This document shows positions 1 through 64,000 of a DNA stretch of 64,000 bases, in pieces. The stretch's first letter is position 1, and the number at the start of each line of letters is the position of its first letter. The notes beneath the pieces were generated by a model. The model saw only the letters and a list, made by a program, of their open reading frames with translations, did not search any database and was not told the DNA's origin. This stretch comes from Streptomyces sulfonofaciens (lineage in GTDB: Bacteria; Actinomycetota; Actinomycetes; Streptomycetales; Streptomycetaceae), in assembly GCF_014656295.1 (NCBI RefSeq), contig NZ_BNCD01000019.1, positions 1-64,000 of the forward strand, given 5' to 3'. A program made the position numbers and the translations under genes.

Positions 1-34
1 GCGCGGTGGCACGACACGTGTCGTGCCACCGCGC
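1..34. terminator. Perfect 34-bp palindrome at the left edge
   Basis: Two perfectly complementary 17-bp arms meet with no spacer. The element lies 97 bp beyond the stop of the first minus-strand gene and touches the window edge, so its partner gene is not visible. It could be a bidirectional terminator or cruciform element; no T-run follows, which is normal for this kind of genome. Confidence 0.5.
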
Positions 35-130
35 CCGTACGCACGTCAGATGCACCCGCGCCCCATTCGCGCCGCGATTGCGTCCCGCGCGGCCCGTGCG
101 CGCCGCGCGCCCCGCGATCCCCGACCCGCG

Positions 131-391
131 TCAGGAAGGACCCGCGGTTCCCGGTCCGGCGGCGGACGCGGCCTCCCGTTCCCTGGCGCCCGCACGGGTG
201 CGTCCCGGGGCGACGAGGCGGCGCGGATGGCGGCGCAGGTACTCGCCCTCCAGTTGCGCCATGCGCTCGTTGTGCGCGTGCAGGGCGTCGTTCGAGCCGT
301 GCAGCAGCGTGTCGTGGCGGGTGCGGTGGATCGCCTCCAGCTCCTTCATGAGCTGCTGGTCGTCCAGGCGCCCGGGGTCGACTCCTGTCAT
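131..391 (-). CDS. Small DUF6158-like conserved protein
   Basis: This 86-residue protein begins MTGVDPGRLDDQQLMKEL and resembles the small actinobacterial family DUF6158, which has no assigned function. The N-terminal two thirds looks alpha-helical and charged, with the stretch HNERMAQLEGEYLRRHP; the C-terminal 25 residues are Ala/Gly/Arg-rich and probably disordered. No signal peptide or membrane segment is visible. The open frame extends upstream to 613, but the extension is low-complexity and overlaps the start region of the divergent gene at 541, so the ATG at 391 is preferred. The gene is divergent from the Vms1-like gene with about 150 bp between starts. Confidence 0.7.
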   Translation of the reverse strand: MTGVDPGRLDDQQLMKELEAIHRTRHDTLLHGSNDALHAHNERMAQLEGEYLRRHPRRLVAPGRTRAGAREREAASAAGPGTAGPS

Positions 392-540
392 GTGGCACCC
401 CAGTCGTTCGGTCGTCACTCGGTCCGTACCCGGCATGTGGCGGTCGGCACAGCGCCGTCGCCGTGTCGGCGTGCGGGGTTCGGGTACCCGCTCGACCGCA
501 CACGACCCCATACGTACGAACACGGCGCCCGGAGGCTGCC

Positions 541-1659
541 ATGGATCTCGCCTTTCTCCAGCCACTGTACGAACGTCCCGGGCCATGGGCCTCGGTCTAC
601 GCGGACACCTCACGGCACACCGAGTCCACGCCCGAGGAGCGCTCGCTGATCGCCCAGGACGTCTACCGGCAGTTGGCGGAGCAGGGCGCGGACCGGAACA
701 CCGGCCGTGCGGTCCTCAACGCGATGGAGGAGCTGCGGCACTCGACCGAGCCGCTCGGCCGCGCCCTGTTCGCCGCGGACGGCGAGGTGGTCCTCGACCC
801 GCCGCTCGCCGCGGCGCCGCAGGGCACCCGCGCGACCTGGGCCGCGCTGCCGCACACCGCACCGCTGCTCGAACTGGCCGGTGAGGACCCGCTGTGCCTG
901 GTGGCGTACGTGGACCGGCGCGGTGCCAGGTTCGAGCTGCGCGGCGCGCGCGGCAGCGAGCAGGCAGGCGAGGTGGCGGGCCGGCAGTGGCCCATCCACC
1001 GCACCCGTACCGCGGACTGGTCGGAACGGCACTTCCAGCTACGGGTGGAGGACACCTGGGAGCACAACGCCGGGGAGATCGCCCAGGCGCTCGCGGCGCA
1101 GCAGGAGGAGGTCCGCGCGGACCTGGTCGTCCTCGTCGGCGACGACCGGGAACGGCGCTCCGTGCACGACAAGCTGCCCCTGCCGGTGCGGGAGATCTCG
1201 GTGGAGGCCGCGCACGGCGCCGGGAGCCGGCTGCTGCACGAGGAGGTGGAGCGGCTGCGCACGGCGCACGTCCGGGCCCGCGCCGCCCGTGACCTGGAGC
1301 GCTTCCGCGCCGCCCGCGCCCCGGACGAGGAGGGGCGCCCTTCGGCGGTGGAGGGCGTGCCGGCACTGGTGGAGGCGGCCAGGGAGCACCGCATCGCCGA
1401 GTTGCTGGTACGCCCGGACGGGCCCGACGCGCACCGCCGGGTCTGGGTGGGCGGCGACCCCGACCAGGTGGCGGTGCGGCGCACGGAGAGCAAGCCCCTG
1501 GGGGAGCCGGAGCCACGGCCCGCACGCGCCGACGACGCGCTGCTCAGGTCCGCCGCCGTCACCGGCGCCACCGCCCTGTCCGTGGCCTCGGCCGATCCCG
1601 AGGACCTCCCGGTGGGCGGGCTCGGGGCGGTACTGCGCTGGAGGGAGCCGGCGGAGTGA
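541..1659 (+). CDS. Vms1/baeRF-like protein (eRF1-fold family)
   Basis: The 372-residue product resembles the actinobacterial Vms1/baeRF family, which has an eRF1-like fold and in eukaryotic relatives cleaves peptidyl-tRNA on stalled ribosomes. It opens with MDLAFLQPLYERPGPWASVY, typical of these proteins, and has a central core strand segment (DLVVLVGDDRER) and a C-terminal region with HRIAELLVRPDG resembling the third eRF1-like domain. The start is set by a GGAG about 8 nt before the ATG at 541; the longer frame from 463 has an atypical N-terminus. No secretion signal is seen. It is followed by a strong terminator hairpin, so it is probably monocistronic. Enzymatic activity in bacteria is inferred only from the family. 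Confidence 0.75.
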   Translation: MDLAFLQPLYERPGPWASVYADTSRHTESTPEERSLIAQDVYRQLAEQGADRNTGRAVLNAMEELRHSTEPLGRALFAADGEVVLDPPLAAAPQGTRATWAALPHTAPLLELAGEDPLCLVAYVDRRGARFELRGARGSEQAGEVAGRQWPIHRTRTADWSERHFQLRVEDTWEHNAGEIAQALAAQQEEVRADLVVLVGDDRERRSVHDKLPLPVREISVEAAHGAGSRLLHEEVERLRTAHVRARAARDLERFRAARAPDEEGRPSAVEGVPALVEAAREHRIAELLVRPDGPDAHRRVWVGGDPDQVAVRRTESKPLGEPEPRPARADDALLRSAAVTGATALSVASADPEDLPVGGLGAVLRWREPAE

Positions 1660-1664
1660 GGACA

Positions 1665-1700
1665 CCGCGCGCGAAGGCCCGGCGGGGCCTTCGCGCGCGG
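1665..1700 (+). terminator. Strong hairpin after the Vms1-like gene
   Basis: Perfect 16-bp arms (1665-1680 and 1685-1700) are separated by a 4-nt loop, starting 5 nt after the stop codon at 1659. The hairpin sits between convergent genes and could serve both. Confidence 0.8.
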
Positions 1701-1828
1701 CCCGCCACCCGGCGGAAGGGGCCGGCCGCCCGGCCCCGCGCCGACCTCCGGGACGGGCCCCGGGCGGTTGGGTGCCGCGCGGCGCACGCAGCTCCGGGCC
1801 GTCCGGACTCCGCGCCGGGCCGCGTCCG

Positions 1829-3454
1829 CTACGGAAGACGGACGCGTGCCACCCGCCGCTCGTCCCAGACCGCCTCCGGTGCCTCCCGGACGCGGCCGTC
1901 ACCGCCGAAGACCAGGAAGCGGTCGAAGGAGCGGGCGAACCAGCGGTCGTGGGTGACCGCGAGCACCGTCCCCTCGAAGGCGTCCAGGCCCTCCTGGAGG
2001 GCTTCGGCGGACTCCAGGTCCAGGTTGTCCGTCGGCTCGTCGAGCAGCAGCGCGGTTGCTCCCGCCAGTTCCAGCAGGAGGATCTGGAAGCGGGCCTGCT
2101 GGCCTCCCGAGAGGCGGTCGAAGGACTGTTCGGCCTGACCGGTGAGCTCGTAGCGGCGCAGCCGTGACATGGCGGCGCCGCGGTCCTTCGCGTGCTCCCG
2201 CCAGAGGATGTCGAGCAGGGTGCGGCCGGCGAGTTCCGGGTGGGCGTGGGTCTGGGCGAAGTGGCCGGGCACCACCCGGGCGCCCAGCTTCCAGGTGCCG
2301 GTGTGCGCCACCTCCCCGCCCGCGAGCAGCCGCAGGAAGTGCGACTTGCCCGAGCCGTTGGAGCCGAGCACGGCGACCCGCTCGCCGTAGTGGACCTCAA
2401 GGTCGAACGGCTTCATCAGACCGGTGAGTTCAAGGCCCTCGCAGGTGACCGCCCTGACGCCGGTGCGCCCGCCCCTGAGCCGCATCCTGATGTCCTGCTC
2501 GCGCGGCGGCTCCGGCGGCGGTCCCGCCTCCTCGAACCTGGCGAGCCGCGTCTGCGCGGCGCGGTAGCGCGAGGCCATGTCGTGGCTGTTCTCGGCGGCC
2601 TGGCGGAGCGTCAGCACCAGCTTGCGCAACTGGGCGTGCTTCTCGTCCCAGCGGCGGCGCAGCTCCTCGAAGCGGGCGAAGCGCTCGCGGCGCGCCTCGT
2701 GGTAGGTGGCGAAGCCGCCGCCGTGCACCCAGGCGTCGGCGCCCGCGGGGCCCGGCTCGACGCTGACGATCTTCTGCGCGGCCCGGGCCAGCAGCTCCCT
2801 GTCGTGCGAGACGAACAGCACGGTCTTGCGGGTCTGGATGAGCTGCTCCTCCAGCCAGCGCTTGCCCGGCACGTCGAGGTAGTTGTCCGGCTCGTCGAGG
2901 AGCAGGACCTCGTCGGGGCCGCGCAGCAGCGCCTCCAGGACGAGCCGCTTCTGCTCCCCGCCGCTGAGGGTGCGCACCTCGCGCCACCTCGCCTTGTCGA
3001 AGGGCACCCCGAGCGCGGCCGTGGTGCAGATGTCCCACAGGGTCTCCGCCTCGTAGCCCTGTGCCTCGGACCAGTCGGCGAGGGCCTGGGCGTAGGCCAT
3101 CTGGGCGGCCTCGTCGTCGACGGTCATGATGGCGTGCTCGGCCTCGTCGAGGGCGGCGGCCGCGGTGCGGATCCGGGGCGGGGCGACGGACACCAGCAGG
3201 TCGCGCACGGTCCGCTCGTCCCGTACGGAGCCCACGAACTGCGGCATCACCCCCAGTCCGCCGGTGACCGCGACGGTGCCGCCGTGCGGCTTCAGCTCGC
3301 CGGACAGCAGGCGCAGCAGAGTGGTCTTGCCCGCTCCGTTCGGCCCGACGAGGGCCATCGCGGAGCCCTCGCCCACCCGGAAGGAGACATCGCCGAGCAG
3401 CGTTCTCCCGTCCGGCAGGTGGTACTCCAGGTGCCCGGCCTCCAGATGTCCCAT
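1829..3454 (-). CDS. ABC-F family ATPase
   Basis: A 541-residue protein with two ABC ATPase modules and no membrane segments, so it belongs to the ABC-F class that acts on ribosomes rather than in transport. Module 1 has Walker A GPNGAGKTT (about residue 38), signature LSGGEQKR, Walker B LLLDEP and switch FVSHDRE; module 2 has GSNGSGKS, LSGGQQAR, LLLDEPTDNLD and AVTHDRW. The two are joined by a charged helical linker (RRWDEKHAQLRKL), the position of the P-site tRNA interaction motif. The ATG at 3454 was chosen because the sequence becomes ABC-like immediately after it; the open frame continues to 3835 in low-complexity sequence. ABC-F members include translation factors and ribosome-protection resistance proteins; which applies here cannot be told. 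Confidence 0.88.
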   Translation of the reverse strand: MGHLEAGHLEYHLPDGRTLLGDVSFRVGEGSAMALVGPNGAGKTTLLRLLSGELKPHGGTVAVTGGLGVMPQFVGSVRDERTVRDLLVSVAPPRIRTAAAALDEAEHAIMTVDDEAAQMAYAQALADWSEAQGYEAETLWDICTTAALGVPFDKARWREVRTLSGGEQKRLVLEALLRGPDEVLLLDEPDNYLDVPGKRWLEEQLIQTRKTVLFVSHDRELLARAAQKIVSVEPGPAGADAWVHGGGFATYHEARRERFARFEELRRRWDEKHAQLRKLVLTLRQAAENSHDMASRYRAAQTRLARFEEAGPPPEPPREQDIRMRLRGGRTGVRAVTCEGLELTGLMKPFDLEVHYGERVAVLGSNGSGKSHFLRLLAGGEVAHTGTWKLGARVVPGHFAQTHAHPELAGRTLLDILWREHAKDRGAAMSRLRRYELTGQAEQSFDRLSGGQQARFQILLLELAGATALLLDEPTDNLDLESAEALQEGLDAFEGTVLAVTHDRWFARSFDRFLVFGGDGRVREAPEAVWDERRVARVRLP

Positions 3455-3540
3455 GAAGGGGCATTCTCGCCCCCGCGGCCGGTCCGGGCCAAGTCGTTTC
3501 CGCGCGGAGCGGCCACCTGGCCGCCGCGCGCGGGCGGTGG

Positions 3541-4203
3541 ATGGTCCGGCGTGCGATCGGGTACCGGATGAGGATGTGCGCTGACGTAGATGTTCCCACC
3601 GCCCACGCGCCGCGGGGTGCCGCACCCACCCTGCTCCGCACGCTCGCCGCGGTGGACGTACGCCTCTTCGAGGCGGTGGCCGACCGGCACTGGCCGGGCG
3701 GTGACCGGGTGCTGCCGCGGCTGAGCCGGGCGGCCAACCACGGAGTGCTCTGGTTCGCGGTGGCGGGCGGCCTCGCCGCCTGCGGGACGCCCGGGGCGCG
3801 GCGTGCCGCCGCCCACGGGGTGGCCTCGCTGGCACTGGCCTCCGCCACCATCAACACCTTCGCGAAGCGGTCGGTGCGCCGCCCGCGCCCGCTGCTGGAC
3901 GCGGTGCCGCTGGTGCGGCGGCTGAAGCGGCAGCCCGTGACCACCTCGTTCCCGTCCGGACACGCGGCGTCCGCGGCGGCCTTCGCGACCGGCGTGGTGC
4001 TGGAGTCGCCCCGCTGGGGCGTGGCCGTGGTCCCGCTGGCCGGTGCGGTGGCGCTGTCCCGGATCTACACGGGCGTGCACTATCCGAGCGACGTCCTGGT
4101 GGGCGCCGCGCTGGGCGCGGGGGCTGCCTTCGCGGTCCGGGGCGGGATGGCGGTGCGCAGGAGCGCGCGGCGGCCGGCGGCCGGGCGCGAGGAGGACGGC
4201 TGA
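3541..4203 (+). CDS. PAP2-family membrane phosphatase
   Basis: This 220-residue protein has the three-part PAP2 phosphatase signature: a KRSVRRPRP segment (KxxxxxxRP), FPSGHAAS (PSGH), and SRIYTGVHYPSD (SRxxxxxHxxxD). The catalytic histidines in PSGH and GVH are present. Several hydrophobic stretches (around GVLWFAVAGGLAA, AAAFATGVVL and VAVVPLAGAVAL) indicate a membrane protein acting on lipid phosphates or undecaprenyl-pyrophosphate-type substrates. The start is uncertain: ATG codons at 3541, 3568 and 3574 are in frame and none has a convincing ribosome site. It is divergent from the ABC-F gene with less than 90 bp between starts, so promoters probably overlap. Confidence 0.85.
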   Translation: MVRRAIGYRMRMCADVDVPTAHAPRGAAPTLLRTLAAVDVRLFEAVADRHWPGGDRVLPRLSRAANHGVLWFAVAGGLAACGTPGARRAAAHGVASLALASATINTFAKRSVRRPRPLLDAVPLVRRLKRQPVTTSFPSGHAASAAAFATGVVLESPRWGVAVVPLAGAVALSRIYTGVHYPSDVLVGAALGAGAAFAVRGGMAVRRSARRPAAGREEDG

Positions 4204-4565
4204 GGCCGTCCCGGCGCCGCACGGCGCCCCCGGCCCCCGCACCACACGGGCGGCCTCGTCAGCCCCCACCGCCCACGCCACCACGACCGCCCTCCCCCAC
4301 CGCGGCCACCCGGTGCCTGCGCGGCCGCCCGGTGCCCGCGCCGCGTGCCCCGCCACCCCGTGACCACATAGCGAGACACAGGTCTCACTATTCGAGTGGA
4401 TCGCCTACCGTGCCGTGCACGGGGACATCAGTGCCCCGGCGGCCGCGGCCGCCGTGCCGGGCTCGGGCGCCCCCTCCCTCCGGTGTACCGGTACGTCCGG
4501 CGCACCCACGCACCCACGCACCCGGCGGCCCGGGAGCCGAGCCGCTGCGGGAAAGGAGAACCGCC
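4204..4565. other. Intergenic region before the methyltransferase
   Basis: No gene is visible in this 362-bp stretch. It contains one clear dyad at 4369-4390 in a less GC-rich patch that is the probable promoter region of the methyltransferase gene, leaving an untranslated leader that may exceed 150 nt. Confidence 0.5.
4369..4390. promoter_or_regulatory. Dyad operator candidate upstream of methyltransferase
   Basis: The half-sites TAGCGAGAC and GTCTCACTA flank a 4-bp ACAG spacer and match at 8 of 9 positions as an inverted repeat. This size and spacing are typical of operators for dimeric repressors such as TetR or GntR types. It lies in an AT-richer island about 175 bp before the ATG at 4566. 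No regulator gene is adjacent, so the cognate protein is unknown. Confidence 0.4.
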
Positions 4566-5375
4566 ATGACACAGGAGACCGCCGTGTACACCCACGGCCA
4601 CCACGAGTCGGTGCTGCGCTCCCACACCTGGCGCACCGCGGCCAACTCCGCCGCCTACCTCCTCGGCTCCCTCAAGCCCCACATGCGGATCCTGGACATC
4701 GGCTGCGGCCCCGGCACCATCACCGCCGACCTGGCGGAACTGGTGCCCGACGGCCGGGTCACGGCGGTGGACCGCGCGCCCGGCGTCCTGGAGCTGGCGC
4801 GTGCCACCACGACGGCACGCGGCCTGACCAACGTGGACTTCGCGGTGGGCGACGTGCACGCCCTCGACTTCCCGGACGACACCTTCTGCGTGGTCCACGC
4901 CCACCAGGTGCTCCAGCACGTCGGCGACCCCGTGCAGGCGCTGCGGGAGATGCGCCGGGTCTGCAGGCCCACGGGGTACGTCGCCGTGCGGGACGCGGAC
5001 TACGCCTCGATGACCTGGTACCCGGCGACCGACGGCATGGACGCGTGGCTGGACCTCTACCGCCGGGTGGCCCGCGCCAACGGCGGCGAGCCGGACGCCG
5101 GACGCCGGCTGCGGTCCTGGGCGCTCGAGGCCGGTTTCACGGACGTCACCGCCGGCGCCGACACCTGGTGCTACAGCACCGCGGAGGAACGCGCGTGGTG
5201 GAGCGGCTCGTGGGCGGACCGCACCCTGGCACCCGAGTACGCCGAGCGCGCGGTGCGGGACGGCCACGCCACGCGCGAGGAGCTGGAGCAGGTGTCCGCG
5301 GCCTGGCGGGAGTGGGGTGCGCGGGAGGACGGCTGGTTCGCGGTGCTGCACGGCGAGGTCCTCTGCCGGAAGTGA
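4566..5375 (+). CDS. Class I SAM-dependent methyltransferase
   Basis: A 269-residue cytoplasmic methyltransferase with the class I Rossmann motifs: motif I ILDIGCGPGTITADLAELVP (about residues 41-60), an acidic AVDRAP after strand 2, VDFAVGDVHALDF, and a motif IV/post region VVHAHQVLQHVGDPVQALREMRRV typical of UbiE/Coq5-like and small-molecule methyltransferases. The substrate cannot be read from the sequence. The start at 4566 follows an AAAGGAG ribosome site by about 8 nt; the longer frame from 4332 runs through promoter-like sequence. It stands alone, so context gives no pathway. Confidence 0.85.
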   Translation: MTQETAVYTHGHHESVLRSHTWRTAANSAAYLLGSLKPHMRILDIGCGPGTITADLAELVPDGRVTAVDRAPGVLELARATTTARGLTNVDFAVGDVHALDFPDDTFCVVHAHQVLQHVGDPVQALREMRRVCRPTGYVAVRDADYASMTWYPATDGMDAWLDLYRRVARANGGEPDAGRRLRSWALEAGFTDVTAGADTWCYSTAEERAWWSGSWADRTLAPEYAERAVRDGHATREELEQVSAAWREWGAREDGWFAVLHGEVLCRK

Positions 5376-5636
5376 GGGCGCACCCGCCGCAGGCGCGCCG
5401 AGGAGGGGCGCACCGCCGGCGGGTGCCGCACATGACGGGCGCGCCCCCGGCCGGGCGCGGGCAACCGCGCGTGCGACCCCGGCGCGCCCGCGGCGCTGGC
5501 GGGCCGGCCCCTCCCGGTGCGGTGCCCGGCCACCGGCCCGCCTGCCCCGCACGCGTCCACCGCGCAGCAGGCCCGCGCACCCGGCGAGGGGCGCTGCGGG
5601 CGCTGCGATCCCGTTCGCCGTCGCGGACCGCCGGAC

Positions 5637-6407
5637 CTACCGGCGTCCGGTGGAGTCGTGTCCCGGTTCCGTGAAGGAGTAGGCGGCCCAAGGGCCGGTG
5701 AGTTCCACGCGCAGGCCCGCCACGGCGCCCCGCACCGCCTCCACCTCCGCCACGAAGCCGCCCGCCGCCGCCCTCGGCAGCAGGTAGGCGGCGTCCAGGA
5801 CCAGGACCCCGGCGGGGCCGACCAGCTCGGGCGGCGCCGAGTGCACCGACCACGGCCTGGCCGGCGGGTCGAGACGCGACTCGCTCGCCATCCCGGCCAG
5901 CCGCTCGTGCAGCCGCCTGCCCAGCTCTCCGGCCTCCTCGCGCCTCCCGTCCCGCTCGGCACGCTCCACATAGGCCCGCACGCCCCACTCGACCTGCCCG
6001 TCGAGCCTGCGCAGCGCATCCCGGAAGTAGTCGCCCCTGGCCTCCAGCAGGCCCCGTACGGCGCTGTCGTCGCGTACCACCGTCACAGGGCGCAGCGGCA
6101 GCGGGCTGGTGACGGTGGTGAGGGCGGCGACGACCCGCTGGTGCGCGCGGACCGTCCCGGCGAGCCAGTCCGGGTCGGCGAGGTGCGCGGCGAGCGGGAG
6201 GGGGCCGAAGTCCGGGGCGGGGACGGTGCCCACCACCGCCACCAGGTCGCCGTGCCGCAGCGTCCTCGGCGGTGTGCCCGCCACGCCCGTCAGCTCCGCC
6301 TGGAGCGCCGCGTCGAACGGACGGCAGACGGCGTAGACGTAGCGCAGCGCACGCAGATCGGTCGTCGCCGGCACCCGGTTCACCCCGCTCTCCTCGATGC
6401 GGCGCAT
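5637..6407 (-). CDS. Lone GvpL/GvpF-family gas vesicle protein
   Basis: The 256-residue product matches the GvpF/GvpL family: the N-terminal LRYVYAVCRPFD, GDLVAVVGTVP, an AHQRVVAALTTVTSPLPLR helix-strand region, and a C-terminal VGPAGVLVLDAAYLLPR. Family members are minor gas vesicle components that assist shell assembly. No gvpA or other gvp gene lies within this window. The ATG at 6407 overlaps the stop codon of the upstream LigD-like gene as TGATG, so the two are translationally coupled. A GTG at 6383 (beginning NRVPATTD) is an alternative start. The association with a DNA repair gene is unexpected and suggests a role outside flotation, which is inference. Confidence 0.8.
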   Translation of the reverse strand: MRRIEESGVNRVPATTDLRALRYVYAVCRPFDAALQAELTGVAGTPPRTLRHGDLVAVVGTVPAPDFGPLPLAAHLADPDWLAGTVRAHQRVVAALTTVTSPLPLRPVTVVRDDSAVRGLLEARGDYFRDALRRLDGQVEWGVRAYVERAERDGRREEAGELGRRLHERLAGMASESRLDPPARPWSVHSAPPELVGPAGVLVLDAAYLLPRAAAGGFVAEVEAVRGAVAGLRVELTGPWAAYSFTEPGHDSTGRR

Positions 6408-7345
6408 CAGCCCCGCCGGTCGCGCAGCCTGCGCCGCGCCGGGCCGAGGGCACGCCCCCTGGACGGCAGCCCGGCCCAGGGCCTGCCGCGGACCTGCTGC
6501 ACGGCATCCTCGATGGTCCAGTGCCGTGCGTGGAGCGCCGGATCCTCCAACTGGTCCCAGGAGATCGGCACCGCCACCGGCGCGCCGGGCCTGGCGCGCA
6601 CCGTGCACGGCGCGACGGAGGTCTGGGCGTAGGCGTTGCGCTGGACGTCCAGGTAGAGGCGGTCGCCGCGGTCCTTCTTGCGCATGGCGGTGGTCAGCTT
6701 CGCGGGGTGGGCGCGGGCCAGCGCCTCGGCGGCCTCCTTGCTGAAGCCGTGCGCCTCCTCGAAGCCGGCCCGGCCGTCCAGCGGCACGATCACGTGCAGA
6801 CCGCGCGAGCCGGTGGTCATCACCGCGGACGGCAGCCGCAGGTCGTCGAAGAGTCCGCGCAGCAGCCGGGCGGCCTCGCGCACCGGCTCGAACTCGTCCT
6901 GCGGGGACCGCCCGGCGGTGGCCGGGGGCGGATCGAGGTCGAACACCAGCCGGTCCGGCCGGTCGACGTCGCGGTCACGGGACTGCCAGCGGTGCAGGGT
7001 GACGCACGCCTGGTCGGCGAGGAACAGCAGGGCCGCGGTGGAGTCGCAGACGGTGTGGGTGACCTTGCCGCCCTCCTTGGGCACCGTCACCCGCCTGATC
7101 CAGTCGGGGTAGTGGTCCGGGGTGTCCTTCTGCATGAAGCGCTGCCCCGCCACACCGTCGGGGCAGCGCTCCAGCATCAGCGGGCGGCCCCGCAGGTGGG
7201 GCAGCATGAACGGGGCGACGCAGCGGTAGTAGTCGACGAGGTCCGCCTTGGTCCACCCGTCGTCGGGGAAGAGTACCTTGCCGGGCCGGTGCACCGTGAT
7301 CGTGCGCCGGCCCGCCCGTACCGTCCGCTCCTCGCCGCTGTTCAC
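6407..7345 (-). CDS. LigD-type primase-polymerase domain protein
   Basis: This 312-residue protein corresponds to the archaeo-eukaryotic primase-like polymerase domain (PolDom) of LigD without ligase or nuclease domains. Recognisable motifs are the N-terminal VHRPGKVLFPDDGWTKADL, the RPLMLERCPDG and HTVCDSTAALLFLADQ region, the metal-binding LVFDLDPP (D-x-D), TTGSRGLHVIVPL, and the C-terminal RGDRLYLDVQRNAYAQT. In streptomycetes and mycobacteria such proteins act in non-homologous end joining with Ku and a separate LigD ligase. The downstream GvpL/F gene is coupled through a 1-nt overlap. No Ku gene is visible in the window. Confidence 0.88.
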   Translation of the reverse strand: MNSGEERTVRAGRRTITVHRPGKVLFPDDGWTKADLVDYYRCVAPFMLPHLRGRPLMLERCPDGVAGQRFMQKDTPDHYPDWIRRVTVPKEGGKVTHTVCDSTAALLFLADQACVTLHRWQSRDRDVDRPDRLVFDLDPPPATAGRSPQDEFEPVREAARLLRGLFDDLRLPSAVMTTGSRGLHVIVPLDGRAGFEEAHGFSKEAAEALARAHPAKLTTAMRKKDRGDRLYLDVQRNAYAQTSVAPCTVRARPGAPVAVPISWDQLEDPALHARHWTIEDAVQQVRGRPWAGLPSRGRALGPARRRLRDRRG

Positions 7346-7379
7346 CCGGCCCTCTCCTCCTCTTGTCGCCCTGTCCGGT

Positions 7380-7407
7380 GCGGTGCCCCTCGTTGCCGGG
7401 GCACCGC
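7380..7407 (-). terminator. Hairpin after transketolase
   Basis: Ten-bp perfect arms (7380-7389 and 7398-7407) with an 8-nt loop lie about 35 nt beyond the minus-strand stop at 7443 and before the LigD-like gene start. Confidence 0.65.
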
Positions 7408-7442
7408 CCTCGCCGTCGTGCCGCGCCTCGCGCGGCGCGGGA

Positions 7443-9314
7443 TCAGGCCACCACCGCGTGCTCGACCAGCAGCCGGGCGCTCGCCGCGATCGCCTCCGCG
7501 TCGATTCCCGCGGCGGCCAACTGCTCGTTCGGGCTCGCGGAGCCGGGCAGTGCGGTGACCGCGAGCCGTGCCAGGCGGGGCACCGGGCGTCCGTCGGTGA
7601 AGGCGTCCAGGACCGCGTCCCCGATGCCGCCCTCCTCGTGGTGGTCCTCCACCGTGAGCAGGCAGCCGGTGCGCTCCGCGGCGGTGCGCAGCGTGCTGCG
7701 GTCGACGGGCTTGACGGAGTACAGGTCGATCACCCTGGCCGCGATGCCCTCGCCCGCCAGCATCTCAGCCGCGCACAGCGCCTCGGGCACGGTCGCTCCG
7801 GCGGCGACGATGGTCAGCCGGTCCTCGTCGCTGGAGCGCAGCACCTTGCTGCCGCCCACCGGGAAGGTCTCCTCGGGCCCGTAGATGACCGACGTCGGGC
7901 CGCGCGAGGTGCGCAGGTAGCCGATGCCCGGCCGGTCGGCGAGTTCGGCGACGAGGTGGGCGGTCTGGTTGGCGTCGCACGGGTAGAGCACGGTGCTGCC
8001 CTGCACCGCGCGGAACATGGCCAGGTCCTCCAGGCCCATCTGGGAGGGTCCGTCCTGTCCGATGGCGACGCCCGCGTGCGAGCCGACCAGGTTGACGTCG
8101 GAGCCGCTGACCGCGGCCATCCTGATGAAGTCGTGGGCACGGGTGAGGAACGCGGCGAACGTCGCGGCGTAGGGCTTCCACCCGCGCGCGGCCATGCCCA
8201 CGGCCGCGGCCACCAGTTGCTGTTCGGCGATGTAGAACTCGAAGTAGCGCTCGGGGTGTGCCTTGGCGAAGAACTCCGTGCGGGTGGAGTCGCCGACCTC
8301 GCCATCCAGGGCCACCACGTCGCCGCGGGCGGTGCCGAGCGCGGTCAGCGCCTCGCCGTAGGCGTCGCGGGTGGCGACCTTGGCGCCCCTCTCGTACGCG
8401 GGCAGCTCCAGGTGGCCGTCGCGCACCACGTGCAGCGCCCGCACGGCCGGCGGCGGCTGGACCGACACGCGCAGGTCGCGGATGCCGCCGAGTTCGTCGA
8501 TGGCCTCGGCCGCGTCGGCCAGCGGTTTGCCGTGCCAGCCCTCGCGGTTCTCGACGGCGGCGACGCCCTTGCCCTTGAGCGTGCGGGCCAGGATGGCGGT
8601 CGGCTGGCCGGCCGTCGAGGCGGCCTCGGCGAACGCGAGGTCGATGGCGTCCACGTCGTGGCCGTCGATCTCGATCGTGTGCCAGCCGAAGGCCGCGAAC
8701 CGGCGCGCGTGGGCGTCCAGGTCGTGGCCGTGCCGGGTGGGCCCGCGCTGGCCGAGCCGGTTGACGTCGACGATCAGGGTGAGGTGGTCCAGGTGCTCGT
8801 ACCCGGCGGCCTCGGCCGCCTCCCAGATGGAGCCCTCGGCGAGCTCGCTGTCCCCGCACAGCGCCCACACCCGGTAGTCGACGTGGTCGAGGCGCTTGCC
8901 CGCGAGTGCCTCGCCGACCGCCACGGGCAGCCCCTGCCCGAGCGATCCGGTGGCCACCTCCACCCAGGGCAGCCGCGGCGTCGGGTGGCCCTCAAGGCGG
9001 CTGCCTGCCTTGCGGAAGGTCAGCAGCTCCGGGTCGCTGATCGCGCCGGCCGCCTTGTACGCCGCGTACAGCAGCGGCGAGGCATGGCCCTTGGAGAGGA
9101 TGAAGCGGTCGTTGCCGGGATGCTCGGGCCGGTCGAAGTCGTAGTGCAGATGGCGCGCGAGGAGGACGGCCATCAGGTCCGCGGCGGACATCGAGGACGT
9201 GGGGTGTCCGGAGCCCGCCGCGTCAGCGGCGCGCACGCTGTCCACCCTGAGCTGCTGCCCCAGGTCGGACAGCTCCTGGACGGTCATGTCATGGGTCAGG
9301 CCGAGGGTCGTCAT
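7443..9314 (-). CDS. tkt: Transketolase (short, animal-like type)
   Basis: The 623-residue product has a thiamin diphosphate-binding segment CGDSELAEGSIWEAAEAAG ending LIVDVNRLGQ, an N-terminal GSGHPTSSMSAADL, a pyrimidine-binding domain with VGSHAGVAIGQDGPSQMGLEDLAMFR, and a C-terminal transketolase domain (LTIVAAGATVPEAL, VEDHHEEGGIGDAVLDAF). Length and motif spacing fit the shorter transketolase class found in animals and many actinobacteria rather than the enteric enzyme of about 660 residues. It moves two-carbon ketol units in the non-oxidative pentose phosphate pathway. The ATG at 9314 is one nucleotide after the flavoprotein stop and has a GGAGG inside that gene, so the pair is an operon. 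Confidence 0.92.
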   Translation of the reverse strand: MTTLGLTHDMTVQELSDLGQQLRVDSVRAADAAGSGHPTSSMSAADLMAVLLARHLHYDFDRPEHPGNDRFILSKGHASPLLYAAYKAAGAISDPELLTFRKAGSRLEGHPTPRLPWVEVATGSLGQGLPVAVGEALAGKRLDHVDYRVWALCGDSELAEGSIWEAAEAAGYEHLDHLTLIVDVNRLGQRGPTRHGHDLDAHARRFAAFGWHTIEIDGHDVDAIDLAFAEAASTAGQPTAILARTLKGKGVAAVENREGWHGKPLADAAEAIDELGGIRDLRVSVQPPPAVRALHVVRDGHLELPAYERGAKVATRDAYGEALTALGTARGDVVALDGEVGDSTRTEFFAKAHPERYFEFYIAEQQLVAAAVGMAARGWKPYAATFAAFLTRAHDFIRMAAVSGSDVNLVGSHAGVAIGQDGPSQMGLEDLAMFRAVQGSTVLYPCDANQTAHLVAELADRPGIGYLRTSRGPTSVIYGPEETFPVGGSKVLRSSDEDRLTIVAAGATVPEALCAAEMLAGEGIAARVIDLYSVKPVDRSTLRTAAERTGCLLTVEDHHEEGGIGDAVLDAFTDGRPVPRLARLAVTALPGSASPNEQLAAAGIDAEAIAASARLLVEHAVVA

Positions 9315-9315
9315 A

Positions 9316-10647
9316 TCAGTGGTCCTCCGTGGTGTCGCCGGGAACGCGGAGCACCCGGGCCAGCTCGGGCGAGGCCGACTCCAGCGGTACGGAGCCGGAC
9401 CGCACCAGGCCGAGCTGGACGCCCTGGCGCGGCAGCATCGCGTCGAGCAGCCAGTCGGCGGCCACCCGGACGCGGTTGCCCGGCATCGAGGCGAGGTGGT
9501 AGCCGCGGGTGAGGGCCCCGGCGATGGGCCCGGACAGCGGGATGCCGAAGGGGTTGGCGGCGGCCTGCGCCCCGCCGAGGTCGACGGTGAAGCCCATGTC
9601 GCGGTGCCGATACGGGATCCGGGTGCCGCGGCCGAGCGAGGCGGCCACGTTGCGTCCCGCGGTCCTGCCCTGCCGCCAGGCGTGCTGGGCCGTCATCGGG
9701 GCGGTGCCGCCGGGGTTGTTGGGGTCGGGCACGGCGGCCGCGTCGCCGCACGCGAACACCTCCGGGTGGCCCGGCACGTTCAGGTACTCGTCGACCACCA
9801 GGCGTCCGCGGTCCAGCGGTTGGCCGAGCCCGTCCACCAGCGGGTCGGGCCGTACGCCCACGCACCAGATCAGCGTCCTGGTGTCCACGTGCTCGCCGCT
9901 GTCCAGCAGCACGCCCTGGGCGGTGGCCTCCTTCACGGAGGTGCCGGTGCGCACGTCCACGCCGCGCTTGCGCAGCACCCGGTCGGCGGTGCGCGACAGG
10001 CGCTCGTCCAGCTCGGGCAGCACCCGGGGCGCGATGTCCAGCAGCAGCCAGCGCGGGTGGATGCCCTCGCGCAGCGGGTTCTTGCGCACGAGCGCGTCGG
10101 TGAACATCTTGCCGTGCGCGGCGACCTCGGTACCGGTGTAGCCGGCGCCCACCACGACGAAGGTGCAGCGTGACCGGCAGGTGGGCGGGTGCTCGGCGGC
10201 GGAGGCCAGCTCGATCTGGCGGGTCACGTGGTCGCGCAGGTACAGCGCCTCCGGGATGCCCCTGAAGCCGTGCGCGTGCTGGGCCACACCGGGTACCGGC
10301 AGCAGCTTGTTCACGCTGCCCACCGTCAGCACCAGGCGGTCGTACGTGAGCTCCCCGCGACCGCCCTCCGGGTCGGCGTAGCGCACGGTGCGCCGTTCCA
10401 GGTCGACCCCGTCGGCCTCCCCCAGCACGTGCCGTACGTTCGGCAGGGTGCCGCCGAGCGAGACGGTGGTCCTGCGCGGTTCCAGCACGCCCGCGGCCAC
10501 CTGCGGCAGCAGCGGCAGGTACAGGAAGTAGTCGGTGGGGTTCAGCAGGGTGATGTCCGCCCGGCCCTTGGAGAGCCTGCTCAGGGTCCGGGCGGCACGG
10601 TAGCCGGCGAAGCCGGCACCGACGATCACTATGCGGGATCGGCTCAC
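9316..10647 (-). CDS. NAD(P)/FAD-dependent oxidoreductase, NDH-2 like
   Basis: A 443-residue two-dinucleotide-domain flavoprotein. It has the FAD motif IVIVGAGFAGYRAAR near the N-terminus, the second GxGxxG as VVVGAGYTGTEVA, TLIWCVGVRPDP, and the FAD-binding EVFACGDAAAVPD. The overall pattern resembles type II NADH dehydrogenases that reduce menaquinone at the inner face of the membrane. The C-terminal 90 residues contain amphipathic segments as expected for a peripheral membrane protein. The GTG at 10647 is chosen because GGAGG precedes it by 7 nt and the FAD motif starts at residue 6; the frame upstream is low-complexity. It is the first gene of an operon with tkt. Confidence 0.88.
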   Translation of the reverse strand: MSRSRIVIVGAGFAGYRAARTLSRLSKGRADITLLNPTDYFLYLPLLPQVAAGVLEPRRTTVSLGGTLPNVRHVLGEADGVDLERRTVRYADPEGGRGELTYDRLVLTVGSVNKLLPVPGVAQHAHGFRGIPEALYLRDHVTRQIELASAAEHPPTCRSRCTFVVVGAGYTGTEVAAHGKMFTDALVRKNPLREGIHPRWLLLDIAPRVLPELDERLSRTADRVLRKRGVDVRTGTSVKEATAQGVLLDSGEHVDTRTLIWCVGVRPDPLVDGLGQPLDRGRLVVDEYLNVPGHPEVFACGDAAAVPDPNNPGGTAPMTAQHAWRQGRTAGRNVAASLGRGTRIPYRHRDMGFTVDLGGAQAAANPFGIPLSGPIAGALTRGYHLASMPGNRVRVAADWLLDAMLPRQGVQLGLVRSGSVPLESASPELARVLRVPGDTTEDH

Positions 10648-11109
10648 GATTCGCCTCCGGCGGCGGGTAGCGGCAACGGTCTCACCGGGCGGGCCCACGC
10701 CACGGGCGCCCACCCGGCAGGTATTCCGCGTAACCCTGACCACGGCGCCCAAACGTCGCAGCGCCGGCCGTCCGGTCCGGGGAACGATCACTGCCGCCCC
10801 GTCCGGGCCCGTCGCGGGCGGGGCGTGCGCGGCAGCGGCGGGCGCGGGCAGATGCCGCCCGCGGTGCGGGCGGGCGCCGGCGGGCGAGCTGATCCGACGG
10901 CCTTGCGCACCCCTGGAAAGCGTCGGGCTCGCCCTGCTCCGCGGTCGGTGGCCGGGGGCGGCACGGTCCGGCCCGCCGGGACCGGTACCGGCGGGCTCGC
11001 GCTACACCTTGGGTGGCCACCGGGGTGGCGGGAGCGGATGCGGTCGCGGCGGGCTCCGGCCGCACTCCTTCCCGGGCCTCGACGAACGTCAACCGGAAGG
11101 ACGCCTAAC
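10648..11109. other. Divergent intergenic region with one hairpin
   Basis: No gene is supported here. The region must hold promoters for the flavoprotein-tkt operon and for the secreted protein gene. A 9-bp perfect inverted repeat (10971-10979 and 10988-10996, 8-nt loop) lies about 115 bp before the secreted protein start and could be an operator or an attenuator in its leader. Confidence 0.4.
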
Positions 11110-11502
11110 ATGCGTGTGCGCAAGGCTCTACTCGCAACCGTCGCCGTAGCAGGGCTCTCGGCAGCCATGCTCACCGCGCTGACTCCGACCGCCGCTCAGG
11201 CCGCCGAGGGCTGCACCTTCGACAACCCCAGGACGGTCGCGTCGACCTCGATCAGGTCCCGCGGGATCGAGCTGCGGTACAACGGCACGTGCGCGTGGGG
11301 CCGGATCTTCGGCTCCCCGGGCGACCTGGTGTGGGTGGACCGCAGCTTCGACAACGGCCGGACCTGGGAGCAGCTCAGTGTCACGGCCATCAACACCGGC
11401 GGCAGCAACCACACCGACGCGTTCAACAACAAGGGCAATCTGATGCGGGCCTGCGGCAAGGCCGGCAACTATCCCGAGGTTGCCTGCACCACCTGGTGGT
11501 GA
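11110..11502 (+). CDS. Small secreted protein, DUF2690-like
   Basis: A 130-residue precursor with a clear Sec signal peptide (MRVRKALLATVAVAGLSAAM..., cleavage probably after TAAQAA near residue 32). The mature part of about 98 residues has four cysteines, in GCTFDN, NGTCAWG, MRACGK and VACTTWW, which could form two disulfides. The segment RGIELRYNGTCAWGRI resembles the IELRY...C...W motif of the DUF2690 family of extracellular actinobacterial proteins. Function is unknown. A GGAAGG ribosome site precedes the ATG by about 9 nt. A GC-rich hairpin follows the stop, so the gene is probably transcribed alone. Confidence 0.8.
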   Translation: MRVRKALLATVAVAGLSAAMLTALTPTAAQAAEGCTFDNPRTVASTSIRSRGIELRYNGTCAWGRIFGSPGDLVWVDRSFDNGRTWEQLSVTAINTGGSNHTDAFNNKGNLMRACGKAGNYPEVACTTWW

Positions 11503-11523
11503 ACCGGGCGGAGCTCCTTGCCG

Positions 11524-11539
11524 CCGGGCCGTGGCCCGG
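11524..11539 (+). terminator. Hairpin after the secreted protein gene
   Basis: Seven-bp GC arms CCGGGCC/GGCCCGG with a 2-nt loop lie 21 nt after the stop at 11502. Confidence 0.5.
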
Positions 11540-11657
11540 TCCTGACGTCAGCGCCCCCTTTTCCGCAGGAGCCGGGGCGCTGTGCGGCCTTTACCCCTCG
11601 ACCCGGGCGGTCTTGACGCACCCGGTCGGAGCGATGCGGTGCCCGGCACCCGTACGC

Positions 11658-11681
11658 CCCCGCACCACGGCGCGGGGGCCT
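11658..11681 (-). terminator. Hairpin after the small Cys-containing gene
   Basis: Eight-bp arms GCCCCCGC/GCGGGGGC with an 8-nt loop lie directly beyond the stop of the minus-strand gene at 11684. Confidence 0.5.
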
Positions 11682-11683
11682 TG

Positions 11684-11899
11684 TCATGCGGCGTCGCTGC
11701 GGCCGGCCTCCCCCGGGTCGCCGAGGGGCGGGGTGGGCCTGTCGTCGGCCGGCGGCCGCCGTTGCGGGATGAGCTCGTCGTACTGCCGGTCGTTCCGGCA
11801 GCCGTCGCACAGCCACACGTCGGGGCCGGCTTCGTGGAGGTCGTCGAGGGCTTCGGTCCGCCCGCAGTCAGCGTCACATGCACGTTCGCCGTGTGCCAT
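11684..11899 (-). CDS. Small Cys-containing protein, zinc-ribbon-like
   Basis: The predicted 71-residue protein has cysteines arranged as ACDADCGR and, about 20 residues later, WLCDGCRND: a C-x3-C plus C-x2-C pattern that could bind one zinc ion. The N-terminal 45 residues are mixed and acidic, unlike the Arg/Ala/Pro-rich shadow frames around it; the last 25 residues look disordered. A hairpin lies just beyond its stop, which supports a real transcription unit. I do not recognise a named family. The alternative is that this is only a fortuitous frame, because a longer antisense frame also exists in the region. Confidence 0.5.
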   Translation of the reverse strand: MAHGERACDADCGRTEALDDLHEAGPDVWLCDGCRNDRQYDELIPQRRPPADDRPTPPLGDPGEAGRSDAA

Positions 11900-12291
11900 G
11901 CATCCGACGGTCCGCGCCGGGCGTGGGGCGCGTGGAGGTGGCCTGGCGGTCGCACGGTGGCGTTTGCCCAGCTCATCAACGCGCAGGGCGCGCGTGGCGC
12001 GGCTCGCCCCTGATGCATCGGGCCCCCGGCACCGGCACTCGCGGTTGCTGTGGGGTCAGGTGCGGGGCGTGTGCGGGGCATGTGCGGGGCATGTGCTCAC
12101 CGGGGCCCGGGGAGTGCGGAAGAACGTGACGGTCGCAGTGGAGCGTGCGATCATGGCATCGCTTCAGGAGCGGTGGGAGGGTCTCCACGGCGGTCGTGCG
12201 GCCTGAATCTGTGACCAACTCCCGCTCGTTTCCCACCTGGAGCTGCCGGGGCGAGAAAGCCGCTGGTCAGAGGAAGGGATCGGGCTCAGTT
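11900..12291. other. Intergenic region with short tandem repeat
   Basis: No gene is supported. It contains three tandem copies of an 11-bp unit related to GTGCGGGGCAT (12060-12092) and, at its right end, the ribosome site of the VOC gene. Confidence 0.4.
12060..12093. repeat. 11-bp tandem repeat, about three copies
   Basis: Units at 12060-12070, 12071-12081 and 12082-12092 differ only at the next-to-last base of the first (GT versus AT endings); a partial unit follows. Non-coding. Confidence 0.75.
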
Positions 12292-12645
12292 TTGGAAATC
12301 CTGGGAACCACGCTGCGCATCTGCGTCGAGGACCTGGAGGCCTCCGTGCCGTTCTACGAGCGGCTGGCGGGCAGCAGGGCGGTGCGCTTCGAGCGCGGCG
12401 GCGTGTCGGTCGCCGCGGTCGGCTGCTTCCTGCTGATGAGCGGGCCCGCGCAGGAGCTGGAGGTGCTGCGGAAGGTGGCGGCGACGATCGCGGTCGAGGA
12501 CGTCGAGGAGACCCGTGACGTGCTCAGCGCCTCCGGGGCGCACATCGTCGCGGGACCGCTGCCGTCACCGGCCGGGCGCAACCTGATCGCGATGCACCCT
12601 GACGGGTCGATCTTCGAGTACGCGGACCGGCGCACGGCCACGTGA
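12292..12645 (+). CDS. VOC-superfamily (glyoxalase-like) protein
   Basis: A 117-residue single-domain protein of the vicinal oxygen chelate fold: LRICVEDLEASVPFYERLAG at the N-terminus and HPDGSIFEYADR at the C-terminus are the usual first and last beta-alpha units. Few acidic/histidine metal ligands are visible, so it may be a binding protein rather than an enzyme. The start is assigned to the TTG at 12292 because an AGGAAGG-type ribosome site lies about 12 nt upstream and the domain begins there (EILGTTLRI); frames starting at 12145 add a non-conserved N-terminus. A TTG start predicts weak translation. No operon partner is evident. Confidence 0.75.
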   Translation: MEILGTTLRICVEDLEASVPFYERLAGSRAVRFERGGVSVAAVGCFLLMSGPAQELEVLRKVAATIAVEDVEETRDVLSASGAHIVAGPLPSPAGRNLIAMHPDGSIFEYADRRTAT

Positions 12646-12839
12646 CGTAGGCGCGCGGCAGCTCGGCCGCAGGCCGGGCGGCCACCCGGTTGCGGACGGC
12701 GGCCCGGTCGGCGGCTCCCACAACCCCGGGGGTCCGCGGTCGGCGGGCTTCGGGCCGTGCGGGGCGCGGCACGGCCGGTTCCCCGATGACCGTGGAACAG
12801 CGTCCGTCGGCACGGGCCGCGGTCGGTCGGGGCGGCGGG

Positions 12840-13781
12840 TCAAAGGGGTGCGAAGGCGGCGGCGACCAGGTCGGCGAGGAGCGCCCCCGCGGCACCGTCC
12901 GGGTCGAGGTCGGGGTCGAGGCCGGCGATGGTGAGGCCGGCGCAGCGCGGCGAGTGCACCAGCGGGGCGAGCAGCGCGGCCACCTCGTCCGGTACCAGGC
13001 CGTCGGCTTCCGGGTCCCGCACGGCGGGCATCACGGACGGGTCGAGCACATCGGCGTCGACGTGCACCCAGAAGCCGCGCAGGACATCCGCTTCGAGGCT
13101 GGTGGCCGCGGCGCGCACGACGTCGTCGACGCCCCGCTCGCGGATGTCCCCGACGGTGGCCGTGCAGCTCCCGGGTCCGTTCGTTCCGCCCGGTCCGTTC
13201 GATCCACCCGGTCCGTCCGGCCTGGTGTGCTCGGGCCGGTCGCAGTGCGCGTCCCGCAGGCCCAGAAGGCGGACGTCGTCGTCGCGCAGGTAGGGCCGCA
13301 GTCCCTCCAGGGCGGTGAGCTCGCGCCGGCCGCGGCCGGTGGACAGGGCCAGGTACGCGTCGGCCGCGGCGCCGGTACGCTCGCGGTCCCCAGGGGGCCG
13401 GAAGCCGGCGGTGGCGCCCAGCGCGGCCAGGCCGTAGCGGCCCGTGCGGCGCAGCGCGAGCGCGGCGCCGAGCTGGATGGAGCAGTCGCCGCCGAGTACC
13501 ACGGGGAGGTCGCCCGCGCGCACGTGGTGCTCGATGCGGTCGGCGAGCCTGCGGGTGTAGACGGCCAGGGCCGGGGCATTGGGGACGCCGTCGTCCTCCC
13601 GCCGATCGCCGAGGTCGTGGCGGGGCGGCACCTCGACCCCGCCCTCCAGGGCGCGAAGCCGTCGCACGATGCCCTGCTCGCGCAGCGCGCCGGCCAGTTT
13701 GTGGCAACCGGGCACCGTGCCGGGCGCGGGTGGACGCCGTCCCAGGTCGGAGGGCGCGTCGAGGACCACGAGGTGCCGCAT
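12840..13781 (-). CDS. Arginase/deacetylase-fold protein with altered metal site
   Basis: The 313-residue protein has the arginase (ureohydrolase) layout: VLGGDCSIQLGAALAL replaces the usual GGDHS motif, and FWVHVDADVLDPSVMP is the conserved D-x-D metal segment. The motif expected between them, DAHxD, reads ALGATAGFRPP, so the two aspartates and the histidine are missing, as is the histidine of GGDHS. The protein may therefore bind metal poorly or lack hydrolase activity. A Gly/Pro/Asn-rich insertion (about residues 195-210, GPGGSNGPGGTNGPG) is encoded by a short tandem repeat. The ATG at 13781 (MRHLVVLDAPSDLG) matches the family start better than an ATG three codons upstream at 13790. Confidence 0.75.
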   Translation of the reverse strand: MRHLVVLDAPSDLGRRPPAPGTVPGCHKLAGALREQGIVRRLRALEGGVEVPPRHDLGDRREDDGVPNAPALAVYTRRLADRIEHHVRAGDLPVVLGGDCSIQLGAALALRRTGRYGLAALGATAGFRPPGDRERTGAAADAYLALSTGRGRRELTALEGLRPYLRDDDVRLLGLRDAHCDRPEHTRPDGPGGSNGPGGTNGPGSCTATVGDIRERGVDDVVRAAATSLEADVLRGFWVHVDADVLDPSVMPAVRDPEADGLVPDEVAALLAPLVHSPRCAGLTIAGLDPDLDPDGAAGALLADLVAAAFAPL

Positions 13782-13890
13782 GCGCACCATGGTCGCCGAC
13801 GGCCGCGCCTGCCTCAACGTGTGCGGCGGGGGCACCCGGGCCGGCGCGGGGCGGGCCCGGCCCGGTGGTGCCCGACGGCGCGGCGCGGTC

Positions 13891-13950
13891 CGGCACGGAC
13901 GGACCGGCACGGACGGACCGGCACGGACGGACCGGCACGGACGGACCGGC
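13891..13950. repeat. 14-bp tandem repeat, four copies
   Basis: Four identical 14-bp units (CGGCACGGACGGAC) occupy 13891-13946, with the first bases of a fifth. The array is intergenic, between the GNAT gene stop and the arginase-like gene start, and may vary in copy number between strains. Confidence 0.85.
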
Positions 13951-13983
13951 AGGGCAGCGGCGGCGGCATCCGCCCCGCCGGGG

Positions 13984-14529
13984 TCAGCGCGGTGCGGTCA
14001 TCTCGGTCGTCAGCGCCCACCGCTCGTGGTCCCGCCAGGCGCCGTCGACGTAGAGGAACTGCGGTGAGTAGCCCTCCAGGCGGAACCCGGCGCCGCGGGC
14101 CAGCCCGATGGAGGCGACGTTGGCAGGCTGGACGTTGATCTCCAGGCGGTGCAGCCCCAGGGTCCCGAAAGCATGTGCGACAACCAGCCGCAGGCCCTCC
14201 CGCATCAGCCCCCGGCCCGCGGCGTGCGCGAAGGCTCCGTAGCCCAGCGCGCCGCTCCAGAAGGCGCCCTCGACGACGTTGTTGATGTTGATGAAGCCCG
14301 CCAGGGCCCCGGTGTCGCGGGTGCAGACGAGGAGGCCGTGCCGCGAGGGGTCGTCGATGAGCCGGGTCGCGTACGGGGTGAAGGTGTCCGGCGCGTCGGG
14401 CGGGAAGAGCCACGGCCGGTGCAGCGGCCGGCTCTCCCGCGCCCGCGCCGTGAACTCGGGGCCGTCCGCGAGCGTGATCTGCCGTATGCCCACGCGGGGG
14501 CCTTCGGCGAGGTAGGGGGTGTGCGGCAT
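13984..14529 (-). CDS. GNAT acetyltransferase, RimJ/RimL type
   Basis: A 181-residue N-acetyltransferase of the GNAT fold. Characteristic segments are IRQITLADGPEFTARARES, GALAGFININNV (strand 4), the acetyl-CoA loop region RGLMREGLRLVVAHAFGTLGLHRLEINVQPANVAS split around LHRLEI, and IGLARGAGFRLEGY. This arrangement is that of the RimJ/RimL group, whose members acetylate ribosomal protein N-termini or small molecules; the substrate here is unknown. The ATG at 14529 has no ribosome site but has TACTGT 6 nt upstream, so translation is probably from a leaderless transcript. Confidence 0.85.
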   Translation of the reverse strand: MPHTPYLAEGPRVGIRQITLADGPEFTARARESRPLHRPWLFPPDAPDTFTPYATRLIDDPSRHGLLVCTRDTGALAGFININNVVEGAFWSGALGYGAFAHAAGRGLMREGLRLVVAHAFGTLGLHRLEINVQPANVASIGLARGAGFRLEGYSPQFLYVDGAWRDHERWALTTEMTAPR

Positions 14530-14535
14530 CCGGCC

Positions 14536-14541
14536 ACAGTA
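14536..14541 (-). promoter_or_regulatory. -10 element of a leaderless GNAT transcript
   Basis: TACTGT on the minus strand lies 6 nt before the ATG at 14529, the spacing that places transcription start at or next to the start codon. Confidence 0.55.
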
Positions 14542-14580
14542 CGCCGGAGGGCGTGCGCCGGTCGCGGGATGTCGCACCTG

Positions 14581-14612
14581 CCGGGGGCCCCTCGCGCGCG
14601 AGGGGCCCCCGG
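14581..14612 (-). terminator. 32-bp perfect palindrome after LD-carboxypeptidase
   Basis: Arms of 16 bp (14581-14596, 14597-14612) with no spacer lie 27 nt beyond the LD-carboxypeptidase stop at 14639 and before the GNAT promoter, separating the two transcription units. Confidence 0.75.
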
Positions 14613-14638
14613 GGTGGAGCCCTCGCGCGCTGGGCCGC

Positions 14639-15631
14639 TCAGACGAGGGGCGGCTCCGCAAGCCGCAGCACCGGCGCCTGCCCGGCGTCGTCCGCGACGA
14701 GTTCTGCGGACACCCCGAGCGGCATGGTGAGCGCGTCCTCGCAGTGCCCGAAGCCGAGGTCGGCGACCACCGGGACGCCGAGCCCGCCGAGCCGGTCGGC
14801 GAGGAGTGCGGCCAGCTCGTCCTTCGGCCCGCACTCCTCCCACGAGCCGAGGACGACCGCGGCGACGCCGTCGAGCCATCCGGCGCGCAGCAACTGGGTG
14901 AGGTAGCGGTCCAGGCGGTAGACCTCCTCGCCGACGTCCTCCAGCAGCAGCACCCCGCCGCGCGCCGAGGGCCGTGCGTCGGGGGTGCCCAGGCCGGCGG
15001 CCAGCAGCGAGAGGCAGCCGCCGAGGGTGACCCCGGTGGCCCTGCCCGGCACCAGCACCCGGCCGCGCCGGACGGTGAGGGCCGTCCGGGGCGCGAACAA
15101 GGTGACCCGCAGGTGGTCCTGCGCACGGGTGCTCTTGACGAAGTCGGCGCCGGCGACCATCGGCCCGTGCAGGGTGGCCAGACCCATCCGGGTGGCGAAG
15201 GCCTCGTGCAGCGCGGTGATGTCGCTGAAGCCGAGGAACACCTTCGGCCCCGCGGCGCGCAGCGCGTCCCAGTCGAGCAGGTCCACCATGCGCTGCGCAC
15301 CGTAGCCGCCGCGGGCGCACAGCACCGCCTCGACGGACGGGTCGCACCAGGCCCGCTGGAGGTCGGCCGCACGCTCGGCGTCGGTGCCGGCGAGGTAGCC
15401 GAACGCGGAGTGCCCGGCCAGGACGTGGGAGCCGACGACCGGGTCCAGGTGCCAGCCGCGCAGCACGTCGAGGCCCGCTTCGAGGCGGTCCGCGGGAACC
15501 GGTCCGCTGGGCGCGACCACGGCCACCCGGGCGCCGGGGCGCAGCCGGGCGGGCCGGGTCAGCGGGCGCAGGGCCGCATCGGCCGCGGGGGGTGCCGCGA
15601 TGCCGGGCCGTGCGGGAGGTGCGGCGGTCAT
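14639..15631 (-). CDS. LD-carboxypeptidase (muramoyl peptide type)
   Basis: A 330-residue serine peptidase of the S66 family, which removes the terminal D-alanine from muropeptide tetrapeptides in the cytoplasm during cell-wall recycling, or acts on related peptides. Visible family segments are RVAVVAPSGPVP, AVLCARGGYGAQRMVDLLDW, the nucleophile region FLGFSDITALHEA (Ser in GFSD), the catalytic Glu region GVLLLEDVGEEVYRLDR, and the His in LGFGHCEDALTMPLG. No signal peptide is seen, which fits cytoplasmic recycling. The ATG overlaps the stop of the upstream S9 peptidase gene by ATGA, so the pair is translationally coupled. A 32-bp palindrome terminates the unit. Confidence 0.9.
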   Translation of the reverse strand: MTAAPPARPGIAAPPAADAALRPLTRPARLRPGARVAVVAPSGPVPADRLEAGLDVLRGWHLDPVVGSHVLAGHSAFGYLAGTDAERAADLQRAWCDPSVEAVLCARGGYGAQRMVDLLDWDALRAAGPKVFLGFSDITALHEAFATRMGLATLHGPMVAGADFVKSTRAQDHLRVTLFAPRTALTVRRGRVLVPGRATGVTLGGCLSLLAAGLGTPDARPSARGGVLLLEDVGEEVYRLDRYLTQLLRAGWLDGVAAVVLGSWEECGPKDELAALLADRLGGLGVPVVADLGFGHCEDALTMPLGVSAELVADDAGQAPVLRLAEPPLV

Positions 15632-17622
15632 GTGGTGAGCTCCAGGGTGGGGAGGCCGGGCGGGCGCAGTCCGAAGACGTGGGCGTACAGCGACAGCTCC
15701 GCCTCCAGGGCCCTGATCATGGTGTCCGCACGCCGGAAGCCGTGGCCTTCCCCTTCGAAGGTGAGGTAGGCGTGCGGCACCCCCCTGCCCTTCAGTTTGG
15801 CGAGGAACCGCTCGCACTGCGCGGGCGGGCAGATCACGTCGTCGAGCCCCTGGAGCAGCAGGAACGGCGCGGTGATCCGGTCGGCGTGCTCGGACGGCGA
15901 GCGCTCCCTGTACCGTCCGGGCACCTCGGCGAGCGGTCCGACCAGCGACTCCAGGTACTGCGACTCGAAGTCGTGGGTCTCGCCCGAGCCCCAGGCGGTG
16001 AGGTCGAGGATCGGGTAGATGATGGTGCCGCAGGCGTAGACGTCGGTGGTGGCGAGCGAGGCGGCGGTGGTCCAGCCGCCGGCGCTGCCGCCCCGGATGG
16101 CGATGCGGGCCGGGTCCGCGGTGCCTTCCTCGGCCAGTGCCCGGGCCACCGCCGCGCAGTCCTCGACGTCCACCACGCCCCACTGCTCGCGCAGGCGGTT
16201 GCGGTAGGCCCGGCCGTGTCCGGCGGAGCCGCCGTGGTTGACCTCGACGACGCCTATGCCGCGTGAGGTGAAGTAGGCGATCTCCAGATCGAGGACGAGC
16301 GGGGCGCGGCTGGTGGGGCCGCCGTGCACCCACACCGCGTACGGCGGCAGCTCCCCGTCGGGTGCGGTGCGGTCGGGGTGGTGCGGCGGGTAGACATGGG
16401 CGTGGATGTCCCGGCCGTCGGGCCCGGTGAAGGTGCGGATCCGCGGCTCAGGGTAGTACGCGGGGTCCACCGGATCGTGGTGCGCCGAGCCGATCACACG
16501 GGTCTCACCGGTGGCGGCGTCCAGTTCGACCACCTCGTAGCCGCTGCGCGGCCCCGCGGCGACGCCGACCACCCGGGTGCCGTGTGCGGCGAGGGTCGGC
16601 GCCCACTCGGTCCAGGGGCCCGCGGCGTCGGTGACCTCGCCGGTCGCCGGGTCGAGGATGCCGAGGACGGGCGCGCCGCGGCCGTGCAAGACGGCGATCC
16701 GCCCGTCGGCGAGCGGGGCGAACCAGCGCAGCACGATCCGCCAGAGCGGGCCCGCGAACTCCTCGTCGCGCGGGCACAGCGCGGTTGCCTCGGCATCGGG
16801 ACGCTCGCCGGCCGGGGCCCGGTAGAGGTTCCACCAGCCGGTGCGGTCGCTGGCGAACAGCAGGTGTCCCGCGTGGTCCCACTCGACCTGCGCGATGGAC
16901 TCCTCGGGCCCGCCGGCGAACTCGACGGGAGGGGCGAAGGTGCCATCCTCGCGTACCTCGGCGAGCATGATCCGGGTGCCGTCCCACGGCATGAGCGGGT
17001 GGTCCCAGACGAGCCATGCGGCGTGGCGGCCGTCGGGCGAGAGGCGGGCGCCGGTGACGAAGCGGTGCCGGTCGTCGGTCAGTTCCCGTACGGCGCCGCG
17101 GTCCTTTGCGGCGGAGCCGTCCAGAGGCACGGCGGCGAGCACGCGCCGCAGGTCGGTGGGGTCCTCCCCGGTGAACTCCTCCAGGACGCACCAGACCTCG
17201 CCCCGGTCGGGGTGCACGGTGAGGTCGGCCCAGCGCAGGCCGCCGCCCACGGGTGACAGCGGGGTCAGCGGGCGAGGCCGGGCGTCCTGCGCATCGGGCT
17301 CGTAGACGTACAGGCGCTGGTCGGCGAAGTCGCAGAACACCACGAGCGGGCCCGCGCCGGGGCGTTCCGCACCCGCCCAGGGCCCTCCGCCGTACTCGAT
17401 GACCCGGCTGCGCGCGTTCCAGGGCGGGGGCAGCACGGGGCTCCCCGGGGTGTCGGGGCGGCGGCGCACCAGGGCGCGCCGGCCGGCCTCGGCGGGCCGC
17501 GGCTCGGTCCACCACGCCTCGCCCCCGATGAAGCCCACGTACTCGGGCCGCCCGTCGTGCGCGGCGGCGAGCCGTGCGTCGATCGGCGAAGGCCAGGACC
17601 CGTACGGCAGTGTCCGCATCAT
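15628..17622 (-). CDS. Prolyl oligopeptidase-family S9 peptidase
   Basis: This 664-residue protein has an N-terminal beta-propeller-like region (repeated motifs such as ARLSPDGRHAAWLVWD and WDHAGHLLFASDRTGWWNLYR) and a C-terminal alpha/beta-hydrolase domain. The catalytic Ser lies in RGGSAGGWT, the Asp in LQGLDDVICP and the His in EGEGHGFRR. WVHGGPTS supplies the oxyanion region. It probably cleaves short peptides or acyl-aminoacyl peptides in the cytoplasm, as no signal peptide is visible. The start MMRTLPYGSW follows no strong ribosome site; one codon later is equally possible. It is the first gene of a pair with LD-carboxypeptidase. Confidence 0.88.
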   Translation of the reverse strand: MMRTLPYGSWPSPIDARLAAAHDGRPEYVGFIGGEAWWTEPRPAEAGRRALVRRRPDTPGSPVLPPPWNARSRVIEYGGGPWAGAERPGAGPLVVFCDFADQRLYVYEPDAQDARPRPLTPLSPVGGGLRWADLTVHPDRGEVWCVLEEFTGEDPTDLRRVLAAVPLDGSAAKDRGAVRELTDDRHRFVTGARLSPDGRHAAWLVWDHPLMPWDGTRIMLAEVREDGTFAPPVEFAGGPEESIAQVEWDHAGHLLFASDRTGWWNLYRAPAGERPDAEATALCPRDEEFAGPLWRIVLRWFAPLADGRIAVLHGRGAPVLGILDPATGEVTDAAGPWTEWAPTLAAHGTRVVGVAAGPRSGYEVVELDAATGETRVIGSAHHDPVDPAYYPEPRIRTFTGPDGRDIHAHVYPPHHPDRTAPDGELPPYAVWVHGGPTSRAPLVLDLEIAYFTSRGIGVVEVNHGGSAGHGRAYRNRLREQWGVVDVEDCAAVARALAEEGTADPARIAIRGGSAGGWTTAASLATTDVYACGTIIYPILDLTAWGSGETHDFESQYLESLVGPLAEVPGRYRERSPSEHADRITAPFLLLQGLDDVICPPAQCERFLAKLKGRGVPHAYLTFEGEGHGFRRADTMIRALEAELSLYAHVFGLRPPGLPTLELTT

Positions 17623-18000
17623 CTCCCCATCTCCCGGTGTCTTCCCATTTCTCGGTGCCTCCCCGTCCCTCGGTGTCCCCCGGTGTCCCCCGGCGCCCCC
17701 CGGTGTCTCGGGGGCCCTGGGGGCCCCGGGGGCCCCGGGGCTCGCGGAGTCTTGCGTGGCTCTCGGATGCTCGTGTCCGTCGCCCGTCGCCCGTCGCCCG
17801 CCGCCCGCCGCCCGCCGCGTGCCGTGCCCGGCCGTACGTGCGGCGCACGCTCCGGCCGCCGCCGGTGCGGGGCGGCCCCGCTCGGTGCGGGGCGGCCCCG
17901 CTCGGTGCGGGGCGGCCCCGCTCGGCGCGGGGCGGCCCCGCTCGGCGCGGGGCGGCCCCGCTCGGCGCGGGGCGGCCCCGCTCGGCGCGGGGTGCGGGCC
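17623..18000. other. Repeat-rich intergenic region
   Basis: This 378-bp stretch has no supported gene. It contains C-rich degenerate repeats related to CCCCCGGTGT (about 17640-17720), a run of GTCGCCC/GCCGCCC heptamers (about 17778-17815) and the 20-bp tandem array described separately. It separates two minus-strand peptidase units and must include the promoter of the S9 gene. Confidence 0.6.
17861..17992. repeat. 20-bp tandem repeat array with internal dyads
   Basis: Six 20-bp units (CTCGGTGCGGGGCGGCCCCG, the first with two changes) and a 12-bp partial unit lie head to tail. Units at 17881 and 17901 carry T at position 6; those at 17921, 17941 and 17961 carry C. Each unit contains a 15-bp dyad, GCGGGGC-G-GCCCCGC across the join. 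The array ends 9 bp beyond the M20 peptidase stop, so the transcript would carry a series of hairpins. Confidence 0.9.
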
Positions 18001-19464
18001 TCACGCCGTGCGCAGGAAGCGGTCGAGTACGCGGACGCCGAAGTGCAGTGCCTCGACCGGTACCCGTTCGTCGACGCCGTGGAAGAGCGTGTCGTAGTGG
18101 AAGTCGGCGGGCAGCTTCAGCGGGGAGTAGCCGTAGCCGGTGATGCCGAGCCGGGAGAACTGCTTGGCGTCGGTGCCGCCCGCCATGCTGAAGGGCACCA
18201 CGTGGGCCTCGGGGGCGAACTCCTCGACGGCGGCGCGCATCCCGGCGAAGGCGGGCGAGTCGACCGGCGACTGGAGGGCGATCTCGCGGTGCAGGAACTC
18301 CCACTCGACGCCGGGCCCCGTGAGCCGGTCGAGGGTGGTCCGGAACTCCTCCTCGGCGCCGGGCAGACAGCGGCCGTCGACGTGGGCGACGGCCTCGCCC
18401 GGGATGACGTTGACCTTGTAGCCGGCGTCCAGCATGGTGGGGTTGGTGCTGTTGCGCACGGTGGGCGCGACCAGCGCACCGGCCCTGCCCAGCCGGGTGA
18501 TCAGCGCGTCCACCTCGGAGTCGGGGCCGTCCAGGTCGGCCTCGATGCCGTAGAGCGCGGCGAGTTCGGTGAGGGCGGCGCGGACGGTCGGCGTGAGCCG
18601 GACGGGCCAGCGGTACTCGCCGATGCGGGTGATCGCGGCCGCGAGCCGGGTGACGGCGTTGTCGTCGTTGACCCGGGAGCCGTGTCCCGCGCGGCCGCGG
18701 GCGGTCAGCTTCAGCCAGGCGGTGCCGCGTTCGCCGGCCGCGATGGGGTAGATCTGGCGGCCCTGGCCGTCGTGCACCGTGTAGGCGCCGGACTCGCTGA
18801 TGCCTTCCGTGCAGCCCTCGAAGAGCACGGCGTGCCGATCGGCGAGGAAGCCCGAGCCGTCCTCGGCGCTGGCCTCCTCGTCGGCGGTGAAGGCGATCAC
18901 GATGTCCCGGCGGGGCCGCAGGCCCGCGCGTGCCCAGTAGCGCACCAGGGCGAGGACCATCGCATCCATGTTCTTCATGTCGACGGCGCCGCGTCCCCAG
19001 ACCACGCCGTCGCGGACCTCGCCGGAGAACGGGTGCACGCTCCAGTCCTCGGCCCGTGCGGGCACCACGTCGAGGTGGCCGTGCACCAGCAGGGCGGGGG
19101 CGTTCGGGTCGGTGCCGGGGATGCGGGCGACGACGTTGGTGCGGCCCGGGGTGCGCTCCAGCAGGGTGGGGGTGAGACCTGCGTCGGCGAGCAGTTCGGC
19201 GGCGTACTCGGCGGCGGGCCGCTCCTTGCAGGAGCCGCCGCCGTAGTTGGAGGTGTCGATGCGGATCAGCTCGGAGGTGAAGCGCACCACCTCGTCGAGG
19301 GCGCGCGCGTCGACCTCGGCGGCCGCGGCGCCGGGTGCGCCGGTGCCCAGGGCCCCCGCGGCCGGCGCGCCGGAGGCGGCCCCCGGCACCCTGCCGTTCA
19401 CCGAAGGCGGCTGCGTCGCCACGGGCTTCTCGGGTCCGTCTGCCGTCCCGGACTGCTCAGCCAT
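18001..19464 (-). CDS. M20-family metallopeptidase
   Basis: A 487-residue zinc-dependent exopeptidase or deacylase of the M20 family. The metal ligands are visible in LLVHGHLDVVPA (His, Asp), GRGAVDMKNMDAM (bridging Asp), FTADEEASAEDGSGFL (Glu-Glu) and the C-terminal FHYDTLFHG (His). The dimerisation domain is inserted in the middle (LKLTARGRAGHGSRVNDDNAV onward). The first 50 residues are a low-complexity Ala/Gly/Pro leader of uncertain use. GGAGGAGC precedes the ATG at 19464. The gene overlaps the end of the M55 peptidase gene by 8 bp, so the two are co-translated and probably act on the same peptides. No signal sequence is apparent. Confidence 0.9.
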   Translation of the reverse strand: MAEQSGTADGPEKPVATQPPSVNGRVPGAASGAPAAGALGTGAPGAAAAEVDARALDEVVRFTSELIRIDTSNYGGGSCKERPAAEYAAELLADAGLTPTLLERTPGRTNVVARIPGTDPNAPALLVHGHLDVVPARAEDWSVHPFSGEVRDGVVWGRGAVDMKNMDAMVLALVRYWARAGLRPRRDIVIAFTADEEASAEDGSGFLADRHAVLFEGCTEGISESGAYTVHDGQGRQIYPIAAGERGTAWLKLTARGRAGHGSRVNDDNAVTRLAAAITRIGEYRWPVRLTPTVRAALTELAALYGIEADLDGPDSEVDALITRLGRAGALVAPTVRNSTNPTMLDAGYKVNVIPGEAVAHVDGRCLPGAEEEFRTTLDRLTGPGVEWEFLHREIALQSPVDSPAFAGMRAAVEEFAPEAHVVPFSMAGGTDAKQFSRLGITGYGYSPLKLPADFHYDTLFHGVDERVPVEALHFGVRVLDRFLRTA

Positions 19465-20293
19465 ACTGCTCCTCCACGGCGGCCGAGGCGATCGTGGTGA
19501 CCGCCTTGAAGGTACGGATTCCCTCGTACATGGTGTCGCTGGTGTATTCGACGGTGCGTTCACCGGTCCTGGCGACGCCCGGGACCACGGTCGCCGCCAT
19601 CGACAGGTGCTCGGCGTCGAACTCGACCCGCACGGTGTACGGCCCGGCGCCCGCGGCGGGCTCGTGGCGCACCGCGAGCGCCGCGGCACGCTCGGCCGCG
19701 GCCCTGATGTCGGCGGCGGTGCGGGCCGGGGTGCGGCACACGGCGGCGTACCGCGAGACGTGGTCCTTGACGGCGACCTTCAGCGCCTCGGGGGCGTAGC
19801 CGAGGGCGTCCTCGCAGGTGAGGTCGTCGCCGGTGACCAGCACCACGGGGATGCCGTACTCGGCGACCAGGGCGGCGTTCAGCAGGCCCTCGCTGGCCCG
19901 CCGGCCGTTCAGCCAGACACCGGTGATGGAGTTGGCGAGGTAGGTGTGCGCGAGGACCCCCTCCATGCCGGCGCCCGTGTGGTAGCCGACGAACGCGATG
20001 CCGTCGACGTCGCCGTGCTGGACGCCCTCCACCATGGACAGCGTCTTGTGGCGGCCGGTGATCATCTGGGCGCGCTCGTCCAGGTTCTCCAGGAGGAGGT
20101 TGCGCATCGTCCAGTGGGCCTCGTTGATGAGCACCTCGTCGGCCCCGCCGTCCAGGAAGCCGAGGACGGCGGCGTTGACGTCCGAGGTGAACAGCGCACG
20201 GCAGCGCTCCCACTGCGGTGTGCCGGGCAGTACGTCGGCGGGCCAGGTCACGCCCGTCGCGCCCTCCATGTCGGCGCTGATGACGATCTTCAC
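19457..20293 (-). CDS. M55-family D-aminopeptidase-like protein (DppA type)
   Basis: The 278-residue product matches the DppA family of zinc aminopeptidases: MKIVISADMEGATGVTW (metal-binding D-x-E), DEVLINEAHWTMRNLL, FVGYHTGAGMEGVLAHTY (His ligands) and VVLVTGDDLTCEDA. DppA hydrolyses N-terminal D-amino acids from D-containing dipeptides, and self-compartmentalising decamers are known for the family. With the overlapping M20 peptidase gene downstream it forms a two-gene peptide-degrading operon; the nearby LD-carboxypeptidase makes peptidoglycan peptides a plausible substrate. The ATG at 20293 begins the conserved first strand. Confidence 0.9.
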   Translation of the reverse strand: MKIVISADMEGATGVTWPADVLPGTPQWERCRALFTSDVNAAVLGFLDGGADEVLINEAHWTMRNLLLENLDERAQMITGRHKTLSMVEGVQHGDVDGIAFVGYHTGAGMEGVLAHTYLANSITGVWLNGRRASEGLLNAALVAEYGIPVVLVTGDDLTCEDALGYAPEALKVAVKDHVSRYAAVCRTPARTAADIRAAAERAAALAVRHEPAAGAGPYTVRVEFDAEHLSMAATVVPGVARTGERTVEYTSDTMYEGIRTFKAVTTIASAAVEEQYG

Positions 20294-20470
20294 TCGCTCT
20301 CCGTTCTCCCCAGGTCAGACCCGCCATCAGCCAACAGCCTCGGCCCGCTGTGGCGCAAGTGGTCACGCCATACCTCCGGTGACCGGGGGGCGAACGGAGC
20401 CTGAAGGGACGCCTGGGGCTGCGCCCGCGGGCCCCGCGCCACCACGGCAGATCGGGCGGTCGGCTACTGC

Positions 20471-20502
20471 GGGAGTACGACGGACCGGGAGTACGACGGA
20501 CC
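20471..20502. repeat. 16-bp direct repeat, two copies
   Basis: Two identical 16-bp copies (GGGAGTACGACGGACC) lie head to tail, followed to about 20580 by more diverged copies containing GGCGGACCGGG. They precede the decayed PatG-like gene. Confidence 0.75.
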
Positions 20503-20559
20503 GGGAACGTGGCGCCGGGGGCACGGCGGACCGGGGGCCTGACGCCGGAGGGCGTGGCG

Positions 20560-21135
20560 GACCGGGAGCGTGACGCCGGTGTGCTGGTGAACGCCCTCGG
20601 GCGAAGGCCGCGACCGACCGGCCGCCATGTCGTCATCGGCCTGCGCGGGCCGATCGCCCCGCCGAGCCCGTGCCACGGGCTGACCCTGCCGGTGGTCCTC
20701 CTCGACCAGTTGTACGCCTTCGACGACCAGTTGTACGCCTTCGACGTCGACTCGCTCGTGGGGGCCGCCGCCGAGGCCCGGCTCCGTCGACGAGGCCCCG
20801 TTCCGGGCGGCCCAGGAACTCTTCGAGCGGGTGCATCCAGATCGCCGACCACGCCGGTTCCTCCGACGAGCACCGTGCGTTGCACCGTCTCGCGATTGCG
20901 CCACCCGCAGGTCCACGCCACGACCGCGGAGGCGTTCACCGCCGGTCGGGCGCTGACGCCGATCGAAGCGCGCCCCTCACGTCTCACCGGCGCGCGCGGG
21001 ATCCTCGGCGTCCTCTTCTCGTACACCGACCGCCAAGGACGTGAGCGGGAAGCTCTTCGTCCGTGCCGATGCGACCGAGGAGTTCCCGTTCCTGGTCGCG
21101 AAGCTCTCGCCGCACCACGCCCGCCGAACCGCCCG
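20560..21135 (+). pseudogene. Decayed gene fragment resembling a PatG C-terminal region
   Basis: Protein-like segments continue through four frame changes: GRRPRPTGRHVVIGLRGPIA and LPVVLLDQLYAFD in frame 1 (about 20572-20760), SVDEAPFRAAQELFERV in frame 2 (from 20783), IQIADHAGSSDEHRAL in frame 3 (from 20835), RHPQVHATTAEAFTAGRAL to VLFSYTDRQ in frame 1 (from 20899), and KLFVRADATEEFPFLVAKL in frame 2 (from about 21045). A 21-bp tandem duplication at 20704-20745 repeats DQLYAFD. The order of segments resembles the C-terminal domain of PatG-like cyanobactin maturation proteins; this family call rests on memory. No N-terminal protease domain is present, so the remnant is both truncated and frameshifted. 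Confidence 0.6.
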
Positions 21136-21229
21136 GGCGGGGCGCCGGCGCCGGTCGGTGAGGCGGCGTGGCCGTGTGTGCGGGCCGGTGCGGAGGTCGT
21201 CGGCCCGACCTGCGCACCGGCCCGCGTAC

Positions 21230-21673
21230 TCACCCTTCGAGGCGCTGCGCCAGCTTCTCCAGCACGGCCCCGTAGATGCGGTTCAGCCCCTTCGGTGCGA
21301 AGGTCCTCTCGAAGAAGCCGCCGATGCCGCCCGCGCCGTTCCAGACCGTGGTGACGACCACCCGCGCCCGGCCCTCCCCGGCGGGGGTGACACGCCAGGT
21401 GGTGACCATCGAGGAGTTGCGGTCCTTCTCGACGAGCTCTCCGTCGGTGGGCTCGGTCACCTCCATCAGGCAGTCCCGCACCCGCTTGCTGGTCGCCTGG
21501 AGCCGCCAGTGCACGAGGGTGCCCTCGCCGTCGCCGCCCTCGCGCACCTCGTACTCGCTGAAGTGCTCGGTAAGCACCGGCCCCCGGGTGCCGCTGTAGT
21601 CGGCCAGCGCGTCGAAGACGTCGTCCGGCTGAGCCGCGATGATCCGTTCGGTGACGGCCTCGACCTGCGCCAT
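21230..21673 (-). CDS. SRPBCC (START-like) family protein
   Basis: A 147-residue lipid-binding-fold protein. It opens with MAQVEAVTERIIAAQPDDVFDALADY, the first strand and helix of the polyketide cyclase/START-like fold, and continues with VLTEHFSEYEVREGG, GTLVHWRLQAT, and a final amphipathic helix NRIYGAVLEKLAQRLEG. Members bind hydrophobic ligands; no ligand can be assigned. The ATG at 21673 has a GGGAGGAAG ribosome site about 5-8 nt upstream; an in-frame ATG at 21715 would overlap the divergent promoter. It is divergent from the radical SAM gene with 171 bp between starts. Confidence 0.85.
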   Translation of the reverse strand: MAQVEAVTERIIAAQPDDVFDALADYSGTRGPVLTEHFSEYEVREGGDGEGTLVHWRLQATSKRVRDCLMEVTEPTDGELVEKDRNSSMVTTWRVTPAGEGRARVVVTTVWNGAGGIGGFFERTFAPKGLNRIYGAVLEKLAQRLEG

Positions 21674-21786
21674 GAACACTTCCTCCCTCGTTCCCACACG
21701 GTCGGGCCAAGCCAATCACCCCGCGGTGCGCCTGCCCAAATCAGGGCCCGCGGCACGCCTCCGGAAGCCTCACGCGCACGATCAAG

Positions 21787-21800
21787 GGAACATTTGTTCT
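21787..21800. promoter_or_regulatory. LexA-type SOS box upstream of the radical SAM gene
   Basis: GAAC-ATTT-GTTC (21788-21799) matches the Gram-positive/actinobacterial SOS box pattern CGAAC-N4-GTTCG in its two half-sites. It lies 45 bp before the ATG of the Rv2578c-like radical SAM gene, in an AT-rich patch that is its likely promoter. My recollection is that the mycobacterial homologue Rv2578c is in the LexA regulon, which would support this. Confidence 0.6.
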
Positions 21801-21844
21801 ATTGTGTGTCGCGTGCTGCTGCCGAGTGCCGTCGAGGAGGCGTC

Positions 21845-22924
21845 ATGCGCTGGGAGAACCTCACAGAGAAGCCCGCCGGGGGCGGGGACTCCGCGCCGCC
21901 GCGCGATGCCGCGCTGTTCGGCACGGACGCGGTGACGACGCGCACCTTCGACACCCCCGAGTTCCGCGGCATCGTCTTCCACGAGGTCCGCGCGCGGACG
22001 ATCGTCAACCGCGTGCCGGGCGCCTCCCGGATGCCGTTCGAGTGGACGATCAACCCGTACCGGGGTTGCAGCCACGCCTGTGTCTACTGCTTCGCTCGCA
22101 GCACCCACAGCTATCTCGACCTGGACACCGGGCACGGCTTCGACTCGCAGATCGTGGTGAAGGTCAACGCCCCCGAGGTGCTGCGGCGCCAGCTCGCGTC
22201 GCCGCGCTGGCACGGCGAGCACATAGCGATGGGCACCAACGTCGACTGCTACCAGCGGGCCGAGGGCCGCTACGGGCTCATGCCGGGCATCATCGGCGCG
22301 CTGCGCGACCACGCCAACCCGTTCTCCATCCTGACCAAGGGCACCCTGATCCTGCGTGACCTGGACCTGCTCGTCGAGGCCGCCGAGGTCACCGACGTGG
22401 GCCTGTCCGTGTCGGTGGGCTTCGTCGACCAGGAACTGTGGCGGACCGTGGAGCCGGGCACGCCCGCGCCGCACCGGCGGCTCGACGTGGTGCGGCAACT
22501 GTCGGAGCACGGCCTGGGCTGCGGGGTCCTGATGGCCCCGGTGCTGCCGTTCCTGAGCGATCACCCCGACCAGTTGCGCGCCACCGTGCGCGCGATCGCG
22601 GCGTCCGGTGCCACCTCGGTGACCCCGCTGGTGCTGCACCTGCGGCCGGGGGCCCGCGAGTGGTACACGGCCTGGCTGGGACGGCACCACCCCCATCTGG
22701 TCCGGCGCTACGAGCGGCTGTACGCGGCCGGGGCGTACGCGCCCAAGTGGTACCAGCGCCGGGTGACTCGGGAGGTGCACGAGCTGGCCCGCGAGTTCGG
22801 CATCGGGCCGTCCGGGCCGGGCGGGCCGCGCCGTATCCGGATGCGCGAGCCGGAGCCGGAGCACGCGAGGGCCCTGCCCGAGCAGGAGCGGCCCCCGGGC
22901 CACACCCAGCTCACCATTCTCTGA
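21845..22924 (+). CDS. Radical SAM protein, Rv2578c family
   Basis: This 359-residue protein carries the radical SAM iron-sulfur motif as GCSHACVYCFARSTH (C-x3-C-x2-C, about residue 70), preceded by MPFEWTINPYRGC as in the Rv2578c/SplB-like group. Later segments IAMGTNVDCYQRAEGRYGLMPGIIGAL, ILTKGTLILRDLDLL and VTPLVLHLRPGAREWY are also typical. SplB relatives repair UV spore photoproduct, and an SOS-type box upstream fits a DNA-repair role, but the substrate of this family is not established. GAGGAGG lies 4 nt before the ATG at 21845. The last 50 residues are Pro/Glu/Arg-rich and variable. Confidence 0.87.
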   Translation: MRWENLTEKPAGGGDSAPPRDAALFGTDAVTTRTFDTPEFRGIVFHEVRARTIVNRVPGASRMPFEWTINPYRGCSHACVYCFARSTHSYLDLDTGHGFDSQIVVKVNAPEVLRRQLASPRWHGEHIAMGTNVDCYQRAEGRYGLMPGIIGALRDHANPFSILTKGTLILRDLDLLVEAAEVTDVGLSVSVGFVDQELWRTVEPGTPAPHRRLDVVRQLSEHGLGCGVLMAPVLPFLSDHPDQLRATVRAIAASGATSVTPLVLHLRPGAREWYTAWLGRHHPHLVRRYERLYAAGAYAPKWYQRRVTREVHELAREFGIGPSGPGGPRRIRMREPEPEHARALPEQERPPGHTQLTIL

Positions 22925-23424
22925 AGGGTCGGGCGGCCCCGAGGGCGCGCGGGACACCGGCCGCACGCGTGCGGGACGACCGGTCCGCCCCGCAGCCCGC
23001 CCCGCCCGACCGCCCCGGCGCCGGCGCCCGGCGCCGGGCGCCCCTTGGCCGGACCCGGCGCACGCCCCACAGCGGCCGCCGCCGTCAGGGCCGCAGGCCG
23101 GGCCGGCCCACCACTCCCCGGGCCGTCCGGGCCTCGACCATGTCGGGCCCCGGGCGCCATCAGCCGTTTCTCCGGGGCAGCCGTACGTGTTCGGATCGAG
23201 GCAGCACCCCTGGCGGCCCTGCCGGCCCGAAGGAATCCTCTCCGGGTGGCCCACGAACTCCTGGACGGCGTCGCGGCCCAGCGGGTCCTTGGCACCCCTC
23301 TCCACCCGTGCCCCCGGGATCTCCGGCGGCGCCCGTGCTCATCCCGACCCGCACCTCGCCGGGATGAGCACGGAGCGGAACAGCACGGCGGTCTCGCGCC
23401 AGTCGGGCCGGGCCCGCCGCACCG
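22925..23424. other. 500-bp region without a supported gene
   Basis: Only GC-rich, low-complexity frames are present. A hairpin at 23335-23371 probably terminates the HEAT-repeat gene. A minus-strand frame near 23250 reads RDAVQEFVGHPERI, which could be a gene remnant, but it has no start or continuation I can defend. Confidence 0.4.
23335..23371 (-). terminator. Hairpin after the HEAT-repeat gene
   Basis: Twelve-bp perfect arms (GTGCTCATCCCG and its complement) with a 13-nt loop lie about 55 nt beyond the stop at 23425. Confidence 0.6.
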
Positions 23425-23994
23425 TCACGCCGGCAGGCGAGCCAGGGCCGCCTCCGCCGCGGCGGCGAGGCGCGGGTGGGCGGCCGCGTCGGTGAGCACG
23501 GCGCGGGCCCGCCCGTCGCCGAGCGCGCCGAGGCCCTCGACGCAGGCCAGCGCCACCTTGCCGTACGGGTCGTGCGGGACCAGGCGGCGGCGGAGCGTGG
23601 TGATGAGCGCGGGCACGGCCTCGGGCGCGCGCAGCTCGGTGAGCAGCCGCACCGGATGCAGGGCGTAGGCCACCCGGAGTTCGTTGGTGGCCAGGGCCGC
23701 CGCGGCGCGGGCGGTGCGCGGGTCTCCGAGCCGGGCCAGGGCACGGGCCGCGCAGGCGCAGCGGGCGGGGTCGCGGTGGTTGAGCAGCAGCACCAGGGTC
23801 TCGAACGCGCGCCGGTCCCGGGCGCTGCCCAGCCGGAAGGCGGCCAGCTCGCGCGCCCACAGCGGCTGCCCGGCGGCGGTCAGCACCCCGGCCAGGGTGT
23901 CGTGGTCCGCCGTCGCCACCAGCCGCTCGAAGTCGGGGGCCCCGGCCGACTCCTTGCGTAAGCGCTCCGTGAGCACTCGCAACTCTTCGTCCAT
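23425..23994 (-). CDS. HEAT-repeat protein
   Basis: A 189-residue all-helical protein with at least four HEAT-like repeats, e.g. ELAAFRLGSARDRRAFETLVLLL, ARALARLGDPRTARAAAAL and KVALACVEGLGALGDGRARAVL. Such proteins are scaffolds for protein contacts; sometimes this family is mislabelled adenylosuccinate lyase, but no lyase motif is present. No membrane or secretion signal is visible. The ATG at 23994 lacks a ribosome site and has TACGCT 8 nt upstream, suggesting a leaderless message. It is divergent from the 3-hydroxyacyl-CoA dehydrogenase gene with about 456 bp between starts. Confidence 0.8.
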   Translation of the reverse strand: MDEELRVLTERLRKESAGAPDFERLVATADHDTLAGVLTAAGQPLWARELAAFRLGSARDRRAFETLVLLLNHRDPARCACAARALARLGDPRTARAAAALATNELRVAYALHPVRLLTELRAPEAVPALITTLRRRLVPHDPYGKVALACVEGLGALGDGRARAVLTDAAAHPRLAAAAEAALARLPA

Positions 23995-24002
23995 GGCCTG
24001 GG

Positions 24003-24008
24003 AGCGTA
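24003..24008 (-). promoter_or_regulatory. -10 element of a leaderless HEAT-repeat gene transcript
   Basis: TACGCT on the minus strand lies 8 nt before the ATG at 23994. Confidence 0.45.
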
Positions 24009-24069
24009 GCCGGGACGCAGATCGCGGGGACAGACCACGAAGAGTCCCGAAAGGACCCTGGCGCGCTCG

Positions 24070-24084
24070 TTACTCGCCAGTTAA
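24070..24084. promoter_or_regulatory. Candidate operator before the acyl-CoA dehydrogenase gene
   Basis: TTACTCGCCAGTTAA has ACT-CGCC-AGT symmetry with AT-rich flanks and sits inside a wider repeat (CGCTCGT ... ACGAGCG). The size fits a TetR-type operator, and a TetR gene follows downstream at 26520, but the link is inferred. Confidence 0.3.
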
Positions 24085-24450
24085 GCTCATACGAGCGGGG
24101 ACACCCTCCCCGCGGGCGCTTCAGGTGGTTCGGTGACGCGGCCGCCCCGAGCGCCGGTCGGTTCGGTACGTCCGGAGCCGGCCGCCGCCGCACGGCGGTG
24201 GCGGTGCACGGACCCCGGCGGTACGGCTGGTCGTACCGCCGGTGCACGGCAGGTCCCGGGACAGGGCCCGCCGCTCTTCTCCCGCCGGTGCGCCGGGTGT
24301 GCGCGGTGCCGCGTGTGCGGACGGGCACCGCGCCGCCCGCGCAGGCGGCACCGTCGTGGCCGGCGTAGGCCCGCCACTCGGTCCCGCCCCTGGCCGCGTA
24401 CCCGTGCGTGCGCGCGCACCGGCCGTCGCCGACTCCCCCTGGAGCCCCCG

Positions 24451-26310
24451 ATGGTCCCTCCCCTGTCCCACCCCTCCCCGGCCGGCACACCCCGGTCGGC
24501 ACGTACCGCCCCCTCGCCCCACAACCCGCCCGACGGCGGGTTGCGCCGCGTCGCCGTCGTCGGACTCGGCACGATGGGCACCGGAATCACCGAGCTGCTG
24601 GTGTGCGCGGGACGCGAGGTGATCGGCGTCGACATCAGTGGGGCGGCCGCGGCACGGGCCGCCGCCGCGCTGGACGCCGCCACGGAACGCGCCGTGCGCC
24701 GCGGCCGGTTGACCGCGCAGGACCGGCGCGCGGCGCTGACCCGCTTCCGCACCTCCACCGACCTCGCCGCCGCGGCCGACGCCGACCTCGTGATCGAGGT
24801 GACCCCGGAGTCCTATCCGACCAAGCAGCGGGTCATCCGGGCGCTCGACGAGGTCGTGCGGCCCGGCGCGATCATCGCCACCGGCACCGACGCCCTGTCG
24901 GTGACCCGGCTCGCCGCCGACTCGGGGCGCCCGGAACGCGTCCTTGGCCTGCACTTCTTCCATCCGGCGCCCGCGATGCGGCTCGTCGAGGTGGTCTCCT
25001 CGGTGCTCACCGCGCCGGCCGCGGTCACCGCCGTCACCTCTCTGGCCCTCGACCTGGGCAAGGAGCCGGTGGCCGTCGGGGACCGGCCCGGGTTCGTCGC
25101 CGACGGGCTGCTGTTCGGCTATCTCAACCAGGCCGCCGCCATGTACGAGGCGAAGTACGCCTCGCGCGAGGACATCGACACGGCCATGCGGCTCGGTTGC
25201 GGGCTGCCGATGGGGCCGCTCGCGCTGCTCGACCTCGTCGGCGTCGACACCGCGTACACCGTCCTCGATGCCCTGTACGCGGCCTCCCGGGACCGGCTGC
25301 ACGCGCCCGCGCCGCTTCTGCGGCAGCTCGCACAGGCGGGTCTGACCGGACGCAAGGCGGGCCGCGGCTTCTACACCTACCGGGCGGCCGGCAGCGCCGA
25401 GACCGTGCCCGACGCGCTCACCCCGCGCGCCGGGCAGCCGACCGCCGCGGGGCGCCCGGTGCGTTCGGTGGGGGTGGCGGGCACCGGGACCATGGCGTGC
25501 GGCATCGCCGAGGTGTTCGCCGGGAGCGGCGTTCCCGTGGTGCTCGCGGGACGGGACCGGGCCAGGGCGGAGGCGGCCCGGGCCGCCGTCGGAAGATCGC
25601 TCTCCCGCTCCGCCGAGCGGGGCAGGATCTCCGCGGCGGCCGCGGCCGGGGCGCTCGGCCTCATCACCCCGGTGGGCGGCTGCGCGGCCTTCGCCGACGT
25701 CGACCTCGCGGTGGAGGCGGTCGTCGAGGACCTGGCGGTCAAGCGGGAGCTGTTCACCGTGCTGGACGAGGTCTGCCGACCCGGCGCCCTGCTCGCCACC
25801 ACCACGTCCGCACTGCCCGTCATCGCCTGCGCCCGTGCGACCGGCCGCCCGCAGGACGTCGTCGGCCTGCACTTCTTCAATCCGGCGCCGGCCATGAAGC
25901 TGGTGGAGGTGGTGCGTACGGTGCTCACCTGCGACGAGGCGCACGCCACCGCGCACGCGGTCTGCGCCCGGCTCGGCAGGTATCCGGTGGACTGCGGCGA
26001 CCGCGCCGGATTCATCGTCAACGCCCTGCTGTTCCCGTACCTCAACAACGCGGTGAAGATGGTCCAGGACCACTACGCCTCGCCGGACGACATCGACGCG
26101 GCCATGCGCCTGGGCGCCGGCTACCCGATGGGGCCCTTCGAACTGCTGGACGTCGTCGGGCTCGATGTGTCGCTGGCCATCGAGCGGGTCCTGCACGGCG
26201 CGTTCCGCGAGCCGGGCCTCGCGCCCGCGCCCCTCCTCGAACACCTGGTGGCCGCGGGCTGCCTCGGCCGCAAGACGGGCCGTGGATTCCGCGAACACGT
26301 CCGGCGCTGA
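24451..26310 (+). CDS. Double-domain 3-hydroxyacyl-CoA dehydrogenase
   Basis: The 619-residue protein is an internal duplication of 3-hydroxybutyryl-CoA dehydrogenase. Each half has an NAD-binding domain (RVAVVGLGTMGTGITELL near residue 32; SVGVAGTGTMACGIAEVF near residue 345), a GLHFFHPAP/GLHFFNPAPAMKLVEVV segment with the catalytic His, and a C-terminal helical domain (GDRPGFVADGLLFGYLNQA; GDRAGFIVNALLFPYLNNA). It would interconvert acetoacetyl-CoA and 3-hydroxybutyryl-CoA, the entry to the ethylmalonyl-CoA pathway encoded downstream. The ATG at 24451 follows GGAG by about 7 nt; the upstream open frame is low-complexity. The duplicated form is common in streptomycetes. Confidence 0.9.
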   Translation: MVPPLSHPSPAGTPRSARTAPSPHNPPDGGLRRVAVVGLGTMGTGITELLVCAGREVIGVDISGAAAARAAAALDAATERAVRRGRLTAQDRRAALTRFRTSTDLAAAADADLVIEVTPESYPTKQRVIRALDEVVRPGAIIATGTDALSVTRLAADSGRPERVLGLHFFHPAPAMRLVEVVSSVLTAPAAVTAVTSLALDLGKEPVAVGDRPGFVADGLLFGYLNQAAAMYEAKYASREDIDTAMRLGCGLPMGPLALLDLVGVDTAYTVLDALYAASRDRLHAPAPLLRQLAQAGLTGRKAGRGFYTYRAAGSAETVPDALTPRAGQPTAAGRPVRSVGVAGTGTMACGIAEVFAGSGVPVVLAGRDRARAEAARAAVGRSLSRSAERGRISAAAAAGALGLITPVGGCAAFADVDLAVEAVVEDLAVKRELFTVLDEVCRPGALLATTTSALPVIACARATGRPQDVVGLHFFNPAPAMKLVEVVRTVLTCDEAHATAHAVCARLGRYPVDCGDRAGFIVNALLFPYLNNAVKMVQDHYASPDDIDAAMRLGAGYPMGPFELLDVVGLDVSLAIERVLHGAFREPGLAPAPLLEHLVAAGCLGRKTGRGFREHVRR

Positions 26311-26435
26311 ACCACCGAACCACCGAACCACCGGGTGCAGCACCGTGACCGCGGCCCGCCGCCCGGCCCCTGCCGCCCGGTGCGGGGGCCAGTGCCGCCG
26401 GCGGGGCAGCACCGCCCGGTCCGGTCCCGCCCGGC

Positions 26436-26478
26436 CCGGCCCCGCCCGGCCCCCGCCACCGGTCGGGGGCGGGGCCGG
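26436..26478 (+). terminator. Possible hairpin between dehydrogenase and TetR genes
   Basis: Twelve-bp GC arms (26436-26447 and 26467-26478) with a 19-nt loop lie between the two genes, in keeping with the TetR gene having its own leaderless promoter. Confidence 0.4.
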
Positions 26479-26507
26479 TGACTGCGCGGCCGGACAGGCG
26501 CATGCAG

Positions 26508-26513
26508 TACGTT
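26508..26513 (+). promoter_or_regulatory. -10 element of a leaderless TetR gene transcript
   Basis: TACGTT lies 6 nt before the ATG at 26520 and supports this start over the in-frame ATG at 26502. Confidence 0.55.
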
Positions 26514-26519
26514 CGGGGC

Positions 26520-27329
26520 ATGTCCCAGCCCGCCAAGTCCTCCCGGCCGCAACCCCCGTCCGACCTCCCCGAACGCACCGCGGGCTCCCGCGCCGCCGCC
26601 CAACGGCTGAAAATGCGCCGCGAGCTCGCGGCCGCGGCCATGGAGCTGTTCGCCACCAAGGGTTACGAGGCGACGACGGTCGACGAGATCGCGGCAGCGG
26701 CCGGTGTCGCCCGCCGCACCTTCTTCCGGCACTTCCGCTCCAAGGACGAGGCGATCTTCCCGGACCACGACGACACACTGGTGCGCGCCGAGGCGGTGCT
26801 GAACGCCGCGCCCGCCCACGAGCACCCGCTCGACACGGTCTGCCGCGGGATCAAGGAAGTGATGAAGATGTACGCGGCGCGCCCGGAGATCTCCGTCGCC
26901 CGCTACCGCCTCACCCGCGAGGTCCCCACCCTGCGGGAGGCCGAGATCGCCTCCGTGGCACGCTACGAACGGCTCTTCACCCGCTATCTGCTGGGTCACT
27001 TCGACGAGCACGCCCACCACGACGCCACCAACGACGACCCGCTCCTCGCCGAGGTGGCCGCGTCCGCGGTGGTCACCGCCCACAACCACGTCCTGCGCCG
27101 CTGGCTGCGGGCCGACGGCAAGGGCGATGTCGAGGCCCAGCTCGACCACGCGTTCGCGATCGTCCGCAGGACCTTCGGCACCGGCATCGGCGCGGGCCGC
27201 ACCCAGGGCACCGTGCCGCCCGCCACCGCGACCGCCTCCGGCGACGTCCTGGTGACGGTGGCCCGCACGGACGCACCGCTCGACGAGATCATGCGCACCA
27301 TCGAGGGGGCGCTGCGGCAGCGGCCCTAG
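26520..27329 (+). CDS. TetR-family regulator of the ethylmalonyl-CoA locus
   Basis: A 269-residue regulator with an N-terminal TetR helix-turn-helix: AAAMELFATKGYEATTVDEIAAAAGVARRTFFRHFRSKDEAIF (in parts, residues about 40-80). The C-terminal ligand domain is longer than usual and ends in an extension, DVLVTVARTDAPLDEIMRTIEGAL. The position between the 3-hydroxyacyl-CoA dehydrogenase gene and the ccr cluster suggests control of this carbon pathway by an acyl-CoA, which is inference from context. The start at 26520 (MSQPAKSS) is supported by a -10 element 6 nt upstream. The last codons lie before a convergent acyl-CoA dehydrogenase-like gene. Confidence 0.85.
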   Translation: MSQPAKSSRPQPPSDLPERTAGSRAAAQRLKMRRELAAAAMELFATKGYEATTVDEIAAAAGVARRTFFRHFRSKDEAIFPDHDDTLVRAEAVLNAAPAHEHPLDTVCRGIKEVMKMYAARPEISVARYRLTREVPTLREAEIASVARYERLFTRYLLGHFDEHAHHDATNDDPLLAEVAASAVVTAHNHVLRRWLRADGKGDVEAQLDHAFAIVRRTFGTGIGAGRTQGTVPPATATASGDVLVTVARTDAPLDEIMRTIEGALRQRP

Positions 27330-27416
27330 GAGCCTGCTCGGGGTGAGGCCCGCCTGAGACGATGGCGCGGGCCATCACACGAAACGGGGGTCGGGCAGGC
27401 TCGTGCTCACACCGTC

Positions 27417-27459
27417 GGTCGTGGTCGTGGTCGTGGTCGTGCTCGTGCTCGTGCTCGTC
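27417..27459. repeat. Hexanucleotide tandem repeat
   Basis: About four GGTCGT units are followed by three GCTCGT units. In one frame this encodes alternating Val/Leu (from the GTG at 27403), giving an artificial membrane-like segment; the frame then runs antisense through the neighbouring gene, so a coding role is doubtful. Confidence 0.7.
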
Positions 27460-27558
27460 ATCGGCGGCTGCGTCTGCGTCTGCCGGGCGGCCCGGGGCGT
27501 TGCCCCGCGCTGGGCCCGTGGAGCGGGCTCCACCGGAACGCCGGAGGGCATCGGCTGC

Positions 27559-28620
27559 TCAGGAGGGCGGAGCGAGGGCGGCGAGCTGAGCCGCGCGCAC
27601 GTCGGCCGTCTGGCCCTGGACCTGGAGGAACAGGCCCTCGCGGGCGAGCCGCTGGGCCCGGTTGTCCAGTCCCATGGCCCGGCCGCCGCCGGCCACCACC
27701 GCCGCCGTCGTGGCGGCGGACAGGACGGCGTACGCGTCCGTCTTCACCGCCAGGCGCTCCTCGACGCGCTCGTGCGTTGCGGGATCGTCGGTGAGGGCGT
27801 ACGCGGCGCTGCGCACCCGCTCCAGCCGGGCGCCCAGCGCCCGGGCGGTCCGTGCCGCCTGCGGGTCCCCGGACTCCGCCAGTACGCCGAGCGCCGCGCG
27901 GGCGACGCCGAAGACGGCGGGAGAGGTGTTCGCGGTCCTCGCCCGGTCCGCGGCGGCCCACTCCTCGTACGGGACCCGCAGGGCCACGGCGTCCTCGGGC
28001 AGCCACAGGCCGTCCAGGTCAAGGGCGACCGTGCGGGAGGCGGCGAGCGCGGCGAGCCGGAGCGGCGCGGAGGGCCGCAGGCCGGGCTGCGCGCGGGCCT
28101 CGGCGAAGCCGAACAGCACCTCGCCGGCCTCGGTCAGGGCGCCCAGCATGAAGACGTCGTTCAGGCCCCACCCGGTGTACCAGGGCACCCGGCCGTCGAA
28201 CCGCCACCCGCCCCGCTCCTGCGTGGCCCGCACCACGACGCGCGGGAAGGCCCGCAGGTAGGAGTAGGCGACTCCGGCCAGCAGCGTGCCGCCCGCCAGC
28301 GGGCGCAGCAGCCGCTCCCGCACCGGGCGGTCGGCGGCGGCGAGGGTCGTCACCGGGGTGTGGTGCTGGGTCTGCACGAACCACGTCGAGCAGCAGGCCC
28401 CGGCGAGGATCTCGGCCGTCTCGCGCGCCACCGCGGCGGGTGCCGCCGCACCGCCGTACGCCTCGGGCGCGTGCAGACCGAGCAGCCCGGAGCGCCGGAC
28501 GGCGTCGAGGTGGCTCGCGGGCACGCCCTCCTGGTCGATCCGTTCGGCGTCCGGCACCAGCACATCGGCCGCGAGCCTGCGGGCCCGTTCGACCAGCGGG
28601 TGCGGACCGGCCCCGCTCAT
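27559..28620 (-). CDS. Acyl-CoA dehydrogenase-fold protein
   Basis: The 353-residue protein has the acyl-CoA dehydrogenase fold: an N-terminal helical domain (DAVRRSGLLGLHAPEAYGGA), a middle strand domain (GGWRFDGRVPWYTGWGLNDVFMLGALTEAG) and a C-terminal helical domain ending LAREGLFLQVQGQTADVRAAQLAAL. It is about 30-40 residues shorter than classical dehydrogenases, and the usual catalytic Glu loop (YEGTxEIQ) is absent; the ending resembles flavin-dependent monooxygenases and other divergent members. The substrate is unknown. GGAGGG lies about 9 nt before the ATG at 28620. It is convergent with the TetR gene and stands alone on its strand. Confidence 0.75.
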   Translation of the reverse strand: MSGAGPHPLVERARRLAADVLVPDAERIDQEGVPASHLDAVRRSGLLGLHAPEAYGGAAAPAAVARETAEILAGACCSTWFVQTQHHTPVTTLAAADRPVRERLLRPLAGGTLLAGVAYSYLRAFPRVVVRATQERGGWRFDGRVPWYTGWGLNDVFMLGALTEAGEVLFGFAEARAQPGLRPSAPLRLAALAASRTVALDLDGLWLPEDAVALRVPYEEWAAADRARTANTSPAVFGVARAALGVLAESGDPQAARTARALGARLERVRSAAYALTDDPATHERVEERLAVKTDAYAVLSAATTAAVVAGGGRAMGLDNRAQRLAREGLFLQVQGQTADVRAAQLAALAPPS

Positions 28621-28800
28621 GCGGGGCCCTCCGCCGCACGGGCCGGACGGCGGCCCCCCTGCGCCTTGGGTGCGCGGCGGGACGGTGCGTGGGCGACACG
28701 GGTGGACATCCGTCCATCATGCCCGCCGGCCGTCCTCGGGACACGGGCGGCCACGGGTGCCACGGGCGGCCCCTGGCTCCAGGGCCGCACCCGAGAACAC

Positions 28801-28840
28801 GGGCGAGCGCGGGCCGGTGCGGGCGAGCGCGGGCCGGTGC
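28801..28840. repeat. 20-bp perfect direct repeat, two copies
   Basis: GGGCGAGCGCGGGCCGGTGC occurs at 28801-28820 and 28821-28840 without differences. Confidence 0.85.
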
Positions 28841-28858
28841 GCGGCAGGTACGGGGGGG

Positions 28859-28951
28859 GCTCCCCCGAACCGTGGGGCACGTCCACGCTCCCCCCGAACC
28901 GTGGGGCAGGGTCCGTGCTCCCCCCGAACCGCGACCGTGGGGCACGTCCGC
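28859..28951. repeat. About 30-bp direct repeat, three copies
   Basis: Copies at 28859-28886, 28887-28916 and 28917-28951 share GCTCCCCCCGAACCG...GTGGGGCA followed by GTCC; the third carries a 5-bp insertion. Each contains CCCC and GGGG tracts that can pair. Confidence 0.8.
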
Positions 28952-29131
28952 GCTCCCACGCCGTGCGGGGATGAGCGGGTCCCCGGCCGGTCAGGTCCGG
29001 GGCGATCCCGGTGAGCCAGGTGGGCCCGGTGGTGTCGGACCGCACGCACCGGGCCGCTCGGGAGGAGGCCGCCGCCGGCCACGCCGCCGCGGTCGGCCGA
29101 CCGGCCGGTCACACCGGCCCCGGCGGCCGAG

Positions 29132-29175
29132 GGACCTTGCCCTACGGCCCGAAGGACCTTGCCCTACGGGCCGGG
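29132..29175. repeat. 22-bp direct repeat, two copies
   Basis: GGACCTTGCCCTACGG followed by a 6-bp G/C-rich stretch is repeated at 29132-29153 and 29154-29175. Confidence 0.75.
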
Positions 29176-29303
29176 GGCCCGGGCCCGGCCGGCCCGCGGC
29201 CGGGGGCCCGCAGGCGCTGACGGGGCGAGTGCGGGCGGTTCCGCCGCTCGGACCAGCCGGCCGCTCGGACCGGCCGGCCGTCACCGGTGGCCGGGGCACG
29301 CTC

Positions 29304-30314
29304 CTAGGCAGCCTCGCCCTCCTCGGTCCGGGCCGGCCGCGGCGTCTGGTGCAGGCAGCGGCGGCGGTGCTCTCGGGGGCTGGTCCCGTAGGTGTTCCGG
29401 TAGGAGCGGGTGAAGTCGGCGTGGCTCTTGAACCCCCAGCGGGCGGCGATGGCGTGGATGGGGGTGCGGGCGAGCGCCGGGTCGCCTAGGTCGTGGTGGG
29501 CGCGCTCCAGCCGCCGACGGCGGATCATGGCCGCCACCGTGGTGCCCTCGGCCCTGAAGAGGCGGTGCAGGTAGCTCACGGAGATGTGGTGCGCGGCGGC
29601 GATCGCGGGCGGAGCGAGCTCCGGGTCGTGCAGACGGCTCTCGACGAAGGTCCGGATGCGCAGGGTCAGGGTCCGGCCGCGAGTCTCCGGCGCGAGGCGG
29701 TCCTCCGCGTCGAGGTGGTGGGCGAGGGTCGCGCAGAACAGGTCGATGACGACCCGCTCCAGCCGCGGCCCGTCCGAGGGCAGATAGGGGCCGCCGGAGG
29801 CAAGCTGGGTGAGCAGCCCGGCGAGCAGCGCGCCGACGCCCTCGTGGGCGGGCAGCCGGCCGGTCAGCAGCCGCTCGACCCTGGCGGGCGGCAGCGGCAC
29901 CCGGTTCCTGGGGACTTCGAGCCCGACACCGGTCATCTCGGTGGTGACGCAGTCGAAGGGGCGCGAGCTGTCGACGATGTACATCTCCTGCGCGTGATGC
30001 CGGCCCTGGCGGCCGTCCTGCGTGATGCCCACCGTGCCCTGCAACGGCAGCGTGAGGTGGTAGAGCTCCGGATCGGACTCCCGGATCAGCCGGGGTGTCC
30101 TGACGAACCGCACCGGCTGGATGGCGGCCGGCCACACCCGGACCCCGCCCATCTCCAGCACCCGCAGCTCGGCGCGGAAGGCGCCGGGCCGCTCGCTGTG
30201 CAAGTCCTGCGGAAACATGGTCTTCACCATGCACTCGCGAAAGCCCTCGAAGCGGTGCTCCGCGGGTAAGTCGGCTGTTCTGAAGACGGATTCCCTCAGC
30301 ACGGTACTCGACAC
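29304..30314 (-). CDS. AraC-family transcriptional regulator
   Basis: A 336-residue regulator with an N-terminal AraC-binding-like domain (FRAELRVLEMGGVRVWPA, YHLTLPLQGTVGITQDGR, MYIVDSSRPFDC) and a C-terminal double helix-turn-helix (IAAAHHISVSYLHRLFRAEGTTVAAMIRRRRLERAHHDL, then IAARWGFKSHADFTRSYRNTYGTSPREHR, quoted in parts). The start is the GTG at 30314, with a GGGGGGAGA ribosome site immediately upstream; a second GTG five codons downstream is possible. The gene is divergent from ccr across 730 bp that includes a good promoter with paired dyads, so it is a candidate regulator of the ethylmalonyl-CoA operon, by position only. Confidence 0.85.
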   Translation of the reverse strand: MSSTVLRESVFRTADLPAEHRFEGFRECMVKTMFPQDLHSERPGAFRAELRVLEMGGVRVWPAAIQPVRFVRTPRLIRESDPELYHLTLPLQGTVGITQDGRQGRHHAQEMYIVDSSRPFDCVTTEMTGVGLEVPRNRVPLPPARVERLLTGRLPAHEGVGALLAGLLTQLASGGPYLPSDGPRLERVVIDLFCATLAHHLDAEDRLAPETRGRTLTLRIRTFVESRLHDPELAPPAIAAAHHISVSYLHRLFRAEGTTVAAMIRRRRLERAHHDLGDPALARTPIHAIAARWGFKSHADFTRSYRNTYGTSPREHRRRCLHQTPRPARTEEGEAA

Positions 30315-31044
30315 TCTCCCCCCGGGTGCCTGCGGCTCGCTCGTCGCGGCTCGTCGGCCCGCACCGGCGCCGGCCGATGGGGAAAGTGCAGCAGAGTGCG
30401 ATAAACGGCCGATGAATGCCCGTCAGAGACGACCGCCGTCCGGGCCGGGCGGCCGATCACCGGACGGCGCGGCGGGCGCGCGCCGAGACCGGGGCCCGCC
30501 GCGCCTCGCCGAGCACTGCGCGTGAGCCGGTGGGCGTCATGGCCGTACGGGACGCGGCAGATACGGGTGAAGGCAGTAGACACGGCAGACGCAGAAGACA
30601 CCGCAGGCACCGCAGACACGGTAGGGGCATGGGAGGCGCAACACGATCGATCATCGCTCATCTGTCGGCCTCCCTATGCCAGATGAGACCAATTGACGGC
30701 ACGCAGTGCCTTGCCTTCTGGCACGCAGTGCCATACATTGAAAGTGTCCGGGCGGCCGGCGACCGGGGGTTCCCGGGGCCGGTTGTCCCAGCGGGCCCCG
30801 GCCCGCGCGCCCGGACGCCTGCGTCACAGGCATCCCAAGAGCACCACCCGGGCCGCCCGCACACGGCCACCGCCGCCTTCACCGAACCGACGGCAACCGC
30901 ACACCGCACCGGGGCACACCACGACACCCCGCCACGAGGGCACCACCCGCGCCCCAGCACCCGACGTCCCCAGCGTCCCCGCGACGCTTCCCGGCTTCCG
31001 GCCGCGCGCCGGCGCCGGGAGAACCCCTCGCCGGAGGCACCACC
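30315..31044. other. Long regulatory region between araC-type gene and ccr
   Basis: No gene is supported in 730 bp. About 30560-30630 has a degenerate GCAGACAC-type repeat (period about 10 bp). From 30650 to 30760 the sequence is AT-richer and contains the ccr-side promoter and two identical dyads. The remaining 290 bp would be the ccr leader, rich in CACCACGACACC-like C/A tracts with little self-pairing. Confidence 0.55.
30698..30739 (+). promoter_or_regulatory. ccr promoter with two identical dyad operators
   Basis: TTGCCT (30711-30716) and TACATT (30734-30739) are separated by 17 bp, a good vegetative-type promoter. GGCAC-GCA-GTGCC occurs twice, at 30698-30710 directly before the -35 and at 30720-30732 filling the spacer; the centres are 22 bp, two helical turns, apart. 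This geometry suits two dimers of a repressor binding cooperatively on one face. The regulator is unknown. Confidence 0.6.
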
Positions 31045-32409
31045 GTGAAGGAAATCCTGGACGCGATCCACGCGCAGTCGGCACAGCCGCCGACACCCAC
31101 CGCCACCGTCACGGCCGCGGACTTCGCGGCCCTGCCCCTGCCCGACAGCTACCGCGCGGTGACCGTGCACAAGGACGAGACCGACATGTTCGACGGCCTC
31201 GCCACCCGCGAGAAGGACCCCCGCAAGTCGCTGCACCTCGACGAGGTTCCCGTGCCCGAGCTGGGGCCCGGCGAGGCCCTGGTGGCCGTCATGGCCTCAT
31301 CCGTGAACTACAACTCCGTGTGGACCTCGCTCTTCGAGCCGCTGCCGACCTTCGCCTTCCTCGAACGCTACGGCCGCCTCGGTGATCTGGCGGCACGCCA
31401 CGACCTGCCGTACCACGTCATCGGCTCCGACCTCGCGGGCGTGGTGCTGCGCACCGGCGCCGGTGTGACCGCCTGGCGTCCGGGCGACGAGGTGGTGGCG
31501 CACTGCCTGTCCGTGGAGCTGGAGTCCTCCGACGGCCACAACGACACCATGCTCGACCCCGAGCAGCGCATCTGGGGCTTCGAGACCAACTTCGGCGGCC
31601 TCGCCGAGCTGGCCCTCGTCAAGTCCAACCAACTGATGCCCAAGCCGCGCCATCTGACCTGGGAGGAGGCCGCCTCCCCCGGGCTGGTCAACTCCACCGC
31701 CTACCGCCAGCTCGTGTCGCGCAACGGCGCGGGGATGAAGCAGGGCGACAACGTCCTCGTCTGGGGCGCCGGCGGCGGGCTCGGCTCGTACGCCACACAG
31801 TTCGCGCTGGCCGGCGGCGCCACCCCGATCTGCGTGGTGAGCAGCCCGCGGAAGGCGGAGATCTGCCGGGCCATGGGCGCGGAGGCCGTCATCGACCGCA
31901 GCGCGGAGGGCTATGCCTTCTGGGCGGACGAGGACCACCAGGACCCGCGCGAGTGGAAGCGGTTCGGGAAGAGGATCAGGGATCTGACGGGCGGCGAGGA
32001 CGTCGACATCGTCTTCGAGCACCCGGGCCGTGAGACCTTCGGCGCCTCGGTGTACGTGACCCGCAAGGGCGGGGCCATCGTCACCTGCGCCTCCACGTCC
32101 GGCTACCGGCACGAGTACGACAACCGCTACCTGTGGATGTCGCTCAAGCGGATCATCGGTTCGCACTTCGCCAACTACCGGGAGGCGTGGGAGGCCAACC
32201 GGCTCGTCGCCAAGGGCCGGATCCATCCGACGCTGTCGCGCGTGTACCCGCTGGCGGAGACCGGCCAGGCGGCGTACGACGTGCACTGCAACCTCCACCA
32301 CGGCAAGGTCGGCGTACTCGCGCTCGCGCCCCGGGAGGGGCTCGGCGTGCGCGACCCCGAGCTGCGGGCCCGCCACCTCGACGCCATCAACCGCTTCCGC
32401 ACCCCGTGA
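31045..32409 (+). CDS. ccr: Crotonyl-CoA carboxylase/reductase
   Basis: A 454-residue medium-chain dehydrogenase/reductase that reductively carboxylates crotonyl-CoA to ethylmalonyl-CoA with NADPH. The NADPH site is VLVWGAGGGLGSYATQFAL (about 238-256). The residues known to hold CO2 in the Kitasatospora enzyme (Asn81, Phe170, Glu171, His365) are all present here with an offset of nine as Asn90, Phe179, Glu180 (WGFETNFGG) and His374 (IGSHFANY), so carboxylation rather than simple reduction is expected. The GTG at 31045 follows CGGAGG by about 8 nt. It heads an operon with meaA, the lyase and the hydratase genes. Confidence 0.96.
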   Translation: MKEILDAIHAQSAQPPTPTATVTAADFAALPLPDSYRAVTVHKDETDMFDGLATREKDPRKSLHLDEVPVPELGPGEALVAVMASSVNYNSVWTSLFEPLPTFAFLERYGRLGDLAARHDLPYHVIGSDLAGVVLRTGAGVTAWRPGDEVVAHCLSVELESSDGHNDTMLDPEQRIWGFETNFGGLAELALVKSNQLMPKPRHLTWEEAASPGLVNSTAYRQLVSRNGAGMKQGDNVLVWGAGGGLGSYATQFALAGGATPICVVSSPRKAEICRAMGAEAVIDRSAEGYAFWADEDHQDPREWKRFGKRIRDLTGGEDVDIVFEHPGRETFGASVYVTRKGGAIVTCASTSGYRHEYDNRYLWMSLKRIIGSHFANYREAWEANRLVAKGRIHPTLSRVYPLAETGQAAYDVHCNLHHGKVGVLALAPREGLGVRDPELRARHLDAINRFRTP

Positions 32410-32417
32410 GGAGAGCC

Positions 32418-34466
32418 ATGACCGAGTACCCGGCCGGGCGTGCCAAGGACCGGCCCTGGCTCATGCGGACCTACGCGGGACACTCCACCGCGCAGGCGTC
32501 CAACGCCCTGTACCGGCAGGGCCTCGCGCACGGCCAGACCGGCCTGTCGGTGGCCTTCGACCTGCCCACGCAGACCGGTTACGACCCCGACCACGTGCTC
32601 GCGCGCGGCGAGGTCGGCCGGGTGGGGGTGCCCGTCGCGCACCTGGGCGACATGCGCAGCCTCTTCGAGGGCATCCCGCTGGAGCGCACCAACACCTCGA
32701 TGACCATCAACGCCACCGCCATGTGGCTGCTGGCCCTCTACCAGGTCCTCGCCGAGGAGCAGGGACTCGACGAGGGCGGCATCGCCCGGCTGGCCGGCAC
32801 CACGCAGAACGACATCGTCAAGGAGTACCTGTCCCGCGGGACGTACGTCTTCCCACCGGGCCCGTCCCTGCGGCTGACCACGGACCTGATCGCGTACACC
32901 GTCCACCGCATGCCGAAGTGGAACCCGGTCAACATCTGCAGCTACCACCTCCAGGAGGCCGGGGCGACGCCCGTCCAGGAGATCGCCTTCGCGCTCTCCA
33001 CCGCGGTCACCGTGCTGGACGCGGTCTTCGCCCGCGGTCAGGTTCCCGAGGAGCGCCGCGGGGAGGTGGTCGGCCGGGTCTCGTTCTTCGTCAGCGCCGG
33101 GGTCCGCTTCGTCGAGGAGATGTGCAAGATGCGCGCCTTCGGCCGCCTCTGGGACCGCATCACCCGCGAGCGGTACGGCATCGAGGACGCCCGGCAGCGC
33201 CGGTTCCGCTACGGCGTGCAGGTGAACAGCCTCGGTCTGACCGAGTCGCAGCCGGAGAACAACGTCCAGCGGATCGTGCTGGAGATGCTGGCGGTGACCC
33301 TCTCCAAGGACGCCCGCGCACGTGCCGTGCAACTGCCCGCCTGGAACGAGGCGCTGGGGCTTCCGCGGCCCTGGGACCAGCAGTGGTCGCTGCGCATCCA
33401 GCAGGTCCTCGCCCATGAGAGCGACCTCCTGGAGTACGACGACATCTTCGCCGGCTCCGACGTCATCGAGACCGAGGTGGCCGGGCTGGTGGAGCGGTCG
33501 CTCACCGAGATGGAACGCATCGAGGAGATGGGCGGCGTGCTCGCGGCCGTCGAGTCGGGCTACCTGAAGGAACGGCTGGTGGCCTCGCACGCGGCGCGCC
33601 GGGCCCGTGTCGAGTCCGGCGAGGAGGAGATCGTCGGCGTCAACTGCCACCGGGCGACCGAGCCCAGCCCGCTGACGGCCGACCTCGGCACGGCCGTGCT
33701 GAGCGTGGACCCCGGCGCGGAGGCACAGGCGGTGGCGGCGCTCGACCGCTGGCGGGCCACCCGCTGCCGACCGCCGTTCAACCGTCCCCGGCCCTGCAAG
33801 GCGCTGGAGCGGCTGAAGGAGGCCGCGGCCGGCACCGAGAACCTGATGGAGGCCACGCTGGAGTGCGCTCGCGCCGGCGTGACGACGGGCGAGTGGGCGG
33901 GCGCGCTGCGCGAGGTGTTCGGCGAGTACCGGGCCCCCACCGGCGTCTCCTCCGTGCCGGTCGCGGTGCCCGCGCGGGACGGCACAGGGCTGGCCGACGT
34001 CCGTGCCGCGGTGCAGGGCACGGCCGCGGAACTGGGCTGCGGCAGGCTCCGGCTGCTGGTCGGCAAGCCCGGGCTCGACGGGCACTCCAACGGCGCCGAG
34101 CAGATCGCGGTGCGCGCCAGGGACGCCGGCTTCGAGGTGGTCTACCAGGGCATCCGGCTGACGCCCGGGGAGATCGTGGCGGCCGCGCTCGCCGAGGACG
34201 TGCACTGCGTGGGCCTGTCGATCCTGTCCGGGGCGCACACCGCGCTGGTGCCCGACGTGCTGCGGCGGCTGCGGACGGCAGGTGCGGCGGACGTCCCGGT
34301 GGTCGTGGGCGGCATCATCCCCGCCGATGACGCCGAGGCGCTGCGGCGCGCGGGCGTGGCCGCCGTCTTCACCCCGAAGGACTTCGGTATCACGGAGATC
34401 ATCGGCCGTATCGTCGACGAGATCCGGCAAGCCAACAAGCTCGACCCCGTGGAGGTCCCCGCATGA
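32418..34466 (+). CDS. meaA: Ethylmalonyl-CoA mutase (MeaA)
   Basis: A 682-residue coenzyme B12-dependent mutase. The N-terminal TIM-barrel part carries GLSVAFDLPTQTGYDPDH, TNTSMTINATAMWLLALY and NICSYHLQEAGATPVQEIAFAL as in the methylmalonyl-CoA mutase large-chain family; the C-terminal cobalamin domain has GKPGLDGHSNGAEQIA (D-x-H-x-x-G) and GLSILSGAHTALVPDVL. Both domains on one chain and the position after ccr identify ethylmalonyl-CoA mutase, which makes methylsuccinyl-CoA. It starts 8 nt after the ccr stop with a GAGGAGAG ribosome site and overlaps the lyase gene by ATGA. Confidence 0.95.
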   Translation: MTEYPAGRAKDRPWLMRTYAGHSTAQASNALYRQGLAHGQTGLSVAFDLPTQTGYDPDHVLARGEVGRVGVPVAHLGDMRSLFEGIPLERTNTSMTINATAMWLLALYQVLAEEQGLDEGGIARLAGTTQNDIVKEYLSRGTYVFPPGPSLRLTTDLIAYTVHRMPKWNPVNICSYHLQEAGATPVQEIAFALSTAVTVLDAVFARGQVPEERRGEVVGRVSFFVSAGVRFVEEMCKMRAFGRLWDRITRERYGIEDARQRRFRYGVQVNSLGLTESQPENNVQRIVLEMLAVTLSKDARARAVQLPAWNEALGLPRPWDQQWSLRIQQVLAHESDLLEYDDIFAGSDVIETEVAGLVERSLTEMERIEEMGGVLAAVESGYLKERLVASHAARRARVESGEEEIVGVNCHRATEPSPLTADLGTAVLSVDPGAEAQAVAALDRWRATRCRPPFNRPRPCKALERLKEAAAGTENLMEATLECARAGVTTGEWAGALREVFGEYRAPTGVSSVPVAVPARDGTGLADVRAAVQGTAAELGCGRLRLLVGKPGLDGHSNGAEQIAVRARDAGFEVVYQGIRLTPGEIVAAALAEDVHCVGLSILSGAHTALVPDVLRRLRTAGAADVPVVVGGIIPADDAEALRRAGVAAVFTPKDFGITEIIGRIVDEIRQANKLDPVEVPA

Positions 34467-35428
34467 CCGGCCCCGTCAACCGCCTGCGCCCGCGCCGCTC
34501 GTGCCTCGCGGTGCCCGGCTCCAACCCGCGCTTCCTGGAGAAGGCCCAGTCGCTCCCCGCGGACCAGGTCTTCCTCGATCTGGAGGACGCCTGCGCGCCG
34601 CTCGCCAAGCCGGAGGCCCGGCACACCGTCGTCAGGTTCCTCAACGAGGGCGACTGGACGGGCAAGACGCGTGTGGTGCGGGTCAACGACTGGACGACCG
34701 AGTGGACCTACCGCGACGTCGTCACGGTCGTGGAGGGCGCGGGCGCACGTCTCGACTGCATCATGCTGCCCAAGGTCCAGGACGCCCAGCAGGTGGTGGC
34801 GCTCGACCTGCTGCTGACGCAGATCGAGAAGACGATGGGCTTCGAGGTCGGCAGGATCGGCATCGAGGCGCAGATCGAGGACGCCAGGGGCCTCGTCAAC
34901 GTCGACGCGATCGCGGCCGCTTCCCCGCGGCTGGAGACGATCGTCTTCGGGCCCGCCGACCTCATGGCGTCGATCAACATGAAGTCGCTGGTCGTCGGCG
35001 AGCAGCCGCCCGGTTATCCGGCCGACGCGTACCACTACATCCTGATGCGGATCCTGATGGCCGCCCGCGCACACGACCTGCAGGCCATCGACGGCCCCTA
35101 CCTCCAGATCAGGGACGTGGACGCCTTCCGAACGGTCGCGCAGCGGGCCGCGGCCCTCGGCTTCGACGGCAAGTGGGTGCTGCACCCGGGCCAGGTGGCG
35201 GCCGCCAACGAGGTCTTCTCACCCTCCCAGGAGGACTACGACCACGCCGAGCTGATCCTGGACGCCTACGCGTACCACACGTCGGAGGCGGGCGGCGCGA
35301 AGGGCTCGGCGATGCTCGGCGACGAGATGATCGACGAGGCCAGCCGCAAGATGGCGCTGGTGATCGCCGGCAAGGGGCGCGCCGCCGGCATGCGCCGCAC
35401 CAGCTCGTTCGAGGCCCCGGAGGCGTGA
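34463..35428 (+). CDS. HpcH/HpaI-type lyase, probable beta-methylmalyl-CoA lyase
   Basis: The 321-residue protein belongs to the citrate lyase beta/malyl-CoA lyase family: SCLAVPGSNPRFLEKAQ at the N-terminus, QVFLDLEDACAP (metal/Asp), RIGIEAQIEDARGLVNV (Glu ligand), VFGPADLMASINM and DGKWVLHPGQVAAAN. In the ethylmalonyl-CoA pathway it would cleave beta-methylmalyl-CoA to glyoxylate and propionyl-CoA, and may also condense or cleave malyl-CoA. Its ATG overlaps the meaA stop (ATGA) and its stop is followed directly by the MaoC-like gene, so it is in the middle of the operon. Confidence 0.92.
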   Translation: MTGPVNRLRPRRSCLAVPGSNPRFLEKAQSLPADQVFLDLEDACAPLAKPEARHTVVRFLNEGDWTGKTRVVRVNDWTTEWTYRDVVTVVEGAGARLDCIMLPKVQDAQQVVALDLLLTQIEKTMGFEVGRIGIEAQIEDARGLVNVDAIAAASPRLETIVFGPADLMASINMKSLVVGEQPPGYPADAYHYILMRILMAARAHDLQAIDGPYLQIRDVDAFRTVAQRAAALGFDGKWVLHPGQVAAANEVFSPSQEDYDHAELILDAYAYHTSEAGGAKGSAMLGDEMIDEASRKMALVIAGKGRAAGMRRTSSFEAPEA

Positions 35429-35433
35429 CGCGC

Positions 35434-35991
35434 ATGCGGTTCGGACGCACCTTCGAGGAGTTCGAGGTCGGCGCCGTGTACCGGCACTGGCCCGGCAAGA
35501 CGGTCACCGAGTACGACGACCACCTCTTCTGCCTGCTGACGATGAACCACCACCCGCTGCACCTGGACGCGCACTACGCCGGGCGGGCCACGGACTTCGG
35601 GCGGAACGTCGTGGTGGGCAACTACGTCTACTCGCTGCTGCTCGGCATGTCGGTGCCCGACGTGTCGGGCAAGGCGATCGCCAATCTGGAGGTGGAGTCG
35701 CTGCGGCACGTGGCGCCGACCTTCCACGGCGACACCCTCTACGGCGAGACGGCGGTGCTGGACAAGACCCCGTCCAGGTCCCGGCCCGACCGGGGCGTCG
35801 TGCAGGTGGAGACCCGGGGCCACAAGCAGGACGGCACGCTGGTGTGCACCTTCCGCCGCAAGGTGCTGGTACCGACGCGGGCGTACGTCGAGGAGCACGG
35901 CGGCGAACAGCCCGGCCGTCCGCAGCCCCGCCACCCGCAGGGCCCCGACCCCGCGCACCCCGCGGCCCCGGACACCCCGCGCCCGCAGTGA
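35434..35991 (+). CDS. MaoC-like dehydratase, probable mesaconyl-CoA hydratase
   Basis: A 185-residue hotdog-fold hydratase: RTFEEFEVGAVYRHWPGKTVTEYDDHLFCLLT followed by MNHHPLHLDAHYA (the catalytic Asp/His region), NVVVGNYVYSLLLGMSVPD, and VSGKAIANLEVESLRHVAPTFHGDTL. In the pathway it would hydrate mesaconyl-CoA to beta-methylmalyl-CoA. The ATG at 35434 is preferred over the GTG at 35425, because GGAGG is 10 nt before the ATG but only about 1 nt before the GTG. The last 30 residues are Pro-rich and not part of the fold. Confidence 0.9.
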   Translation: MRFGRTFEEFEVGAVYRHWPGKTVTEYDDHLFCLLTMNHHPLHLDAHYAGRATDFGRNVVVGNYVYSLLLGMSVPDVSGKAIANLEVESLRHVAPTFHGDTLYGETAVLDKTPSRSRPDRGVVQVETRGHKQDGTLVCTFRRKVLVPTRAYVEEHGGEQPGRPQPRHPQGPDPAHPAAPDTPRPQ

Positions 35992-36063
35992 GCCCGCACA
36001 GCCCAGTGACCCCCTCGGAGCCCGGACGGCCCGGGAGCCCGGAGAGCCAGGAGAAGTGACGCC

Positions 36064-37269
36064 ATGAGCCGACTCGCCCAGACCCACGGTCTCACCGACG
36101 TCCAGCGGGAGATCCTCGCGACGGTCCGTGACTTCGTCGACAAGGAGATCCTCCCGGTCGCCACCGAGCTGGAGCACCGGGACGAGTACCCGCAGGCGAT
36201 CGTGGACGGGCTCAGGGAACTCGGGCTCTTCGGCCTGATGATCCCGGAGGAGTACGGGGGTCTCGGCGAGTCGCTGCTGACGTACGCGCTGTGCGTGGAG
36301 GAGATCGCCAGGGGCTGGATGTCGGTGTCCGGCATCATCAACACGCACTTCATCGTGGCGTACCTCCTCCAGCGGCACGGCACCCAGGAGCAGCGGGAGC
36401 GCTTCCTGCCCCGGATGGCGGCGGGCGAGGTGCGGGGCGCGTTCTCGATGTCGGAGCCGGGGCTCGGCTCCGATGTGGCGGCCATCACCTCCAAGGCGGT
36501 GCGGGACGGCGACGCGTACGTGCTGACCGGCCAGAAGATGTGGCTGACGAACGGCGGAACCTCCACGCTGGTGGCCGTGCTGTGCCGGACGGGCGAGGGG
36601 CGCGCCGAGGGTGACGCTCCCCACAGGTCCCTGACGTCCTTCCTGGTGGAGAAGGAGCCCGGCTTCGGCGAGGTACGTCCCGGTCTCACCATCCCCGGGA
36701 AGATCGAGAAGATGGGCTACAAAGGTGTGGACACCACCGAATTCATCATGGATGGACTGCGCGTTCCCGCGGACCGCGTGCTCGGCGGGGCCACCGGCCG
36801 AGGGTTTTACCAAATGATGGACGGAGTGGAGGTCGGCCGCGTCAACGTTGCAGCGCGTGGTTGCGGCGTCGCCCGGCGCGCCTTCGAGCTGGGCATCGCC
36901 TACGCCCAGCAGCGGCACACCTTCGGCCGGCCGATCGCCCAGCACCAGGCGGTTCAGTTCAAGCTGGCGGAGATGGCTACCAAGGTTGAGGCGGCTCATG
37001 CCATGATGGTGAACGCAGCGCGCAAAAAGGACTCCGGGGAGCGAAACGACCTTGAAGCAGGGATGGCGAAGTACCTCGCCTCCGAGTACTGCAAAGAGGT
37101 GGTGGAAGACGCCTTCCGGATCCACGGCGGCTACGGCTTCTCGAAGGAGTACGAGATCGAGCGCCTCTACCGGGAGGCCCCGATGCTGCTGATCGGCGAA
37201 GGTACCGCCGAAATCCAGAAAATGATCATCGGGCGGCGGCTCCTCGAGGAGTATCGGTACCAGGGATAG
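36064..37269 (+). CDS. Acyl-CoA dehydrogenase, probable methylsuccinyl-CoA dehydrogenase
   Basis: A classical 401-residue acyl-CoA dehydrogenase: FGLMIPEEYGGLGES, FSMSEPGLGSDVAAI, MWLTNGGTSTLVAVLCRTG, and the C-terminal GGYGFSKEYEIERLYREA followed by IGEGTAEIQKMIIGRRLL, where the Glu of GEGT is the catalytic base. Position at the end of the ccr operon indicates oxidation of (2S)-methylsuccinyl-CoA to mesaconyl-CoA. The Rhodobacter enzyme is, as I recall, longer at the N-terminus, so substrate should be confirmed. The gene begins 72 bp after the MaoC-like gene; its 3' half has lower GC than its neighbours. Confidence 0.88.
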   Translation: MSRLAQTHGLTDVQREILATVRDFVDKEILPVATELEHRDEYPQAIVDGLRELGLFGLMIPEEYGGLGESLLTYALCVEEIARGWMSVSGIINTHFIVAYLLQRHGTQEQRERFLPRMAAGEVRGAFSMSEPGLGSDVAAITSKAVRDGDAYVLTGQKMWLTNGGTSTLVAVLCRTGEGRAEGDAPHRSLTSFLVEKEPGFGEVRPGLTIPGKIEKMGYKGVDTTEFIMDGLRVPADRVLGGATGRGFYQMMDGVEVGRVNVAARGCGVARRAFELGIAYAQQRHTFGRPIAQHQAVQFKLAEMATKVEAAHAMMVNAARKKDSGERNDLEAGMAKYLASEYCKEVVEDAFRIHGGYGFSKEYEIERLYREAPMLLIGEGTAEIQKMIIGRRLLEEYRYQG

Positions 37270-37334
37270 TTTCCGGGTCCCGAGCGGATTTCCCGAGGAG
37301 AACGTCACCCGCGGTCATCACGTACCGGCCACCG

Positions 37335-37358
37335 ACTCGGCTTCCTCGCTTGCCGAGT
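37335..37358 (+). terminator. Weak hairpin after the acyl-CoA dehydrogenase gene
   Basis: Seven-bp arms ACTCGGC/GCCGAGT with a 10-nt loop lie 66 nt after the stop at 37269. The right arm overlaps a possible psd promoter (TTGCCG at 37350, TACGAT at 37375, 19-bp spacer). Confidence 0.35.
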
Positions 37359-37438
37359 TGCGGCCCGTAACCGATACGATCGCCGGAAAGCCGCCGTCCC
37401 CCTTTCCTGCGCGGCATCATCCGCTACGAAGGTCATCC

Positions 37439-38104
37439 ATGCCCCACAGCCAAACCTCTGCACCACGCGACAGCCTCCTCAAAGGACGACTCGCGCGCGG
37501 AGCATCGCCGTGGCTTCTGCCGACCGTCGCCACCGCAGCCCTGAGCGTGGCCCGCTCCCTGCGTGCCCCCCGGTCGCGGACCGCGACCGTCCTCGCCGTG
37601 CCCACCACCGCCCTCGCGGTGGGCATGCTGTGGTTCTTCCGCGACCCCGAGCGCACCGTCGCCGCCGGTCGGGTGATCTCGCCCGCCGACGGTGTGGTGC
37701 AGAGCATCATGCCGTGGAAGGACGGGCGCACCCGTGTCGCGATCTTCATGAGCCCGCTGAACGTGCACGTCAACCGTGCACCGCTGGCCGGCAGCATCAC
37801 CTCCGTGGAGCACGTTCCGGGTGGTTTCGTCCCGGCGTTCAACAAGGAGAGCGAGAACAACGAGCGCGTCGTCTGGCACTTCGACACCGAGCTCGGTGAC
37901 ATCGAGATGGTGCAGATCGCCGGTGCCGTGGCGCGCCGTATCGTGCCGTACCTCACCCAGGGCAGCAAGGTCGAGCAGGGCGAGCGGATCGGACTCATCC
38001 GGTTCGGCTCCAGGGTCGACCTCTACCTCCCCCGCGGTGTGGAGGTCGCGGTCGAGGTCGGTCAGAAGACGGTGGCTGGGGTGACGCGCCTTGACCGTGA
38101 TTGA
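37439..38104 (+). CDS. psd: Phosphatidylserine decarboxylase (short form)
   Basis: A 221-residue pro-enzyme of the short phosphatidylserine decarboxylase type. It has an N-terminal membrane segment (TVLAVPTTALAVGMLWFF), FRDPERTV, VISPADGVVQSIMPW, FMSPLNVHVNRAPLAG (His), and near the C-terminus IRFGSRVDLYLP, where self-cleavage at Gly-Ser creates the pyruvoyl group. It converts phosphatidylserine to phosphatidylethanolamine. The ATG at 37439 is chosen because the hydrophobic segment and family match follow; an upstream frame from 37358 is not needed. The next gene, pssA, overlaps its end by 14 bp, so the two pathway steps are coupled. Confidence 0.92.
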   Translation: MPHSQTSAPRDSLLKGRLARGASPWLLPTVATAALSVARSLRAPRSRTATVLAVPTTALAVGMLWFFRDPERTVAAGRVISPADGVVQSIMPWKDGRTRVAIFMSPLNVHVNRAPLAGSITSVEHVPGGFVPAFNKESENNERVVWHFDTELGDIEMVQIAGAVARRIVPYLTQGSKVEQGERIGLIRFGSRVDLYLPRGVEVAVEVGQKTVAGVTRLDRD

Positions 38105-38945
38105 TCCGGAGACACAGGCCGGCTGGGTGCCGGAGTCCGAGCAGGACGACGACGGCGAGGAGATGCCGCTGTCCCTGCGCCTGTCGATAGCGGACACCCT
38201 CACCCTCGGCAACGCGACCTGCGGCTTCATGGCGGTGTACTTCACCACCACGGGCATCCTCATCCCGCACCTGACGGGCAGTGCCGAGTCGGGCATGGCC
38301 CGCCATTCGGCGGCCACCGCCGTGATCCTGATGCTGTGCGCCGCCGTCTTCGACCTCTGCGACGGCCTGGTGGCGCGCAAGCTGCGCAGCTCGCCGATGG
38401 GGGCCGAGCTTGACAACCTCTCCGACCTGATCAGCTTCGGCCTCGCACCCGCCTACTTCGTCCTCGTCTACGGCATGGTCGCGGACGACGCCCACCAGCG
38501 GGTGGCGGCGGTGGGTGCGATCGTGGTGCTGCTCGCCGTGGTGCTGCGGCTCGCCAGATTCTCGTGCGTGACGCTCAAGGACGGCATGTTCCAGGGCATG
38601 CCGAGCCCGTTCGGGGCGCTGACGGTCGTCTCGATCGTGCTGCTCGAGCTGCCGTTCGTCGCCACCCTGATGGCGATCATCGGCACCGCGTGGCTGATGG
38701 TGAGCCGCGTCGAGTACCCGAAGCCGCGGGGCCGCCTCGCGGCGGCGATGTTGTCCTGGATCGTGCTGAGCATCGGGCTGCTGGCCGCATGGGCCTTCGA
38801 CGCACCCGGCGGGCAGCTCCTGCTGCAGACCGGCTGCTCGCTCCAGTTGGTGCTGGGCGCGGTGATCCCGCTGTTCGCCACGGCCCGCCGGGTGAACAAC
38901 TTCCGCGACAACCGCCGCGAGGCCCGGGCGGCGCAGCTCCCGTAG
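38091..38945 (+). CDS. pssA: Phosphatidylserine synthase (CDP-alcohol phosphatidyltransferase)
   Basis: A 284-residue integral membrane enzyme making phosphatidylserine from CDP-diacylglycerol and serine. The CDP-alcohol phosphatidyltransferase signature is complete: CDGLVARKLRSSPMGAELDNLSD (D-G-x2-A-R-x8-G-x3-D-x3-D, about residue 90). About seven hydrophobic segments are visible (e.g. ATAVILMLCAAVF, LAPAYFVLVYGMV, VGAIVVLLAVVL, IVLLELPFVATLMAII). The start is TTG at 38091, or GTG at 38097, both inside psd; each predicts coupling with the upstream gene. A strong hairpin follows the stop. Confidence 0.92.
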   Translation: MTVIDPETQAGWVPESEQDDDGEEMPLSLRLSIADTLTLGNATCGFMAVYFTTTGILIPHLTGSAESGMARHSAATAVILMLCAAVFDLCDGLVARKLRSSPMGAELDNLSDLISFGLAPAYFVLVYGMVADDAHQRVAAVGAIVVLLAVVLRLARFSCVTLKDGMFQGMPSPFGALTVVSIVLLELPFVATLMAIIGTAWLMVSRVEYPKPRGRLAAAMLSWIVLSIGLLAAWAFDAPGGQLLLQTGCSLQLVLGAVIPLFATARRVNNFRDNRREARAAQLP

Positions 38946-38966
38946 GGGCCGGCATCCGCCGCTGTC

Positions 38967-39004
38967 CGTGGGCCCGGGTCCTCCTCGAAGGGCCCGGGCC
39001 CACG
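38967..39004. terminator. Terminator between convergent pssA and glycerate kinase
   Basis: Twelve-bp perfect arms (38967-38978 and 38993-39004) with a 14-nt loop lie 22 nt after the pssA stop and about 80 nt beyond the glycerate kinase stop; it may work in both directions. Confidence 0.75.
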
Positions 39005-39085
39005 TGCGTTCGCAGGCGAGCGGGGCGCGACACGGCCGCCCAGCCACGGCAGGTACCCCGTCCGCCACGGCGGGCGGGCGGCTTC

Positions 39086-40372
39086 CTACCCCGGCAGGTC
39101 GTGCGCGATCCGTTCGCCGAGGGACTCCAGCAGGGGCCCGGCCTCGGCGATGCAGCGCCCGACGTCGGGCTCGATGTCCGTCAGCGCGTAGGCGCGCCGT
39201 ATGCCCGCGTCGGCCAGTGCGCCGGGGCGCAGCGCAAGGCGGCCGCAGACCGCGATGACGTCCTTGCCCGCGGCCCCGGCCGCCGCCGCGACACCGGCAG
39301 GGGCCTTGCCGTGCAGCGTCTGCTCGTCCAGCGAGCCCTCCCCCGTGATGACGAGCGTCGACCTGCGCAGCGCCGGCGCGAAGCCGAGCACGTCGAGCAT
39401 CACCTCGATACCCGGCCTGAAGCGTGCTCCGAGGCCCACCAGCGCCCCGTATCCGATGCCGCCGGCCGCTCCGGCGCCGGGAGCGGCCGCCAGCTCCAGG
39501 GCCCGGGGCCCGGCGGCTGCGCCCAGGACCTCGGCGAAGTGCGCGAGTGACGCGTCCAGCACCGCCACGTCCGCCCAGGTCGCGCCCTTCTGCGGCCCGT
39601 ACACGGCCGCGGCGCCCTTAGGGCCGGTCAGCGGGTTGTCGACGTCGCTGGCGAGCACGACGTCGACCTCGGCCAGGCGTGCGTCGAGACCGCTCAGGTC
39701 GGCGGTGGCCAGGGTGCCCAGCGGGCCGCCGCCGGGCGCGACCGGACTGCCGCCGGCGGTCAGCAGCCGTGCGCCGAGTGCCACGAGCATTCCGGCGCCG
39801 CCGTCGGTCGTCGCGCTGCCGCCCACACCGAAGACGACCGTGCGGGCCCCGGCGTCCAGCGCGGCGCGCAGCAGCTCGCCTGCGCCGTAGGTGGTGGCGG
39901 TGAGCGGCGCGAACGCTCCGCGGGGCAGGAGCTGGAGTCCGGCGGCCTCGGCCATCTCCACGACGGCGGTGTCACCGCGCAGCGCGAAGGCCGCTCGCAC
40001 CTGGTCGCCGAGCGGCCCGGTCACCGGCACCTGATGGCGCTCGAAGCCCGCGGCGACCGCCGCGTCCACCGTGCCGTCGCCGCCGTCGGCGACCGGCAGC
40101 GCCTCGACCGCGAGGTCCGGCACCACCCGGCGCAGGCCCGCGGTGAGCCGCTGCGCCACCTGTACGGCGGTGAGCGAGCCCTTGAACTTGTCCGCGGCTA
40201 TCAGTACCCGCCGCGGTCCCGTGCGGGGCACCGTCTCGGCGTCGGGCGACGGAGCGCCGGCCGGCACCGGCCCGGCACCGGCCGCGGCGGGTCCGGCGCC
40301 GGTGGTGTCCCGGCCGGTACCCGCGGGGGTCGTCGCACTCGGCGAGGTCTTCGTCACTGGAGCGTCAGCCAC
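39086..40372 (-). CDS. Glycerate 2-kinase (GlxK/GarK family)
   Basis: The 428-residue protein contains a full glycerate kinase type 1 domain: RVLIAADKFKGSLTAVQVA, ALPVADGGDGTVDAAVAA, VEMAEAAGLQLLP, TYGAGELLRAALDAGA, VGGSATTDGGAGML, DVDNPLTGPKGAAAVYGPQKGA and TLVITGEGSLDEQTL. It phosphorylates glycerate to 2-phosphoglycerate in glyoxylate/glycerate salvage. The glyoxylate produced by the nearby ethylmalonyl-CoA pathway could feed this route, which is inference. The first 50 residues are Ala/Pro/Gly-rich and not part of the domain. The GTG at 40372 has AGGGG about 8-10 nt upstream; a downstream start near the domain cannot be excluded. Confidence 0.9.
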   Translation of the reverse strand: MADAPVTKTSPSATTPAGTGRDTTGAGPAAAGAGPVPAGAPSPDAETVPRTGPRRVLIAADKFKGSLTAVQVAQRLTAGLRRVVPDLAVEALPVADGGDGTVDAAVAAGFERHQVPVTGPLGDQVRAAFALRGDTAVVEMAEAAGLQLLPRGAFAPLTATTYGAGELLRAALDAGARTVVFGVGGSATTDGGAGMLVALGARLLTAGGSPVAPGGGPLGTLATADLSGLDARLAEVDVVLASDVDNPLTGPKGAAAVYGPQKGATWADVAVLDASLAHFAEVLGAAAGPRALELAAAPGAGAAGGIGYGALVGLGARFRPGIEVMLDVLGFAPALRRSTLVITGEGSLDEQTLHGKAPAGVAAAAGAAGKDVIAVCGRLALRPGALADAGIRRAYALTDIEPDVGRCIAEAGPLLESLGERIAHDLPG

Positions 40373-40526
40373 CTTGCATTCCCCTTGCTCATCCGGCCTT
40401 GCGTGGCCCTGCGCACGTCAAGGCAGTCGCGCCGCTGCGACCTTAACCGGAGCGGCGGGACGCTGCCCACGGCGGCCACGGTGCGGACGGCGGGCGAATA
40501 CGGGCGGGGCCCGCGCGGGCCGCAAC

Positions 40527-40532
40527 TACGCT
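40527..40532 (+). promoter_or_regulatory. -10 element of a leaderless NUDIX transcript
   Basis: TACGCT lies 6 nt before the GTG at 40539, and no ribosome site is present. Confidence 0.55.
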
Positions 40533-40538
40533 GTCGGT

Positions 40539-41216
40539 GTGACTGCTGCGGACACCGACACCCAAGCCGATCCTGACCCCCGTCCCCGACCGACCACCGC
40601 CACCGCCGCCGGCCCCGACCCCGCCGGGTCCGCCGGATCCGCCGGGGCGGCGGCCGCCACGGCCCCGACCGCATCGGCCCTCGGGTCGCCTGCCGCCGCG
40701 AACCCCCCGGGCACAGGGGCGGCCGCCGCTGACCCCGCCTACGCCGCGTACATCGCGGGCCTTCCGCGCGTCCTCGCCGGAGCCGCCACCCTGTTCCGCG
40801 ACACCGGGGGCCGGGTGCTGCTCGTCGAGCCGAACTACCGCGAGGGCTGGGGCCTGCCGGGCGGCACCGTCGAGTCGGACGAGGGCGAGACGCCCCGGCA
40901 GGGCGCGCGGCGCGAGACGGCCGAGGAGATCGGCCTCGACATCGAGCCCGGCCGGCTCCTCGCGGTGGACTGGGCGCGCGGCAGCGGCCGGCCGCCCGTC
41001 GTCGCGTACCTCTACGACGGCGGCGTGCTGACCGCCGGGGAGCTGGCCTCGATCCGGCTCCAGGAGGAGGAGCTGCTGTCCTGGCGCATGGTCGCGCCCG
41101 ACGACCTGGGCGGCCATCTGCCGCCCACGACCACGCGCCGCGTGCTCGCCGCGCTGGAGGCCCTGGACGCCGGTTCGGGCCCCGCGGAACTGGAGGACGG
41201 CCACCGCGTGGGATGA
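40539..41216 (+). CDS. NUDIX hydrolase with Ala/Pro-rich N-terminus
   Basis: A 225-residue protein whose NUDIX box is GGTVESDEGETPRQGARRETAEEIGL (quoted by its ends GGTVE and REtAEEIG; about residues 109-131), close to the consensus GX5EX7REUXEEXGU. It is preceded by GGRVLLVEPNYREGWGLPGG. Such enzymes hydrolyse nucleoside diphosphate-linked compounds; the substrate is unknown. The first 70 residues are Ala/Pro/Thr-rich and probably disordered. The GTG at 40539 is supported by the -10 element 6 nt upstream; longer frames to 40071 run antisense to the glycerate kinase. Confidence 0.85.
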   Translation: MTAADTDTQADPDPRPRPTTATAAGPDPAGSAGSAGAAAATAPTASALGSPAAANPPGTGAAAADPAYAAYIAGLPRVLAGAATLFRDTGGRVLLVEPNYREGWGLPGGTVESDEGETPRQGARRETAEEIGLDIEPGRLLAVDWARGSGRPPVVAYLYDGGVLTAGELASIRLQEEELLSWRMVAPDDLGGHLPPTTTRRVLAALEALDAGSGPAELEDGHRVG

Positions 41217-41381
41217 CGCGCGCCCGCCGTGGGTACGAGCGGGGACCGCCGGCGGCAAGCCCTCCCGGCGCCATCTCCCCCTGACGCGGCCCCGGCCGCC
41301 CACCGCGCCCCGCAGCGCCGCCGCCCTCGTCCGCGACGAGCACCGCGCCCCGACCCGGTCGGGGGGCCGGGTACGGGCGGG

Positions 41382-41422
41382 CCGGTACGGGTGGACCGGT
41401 ACGGGTGGACCGGTACGGGTGG
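41382..41422. repeat. 14-bp tandem repeat, three copies
   Basis: CCGGTACGGGTGGA repeats at 41382-41395 and 41396-41409, with a 13-bp copy at 41410-41422 and a diverged copy just before 41382. The unit length equals that of the unrelated-looking array at 13891. Confidence 0.85.
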
Positions 41423-41574
41423 CGGAGGGCGTCGCGGTTTCGCCGGGGGTCGCCCGGCGTGCCGGGCCGTCAGCCGGTACGCGCGGGCGAACCGGTGTGC
41501 CGGCGCAACGGCCGCCCGCCCCGTGGGCCGACCGTCACCGCGCAAACGCCTCGCCCCTCATGGGCCCCGGCACC

Positions 41575-41580
41575 TACGCT
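41575..41580 (+). promoter_or_regulatory. -10 element of a leaderless sirtuin transcript
   Basis: TACGCT lies 7 nt before the ATG at 41588; no ribosome site is present. Confidence 0.55.
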
Positions 41581-41587
41581 CGGTCGC

Positions 41588-42325
41588 ATGACCACGCCCC
41601 TCCTCGCGATCCTCAGCGGCGCAGGCATCTCCACCGACTCCGGGATCCCCGACTACCGCGGCCCGAACGGGCTGTGGCGGCAGGACCCGGAGGCCGAGAA
41701 GCTCGTGACGTACCAGTACTACATGGCGGATCCCGACATCCGGCGGCGGTCCTGGCAGATGCGGCGCAGGAACCGGACGCTGCAGGCGAAACCGAACGCC
41801 GCGCACCGGGCGGTGGCCGAGTTGGAGCGTTCCGGTGCGCCGGTCCGGGTGATCACGCAGAACGTGGACGGGTTGCACCAGTCGGCCGGGATGCCTCCCC
41901 GCAAGGTCCTGGAACTGCACGGCAGCGCACGGAGCGTGGTGTGCACGCGGTGCCACGCACGGGGACCCATGGCCGACGCCCTCGCCCGGGTCGAGGCCGG
42001 GGAGGACGATCCGCCGTGCCGGGAGTGCGGCGGGATCCTGAAGTCGGCCACGGTGATGTTCGGCGAGCAGCTCGACCCCGTCCTCCTCGGCGAGGCCGTC
42101 GCGGTCACCAGGGCCAGCCAGGTGTTCATCGCCGTCGGCAGCAGCCTCCAGGTGCAGCCCGCCGCGGGGCTCGCCGGACTCGCCGCCGACCACGGCGCAC
42201 GGCTGATCATCGTCAACGCCGAGCCGACGCCGTACGACGACCGAGCCGACGAAGTCGTCCGGCAGCCCATCGGCACCGCCCTGCCGGAGCTGCTGCGCCG
42301 GCTCGGCGCCGAGGGCGGCCACTGA
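41588..42325 (+). CDS. Sirtuin NAD-dependent protein deacylase
   Basis: The 245-residue protein has all sirtuin motifs: LLAILSGAGISTDSGIPDYRG, the catalytic ITQNVDGLHQSAG and LELHGSARSVVC, zinc ligands in CTRCHARGP and PPCRECGG, the NAD-binding VFIAVGSSLQVQPAAG, and IIVNAEPTPYDD. It would remove acetyl or other acyl groups from lysines using NAD. In streptomycetes such enzymes act on acetyl-CoA synthetase among others; the target here is not shown. The ATG at 41588 follows a -10 element by 7 nt. The gene is convergent with ogt. Confidence 0.93.
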   Translation: MTTPLLAILSGAGISTDSGIPDYRGPNGLWRQDPEAEKLVTYQYYMADPDIRRRSWQMRRRNRTLQAKPNAAHRAVAELERSGAPVRVITQNVDGLHQSAGMPPRKVLELHGSARSVVCTRCHARGPMADALARVEAGEDDPPCRECGGILKSATVMFGEQLDPVLLGEAVAVTRASQVFIAVGSSLQVQPAAGLAGLAADHGARLIIVNAEPTPYDDRADEVVRQPIGTALPELLRRLGAEGGH

Positions 42326-42506
42326 CCGCCGTACGCGGCACCCCGCACGGGGCCGGCCCCGAGCCAGGGCCTCCCCGCCCGGAGAGCCCGGGCCCGGGCG
42401 GGCGCCGGGCACCCGGCACCGGACACCGGGACGCCGTCACCGGCGGGCTCGGTCCCGACGGCCCGCGGGGCCACGGGGCCGCGGCACCTCGCCGGTCGCG
42501 CACGGC

Positions 42507-43007
42507 TCAGAAGAGCGCCGTCCCGCGTTCGAAGTCCAGCAGCCGCCGTTTGCGGTCGAGGCCGCCGCCGTACCCGGTCAGATCGCCCCTCGCGCCGATC
42601 ACCCGGTGGCAGGGCACGATGATGCCGACCGGGTTCCTGCCGTTGGCGAGACCGACGGCACGGGACGCCTTCGGGCTGCCGAGGGCGTCGGCGAGTTCGC
42701 CGTAGGAGCGGGTCTCGCCGTACGGGATGCGCTGGAGCTGCTGCCAGACGCTCCGCTGGAACGGGGTCCCGCCGAGGCTCAGAGGCAGGTCGAACTCCTT
42801 GAGGTCGCCCGTGAAGTAGGCCGTCAACTGCTCGACCGCGGCACGGAAAGGGGCCTCCCCGGGGTCCGCCCGCGGGCCGAACGCCTCCTCGGCGGGGCGG
42901 TGCCGCTGGCCGCTCATGTAGAGGCCGGACAGGGCGCCGTCGGTGGCCACCAGGGTCAGCGGGCCGTAGGGGCTGTCCGTACGGGTGTGCACGGTCCGGG
43001 CGTTCAC
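42507..43007 (-). CDS. ogt: Methylated-DNA-protein-cysteine methyltransferase
   Basis: A 166-residue single-use repair protein that takes the methyl group from O6-methylguanine in DNA. The acceptor cysteine is in GIIVPCHRVIGARGDLTGYGGG, quoted here by its core PCHRV; the DNA-binding wing RSYGELADALGSPKASRAVGLANGRNPVG precedes it. The N-terminal domain (GPLTLVATDGALSGLYM) is the usual ribonuclease H-like fold. The GTG start at 43007 overlaps the stop of the upstream alkA-type gene as GTGA, so both repair genes are expressed together. Confidence 0.94.
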   Translation of the reverse strand: MNARTVHTRTDSPYGPLTLVATDGALSGLYMSGQRHRPAEEAFGPRADPGEAPFRAAVEQLTAYFTGDLKEFDLPLSLGGTPFQRSVWQQLQRIPYGETRSYGELADALGSPKASRAVGLANGRNPVGIIVPCHRVIGARGDLTGYGGGLDRKRRLLDFERGTALF

Positions 43008-44569
43008 GGTGTCACCTGTTTCGCGGGGTCGGGCGGCGGTGTGCGGGGGGCGGGGTCGTTCGGCGGGGTGGCGCGCCGGGGGCTGGTGGCGCCCGCGGGG
43101 GGCGGCAGGACGTTGATGGGGTGGTCGTCGGTGGCCCACAGGTACTGCACGGCGTAGGAGCGCCAGGGCCGCCAGGCCGCGGCGCGTGCGGTGAGTGCCG
43201 CCGGGGTGCCCGGCAGGCCCGTCAGGGTGGCGGCGCGACGGGTGCCGAGGTCGGTCGGCAGGAACGCGTCCGGGTCGCCCAGCGCGCGCATCGCGATCAG
43301 CTCCACCGTCCAGGGCCCGAAGCCGGGCAGGGCGGCGAGCCGGACGCGGGCCTCGGCCCAGTCGCTGTCGGCGCCGAGCCGCAGGGTGCCGTCGGCCAGC
43401 CGGCCGACGAGCGTGGTGAGGGTGGTGCGGCGGCTGCGCGGCATCGCGAGCCGCTCGGGATCGAGGGCCGCCAGCGCGCCGGGGGCGGGGAAGAGATGGG
43501 TGAGGCCGCCGTGCGGGTCGTCGACCGGCTCGCCGTGCGCGGTGACCAGGCGGGCGGCGTGGGTGCGCGCGGCGGCCGTGGACACCTGCTGGCCGAGCAC
43601 CGCGCGGACGGCGAACTCCGCCTCGTCGACGGTGCGCGGCACCCGGCGCCCCGGTGCCTTGTCGACGAGCGGAGCGAGCAGTTCGTCGGTGCGCAGCCGG
43701 TCGTCCACGGCGACGGGATCGGCGTCCAGGTCGAGCAGGCGGCGGCAGCGGGTGATGGCGACCGGCAGGTCGCGCAGATCGGTGAGGGTCAGCCGGCAGT
43801 CGATGTGGGCGGGGGCCGGGGCGAGGGCGACGATGCCGTGGCCGTAGGGCAGCCTCAGCGTGCGCCGGTAGGCGCCGTCGCGCCACTCCTCGACGCCCGG
43901 CACGGCCGTCGCGGCCAGGTGCCCGAAGAGGTTGTCGGGGGTGAGCGGCGCTCGGAAGGGCAGCCGGAGCACGAGCACGCCCGCGGTGGCGGCCGCGCCG
44001 GACGTCTTCGGCACCCGGGCCCGTAGTGCGCTGGGGCTGAGCGCGTAGACCTCGCGGACGGTGTCGTTGAAGGCGCGGATCGAGGCGAAGCCGGCGGCGA
44101 AGGCGATCTCGGCCATGGGCAATGCGGTGGTCTCGACGAGCAGCCGTGCGGTCTGGGCGCGCTGCGCGCGGGCCAGCGCGAGCGGTCCCGCGCCGAGTTC
44201 GGCCCGAAGCTGCCGCTCGACCTGCCGGGCGCTGTAGCCGAGCCGGGCCGCCAAACCCGGCACGCCCTCGCGGTCCACCACACCGTCGGCGATCAGCCGC
44301 ATGGCGCGGGCGACGGCATCGGCGCGTTCGTTCCACTCGGGCGAGCCGGGTGCGGCATCGGGACGGCAGCGCTTGCAGGCCCGGAAACCGGCGGCCTGGC
44401 AGGCCGCGGCGCTCGGGTGGAAGCGCATGTTCTCCGGCTTGGGCGGTACGGCGGGGCAGCTCGGCCGGCAGTAGATTCCGGTGGTCAGCACCGCGGTGAA
44501 GAACCAGCCGTCGAACCGGGCGTCCTTCGACTGGACGGCGCGTACACACCGCTCGGTGTCGGTGTACAT
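43004..44569 (-). CDS. Ada-AlkA fusion: regulator and 3-methyladenine DNA glycosylase
   Basis: A 521-residue three-part protein. Residues 1-75 are the Ada zinc domain (DARFDGWFFTAVLTTGIYCRPSCPAVPPKPENMRF, FRACKRCRPD), whose cysteine in YCRPSCP accepts methyl from phosphotriesters and switches on activation. Residues about 85-180 are an AraC-type helix-turn-helix (LAARLGYSARQVERQL, FAAGFASIRAFNDTVREVY). The rest is AlkA: an N-terminal AlkA domain and an HhH-GPD glycosylase core with LPGFGPWTVELIAMRALGDPDAFLPTDLG, in which the Asp is catalytic. The C-terminal 35 residues are Pro-rich. The ATG at 44569 has CATGCT 6 nt upstream; the gene is the first of an operon with ogt. Confidence 0.93.
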   Translation of the reverse strand: MYTDTERCVRAVQSKDARFDGWFFTAVLTTGIYCRPSCPAVPPKPENMRFHPSAAACQAAGFRACKRCRPDAAPGSPEWNERADAVARAMRLIADGVVDREGVPGLAARLGYSARQVERQLRAELGAGPLALARAQRAQTARLLVETTALPMAEIAFAAGFASIRAFNDTVREVYALSPSALRARVPKTSGAAATAGVLVLRLPFRAPLTPDNLFGHLAATAVPGVEEWRDGAYRRTLRLPYGHGIVALAPAPAHIDCRLTLTDLRDLPVAITRCRRLLDLDADPVAVDDRLRTDELLAPLVDKAPGRRVPRTVDEAEFAVRAVLGQQVSTAAARTHAARLVTAHGEPVDDPHGGLTHLFPAPGALAALDPERLAMPRSRRTTLTTLVGRLADGTLRLGADSDWAEARVRLAALPGFGPWTVELIAMRALGDPDAFLPTDLGTRRAATLTGLPGTPAALTARAAAWRPWRSYAVQYLWATDDHPINVLPPPAGATSPRRATPPNDPAPRTPPPDPAKQVTP

Positions 44570-44575
44570 GACCCC

Positions 44576-44581
44576 AGCATG
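44576..44581 (-). promoter_or_regulatory. -10 element of a leaderless ada-alkA transcript
   Basis: CATGCT on the minus strand lies 6 nt before the ATG at 44569. Confidence 0.45.
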
Positions 44582-44732
44582 GCCCACCGCGGTCGCCGGG
44601 ACTGGCGGAAATCCGACATGAGCCTCGCGCTGCCAGGACTCGCGTCGATGCTTGTCACCGACTCGGATACGGCACGACCCTGCCCCGCCGGCGTCCGGGG
44701 AGGTGCCCGGGCAGGCGGCCGTCCCGGCCGCG

Positions 44733-45683
44733 TCAGGCCAGTGCGCCGCCGTGCAGGACGAGCAGCGTCACGGCGGTCGCGGCCATCGCGAGGGTGGCGA
44801 GGAAGGGCACCCTGCTGCGGGTGCCGGACCTGCCGGGCAGCGCGGTGGCCACGGCCAGCGCGGCGGTGACCACGAGCGCGGCCCAGCCCGCCGCGCCCGG
44901 CGGCCCCGGAGGGGCGAGCGCCAGGACCGCGGAGGCCGCGACCAGCGGTAGGGGCCCGAGCAGCCGCGCCCACCGCCCGCCAAGGCGCTGCGGCAGGCCG
45001 CGCACCCCCGCCGCCACGTCGTCGTCGATGTCCGGGAGCACGTTGGTGATGTGCGCGCCCAGGCCCAGCAGCGCGCCCGCGGCGAGCGACCAGGCCGGCG
45101 GCCACGGGCGACCGGGGAGCGAGAGGGTGACGAAGGCCGGCAGCAGGCCGAAGGCCAGGGCGTACGGCAACCAGGACGCACGTGTCCGCTTGACACCGAG
45201 GTTGTAGCTCCACGCCGCGGCGACCCCGGTCAGGTGGGCGGCGCCGGCCGCGGGCCCGTTCGCCAGCGAGAGCGGGATGCACAGCGCGAGGGCGCAGCCC
45301 GCCGCGAGCGCCACCGTCCGCGGCGTCGCACCACCGGTCACCAGCGGCTTGTCGCGGCGCTTCGCGGCGGTGTCCCGCGCCAGATCGGCCCGGTCGTTGC
45401 ACCACCCCACCGACAACTGCCCGGTGAGCACCGCCGAGGCCAGGAGCAGGCAGCCGGCGGGGCCGTGGCCTGAGGCGGCCGCCAGGAGGGTGATCAGGGC
45501 GGTCACGGCCAGCGTGGGTTCGGGGTGGCAGGCCCGCAGCAGTGCGCGCGCCGGGGAAACCACGCGGCGCGCCCGCGCCCACGCCCCGGCCCCGGCGGTA
45601 CCGTCCGCCGTGCGCGCCGGTGCACGCTGCCCCTCGGCACCCTCGGCACCCTCGGCAGTGGTACGGCTTTTGGTGCGCGGCAC
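44733..45683 (-). CDS. UbiA-family prenyltransferase
   Basis: A 316-residue membrane protein with about eight hydrophobic segments and both UbiA Asp-rich motifs: VGWCNDRADLARDTAAKRRDKP (N-D-x2-D, about residue 94) and NVLPDIDDDVAAG. Such enzymes transfer polyprenyl chains to aromatic or other acceptors, or act as related membrane lyases. It is divergent from the phenolic lipid operon with 118 bp between starts, making an aromatic lipid acceptor possible. The N-terminus has an AEG tripeptide repeat. The GTG at 45683 has TAGCAT 6 nt upstream. Confidence 0.87.
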   Translation of the reverse strand: MPRTKSRTTAEGAEGAEGQRAPARTADGTAGAGAWARARRVVSPARALLRACHPEPTLAVTALITLLAAASGHGPAGCLLLASAVLTGQLSVGWCNDRADLARDTAAKRRDKPLVTGGATPRTVALAAGCALALCIPLSLANGPAAGAAHLTGVAAAWSYNLGVKRTRASWLPYALAFGLLPAFVTLSLPGRPWPPAWSLAAGALLGLGAHITNVLPDIDDDVAAGVRGLPQRLGGRWARLLGPLPLVAASAVLALAPPGPPGAAGWAALVVTAALAVATALPGRSGTRSRVPFLATLAMAATAVTLLVLHGGALA

Positions 45684-45689
45684 GCCTCG

Positions 45690-45695
45690 ATGCTA
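45690..45695 (-). promoter_or_regulatory. -10 element of a leaderless ubiA-type transcript
   Basis: TAGCAT on the minus strand lies 6 nt before the GTG at 45683. Confidence 0.5.
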
Positions 45696-45751
45696 GGCCC
45701 GCGCCGCTCTTCTGACGGGTCGCCACGACCGAAGGCAACACCTATGAACAA

Positions 45752-45762
45752 CTTGTCCCTAT
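45752..45762 (+). promoter_or_regulatory. Shared motif CTTGTCCCTAT upstream of srsA
   Basis: This 11-bp sequence lies 39 bp before the srsA ATG in an unusually AT-rich stretch (45740-45795). The identical sequence occurs at 48509-48519 upstream of the GtrA gene. It may be a promoter element for a particular sigma factor or a binding site of a regulator. Confidence 0.45.
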
Positions 45763-45801
45763 TTCGCTTCTTTTTCTGTGATTCATTTATATGGTCGGGT
45801 G

Positions 45802-46863
45802 ATGACGCGAATCGCCGCCGTCCAGGGAGTGCTCCCGCGGCACCGGTACGAGCAGGGCGAAGTCCGGGACGCGCTGCTGGCCATGGGGCTCGTGCGCGAG
45901 GAGCGGCGGCAGGTGTTCGACCGGCTGCACACGGGCTCCACCGTGCGCACCCGCCGCCTGGCCCTGCCGCTGGAGCGCTACGGCACGCTCGGTGGCTTCG
46001 GCGAGGCCAACGACAGCTTCATCGAGGTGGCGATGGACCTCGGCGAGGAGGCGGTGCGCACGGCGCTCGACGAGGCCGGGCTGCATGCGCGCGACGTGGA
46101 CCTGGTCATCTCCACCTCGGTCACCGGCATCGCCGCACCCTCCATCGAGGCGCGGCTGGCCGGCTGCCTCGGGCTGCGCCCGGACGTGAAGCGGGTGCCC
46201 GTCTTCGGGCTCGGCTGCGTGGGCGGCGCGGCCGGCCTCGCCCGGCTGCACGACTACCTGGACGGCAGGCCCGACCAGGTGGCGGTGCTGCTGTCCGTCG
46301 AGCTGTGCTCGCTCACGCTCCAGCGCTCCGACGACTCGGCGGCCAACATGGTGGCGGGCTCGCTGTTCGGGGACGGCGCAGCGGCGGTCGTCGCCGTGGG
46401 CCGGGACCATCCCGGCGGCCGCGGGGGCGGGCCCGTGGTGGTGGCGACCCGCAGCCGTCTCTACCCGGACACCGAGCGCCTGCTCGGCTGGGACATCGGG
46501 GACGAGGGCTTCCGTATCGTCCTGGGCAGCGACCTGCCCGGGCTGGTGGAGCGCCACCTCGGCCCCGAGGTCCGCTCGTTCCTGGCCGACCACGACCTGA
46601 AGACGCAGGACGTGACGGCCTGGGTCTGCCACCCCGGCGGCCCGAAGGTCCTGGAGGCGGTGCGCGACACCCTGGACCTGCCCGCCCGTGCGCTGGAGCT
46701 GTCGTGGCGCTCGCTCGCCGAGGTCGGCAATCTGTCCTCGGCCTCCGTCCTGCACATCCTGCGGGACACCCTGGCGCTGCGCCGCCCGCTCGCCGGCACG
46801 CCCGGCCTCGTGGTCGCGATGGGGCCCGGGTTCTGCTCCGAACTCGTGCTGCTGCGCTGGTAG
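45802..46863 (+). CDS. srsA: Type III polyketide synthase, alkylresorcinol synthase-like
   Basis: The 353-residue chalcone synthase-fold enzyme has the full catalytic triad: Cys139 in FGLGCVGGAAG, His277 in WVCHPGGPKV and Asn310 in EVGNLSSASVL. MGPGFCSELVLLRW is the usual C-terminal loop. With the methyltransferase and flavoprotein genes that follow, it matches the Streptomyces griseus srsABC operon, in which SrsA makes alkylresorcinols from long acyl-CoA starters and malonyl/methylmalonyl-CoA. The methylmalonyl-type extenders could come from the propionyl-CoA made by the ethylmalonyl-CoA genes upstream. The ATG at 45802 (GTG one codon earlier) has no good ribosome site. Confidence 0.9.
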   Translation: MTRIAAVQGVLPRHRYEQGEVRDALLAMGLVREERRQVFDRLHTGSTVRTRRLALPLERYGTLGGFGEANDSFIEVAMDLGEEAVRTALDEAGLHARDVDLVISTSVTGIAAPSIEARLAGCLGLRPDVKRVPVFGLGCVGGAAGLARLHDYLDGRPDQVAVLLSVELCSLTLQRSDDSAANMVAGSLFGDGAAAVVAVGRDHPGGRGGGPVVVATRSRLYPDTERLLGWDIGDEGFRIVLGSDLPGLVERHLGPEVRSFLADHDLKTQDVTAWVCHPGGPKVLEAVRDTLDLPARALELSWRSLAEVGNLSSASVLHILRDTLALRRPLAGTPGLVVAMGPGFCSELVLLRW

Positions 46864-46870
46864 GCCGTCG

Positions 46871-47389
46871 ATGACCCCGTACACCCTGCTCATCCTGCTG
46901 GTGGCCGCGGAACGGCTCGCCGAACTGTGCGTCGCACGCCGCAACGCCGCCTGGAGCCGCCGGCTGGGCGCCGTCGAGCACGGGCGCGGGCACTACCCGG
47001 TGATGGTCGCGCTGCACACCGGCCTGCTGGCCGGCTGCCTGGCCGAGGTGGCCGTGGCGGACCGGTCCGTTGCGCCCGCGCTCGGCTGGCCGATGCTGGC
47101 GCTCGCGCTGGCCGCGCAGACCCTGCGCTGGTGGTGCATCACCGCCCTCGGACCGCGCTGGAACACCCGGGTCATCGTCATCCCCGGGCGGCCGCTGGTG
47201 ACCGGCGGCCCCTACCGGCTGATGCGGCACCCCAACTACCTCGCCGTCGTGGTGGAGGGCGCCGCGCTGCCGCTGGTGCACGGCGCCTGGCTCACCGCCG
47301 CCTGCTTCACGCTGGCCAACCTGCCGCTCCTCGCCGTCCGGCTGCGCTGCGAGAACGCCGCCCTGGCCGCGGCGGCCCCGGCCTCGTGA
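46871..47389 (+). CDS. srsB: Membrane methyltransferase of the phenolic lipid operon (SrsB-like)
   Basis: A 172-residue membrane protein of the isoprenylcysteine carboxyl methyltransferase family. It has hydrophobic segments at the N-terminus (YTLLILLVAAERLAEL), middle (MLALALAAQTLRWWCITAL) and C-terminus (WLTAACFTLANLPLLAV), and the family motif GGPYRLMRHPNYLAVVVEGAALPL with cofactor-binding RHPNY. In the S. griseus pathway SrsB methylates the alkylresorcinol hydroxyl. It begins 7 bp after the srsA stop and overlaps srsC by GTGA, so it belongs to the operon. Confidence 0.88.
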   Translation: MTPYTLLILLVAAERLAELCVARRNAAWSRRLGAVEHGRGHYPVMVALHTGLLAGCLAEVAVADRSVAPALGWPMLALALAAQTLRWWCITALGPRWNTRVIVIPGRPLVTGGPYRLMRHPNYLAVVVEGAALPLVHGAWLTAACFTLANLPLLAVRLRCENAALAAAAPAS

Positions 47390-48402
47390 TCGACCTGCTG
47401 GTGGCCGGCGGCGGTCCCGCCGGACTCGCCACGGCGATCCACGCGGCGCGGGCGGGCCTGGACGTGGTGGTGGTCGAACCCCGCCCGGGGCCCGTCGACA
47501 AGGCGTGCGGCGAAGGGCTCATGCCCTCGGCCGTGCGCGCGCTGGCGGAACTCGGCGTCAGCGTCCCGGGCCACGCCCTGCGCGGCATCCGCTACGTCGA
47601 CCCCCACCACCGGGCGGAGGCCCCCTTCCGCCGCGGCCAGGGCCGGGGCGTGCGCAGGACCGACCTGCACGCCGCGCTGGCCGCCAGGGCCGCGGAACTC
47701 GGTGTCGAGGTGGTGGCGGCGCGGGTGAGCGGTTTCAGCCAGGATCGGGACGGCGTCACGGCGGCCGGCGTCACCGCCCGCTACCTCGCGGCCGCCGACG
47801 GGCTGCACTCCCCCATCCGCCGCAGCCTCGGCCTCGGGGCCCGGCCCGACGGCCGGGCGGCACGTTACGGGCTGCGCCGGCACTTCGCGGTGGCGCCGTG
47901 GACGGACTGCGTGGAGGTGCACTGGTCCCAGCACGCGGAGGCGTACGTCACCCCGGTCGGTCCCCGGCTCGTCGGCGTCGCCGTCCTCACCGGCGAGCGG
48001 GCCCCCTTCGAGCGGCAGCTCGCGGGGTTCCCCGAGCTGGCCGCCCGGCTGCCGCCCTCCGCCGTCACGGACGCCCGCGGTGCGGGACCGCTGCACCAGC
48101 GGGTGCGCACCCGGGTGGCCGGGCGGACCATGCTGGTCGGCGACGCGGCCGGTTACGTCGACGCGCTGACCGGTGAGGGGATCTCGCTGGCCCTCGCGGC
48201 GGCCGGGCACCTCGTACGGTGCGTACGCGCCGGCCGGCCCGAGGACTACGAGCGCGCCTGGCGCCGGCTGTCCCGCCGGTACCGGACGCTGACGGGTGCC
48301 CTGCTGTGGCTGCGGCGCCAACCGGCGCTGGCCGCCAGGATCGTGCCCACCGCCGCACGCTACCCGGCCGTCTTCGCCGCTGCCGTCAACCGGCTCGCCT
48401 GA
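47386..48402 (+). CDS. srsC: FAD-dependent hydroxylase of the phenolic lipid operon (SrsC-like)
   Basis: A 338-residue flavoprotein of the geranylgeranyl reductase/aromatic hydroxylase type: VIDLLVAGGGPAGLATAIHAA (FAD dinucleotide motif), DKACGEGLMPSAVRAL, AAADGLHSPIRRSLGL (the DG motif) and TMLVGDAAGYVDALTGEGISLAL (GD motif). SrsC in S. griseus hydroxylates the methylated alkylresorcinol, leading to alkylquinones. The GTG start at 47386 overlaps the srsB stop. No terminator is obvious in the following 100 bp. Confidence 0.88.
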   Translation: MIDLLVAGGGPAGLATAIHAARAGLDVVVVEPRPGPVDKACGEGLMPSAVRALAELGVSVPGHALRGIRYVDPHHRAEAPFRRGQGRGVRRTDLHAALAARAAELGVEVVAARVSGFSQDRDGVTAAGVTARYLAAADGLHSPIRRSLGLGARPDGRAARYGLRRHFAVAPWTDCVEVHWSQHAEAYVTPVGPRLVGVAVLTGERAPFERQLAGFPELAARLPPSAVTDARGAGPLHQRVRTRVAGRTMLVGDAAGYVDALTGEGISLALAAAGHLVRCVRAGRPEDYERAWRRLSRRYRTLTGALLWLRRQPALAARIVPTAARYPAVFAAAVNRLA

Positions 48403-48508
48403 CCTCCCGCTTCGCCCGGCCAACCCGGCCTCCCGACCTGCCGTCCCGCCGCCCCTGCCCGGCCCGTGCGCCACCGCACCGGAGCACCACCGGGGCGAAC
48501 TTTCCCCT

Positions 48509-48519
48509 CTTGTCCCTAT
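48509..48519 (+). promoter_or_regulatory. Shared motif CTTGTCCCTAT upstream of the GtrA gene
   Basis: Identical to 45752-45762. It lies 100 bp before the GtrA start in a short AT-rich patch (CTATATT), consistent with a promoter. Confidence 0.45.
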
Positions 48520-48618
48520 ATTGGGGAGCAGCCAAGTCATCTCGAGTGAGGGAGGTGCCGTGGGGCCGTCCGCCGCGCGGCGACCGGTTCCCGCCCGGCC
48601 GCCCCGCCGGAGCACCGT

Positions 48619-49080
48619 ATGCGCATGAAGGGGGCGCGGCGCGGCACCGGCCCGTGGAGACTCCCGGCGCTGGTGCGGGAGCTGGCGCGGTTCTGCGCGG
48701 TCGGCGGCCTGGGGCTCGTGGTGAACTTCGCGGTGTTCAACCTGTGCCACGCCCTCACCTCGTTGTCCGCGGTGCGGTGCAGCGTGGCGGGGACCTGCGT
48801 GGCGATCGTCTCCAACTACCTGGGGCTGCGCCACTTCGCCTACCGCGACCGGGACAAGCGGGCCCCGGCCAGGCAGTTCGCCCTCTTCGTCACGTTCAGC
48901 GCGGCCAGTCTCGCCATCGAGAACGGAGGGCTGTTCGCCGCGGTGCACTGGCTCGGCTGGGACACCGCCCTGCGGGACAACCTCGTCAAGGCACTCGGCA
49001 TCGCGCTCGCCACCGCCTTCCGGTTCTGGTCGTACCGGACATGGGTCTTCCGGCCGGCCCCCGTGGAGGACCACCCATGA
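48619..49080 (+). CDS. GtrA-like membrane protein
   Basis: A 153-residue protein with four predicted membrane helices (FCAVGGLGLVVNFAVFNL, VRCSVAGTCVAIVSNYLGL, FALFVTFSAASLAIENGGLF, LVKALGIALATAFRFWSY) and the GtrA signature RFCAVGGLG and FRFWSYRTWVF. GtrA-family proteins help move polyprenyl-linked sugars or assist cell-wall glycan synthesis in the membrane. A GGAG precedes the ATG at 48619; a second ATG two codons later is possible. It follows the srs operon on the same strand but appears to have its own promoter, sharing an upstream motif with srsA. Confidence 0.85.
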   Translation: MRMKGARRGTGPWRLPALVRELARFCAVGGLGLVVNFAVFNLCHALTSLSAVRCSVAGTCVAIVSNYLGLRHFAYRDRDKRAPARQFALFVTFSAASLAIENGGLFAAVHWLGWDTALRDNLVKALGIALATAFRFWSYRTWVFRPAPVEDHP

Positions 49081-49298
49081 CCGCGTACCGCACCGGCCGG
49101 GCGGGGCCGCTGCCGGCAGGCGTGGGCGCGGTCAGGTGCGGACGGATCTCCGTACCCCCGCCGACGGCCGTACCACCCCCGCGGCCGCGCCACCCGCACA
49201 CGGCCGTGGCGGCGGGCGCCGGCGGACCAGGTCCGCGGCGCGGGCCGCAGGACCGCCGGCGGCGCGGCCCGGCACGGCCGCAGGACCGCTGCCGTCCC

Positions 49299-49835
49299 TC
49301 ACGCCCCAGGTGTGCCGCCCTGCTCGGCGAGCGCCGTCTCGAAGGCCCGGTGGGCGCCCTCGTCGAAGACCACGAACCGCACCTCCTCGATGTCCGGGCC
49401 GACGGCGCCGCGGACCGCCCGGACGGCGATGCGTGCGCCGTCGTCCATGGGCCAGCCGTAGACGCCGGTGGAGATCGCGGGGAAGGCGACCGTGCGCGCG
49501 CCCAGCTCGGCGGCGACGCGCAGGGACTGCCGGTAGCACGACGCCAGTTGCGCCGAGCGGTCCTCGCTGCGGGACCAGACGGGGCCCACGGTGTGGATCA
49601 CATGGCCGGCGGGCAGCCGGCCCGCCGTGGTGGCGACGGCCTCGCCGGTGGGCAGGCCCCCGCCGTACCGGCCCGCGCGCAGCGCACGGCACTCGGCCAG
49701 GATCTCGGGTCCGCCGCGCCGGTGGACGGCGCCGTCGACACCGCCGCCGCCGAGCAGCGAGGAGTTCGCGGCGTTCACCACGGCGTCGACGTCCTGCTCG
49801 GTGATGTCGCCCCGGACGACTGTGAGCGCGGTCAT
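49299..49835 (-). CDS. Macro domain protein (ADP-ribose hydrolase type)
   Basis: A 178-residue single macro domain: TVVRGDITEQDVDAVVNAANSSLLGGGGVDGAVHRRGG is the ADP-ribose-binding region (NAAN and GGGGVDGA loops quoted by position 1-45), followed by LPAGHVIHTVGPVWS and VAFPAISTGVYGWP. Proteins of this MacroD type remove ADP-ribose from proteins or hydrolyse O-acetyl-ADP-ribose, the product of sirtuins, one of which is encoded at 41588. The ATG at 49835 has no ribosome site but TACGAT lies 6 nt upstream. Confidence 0.92.
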   Translation of the reverse strand: MTALTVVRGDITEQDVDAVVNAANSSLLGGGGVDGAVHRRGGPEILAECRALRAGRYGGGLPTGEAVATTAGRLPAGHVIHTVGPVWSRSEDRSAQLASCYRQSLRVAAELGARTVAFPAISTGVYGWPMDDGARIAVRAVRGAVGPDIEEVRFVVFDEGAHRAFETALAEQGGTPGA

Positions 49836-49841
49836 GGCGCC

Positions 49842-49847
49842 ATCGTA
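49842..49847 (-). promoter_or_regulatory. -10 element of a leaderless macro domain transcript
   Basis: TACGAT on the minus strand lies 6 nt before the ATG at 49835. Confidence 0.55.
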
Positions 49848-49891
49848 GGGCGCGGGCCGGGTGGCCGGCCCCGCTTTCCGCGGCGTCCGGC

Positions 49892-51304
49892 TCAGGACGT
49901 GCGCCGCAGCCTGCGCCACACCGCCTTGGCGGCGTTGTGCCCCGACATGCCGTGCACGCCCGGCCCCGGCGGGGTGGCCGAGGAGCAGAGGAAGACGGCC
50001 GGGTGCGGGGTGCCGTACGGAAAGAGGCTGATCTTGGGCCGCAGCAGCAGTTGGAGCCCGTCCGCGGCGCCGCAGGCGATGTCGCCGCCGATGTAGTTGG
50101 CGTTGCGCTCGGCGAGTTGGGGGGGTCCGGCGGCGGCGCGGGCGAGTACGAGGTCACGGAAGCCGGGGGCGAAGCGCTCCAACTGCCGTTCGATCGCGTC
50201 GGTCAGGTCGCCCTGCCAGCCGTTGGGCACGTGTCCGTACACCCAGAAGGTGTGCTTGCCCTCGGGGGCCCGGGAGGGGTCGGCGAGGGTGGGCTGCACG
50301 GTGATCAGGAACGGCGCCTCGGGCGCCCTGCTGGTCCGTGACGCCGCGTACAGGGCGGTGCCGACCTCGCGGCTGTCGGCGGCGACCTGGACGGTGCCGG
50401 CGCGGCGCGGGGCCTCGGCGGTCCAGGGCACCGGGCCGTCCAGGGCGTAGTCGATCTTGAAGACGCCGGCGCCGTACCGGTAGCCGTCGTAGCTGCGGCC
50501 GAGGCCCGCGATCCTGGCGAGTGCGGTGGGAGAGGTGTCGAAGACGTAGGCGCGTGCGGGCGGCAGGTCGTCGAGCCGCTTGACCTCGTAGTCGGTGTGG
50601 ACGGTGCCGCCGAGGTCCTTCAGGTAGGCGGCGAGCGCATCGGAGATCGACTGGGAGCCGCCGCGGGCCACCGGCCAGCCGGCGGCGTGCGCGGCGAGCG
50701 CGAAGACGAGGCCGACGGCGCTGGTGGCGAAGCCGTTCAGCGGGGCGATGACGTGGGCGACGAGGCCGGCGAAGAGCGCCTTGGCACGCTCGTCCCTGAA
50801 GCGGCGCATCAGCCAGGTGGACGGCGGGAGCCCGGCGAGGCCGAAGCGGGCGAGGGTGGCGGGGTCGCGCGGCAGGGCCGTCGACGGCAGGGACATGAAG
50901 TCCTTGAAGAGGGCGTCGGTCCGGTCGGTGAAGGGGGCGACGAGCCTGCGGTAGGTGCCCTCGTCGCGAGGGCCGAAGGAGGCGGCGGTCTCGGCGACGG
51001 AGCGGGACAGGACGGCCGCTGTGCCGTCCGGGAAGGGATGGGCCATGGGGAGTTCGGCGTGCCGCCACTGAAGTCCGTACCGGTCGAGCGGCATGGTCCG
51101 GAAGACCGGTGAGGTGACGCCGAGCGGGTGGGCCGCGGAACACGGGTCGTGCCGGAAGCCCGGCAGGGTGAGCTCCTCGGTGCGGGCTCCTCCGCCGACG
51201 GTGCCGCGGGCCTCGAAGACGGCCGCGCTCAGGCCGCGGCGGGCCAGTTCGACGGCGGCGGTCAGGCCGTTCGGTCCGGCACCCACCACGACGACATCGA
51301 GCAT
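49892..51304 (-). CDS. FAD-dependent oxidoreductase, phytoene desaturase-like
   Basis: A 470-residue flavoprotein with the FAD motif [24 protein letters not shown] and then [23 protein letters not shown], the pattern of the phytoene dehydrogenase/PYROXD2-like group. The C-terminal part has [25 protein letters not shown], the second FAD contact. Carotenoid genes are not nearby, so a carotenoid substrate is not implied. The ATG at 51304 begins the conserved motif; a GTG at 51313 adds three residues. It lies 56 bp before the macro domain gene, which has its own promoter. Confidence 0.87.
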
Positions 51305-51679
51305 TGACGGCACCTTCGGACCCCTTCACCAGCCGACGGCAGTCGGCACAGGATATGCCGGTGGGCGGGGAGGTCCACGGGACGGGTGGGGTCTCCGCGC
51401 GGCGGCCGCGCGCATCGTCGGTCCACGCCGTTCCCCGCGCCCCCTTCGGCGGCTGGGTTCCGCCCCGAACAGGGGCGCGGGGAACGGCGCGCGCATCACC
51501 CGTCTCCGCCGGCGGACGGGCCGCCCACCCGCCGGCCGCCCGCACACGGCGGGAACGGCCCGGCCACGGCGGGGACGGTCACGCCCACGACGGCGGCGAC
51601 CCGGCCGGCTCGCCGGGGCCGCCCGCGGTTCCCGCGCTCCCGGCGGGGCGCTGCCCCGGCTTCAAGGGGGCCGGGGCGC
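51305..51679. other. Intergenic region with long hairpin
   Basis: No gene is supported in 375 bp. It contains the 18-bp-arm hairpin at 51426-51489; the 180 bp next to the gamma-glutamyltransferase stop are low-complexity. Confidence 0.5.
51426..51489 (-). terminator. Long hairpin beyond the gamma-glutamyltransferase gene
   Basis: Eighteen-bp perfect arms (51426-51443 and 51472-51489) surround a 28-nt loop. The core GTTCCCCGCGCCCC is like that of the hairpin at 60257 and of terminators often seen in streptomycetes. Confidence 0.6.
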
Positions 51680-53503
51680 TCAGCGCCCCACGGCGTAGCC
51701 CTGCATCCCGCGTGGGTTCGCCGCGGCGGAGAGCACACCCGTCTCCGGGTCGCGGGCGACCGCGCACAGGCGCCCCTCCGACCAGGCGTCGCCGACGGTG
51801 ACGTCATGGCCGCGGCGGCGCAGCCCGTCGATCACCGCGGGGTCCGTGCGGGACTCGACGGTGACGCTGCCCGGGCTCATGCCGCGCGGGTAGAAGGAGC
51901 TGGGGAAGCTGTCGTTGTGCCAGTTGGGCGCGTCGATGGCGCCCTGCAGGTCGAGCCCGCCGCGTACCGCGGAGCGCAGTGCGACGGCGAGGAAGAAGTG
52001 CAACTGCCACTGGTCCTGCTGGTCGCCGCCCGGCGTGCCGAAGGCCAGCACGGGTATGCCGTCACGCAGGGCGAGGGAGGGGGTCAGCGTGGTCCTGGGC
52101 CGCCGTCCCGGGGTCAGGGAGCTGGGCAGGCCCTCCTCCAGCCACGTCATCTGCAACCGCGTGCCGAGCGGGAAGCCCAGTTCCGGCACGACCGGGTTGG
52201 ACTGCAGCCAGCCGCCGCTGGGGGTGGCGGCGACCATGTTGCCGAAGCGATCCACCACGTCCAGGTGGCAGGTGTCGCCGCGGGTGGCGCCGTCCGGTGC
52301 CACCGGCGGCTCACCGGACGTCGCCACCGTCGGTTCCCCGGCCCCCGCGGCGAGGCCGGGCGCGTCGAAGCCCGGCTCGCCGCCGGCCACGGCGCGGGCG
52401 TGTGCGCAGAGCGCGGGGACGCGCCCGCCGGGGCTGCCGGGACGCAGTTCGCGGGATGCGGTCTCGCCGATCAGGGCGCGCCGCCCTGCGGCGTACTCCT
52501 TCGACAGCAGCTCCTGGACGGGCACCTGAGCGGCGTCGCCGTACCATGCCTCTCGGTCGGCCATGGCGAGCTTGCATCCCTCGACGAGCAGGTGCACGTA
52601 CTCGGCGGAGCCGTAGGCGGGCAGTTCGGGAGGCAGCAGGGCGAGTTGCTGGAGCAGGGCGGGGCCCTGACTCCAGCCGCCCGCCTTGCAGAGCGTCCAG
52701 CCGCGCCAGTCGTAGGTCACCGGGTCCTCGTAGGTGGCCGACCAGGAGGCGAGGTCGTCGGCGGTGAGGGTGCCGGTGTGCCGGGCGCCGCTGGTGTCCA
52801 GGGTGGGCCGCTGCGCCTGGCGCACCAGGGCCTCGGCGATGAACCCGGTCCGCCAGATCCGGCGTGCCGCCTCGATCTGCTCGGCGCGGTCGGCCCCGGC
52901 GGCCTCCACCTCGTTCAGCAGCCGGCGCCAGGTCGCCGCGAGTGCGGGGTTGCGCAGCAGTTCACCGGGCCGCGGCGCCCGGCCGCCGGGCAGGTAGACC
53001 TCCGCCGACGACGTCCACTCCGTCTCGAAGAGCTCGCGTACCGTCTCGACGGTCTCGCCGACGCGTTCGACGGGCGGGTGCCCGTCCTCCGCGTAGCCGA
53101 TGGCGTACCCGAGGACGTCCGCGAGCGGTTTGGTGCCGTGGTCGCGCAGCAGGACCATCCAGGCGTCGAAGGCGCCCGGCACCGCGGCGGCGAGCGGGCC
53201 CGTGCCCGGCACCAGGTCGAGGCCGAGGGAGCGGTAGTGGGCGACGGTGGCGCCGGCGGGCGCGACGCCCTGCCCGCACAGCACCTTCACCTGTCCCCCG
53301 GCGGGCGCGAGGATGATCGGTACCTCGCCCGCGGGGCCGTTGAGGTGCGGCTCCACGACGTGCAGCACGAAGCCCGCGGCCACCGCGGCGTCGAAGGCGT
53401 TGCCGCCGTCCTCCAGGACGGCCATGGCCGTCTGGGACGCGAGCCAGTGGGTGGAGGACACCATGCCGAAAGTGCCCTGGAGGGTGGGCCGAGTAGTGAA
53501 CAT
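51680..53503 (-). CDS. Gamma-glutamyltransferase-family Ntn hydrolase
   Basis: A 607-residue protein of the gamma-glutamyltranspeptidase fold. It has GMVSSTHWLASQTAMAVLEDGGNAFDAAVAAGF at the N-terminus and the self-processing site ATRGDTCHLDVVDRFGNMVAATPSGGW, in which Thr of DTCHL would be the nucleophile exposed by cleavage into large and small subunits. TPGGDQQDQWQLHFFL is the usual small-subunit motif. No signal peptide is visible, unlike periplasmic GGTs, so it may be a cytoplasmic member acting on other gamma-glutamyl or acyl amides. GAGGTG lies 10 nt before the ATG. The gene is 59 bp after the lipoprotein gene and may belong to that operon. Confidence 0.87.
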   Translation of the reverse strand: MFTTRPTLQGTFGMVSSTHWLASQTAMAVLEDGGNAFDAAVAAGFVLHVVEPHLNGPAGEVPIILAPAGGQVKVLCGQGVAPAGATVAHYRSLGLDLVPGTGPLAAAVPGAFDAWMVLLRDHGTKPLADVLGYAIGYAEDGHPPVERVGETVETVRELFETEWTSSAEVYLPGGRAPRPGELLRNPALAATWRRLLNEVEAAGADRAEQIEAARRIWRTGFIAEALVRQAQRPTLDTSGARHTGTLTADDLASWSATYEDPVTYDWRGWTLCKAGGWSQGPALLQQLALLPPELPAYGSAEYVHLLVEGCKLAMADREAWYGDAAQVPVQELLSKEYAAGRRALIGETASRELRPGSPGGRVPALCAHARAVAGGEPGFDAPGLAAGAGEPTVATSGEPPVAPDGATRGDTCHLDVVDRFGNMVAATPSGGWLQSNPVVPELGFPLGTRLQMTWLEEGLPSSLTPGRRPRTTLTPSLALRDGIPVLAFGTPGGDQQDQWQLHFFLAVALRSAVRGGLDLQGAIDAPNWHNDSFPSSFYPRGMSPGSVTVESRTDPAVIDGLRRRGHDVTVGDAWSEGRLCAVARDPETGVLSAAANPRGMQGYAVGR

Positions 53504-53561
53504 AAGGGCGTTTCACCTCGTTGCGTGCGCCGATCCGTCGGTCCGGTCGGTGGTCAGGATC

Positions 53562-54131
53562 TCAGTTCGACAGGAACGGGCACGAGCCGGACCCCAGGTC
53601 CACCTCCCAGTCGGTGCCGATGACGCGGACGATCAGCGCCCTTGCGGCCCCGCCGGGAGGGGAGGTGACGGGCGGTACCGGCTTTCGCCCGCCGGCCGGC
53701 GGTGCCAGGGCCCCGCGCCTGTCCCAGTACGGGTCAGGCGCGTGCACGACGGTGCACATCAGTTGCTGTTGGCCCCGGGTGCCGAGGGGGTCGGTACGGG
53801 CGGGCAGCCGGACGACGACGGTGTCGCCGCCGTCCTTGACGAGGGGCGGCCTCGGCAGCAGCGGCAGTGCGGTGGTCAGCCGCGACGACTCGGCCCCGGT
53901 GGGCCCGGCGAACAGCAGGCGCACGGCGGTGGCCAGGTCCGGCGTGCCGGGCGCCCGGCGTGGCACGGCCACCAGCCGCCCGCCGGCCAGGAAGTAGACC
54001 TCGACGCCGGCGGGCATGCCGGTCGCGGGCTCGCCGGCCTCGACGACGCTGGACGGCGGGACACCGCAGGCGGTCATCATGAGGGCGGCCGCGGCACCGG
54101 TCAGCAGGGCCGCGATGCGTGTGCCCCTCAT
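53562..54131 (-). CDS. Putative lipoprotein with GerMN-like domain
   Basis: The 189-residue product has a lipoprotein signal, MRGTRIAALLTGAAAALM, with the lipobox MTAC and lipidated Cys22. The mature part contains VEVYFLAGGRLVAVPRRAPGTPDLATAVRLLFAGP, resembling the GerMN domain of LpqB-type proteins. In actinobacteria such lipoproteins are encoded beside two-component systems and may modulate the sensor outside the membrane. Its ATG overlaps the kinase stop by ATGA, so regulator, kinase and lipoprotein are co-translated. Confidence 0.82.
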   Translation of the reverse strand: MRGTRIAALLTGAAAALMMTACGVPPSSVVEAGEPATGMPAGVEVYFLAGGRLVAVPRRAPGTPDLATAVRLLFAGPTGAESSRLTTALPLLPRPPLVKDGGDTVVVRLPARTDPLGTRGQQQLMCTVVHAPDPYWDRRGALAPPAGGRKPVPPVTSPPGGAARALIVRVIGTDWEVDLGSGSCPFLSN

Positions 54132-55642
54132 GAGCGGCCGCCCGCCGGGCCGTCCGCCGCGGCCACCGGGGAGTGCCGGCGCAGCGGCAGCTCGACGGTG
54201 AACACGGCGCCTGCCCCGACCCGGTTCTCCACGCGCAGCCGGCCGCCGTGCAGGCGCACGTTCTCGGCCGTGATGGCGAGGCCCAGACCGCTGCTCTCGC
54301 TGCGGGTCCGTGTGGTGTCCGCCTTGTAGAACCGCTCGAAGATGTGCGGCAGCGCAGCCGCCGCGATGCCGGGACCGCTGTCCGCCACCTCGATCACCAC
54401 CCAAGCCCCCTCCGGTCGTCCCTCCGGGCCGCCGAGCCGTACCGTCACCGGTGGCGCACCGTGCCGCAGCGCGTTGCCGACCAGGTTGGCCACCACGACG
54501 TCGAGGCGGCGCGGGTCCACCTGGGCGCGCAGTGTGCCCGGGGCCGGCAACCGGGTCTCCACCCGGTGCTGCCATCCCCGGGAGGCGAGCGTGCGCCGGA
54601 CGGACTCGGCCAGGTCGATCTCGTCCAGATGGAGCCGCACGGCGCCGGCGTCGAAGCGGGATATCTCCATGAGGTCGTCCACCAGCCGGATGAGCCGTCC
54701 CGTCTCCTCGCTGACGAGCCCCACCGCGTCCGCCGTCTCCCGGTCCAGGCTGGGCAGTTCCTCGTCGAGCACGTCGGTGACCGCCGACATGGCGGCCAGC
54801 GGGGTGCGCAGTTCGTGGGAGACGTCCGCGACGAAGCGGCGCGCCTGTGCCTCCAGGCGGCGCAGTTCCGTCACGGAACGCTCCAGCTCCGCGGCGGTGT
54901 CGTTGAAGGACCGGGACAGGTCCGCCAGCTCGTCGGAGCCGCGCACGGCGAGCCGGACGTCGAGGTGCCCCTCGGCCATCTGGCGGGTGGCGCGGCGCAG
55001 CGCGCGCACCGGGCGCAGCACCCCTCGCGCGGCGAGCAGCGCCAGCAGCACGGCCGGGCCCAGGGCCCACAGGGCCGCGTGCTCGATGGCGGTGATGATC
55101 GCCTTGACGTACGCCTGCTCGGTGCTCTGCGCCACCTCCAGGTACAGCACGACACCGGAGAGCGCCGGGGGGAGGCCGGGGCTCGTGCGGTAGGCCACGG
55201 GCAGGCCGACGACGAGCATCGGGTAGCCGTGGTCGCTCACGCGCTGGAAGACGGCGTTGGGCCGGGTCCCCACGGACCGGCGGAGTTCGGGGGTGAGCAG
55301 GTCGAACGCGCCCTGGGAGAGGGAGGAGGCGCGCAGGCCGCCGTAGGTGGCGAGCACGTGCCAGCCCTGCGACTGGTGGGTCCGCGCCACCTGGGAGACG
55401 AGGCCGTCGAGTTCCTCCTGGGACGGGTCGGCGGGGATGCCGGGGGCCAGCGCGTCGACGTTGTCGCGGAACTGCTTGATGACGGCGTCCTGGCTCTGTT
55501 GCAGCACCCCCGTGCGGGCCTCGCGGAAGGCCAGCGCGCCGGTGCTCAGCGCGCTGGCCACGGCGACCAGCGCGAACGCGACGACGAGCCTGGAGCGCAG
55601 CCCGACCAGTGCGAGCCGGGCCCTGGCCAGGGCGGCCCTCAT
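54128..55642 (-). CDS. Sensor histidine kinase
   Basis: A 504-residue membrane kinase. It has an N-terminal membrane helix (LVVAFALVAVASALSTGALAF), an extracellular sensor domain of about 140 residues, a second helix (ALWALGPAVLLALLAARG), a HAMP domain (RPVRALRRATRQMAEGHLDVRL), the phosphorylated His in RRFVADVSHELRTPLAAMSAV, and an ATPase domain with VVANLVGNALRHG, DSGPGI and GLGLAI. The signal sensed is unknown. The ATG at 55642 overlaps the response regulator stop (ATGA). The organisation resembles AfsQ and Cse envelope-stress systems, but identity is not claimed. Confidence 0.93.
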   Translation of the reverse strand: MRAALARARLALVGLRSRLVVAFALVAVASALSTGALAFREARTGVLQQSQDAVIKQFRDNVDALAPGIPADPSQEELDGLVSQVARTHQSQGWHVLATYGGLRASSLSQGAFDLLTPELRRSVGTRPNAVFQRVSDHGYPMLVVGLPVAYRTSPGLPPALSGVVLYLEVAQSTEQAYVKAIITAIEHAALWALGPAVLLALLAARGVLRPVRALRRATRQMAEGHLDVRLAVRGSDELADLSRSFNDTAAELERSVTELRRLEAQARRFVADVSHELRTPLAAMSAVTDVLDEELPSLDRETADAVGLVSEETGRLIRLVDDLMEISRFDAGAVRLHLDEIDLAESVRRTLASRGWQHRVETRLPAPGTLRAQVDPRRLDVVVANLVGNALRHGAPPVTVRLGGPEGRPEGAWVVIEVADSGPGIAAAALPHIFERFYKADTTRTRSESSGLGLAITAENVRLHGGRLRVENRVGAGAVFTVELPLRRHSPVAAADGPAGGRS

Positions 55643-56325
55643 GCGGAACGGAAGCGGTAGCCGAAGCCGCGCACGGTCTCGATGTAGCGCGGGTCGCCGC
55701 TGAGCTCCCCGAGCTTGCCGCGCAGTCTCTTGACACAGGCGTCCACGAGGCGCACGTCACCGTGGTAGCCGTGCTCCCAGACCGCCTCCAGGAGCTGCTG
55801 GCGGCTGAGCACCTGGCCGGGGGACGCCGACAGCGTCAGCAGCAGGCGCAGCTCGGACGGCGCGAGGGCGATCGGCTCGCCGCGCAGCGTCACCACCAGG
55901 CCCGACCGGTCGATGGTCAGCTCGCCGTGGGCCTCCGCGCGGGGGCGCCCGGTGGTGGGGCCGGGGCCCATCCTGCGCAGCACGGCGCGTATCCGGGCTT
56001 CGAGCACCCGGGCCCTGACGGGTTTGACCACGTAGTCGTCCGCGCCGGCCTCAAGGCCGACGACCACGTCGATGTCGTCGCCCCGGGCCGTCACGATGAT
56101 GATCGGCACCTGGTCGTGCTCCCTGATGCGCCGGCAGACGTCGAGCCCGCCGATGCCGGGCAGCATGAGGTCGAGCACGACGACGTCGGGGCGGCAGGAC
56201 GCCAGCAGGCCCAGCCCCTCCTCACCGCTGGCGGCGGCGGAGACGTGGTGGCCCTGGTGCCGCAGTGCGAGCTCGACGCCCTTGCGGACGGCGGGGTCGT
56301 CTTCGACGAGCAGGACGCGGGGCAT
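55639..56325 (-). CDS. OmpR-family response regulator
   Basis: The 228-residue regulator has a receiver domain (RVLLVEDDPAVRKGVELAL, phosphorylated Asp52 in VVVLDLMLPG, Lys in VVKPVR) and a winged-helix DNA-binding domain (LAPSELRLLLTLSASPGQVLSRQQLLEAVWEHG, VDACVKRLRGKLGE, IETVRGFGYRF). It resembles AfsQ1. The start at 56325 (MPRVLLVEDD) is favoured over an upstream ATG at 56373 because the receiver begins there and CATACT lies 6 nt upstream, consistent with a leaderless message starting the operon regulator-kinase-lipoprotein. Confidence 0.93.
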   Translation of the reverse strand: MPRVLLVEDDPAVRKGVELALRHQGHHVSAAASGEEGLGLLASCRPDVVVLDLMLPGIGGLDVCRRIREHDQVPIIIVTARGDDIDVVVGLEAGADDYVVKPVRARVLEARIRAVLRRMGPGPTTGRPRAEAHGELTIDRSGLVVTLRGEPIALAPSELRLLLTLSASPGQVLSRQQLLEAVWEHGYHGDVRLVDACVKRLRGKLGELSGDPRYIETVRGFGYRFRSA

Positions 56326-56331
56326 CCGGTC

Positions 56332-56337
56332 AGTATG
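56332..56337 (-). promoter_or_regulatory. -10 element of the leaderless two-component operon
   Basis: CATACT on the minus strand lies 6 nt before the ATG at 56325, only about 40 bp after the PBP gene stop. Confidence 0.5.
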
Positions 56338-56374
56338 CGCGAGTGCCGCAGGCGGGTCGGTGTGCGGGTGCATG

Positions 56375-58471
56375 TCAGTGGCCGGTCGCCTTCGTGTAGT
56401 CGCTCCAGACGGCCTTCGGGAAGCTGCGGCCGGCCTTGGTGCCCGGCTGTCCCGCGAGGCCCTTCAGTGACTGGAGCTGCTGGGTCCTCGGGTCGATGCG
56501 GAAGACGGCCACGGCGGTCACGGCCGCCCGGTCGTAGCCGACGAACCAGCCCGCCCTGCCGTCCGTGCTCGTCCCCGACCGGCCCGCGGAGCCCCGCTCG
56601 CCGGCCCGTGCGGCACCGGTGGGTGCACCCCCCGCGGACGCACCGCCGCCAAAGCCACCGCCGTGCAGCACGGCGTCGACCTCGTGGGCGACCGCCGGGG
56701 TGAACGGGTGGGTGGCGGCGGGCCTGTCCACGGGCGCCGGGGAGCCGTCCCGGGTGACACGGAGCACCGAGTACGGCTCGGTGTGCGTGCCCGACGCCAG
56801 GAACGTCCCGTAGGCGCTTGCCATCCGGATCGGGCTGGGTGTGGCGGTCCCCAGGGAGAAGGCGGGCACCTGCTCGCCGAAGCTGCCGGGCAGCAGGCCC
56901 GCGTCGACGGAGGCCTCACGGACCCGGTTCAGGCCGACGTCCATGCCCAACTGCACGACGGGGCCGTTGACCGAGTCGGCGACGGCCTGGGCGATGGGGA
57001 TCCTGCCGAAGGAGCGGTGGCCGTCGTTGGCGGTCCTGACGATCTTCCCGTCCCGGCTCCAGTAGGGCCCCTCGGGGGTCCGCACCGGCGCCTTGTCGTT
57101 CCCGTCGTAGAGCGTCGCGGGGGTGAGCGGCGTGCGGGGCGCGTTGCGTTCGAGGAGGAGTCCGTCGCGCAGCCCGGCGGCGTAGACGAAGGGCGCGTAG
57201 ACGGTACCGGCCGGCACGATCGAGATGTTGGCGTCGTTGAACCCCTGGGTGACGTAGTCGGGTCCGCCGTACAGCGCCAGGATCCGCCCGTCGGTGGCGA
57301 CCGAGGCGGCTCCGGTGCGTACGTGGCGGTCGGCGCCCCGGGTGGCCGGGCGCAGCGCGCCGGTCTGCTTGCGCACCGCCGCCGCGAGCGCGGCCACCTT
57401 CGGCTTCTGGAAGGTCGTGTAGATCTGGTATCCGCCGAGGTCGAACTGCGCGTCGGAGATCCCGCTGTGCGCCGAGACGTAGGCGCGGGCGGTGTCCACC
57501 AGGTAGCCGGTCTGCCCGCTCAGGCCCCTGGGCCTCGGCGGCGCAAGGGGCTCGGGGAAGGCGGCGCAGCGGGCGCGCTGCGCGGAGGAGAGCCGGCCGA
57601 CGGCGACCATCCGGTCAAGCACCCAGTTCCAGCGGTCCACGGCCCGTTCGCGGTTGGCCGCGCCGAGCGAGGGGTCGTAGAGTCCTGCGCCCTTGAGCAG
57701 CGTGGCGAGGAAGGCACCCTCGCATGCGTCGAGCTGGGAGACGTCCTTGCCGTAGTACGCCTTGGCGGCCCGCTGCACTCCGTAGGCGCCGCGGCCGAAC
57801 CAGCTCGTGTTGAGATAGCCGGCGAGGATCTGCTGCTTGCTCATCCGGCCGTCGAGCTTGATGGAGATGAACATCTCGGTGATCTTCCGGGTGACGGTCT
57901 GCCGCTGGTTGAGGTAGACGTTCTTGGCGTACTGCTGGGTGATGGTGGATCCGCCCTGGGTGTCCCCTCCGGTCGCCATGGCCAACACGGCCCGCCCGAG
58001 GCCCATCGGGGAGACCCCGTGGTCGCTGTAGAAGGACGCGTTCTCCGCGGACAGCACCGCCCACTGCACGCCCTGGGGGATCCTCTCCAGCGGCATCTCC
58101 TGCCGGTCGACGGGGCCGACGCTGGCCATCTCGGTACCGTCGGCCCAGTAGTAGACGTTGTCCTGCTGGGTGGCGAACGCGTTCAGATCGGGCGGGATGT
58201 CGGTGCGCGCGTAGGCGATGCCGGTGACGGCGGCCAGCGCGAGCGTCAGCCAGGCGAACGCCAGGAGGCTCTGGCGCGGTGACGGCACCCACCGGCCGGG
58301 CCCGCTGCGGCCGGGCCGCGGGTAGCGGGGGCGCAGGGCCCCGAGCGGGCCGTGCCATGCTCGGCGCGGGCCGCCTGGTCCGGGGGCTCGCGAGGGGGCT
58401 CGCCGCCTTCCCGCGGGCCGCGGTGCCCGCGGCCGCACCCATCTGCCCCGCATCAGCCGTCGTATCTCCAT
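56375..58471 (-). CDS. Class A penicillin-binding protein with altered transpeptidase site
   Basis: A 698-residue bifunctional-type PBP with a basic cytoplasmic tail, one membrane helix (about 69-88) and an intact GT51 glycosyltransferase domain: Glu143 in SAENASFYSDHG, QGGSTITQQYAKN, and Glu199 in RKITEMFISIKL. In the transpeptidase domain the active-site S-x-x-K is replaced by Thr423-Val-Tyr-Ala426 (PAGTVYAPFVYAAG aligns with PGSSFKPFVYAA); SVN (500-502) remains and KTG is RSG (631-633). Loss of the lysine suggests no acylation, so the protein may only polymerise glycan. A start at 58471 with AGGGGAGCGG upstream is preferred. It is divergent from the deacetylase-like gene. Confidence 0.9.
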   Translation of the reverse strand: MEIRRLMRGRWVRPRAPRPAGRRRAPSRAPGPGGPRRAWHGPLGALRPRYPRPGRSGPGRWVPSPRQSLLAFAWLTLALAAVTGIAYARTDIPPDLNAFATQQDNVYYWADGTEMASVGPVDRQEMPLERIPQGVQWAVLSAENASFYSDHGVSPMGLGRAVLAMATGGDTQGGSTITQQYAKNVYLNQRQTVTRKITEMFISIKLDGRMSKQQILAGYLNTSWFGRGAYGVQRAAKAYYGKDVSQLDACEGAFLATLLKGAGLYDPSLGAANRERAVDRWNWVLDRMVAVGRLSSAQRARCAAFPEPLAPPRPRGLSGQTGYLVDTARAYVSAHSGISDAQFDLGGYQIYTTFQKPKVAALAAAVRKQTGALRPATRGADRHVRTGAASVATDGRILALYGGPDYVTQGFNDANISIVPAGTVYAPFVYAAGLRDGLLLERNAPRTPLTPATLYDGNDKAPVRTPEGPYWSRDGKIVRTANDGHRSFGRIPIAQAVADSVNGPVVQLGMDVGLNRVREASVDAGLLPGSFGEQVPAFSLGTATPSPIRMASAYGTFLASGTHTEPYSVLRVTRDGSPAPVDRPAATHPFTPAVAHEVDAVLHGGGFGGGASAGGAPTGAARAGERGSAGRSGTSTDGRAGWFVGYDRAAVTAVAVFRIDPRTQQLQSLKGLAGQPGTKAGRSFPKAVWSDYTKATGH

Positions 58472-58816
58472 CCGCTCCCCTGCTGGATCACCGGACGGGG
58501 CGCCCGCCGCCCCGTTCCGGCGGGAGCCTAGGGAGCGCTTTGGAAGCCCGTGCGATGAGATCTCGACGGGTCCGTAACAATGACCGGTGCGGTCTTGACG
58601 GGGCATCGGCCGCCCCTGGCCTCGGGCTCCGCGACCGCCCCCGGGCCCGGGCACGCACGGGACGCGGGGATCCGTGACGATCCCGTGACCGTTTGGGCCA
58701 GGGGTCATCACCCGCGGGCCGGAGAGTGGGCCCGGCCCGAGGCGGTTGCACACCGCACCGGCAGCCCGCGCCAGCAGGTGGCGCCGGGCCCGCCCCCACC
58801 GATCAAGAGACTCTGC
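58472..58816. other. Divergent intergenic region
   Basis: No gene is supported in 345 bp. Possible regulatory features are an 8-bp palindrome GAGATCTC (58558-58565), a TTGACG hexamer near 58597, and a repeated GATCC/GATCCCGTGAC (58669-58690). No single promoter stands out. Confidence 0.35.
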
Positions 58817-60220
58817 ATGTCCACTTTAAGGAAGCGAAAGTCCCGTGCGGCCGCGGCCGCCGAGGAGCCCCGCACCGCCGCGGACGCCGGGCAGGCGCCC
58901 GCGACCGCGGAGACCGGCGGCACCGGTGGCCCGGGCGCGCGGCGCGGGCTCCGCGCCGCGCGCCCACGCCGCCGGGGACGCACCTGCGCCGTCTGCGGAC
59001 TGCTGTCCACCGGACTGGTCGGGGCCCTGCTCACCGCGGGCCACCCGGGCGGGCCCGGGGCCGGCGACGGCGCGAAGGCGGCCGTGAAGGCGCCGGCGCC
59101 GGTGCGGCACGCCCCCACGGCCCGCACGACCCCGCCGTGGGACGGCGAAGCGAAGGTGATCGGGGACGGCTCGACCTCGTACACCGGGCCCCAGCCGCAC
59201 CAACTGAAACCCGAGAAGCTGAAGCCCGGTCAGAAGCCGCCGCAGTTCGTTGTCTTCTCCTGGGACGGCGCCCTGGAGAACGACGACCACTTCTTCTCCC
59301 GCTTCCGCAAGGTCGCCAAGGCGAACGACGCCCACATGACGTTCTTCCTCAGCGGTATCTACCTGCTGCCGAAGGCGCGCCGCACCCTCTACCACCCGCC
59401 GAAGCACGCCCCGGGCTCGGCCGCCATCGACTTCCCGACCGACGAGCACATCCGGTGGACCCTGGAGCAGCTTCGGCTGGCGTGGCAGGACGGCGACGAG
59501 ATCGGCACCCACTTCAACGGCCACTTCTGCGCGCCCGACCCGGGCGGCGGCGGCACCTGGACCACCGGGCAGTGGAAGAAGGAGATGTCCCAGGCCTACT
59601 CCTTCGTCCAGAACTGGAAGACGGACACCGGTTTCAAGGACCTTGCGCCGCTGCCCTTCGACTACGCTCAGGAACTGGTCGGCGGACGTGCGCCGTGCCT
59701 GGAGGGCCAGAAGAACCTGCTGCCCGCCGAGAAGGCGCTCGGCTGGCGCTACGACGCCAGCTCGCCCGGCGACTTCCAGCAGTGGCCGGCGAAGAAGGGC
59801 GGGGTGTGGGACTTCCCCCTGCAACTGCTGCCCTATCCGGGCAAGGACCTCCAGGTGCTGTCCATGGACTTCAACTTCCTCTACAACCAGTCCGGTGACG
59901 AGACCGAGGGCGACCCGGCCCGGTACCCGCAGTGGGAGAAGGAGACCCGCCAGGGGTACCTCAACGGCTTCGAGCGCGCCTACAACGGCAGCCGCGCCCC
60001 GCTGTTCGTGGGCAACCACTTCGAGACCTGGAACGGCGGACTCTACATGCAGGCGGTGGAGGACGTCGTGAAGGCGGTGTGCACCAAGAAGGACGTGCGC
60101 TGCGTGTCGTTCAAGGAGCTGTGCGACTGGCTGGACGTCCAGGACCCGGCCGTCCTGGCCAAGCTGCGCAACCTGGACCCGGGCGAGGCGCCCGACTGGG
60201 CCGCGTTCCTCGGGAAGTAG
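58817..60220 (+). CDS. Secreted polysaccharide deacetylase-like protein
   Basis: The 467-residue protein has a basic N-terminus and one hydrophobic segment (CAVCGLLSTGLVGALLTAG, about 55-75), so it is membrane-anchored or secreted. The catalytic domain resembles NodB-like deacetylases: QFVVFSWDGALENDD replaces the usual TFDDG, and GDEIGTHFNGHFC carries the H-x3-H zinc pair. The final part (LFVGNHFETWNGGLYMQAVEDVV) completes the barrel. The substrate is probably an extracellular or cell-wall glycan. Unlike canonical members only one Asp is seen in the first motif. The ATG at 58817 has a weak AAGAGA ribosome site 6 nt upstream. A strong terminator follows. Confidence 0.82.
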   Translation: MSTLRKRKSRAAAAAEEPRTAADAGQAPATAETGGTGGPGARRGLRAARPRRRGRTCAVCGLLSTGLVGALLTAGHPGGPGAGDGAKAAVKAPAPVRHAPTARTTPPWDGEAKVIGDGSTSYTGPQPHQLKPEKLKPGQKPPQFVVFSWDGALENDDHFFSRFRKVAKANDAHMTFFLSGIYLLPKARRTLYHPPKHAPGSAAIDFPTDEHIRWTLEQLRLAWQDGDEIGTHFNGHFCAPDPGGGGTWTTGQWKKEMSQAYSFVQNWKTDTGFKDLAPLPFDYAQELVGGRAPCLEGQKNLLPAEKALGWRYDASSPGDFQQWPAKKGGVWDFPLQLLPYPGKDLQVLSMDFNFLYNQSGDETEGDPARYPQWEKETRQGYLNGFERAYNGSRAPLFVGNHFETWNGGLYMQAVEDVVKAVCTKKDVRCVSFKELCDWLDVQDPAVLAKLRNLDPGEAPDWAAFLGK

Positions 60221-60256
60221 CGGCTCGGCGCATCCGGCCGGCGGGGCCGGCGGCAG

Positions 60257-60291
60257 CGGTCCCCGCGCCCCTGGGAGGGGCGCGGGGACCG
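60257..60291. terminator. Terminator between convergent deacetylase and GH18 genes
   Basis: Fifteen-bp perfect arms (60257-60271 and 60277-60291) with a 5-nt loop, 37 nt after the deacetylase-like stop and 21 nt beyond the GH18 stop. Confidence 0.85.
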
Positions 60292-60311
60292 ACCGCCTGC
60301 CGGGGGCGGGG

Positions 60312-61712
60312 TCAGCCCGCGTACTGGGCGAAGACCTTCGTGTAGTCCCAGGCCGACTGTCCGACGCCGGAGCAACTGTCCGCTCCGCCGCCGGTGCAGG
60401 GCCGGTCCCGGTTGACGGACCAGAAGGTCAGCCGTGCGAGGTGGTGCTGCTGTGCGTAGCCGAGGATGGTGCGGAAGTCGGCCACGGTGACGGTCTCGCC
60501 GTCGTCGGTGACACCGTTCATCGAGGAGATGCCGCTGTGCCGCCATGCCTCGTCGTCGCTGTAGCCGTAGGCGGACTTCAGCGCGTTCTTGAGGCCGTCG
60601 GCGGCCCGGGTGGTGAGGGTGCCCATGTTCTGGCCGGCGCCGCCGAAGTCGAACGGCATGATGGTCCAACTGTCGACGGTGAGGCCGGACTGCGCACCGC
60701 GGTTGATGAGGCTGGTGTCGGGCCCGCTCTGACCGGTGCCGAAGGTGATGTACACCTTGATGCCCGGGTTGTTGGCCTTGATCGTCTTCAGCGCGTCCAC
60801 GGTGCGCTGCTGCACGGTGGGGTTGCTGTAGGCGTCGGCCTCGATGTCGATGTCGATGGCCTTGAGCCCGTAGGCGTTGATCACCTTCTGGTAGGCGGCG
60901 GCGAGTTCGCCCGCGCTGGAGCAGGAGCTCTCCAGTTTGTTGCCGCTCCAGCCGCCGAAGGACGGGATGACGTCGCCGCCCGCGCCGCGCACCGTGTTGA
61001 TGGTCCCCTGGTCCACCCCGCCGGTCAGCGGACGGCTGCCGTCCCACTGCGGGTTGCAGTAGCCGTTGCTGAGGACGAAGGCCAGGGTGAACCACTTGAC
61101 GCCGGTGGCGTTCATGACGGTGGTGGGGTTCGGCGGGCTGCCCCAGCCGTTGTAGAGGTACGGGGCCACGGCCATGGCGCCGGGGGCCGGGGTGCTGCCG
61201 CCGTCGCCCGGGGCGGGCGCGTTCCACTTCTGGTTGGCGGCGCCGGTACAGGTCCAGATCTGCAGCCGGGTGCCGTTGGCGGAGGTGTTGTCGGTGGCGT
61301 CAAGACACTTGTCGGCGGCGGAGTTGACGATGTCGTGGGCGGAGTTCACCGACCACTTCTGGTTGGCGCCGCCCGTGCAGTCCCACAACTGGACCTTGGC
61401 GCCGTCGGCCGTGCTCCGGTCGACGACGTCGAGGCACTTGCCGAGCGCGCGGATCGTGCCGTCGCCGTTCACGGACCACTGCTGGGCGGCGGAGCCGTTG
61501 CAGTCGTAGAGCTGCACCGGCGTGCCGTTCGCGGAGCTGGCCGCGGCCACGTCCACGCACTTGCCGCCGAGGCCGGTGATGGTGCCGGTGTCGGCGGAGG
61601 CGGTGGGCGCCTGGACCATGCCGAGGGCGAGGACGGGGGCGACGAGCAGCGGAAGCAGGCGCAGGGGCCTTGCGAGGAGCCGCCTGGCGGACCCCGTGAG
61701 CGGTTTCCTCAT
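60312..61712 (-). CDS. Secreted GH18 chitinase-like enzyme with CBM13 module
   Basis: A 466-residue precursor: signal peptide ending ASA (about residue 40), a ricin-type CBM13 lectin (about 42-163; repeats CVDVAAASSANGTPVQLYDC, CLDVVDRSTADGAKVQLWDC, CLDATDNTSANGTRLQIWTC), a Gly/Pro linker, and a GH18 barrel. The catalytic D-x-D-x-E is IDIDIE with Glu291, and FGGWSGNKLESSC precedes it as in actinobacterial chitinases of this subgroup. It probably cleaves chitin or related GlcNAc polymers. The ATG overlaps the GH16 stop by ATGA, so translation is coupled. Its lectin module is nearly identical in part to that of the upstream gene. Confidence 0.9.
   Translation of the reverse strand: MRKPLTGSARRLLARPLRLLPLLVAPVLALGMVQAPTASADTGTITGLGGKCVDVAAASSANGTPVQLYDCNGSAAQQWSVNGDGTIRALGKCLDVVDRSTADGAKVQLWDCTGGANQKWSVNSAHDIVNSAADKCLDATDNTSANGTRLQIWTCTGAANQKWNAPAPGDGGSTPAPGAMAVAPYLYNGWGSPPNPTTVMNATGVKWFTLAFVLSNGYCNPQWDGSRPLTGGVDQGTINTVRGAGGDVIPSFGGWSGNKLESSCSSAGELAAAYQKVINAYGLKAIDIDIEADAYSNPTVQQRTVDALKTIKANNPGIKVYITFGTGQSGPDTSLINRGAQSGLTVDSWTIMPFDFGGAGQNMGTLTTRAADGLKNALKSAYGYSDDEAWRHSGISSMNGVTDDGETVTVADFRTILGYAQQHHLARLTFWSVNRDRPCTGGGADSCSGVGQSAWDYTKVFAQYAG
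61465..61555. repeat. 91-bp direct repeat, copy 1 (GH18 lectin module)
   Basis: Identical over 91 bp to 61962-62052. It encodes the end of one lectin repeat and the start of the next (ANGTPVQLYDCNGSAAQQW). Identity at silent positions points to recent duplication or gene conversion. Confidence 0.9.
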
Positions 61713-62980
61713 CCCATCGTCCACTTCTGGTTGGCGGCGCCGGTGCAGGTCCAGATCTGCAGCCGGGTGCCGTTGGCCGAGTTGTTGTCCGTGACGTCCA
61801 GGCACTTGTTGGCCTGGAGGTTGACGATGTCGTGGGTGGCCGTGTTCACCGTCCACCGCTGGTTCCCGCCTCCGGTGCAGTCCCACAACTGGAGTTTGGC
61901 GCCGTCGGCCGTGCTGTTGTCGACCACGTCGAGGCACTTGCCGAGGGCCCGCAGGCTGTCACCGTTCACGGACCACTGCTGGGCGGCGGAGCCGTTGCAG
62001 TCGTAGAGCTGCACCGGCGTGCCGTTCGCGGAGCTGGCCGCGGCCACGTCCATGCACTTGCCGTTGGTGTTGCGGATGGCCTGGCCGCCGGTGCCGCCAC
62101 CGCCGTCGCTGGTGGAGACGTGCACGTAGTCGACGACGAGCTGCTGCGGGAAGGAGGTGCCGCCGTCGGGGTCACCGGGCCAGTAGCCGCCGACCGCCAG
62201 GTTCAGGATGAGGAAGAACGACTTGTTGAACACCCACTGGTTGCCGCCGACGTCGGCCGGGGTGCGGGTCTCGTAGACGTTGCCGTCCACGGACCACTTG
62301 ATCGAGTTGGGCGCCCAGTCGATGGCGAAGGTGTGGAAGTTGTCGGCGAACGCCTGGCCACCGGGCAGGGTGTAACCCGCGCCGATGCCGCCGGAGCCGG
62401 AGTAACCGGGGCCGTGGATGGTGCCGTGCACGGTGCCCGGCTCCTTGCCGATGTTCTCCATGATGTCGATCTCGCCCTGGTCGGGCCAGCCGCCCCCGCC
62501 GTTGCCGAGCATCCAGAAGGCGGGCCACATGCCCTGGCCCCGCGGAATCTTCATCCGGGTCTCGATGTGCCCGTACTGGGCGCTGAACTTCCCGGCGGTG
62601 TTCATCCGTGCGGAGGTGTACTCGCACCGGCCGTACCAGCAGTTGTAGTTGCCGGGGTTCTCACGGCGTGCGGTGATCACCAGGTGCCCCTGGCCGTCCA
62701 GCGCGGCGTTGGCGTTGCCGGCGGTGTAGTACTGCCGTTCGTGGTTGTTGACGTTGTCGCCGGTCTCCAACTGCCAGCGGGTGCCGTTGACGGCGGAACC
62801 CGCGGCCCCGTCGAAGTCCTCGGTGAACGCGGCCTGCAGGGCGGGCGACGCCTCGGCCGTCGCGGCGGTGGGGGCCGCGGGGGCCGCGCCTGCCGCTGCG
62901 GCGGCCGGAACCAGCGCGCCCGAGGCGCACAGGACGGCGGCGGCCCAGACGACGAGCCGGCGTCTCCAGGGATCACGCAT
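61709..62980 (-). CDS. Secreted GH16 beta-1,3-glucanase-like enzyme with CBM13 module
   Basis: A 423-residue precursor with a Sec signal peptide (first 35-40 residues), a GH16 domain (about 50-290) and a C-terminal CBM13 lectin (about 300-423). The catalytic motif is GEIDIMENIG with Glu170 and Glu175, and MWPAFWMLGNGGGGWPDQG precedes it, typical of laminarinases. Three lectin repeats follow, closely matching those of the GH18 enzyme. It is the first gene of a two-gene operon, with a promoter at 63084-63112 overlapping an inverted repeat, so it is probably induced by a glycan-derived signal. Confidence 0.92.
   Translation of the reverse strand: MRDPWRRRLVVWAAAVLCASGALVPAAAAAGAAPAAPTAATAEASPALQAAFTEDFDGAAGSAVNGTRWQLETGDNVNNHERQYYTAGNANAALDGQGHLVITARRENPGNYNCWYGRCEYTSARMNTAGKFSAQYGHIETRMKIPRGQGMWPAFWMLGNGGGGWPDQGEIDIMENIGKEPGTVHGTIHGPGYSGSGGIGAGYTLPGGQAFADNFHTFAIDWAPNSIKWSVDGNVYETRTPADVGGNQWVFNKSFFLILNLAVGGYWPGDPDGGTSFPQQLVVDYVHVSTSDGGGGTGGQAIRNTNGKCMDVAAASSANGTPVQLYDCNGSAAQQWSVNGDSLRALGKCLDVVDNSTADGAKLQLWDCTGGGNQRWTVNTATHDIVNLQANKCLDVTDNNSANGTRLQIWTCTGAANQKWTMG
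61962..62052. repeat. 91-bp direct repeat, copy 2 (GH16 lectin module)
   Basis: Identical to 61465-61555. Shorter identical blocks also link the other lectin repeats of the two genes (about 61230-61285 with 61727-61785). Confidence 0.9.
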
Positions 62981-63083
62981 GGAGCATCACTTCACTTTCC
63001 ATGTGGGGTCATGCCCATGACAGGACATGGCAAAAAGTGAGAGCCGTGGGGAGAACACGTGACGCACTTACTTCAAGGGTTGA

Positions 63084-63112
63084 TTTAAAGAGGCCCCGGG
63101 CGACTTGGTCAA
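63084..63112 (-). promoter_or_regulatory. Promoter of the GH16-GH18 operon
   Basis: On the minus strand TTGACC (63107-63112) and TTTAAA (63084-63089) are separated by 17 bp. The predicted leader is about 95 nt. The -35 is inside the left arm of the inverted repeat at 63098-63137, so a bound protein would block it. Confidence 0.6.
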
Positions 63113-63137
63113 GAGATATGTCTGGACCAAGTCGCCC
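63098..63137. promoter_or_regulatory. Extended inverted repeat over the GH16 promoter
   Basis: Perfect 13-bp arms GGGCGACTTGGTC (63098-63110) and its complement (63125-63137) are 14 bp apart. Read on the minus strand, the upstream part contains TGGTCCAGACAT, close to the TGGTCCAGACCT direct-repeat element described for Streptomyces chitinase promoters. This suggests substrate-dependent control. Confidence 0.55.
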
Positions 63138-63234
63138 CGGGAGCCGGCCCCGCACCCGGCTCGGACGTCCGCCTCCGTCTCCGCTCCCGAACCCCATGCA
63201 CACCTGTGCGTGAACGTCAAGACGCGCCAAGGGG

Positions 63235-63263
63235 TTGAAAAGAAGCCAATCGCCCCCTACATT
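63235..63263 (+). promoter_or_regulatory. Promoter of the sugar-binding lipoprotein gene
   Basis: TTGAAA (63235-63240) and TACATT (63258-63263) are 17 bp apart, giving a leader of about 60 nt to the GTG at 63329. Confidence 0.6.
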
Positions 63264-63289
63264 CCTCGCACCTTGCCCAGGTACATCGA

Positions 63290-63304
63290 TTAACCACCCG
63301 TTAA
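63290..63304. promoter_or_regulatory. TTAAC dyad in the lipoprotein gene leader
   Basis: TTAAC-CACCC-GTTAA is a perfect 5-bp inverted repeat with a 5-bp spacer just after the predicted transcription start, a position suited to a repressor such as a LacI-type protein. Confidence 0.4.
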
Positions 63305-63328
63305 CCGCATGGTTGGAGGCACCCCGCT

Positions 63329-64000
63329 GTGCGCTCACCGCTGACTCGGCGCGGCCTGCTCGCCGCCGGTTCCGGCCTGGCCGCCGCAACCGCCCTGCCG
63401 GCCCTGTCCGGCTGCTCCGCCCTGGCCGCGGCGGACTCCGATCCCGACACGCTCGTCGTGCACACCCAACTCGGCACCACCGCGCCCGGCTCCCCCACCT
63501 ACCTCGCGGCCCTGGACCGGTTCCGCAAGGAGAACCCGGGGATCAGGGTGAGGAGCATCGTCAACGGCGACGACCTCGCGCAGGTCTACGAGACCGCGCG
63601 CCTGGCCCGCAAGGAAGCGGACGTCGTCATGGTCAACCTCTACGACAAGACCCTGGCGTGGACGGACGTCGGCGCCACCGTCGACGTCAAGGACCAGTTG
63701 GACGCCTGGGGACTGCGCGAGCGGGTGCTGCCCGCGGCGCTCGACGCGTGGACCGACGCCAGGGGCAGGCTCCGGGGCTTCCCGTACTTCGCCACGAACT
63801 GGCCCGTCGCGTACAACAGGTCCCTGCTGGAGCGGGCGGGCGTCGACGCGGTGCCGACGACCGGGGACGCACTGATCGCCGCCGCCCGCAGGCTGCGGGC
63901 CAAGGGGATCGCTCCGGTGACGGTGGGCGGCAACGACTGGACCGGGCAGAAGCTGCTCGCCCAGGTCATCCAGACCTTTCTGACCGAGGACGAGGCCCGG
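63329..64000 (+). CDS. Sugar ABC transporter substrate-binding lipoprotein (partial)
   Basis: The first 224 residues are visible; the gene runs off the right edge. It begins at a GTG with GGAGG about 9 nt upstream and is not closed by a stop. The N-terminus is a Tat-type lipoprotein signal: LTRRGLLAAG with the lipobox LSGC. The mature part is a cluster of family 1 solute-binding features (TLVVHTQLGT, PTYLAALDRFRKENPGIRV, ADVVMVNLYDKTLAW, GFPYFATNWPVAYNRSLLERAGVDAVP), as in carbohydrate-binding proteins. With the divergent glycan hydrolase genes it would import released oligosaccharides through permeases probably encoded to the right. Confidence 0.88.
   Translation, partial: MRSPLTRRGLLAAGSGLAAATALPALSGCSALAAADSDPDTLVVHTQLGTTAPGSPTYLAALDRFRKENPGIRVRSIVNGDDLAQVYETARLARKEADVVMVNLYDKTLAWTDVGATVDVKDQLDAWGLRERVLPAALDAWTDARGRLRGFPYFATNWPVAYNRSLLERAGVDAVPTTGDALIAAARRLRAKGIAPVTVGGNDWTGQKLLAQVIQTFLTEDEAR

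Follow-up and report, generated by a model that had tools for sequence, protein, structure and literature searches.

A conserved tandem dyad at the Streptomyces ccr promoter is a probable operator pair for an MftR-like TetR regulator encoded upstream

The window analysed here, a stretch of 64,000 nucleotides from Streptomyces sulfonofaciens, carries ccr as the first gene behind a promoter from which it is separated by a leader of roughly 300 bases (Table 1). The product of Ccr, ethylmalonyl-CoA, is a polyketide building block, and its formation opens a route of acetate assimilation in streptomycetes. Upstream, an acyl-CoA-dehydrogenase-like gene and an AraC-family gene lie between ccr and a gene for a TetR-family regulator, the start of which is uncertain (candidate ATGs at 26502 and 26520); searched for in the 80 ccr relatives described below, the upstream dehydrogenase-like protein gave only two weak matches of <40 bits. 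In the available text of the respective reports, SCO6473 of S. coelicolor is a crotonyl-CoA reductase (PMC3087709), SCO6474 a TetR protein and SCO6475 a FadB-like protein (PMC7324645); judged by gene order, SCO6473 and SCO6474 would be the equivalents of ccr and tetR. The role of ccr in acetate assimilation by streptomycetes is also documented in the available text of PMC4606968, according to which the ccr operon is needed on acetate and the expression of ccr1 from its native promoter on a glucose/dextrin medium is below quantification. These expression data fit a repressed operon.

Table 1 Features of the ccr locus in the window
Feature	Position	Strand	Remarks
TetR-family regulator, MftR-like	26478..27329	+	most likely reader of the dyads; longest frame
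AraC-family gene	29304..30314	-	AraC_binding_2, HTH_18; rejected as dyad reader
Upstream conserved element GATCGATCAT-CGCTCAT...CAGATGAG	30645..30687	+	about 52 bp before dyad 1
Operator dyad 1 (putative), GGCAC-GCA-GTGCC = GGCACGCAGTGCC	30698..30710	+	abuts -35
-35 element TTGCCT	30711..30716	+	directly 3' of dyad 1
17-bp spacer	30717..30733	+	contains dyad 2
Operator dyad 2 (putative), GGCAC-GCA-GTGCC = GGCACGCAGTGCC	30720..30732	+	within spacer
-10 element TACATT	30734..30739	+	majority form in relatives TACGTT
Conserved 5' leader, foldable	30746..30831	+	
Leader helix	30746-30754/30808-30816	+	GUCCGGGCG pairs with CGCCCGGAC
Leader hairpin GCCUG-CGUCA-CAGGC	30817-30831	+	
ccr, crotonyl-CoA carboxylase/reductase	31045..32409	+	TIGR01751, 618 bits, cut-off 379
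Putative operon, genes downstream of ccr	32406..37269	+	
Methylmalonyl-CoA-mutase-like gene	32406-34466	+	
CitE/RipC-like lyase gene	34463-35428	+	below NCBIfam cut-offs
Acyl-CoA-dehydrogenase-like gene	36064-37269	+	below NCBIfam cut-offs; a further frame precedes

A sequence-only reading of this DNA had described two identical dyads with centres 22 bp apart that flank and fill the ccr promoter, and every element of that layout is present where it was placed. The exact GGCACGCAGTGCC occurs twice in the 64-kb window, both times at the ccr promoter, and GGCACNNNGTGCC was observed twice against a mean of 0.52 in shuffled windows. An identical pair of 5-3-5 dyads at most 60 bp apart was reached by only 2 of 200 window shuffles; the real window holds six such pairs, the other five belonging to one GC-rich tandem repeat at 17868-17968, in which six copies of a 20-bp unit contain the dyad CGGGGCGGCCCCG. 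Single dyads, however, are at chance level: GGCACNNNGTGCC alone is not unusual in the organism's own genome (70 sites versus 72 for the reversed control) and, because of this, four exact matches in that genome (L119-L122), which lie in coding frames or near unrelated genes, were dropped. With up to two mismatches allowed, GRCACNNNGTGYC-N9-GRCACNNNGTGYC was found at two places in the 8.6-Mb genome versus three for a control pattern, namely the ccr promoter (no mismatch) and the gap between a GntR gene and aceE (one mismatch). The shuffles together with the conservation reported below uphold the earlier claim that the pair is unlikely to have arisen by chance, and we reject chance as its origin, the conservation being decisive. 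We also rejected a reading of the dyads as a transcribed RNA hairpin, because they precede the expected transcription start.

Conservation upstream of ccr in other streptomycetes was checked using 594 confirmed ccr relatives from named Streptomyces genomes, of which the best 80 were analysed, with position 2 of a dyad allowed to be A or T and its penultimate position to be T. Among these best 80 of 594, all 80 loci have a pair with 22-bp spacing at most 450 bp before ccr; dyad 1 is immediately followed by TTG, and a single base separates dyad 2 from TAnnnT, the majority form being GGCACnnaGTGYC-TTGYnnnnT-GRCACGnnGTGYC-ATACGTTGA. The overlap with the core promoter that marks a repressor operator is likewise found throughout, dyad 2 lying inside the 17-bp spacer in 80/80 relatives. 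Every one of the 80 Streptomyces loci keeps an intact left half of dyad 1, 77 of them have degeneracy in one or both inner half-sites, and in none of these best 80 of 594 are both copies perfect. Of 19 loci in other genera, all have a degenerate inner half-site, and a single one has a degenerate left half of dyad 1. A pair with two perfect copies was also met at a single other ccr promoter (L021). Because perfect pairs are so few elsewhere, the operator pair in the window appears stronger than usual, and its two perfect copies look to be a peculiarity of this genome.

In the window, the conserved element upstream of dyad 1 contains a CTCATCTG/CAGATGAG inverted repeat. Allowing at most one mismatch, GATCGATCAT is present no more than 700 bp upstream at 64 of the 80 ccr loci, with CGCTCAT and TGAG half-sites, and we regard the element as a second, putative regulatory site. 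Upstream of aceE, and of gltA in many loci, lies GATCGATCA, and three ppdK loci (L157, L158, and L169) have CGCTCATCTGAGC upstream. Within the foldable 5' leader, the inner helix is present in most relatives and absent from shorter leaders; in 33 chosen sequences 96.8% of the cells pair, versus 27-44% in slid controls. Covariation in the leader amounts to 11 cells that change on both sides, a number reached by 0 of 500 shuffles; these changes fall on only two of 21 pairs, a spread that 256 of 500 shuffles attain. Rfam returned no match for the leader at the gathering threshold and none on the plus strand up to an E value of 5, and we ignored a mir-183 match on the opposite strand (14.6 bits versus 53). 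The leader is possibly an undescribed leader RNA.

The most likely reader of the dyads is, on the comparative data, the TetR protein, one of two candidates that the sequence-only reading had named. Its N-terminal helix-turn-helix (TetR_N, PF00440; E 2.2e-17, 63 bits versus a cut-off of 24) places it in the TetR family, and its best NCBIfam family is MftR (TIGR03968, E 2.9e-26). Because it misses the equivalog cut-off of that family (92.2 bits versus 224.9), we classify it, by sequence, as MftR-like and not as MftR. The C-terminal domain of MftR (PF17754) scores 22.6 against a cut-off of 22.7, 0.1 bit below it, in the window protein and 33 in a TetR paralogue. The MftR structure from M. tuberculosis (8x0a) ranked fourth in a sequence-profile search and sixth by fold, using a structure model (mean pLDDT 75, pTM 0.59) that served for fold comparison only; the uncharacterised TetR proteins 2rae and 2dg7 ranked above MftR in the structure searches, SCO3201 was close to it, and MftR was absent from the six structure matches of a single-sequence search. 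In the model, residues 249-280 form a C-terminal strand-strand-helix extension, which is conserved and common to the paralogues. Of the best 80 of 594 loci, 79 encode an orthologue of the TetR protein (74-92% identical) on the upstream side of ccr, and at the eightieth the contig ends 387 bp upstream of ccr; the candidate thus accompanies the pair wherever this could be tested. The distance from the orthologue to ccr is <600 bp in 64 loci and at least 1 kb in 11. No dyad was found upstream of tetR itself, and within the window only the two copies at ccr match even the relaxed pattern.

Of 41 Streptomyces genomes searched for the TetR protein, 40 gave a match; a search of the family yielded it in 54 of 61 genomes, two of which (G542 and G550) gave no more than a distant match (46%). 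For the co-occurrence of gene and dyads outside the genus we chose 30 genomes of the family, ten of them without an orthologue; 28 gave a ccr match, yielding 30 loci. All 19 loci with the TetR gene no more than 1.5 kb from ccr have the 22-bp pair, and none of the 11 loci without a neighbouring TetR gene has it. Seven of these 11 come from TetR-negative genomes in two genera, three are ccr paralogues in TetR-positive genomes (L302, L304, and L305), and the sequence of L303 is incomplete. Outside the family, neither the TetR protein (at E 1e-5) nor the pair was found at any of 40 ccr loci, whose upstream regions were picked by hand from the 89 matching genomes outside the genus in a class search; a looser GTCACCGCGTGAC is present once in two of these regions, and a lone copy with one mismatch occurs in two. 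The pair thus strictly co-occurs with the TetR gene across the family. Because the genomes are related, these counts are not independent of phylogeny and we attach no probability to them; a Fisher value computed for 19/0 versus 0/10 is likewise not taken as one.

The operator of MftR offers a comparison with a characterised protein. In the available text of PMC8728441, MftR of Mycobacterium smegmatis is a TetR repressor of the mycofactocin genes with a footprinted operator, a conserved palindrome T-N2-GGCA-N5-TGCC-N2-A, and C12-C18 (long-chain) acyl-CoAs as effectors. Both dyads in the window fit this palindrome over its GGCA-N5-TGCC core, the part that was scored, and because dyad and TetR candidate were in hand before this comparison was made, the match is an independent check. 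Single substitutions in the palindrome did not impede binding of MftR (PMC8728441) and the GGCA-N5-TGCC core may therefore not be the whole site. The recognition helices are also alike (GIARRTLFRYY in 8x0a, GVARRTFFRHF in the window protein), as are the protein family, the acyl-CoA theme, and the best NCBIfam match. In contrast to MftR, the window protein falls below the equivalog cut-off, would have other target genes, carries the extra conserved C-terminal strand-strand-helix, and is associated with two putative tandem operators. Two further regulators were compared. RamB-type ScfR regulators control acetyl-CoA assimilation and answer to CoA esters of the pathway (PMC10370305, available text), and they share this control with the system proposed here but belong to a protein family unrelated to TetR. 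For GlnR of Streptomyces venezuelae, the available text of PMC3087709 lists the SCO6473 (ccr) promoter among those enriched in immunoprecipitates; it gives no GlnR motif there, and the dyad is not what it describes.

The dyad is not confined to ccr. In the citrate synthase (gltA) promoter of Streptomyces it is present in 29 of 29 loci, 28 with GGCACTSAGTGCC and one with GGCACTGCGTGCC (31 genomes matched and gave 30 loci, of which L152 was left out). In other genera 10 of 29 gltA loci have it, all of them in TetR-positive genomes; the gltA loci without a dyad come from 10 TetR-positive and 9 TetR-negative genomes, one of which, G532, has a looser GGCACGCAGTGAC. One genome (G008) keeps the gltA dyad with no TetR found; this is a draft genome in which the ccr match starts 204 bases into its contig, and an assembly gap can explain the missing TetR. 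Exact GGCACTSAGTGCC occurs 24 times in eight genomes versus six times for a control, with eight sites at gltA, three in the gap at a second citrate synthase gene (shared by a divergent gene), three at ppdK, one in a gap between aceA and an ScfR gene, two at ccr, and seven beside a TetR paralogue; by our reading all 24 thus fall at genes related to acetyl-CoA or next to such a paralogue. Single examples of ppdK, aceA, ScfR, GntR, and each of the two citrate synthases were confirmed by Pfam; for the aceE fragment, the general transketolase domain was the only match. The aceA-ScfR site, at position 1501 of L161, lies between the isocitrate lyase gene and the gene for the short-chain fatty acyl-CoA regulator. 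In the organism's own genome no dyad was found near the second citrate synthase gene or the nearest TetR paralogue; GGCACACAGTGCC precedes malate synthase there (L123), an observation from one genome for which we make no claim.

The TetR paralogues are 42-47% identical to the window protein, have the same recognition-helix residues (R79, R80, F82, F83, R84, and F86), and adjoin a tandem GGCAC...GTGCC pair of their own, with centres 23 bp apart, in 9 of 9 loci. One copy of this pair precedes a -35-like TTTAC (8/9), the other ATATGGT or ATAAGGT. In L113 the paralogue gene lies beside etfBA-like genes and a zinc-ribbon (zf-ChsH2) gene, the zinc-ribbon match being equal to the cut-off. A paralogue as the sole reader of the gltA sites is disfavoured because in five genomes (G006, G014, G018, G027, and G028) only one TetR of this type was found in each and the gltA dyad is kept. 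We infer that in Streptomyces the dyad spread to other promoters of the acetyl-CoA node, where it would be read by the TetR protein or a close paralogue. The sequence-only reading had postulated a dedicated repressor of the ethylmalonyl-CoA pathway; a conserved operator pair on the promoter, from which repression would follow, agrees with its first half, and "dedicated" proves too narrow, given the dyads at gltA, the second citrate synthase, ppdK, isocitrate lyase, and other genes.

This breadth bears on the identity of the reader, since the gltA, ppdK, and aceA sites are far from the TetR gene. Another global acetyl-CoA regulator, for example a FadR-like GntR protein encoded beside aceE or an unlinked factor, could read the dyads, with the TetR gene merely co-inherited. 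In a wide scan for the tandem pattern (gap 7-12), 119 of 295 Streptomyces genomes matched and 12 matched the reversed control, and 22 of the 30 loci listed have a GGCAC-N3-GTGCC pair beside a GntR gene; of the other loci listed, five adjoin a TetR paralogue, one is at ccr (L021), and one adjoins an unrelated gene (L028), a tandem site that we leave unexplained. On the other side of the GntR-linked pair lies aceE in all seven loci read, and L017 has the same flanks. In this gap (L001-L005 and others) the pair has 22-bp centres and is followed by TGATCGATCATCGATCA, and the GntR protein is FadR-like. Palindromes of this build, 13 bp long around a 3-bp centre, could be expected of FadR-type GntR proteins as well. 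The pair between GntR and aceE may belong to the same regulon or may be the GntR protein's own site; among 28 aceE loci examined to tell TetR from GntR, no more than two, L306 (one mismatch) and L307, have a pair. Against a reader other than TetR, the TetR-less ccr paralogues in L304 and L305 have no dyads although their genomes encode the TetR protein elsewhere, the paralogues in L113 and L114 lie beside the same pair with no adjoining GntR gene read, and the dyad matches the MftR operator core. In addition, two TetR-negative genomes encode a GntR protein (58-60% identical) beside aceE and have no dyads at aceE or ccr, a point of low weight, as TetR-positive L308 (GntR 59% identical) likewise has no pair at aceE. 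We consider another global regulator an unlikely reader.

Our working hypothesis, which we hold to be quite probable, is that the dyads are the operator pair of the upstream MftR-like TetR protein, that this protein represses the ccr operon, and that its effector is probably an acyl-CoA. The sequence suggests binding by two dimers: because the dyads are 22 bp, or about two helical turns, apart, the dimers would share one face of the DNA, the first in contact with the -35 element and the second over the spacer between -35 and -10. RNA polymerase would thereby be excluded from the promoter and the operon kept off until a small effector, probably an acyl-CoA, frees the protein when acetyl-CoA units need assimilating. 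The effector, which we infer from the relationship to MftR and from the target genes, is the least certain part of this scheme. One operator between -35 and -10 and another at -35, two turns apart, form a classic polymerase-excluding layout of repressors, and activators usually have their sites farther upstream; an operator within the spacer is most naturally taken to serve repression. The TetR protein could instead bind the dyads and activate ccr, as reported for CcrR of Methylobacterium extorquens AM1, a TetR-family protein that activates a gene in the ethylmalonyl-CoA pathway (Hu and Lidstrom 2012, cited in PMC4606968), the mutant of which has half the Ccr activity (PMC4207312, available text). 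The conserved upstream element TGAG...AAATT would be in line with activation, but one operator fills the spacer and the other abuts -35 in 80/80 loci, and we judge activation to be improbable. The second candidate of the sequence-only reading, the AraC protein, has in its favour a gene divergent from ccr and close to it in the window, but it was not found, even at E 1e-3, in any of the best 80 of 594 loci, all of which keep the dyads, and we give it practically no credence as their reader.

A TetR repressor with tandem operators would distinguish the Streptomyces case from CcrR, known here from citations and described as an activator, through which control of ccr by a TetR-family protein is already known. 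In a literature search that covered mostly openly accessible papers, no regulator or operator of a Streptomyces ccr was found described. More broadly, and with somewhat less than even confidence, we propose an undescribed Streptomyces regulon at the acetyl-CoA node with GGCAC-N3-GTGCC as its operator, in which the MftR-like TetR protein beside ccr and its etfBA-linked paralogue would sense short acyl-CoAs and jointly control the ethylmalonyl-CoA pathway, both citrate synthases, pyruvate dehydrogenase, pyruvate phosphate dikinase, and isocitrate lyase; the site at ccr, with its tandem pair, would be the ancestral one, gltA and the other genes having been recruited later. The interest of such a system lies in its unusually broad set of targets in central metabolism. 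Direct tests of the question are possible with the candidate regulator gene, the defined operator, and the few candidate co-regulated genes named here, and the same elements could serve to steer precursor supply in producers of antibiotics. Through the dyads the cell can probably switch the ethylmalonyl-CoA pathway on or off as its supply of acyl-CoA changes, and the regulon, if it exists as proposed, would decide between biomass and polyketide precursors as the destination of acetyl-CoA.
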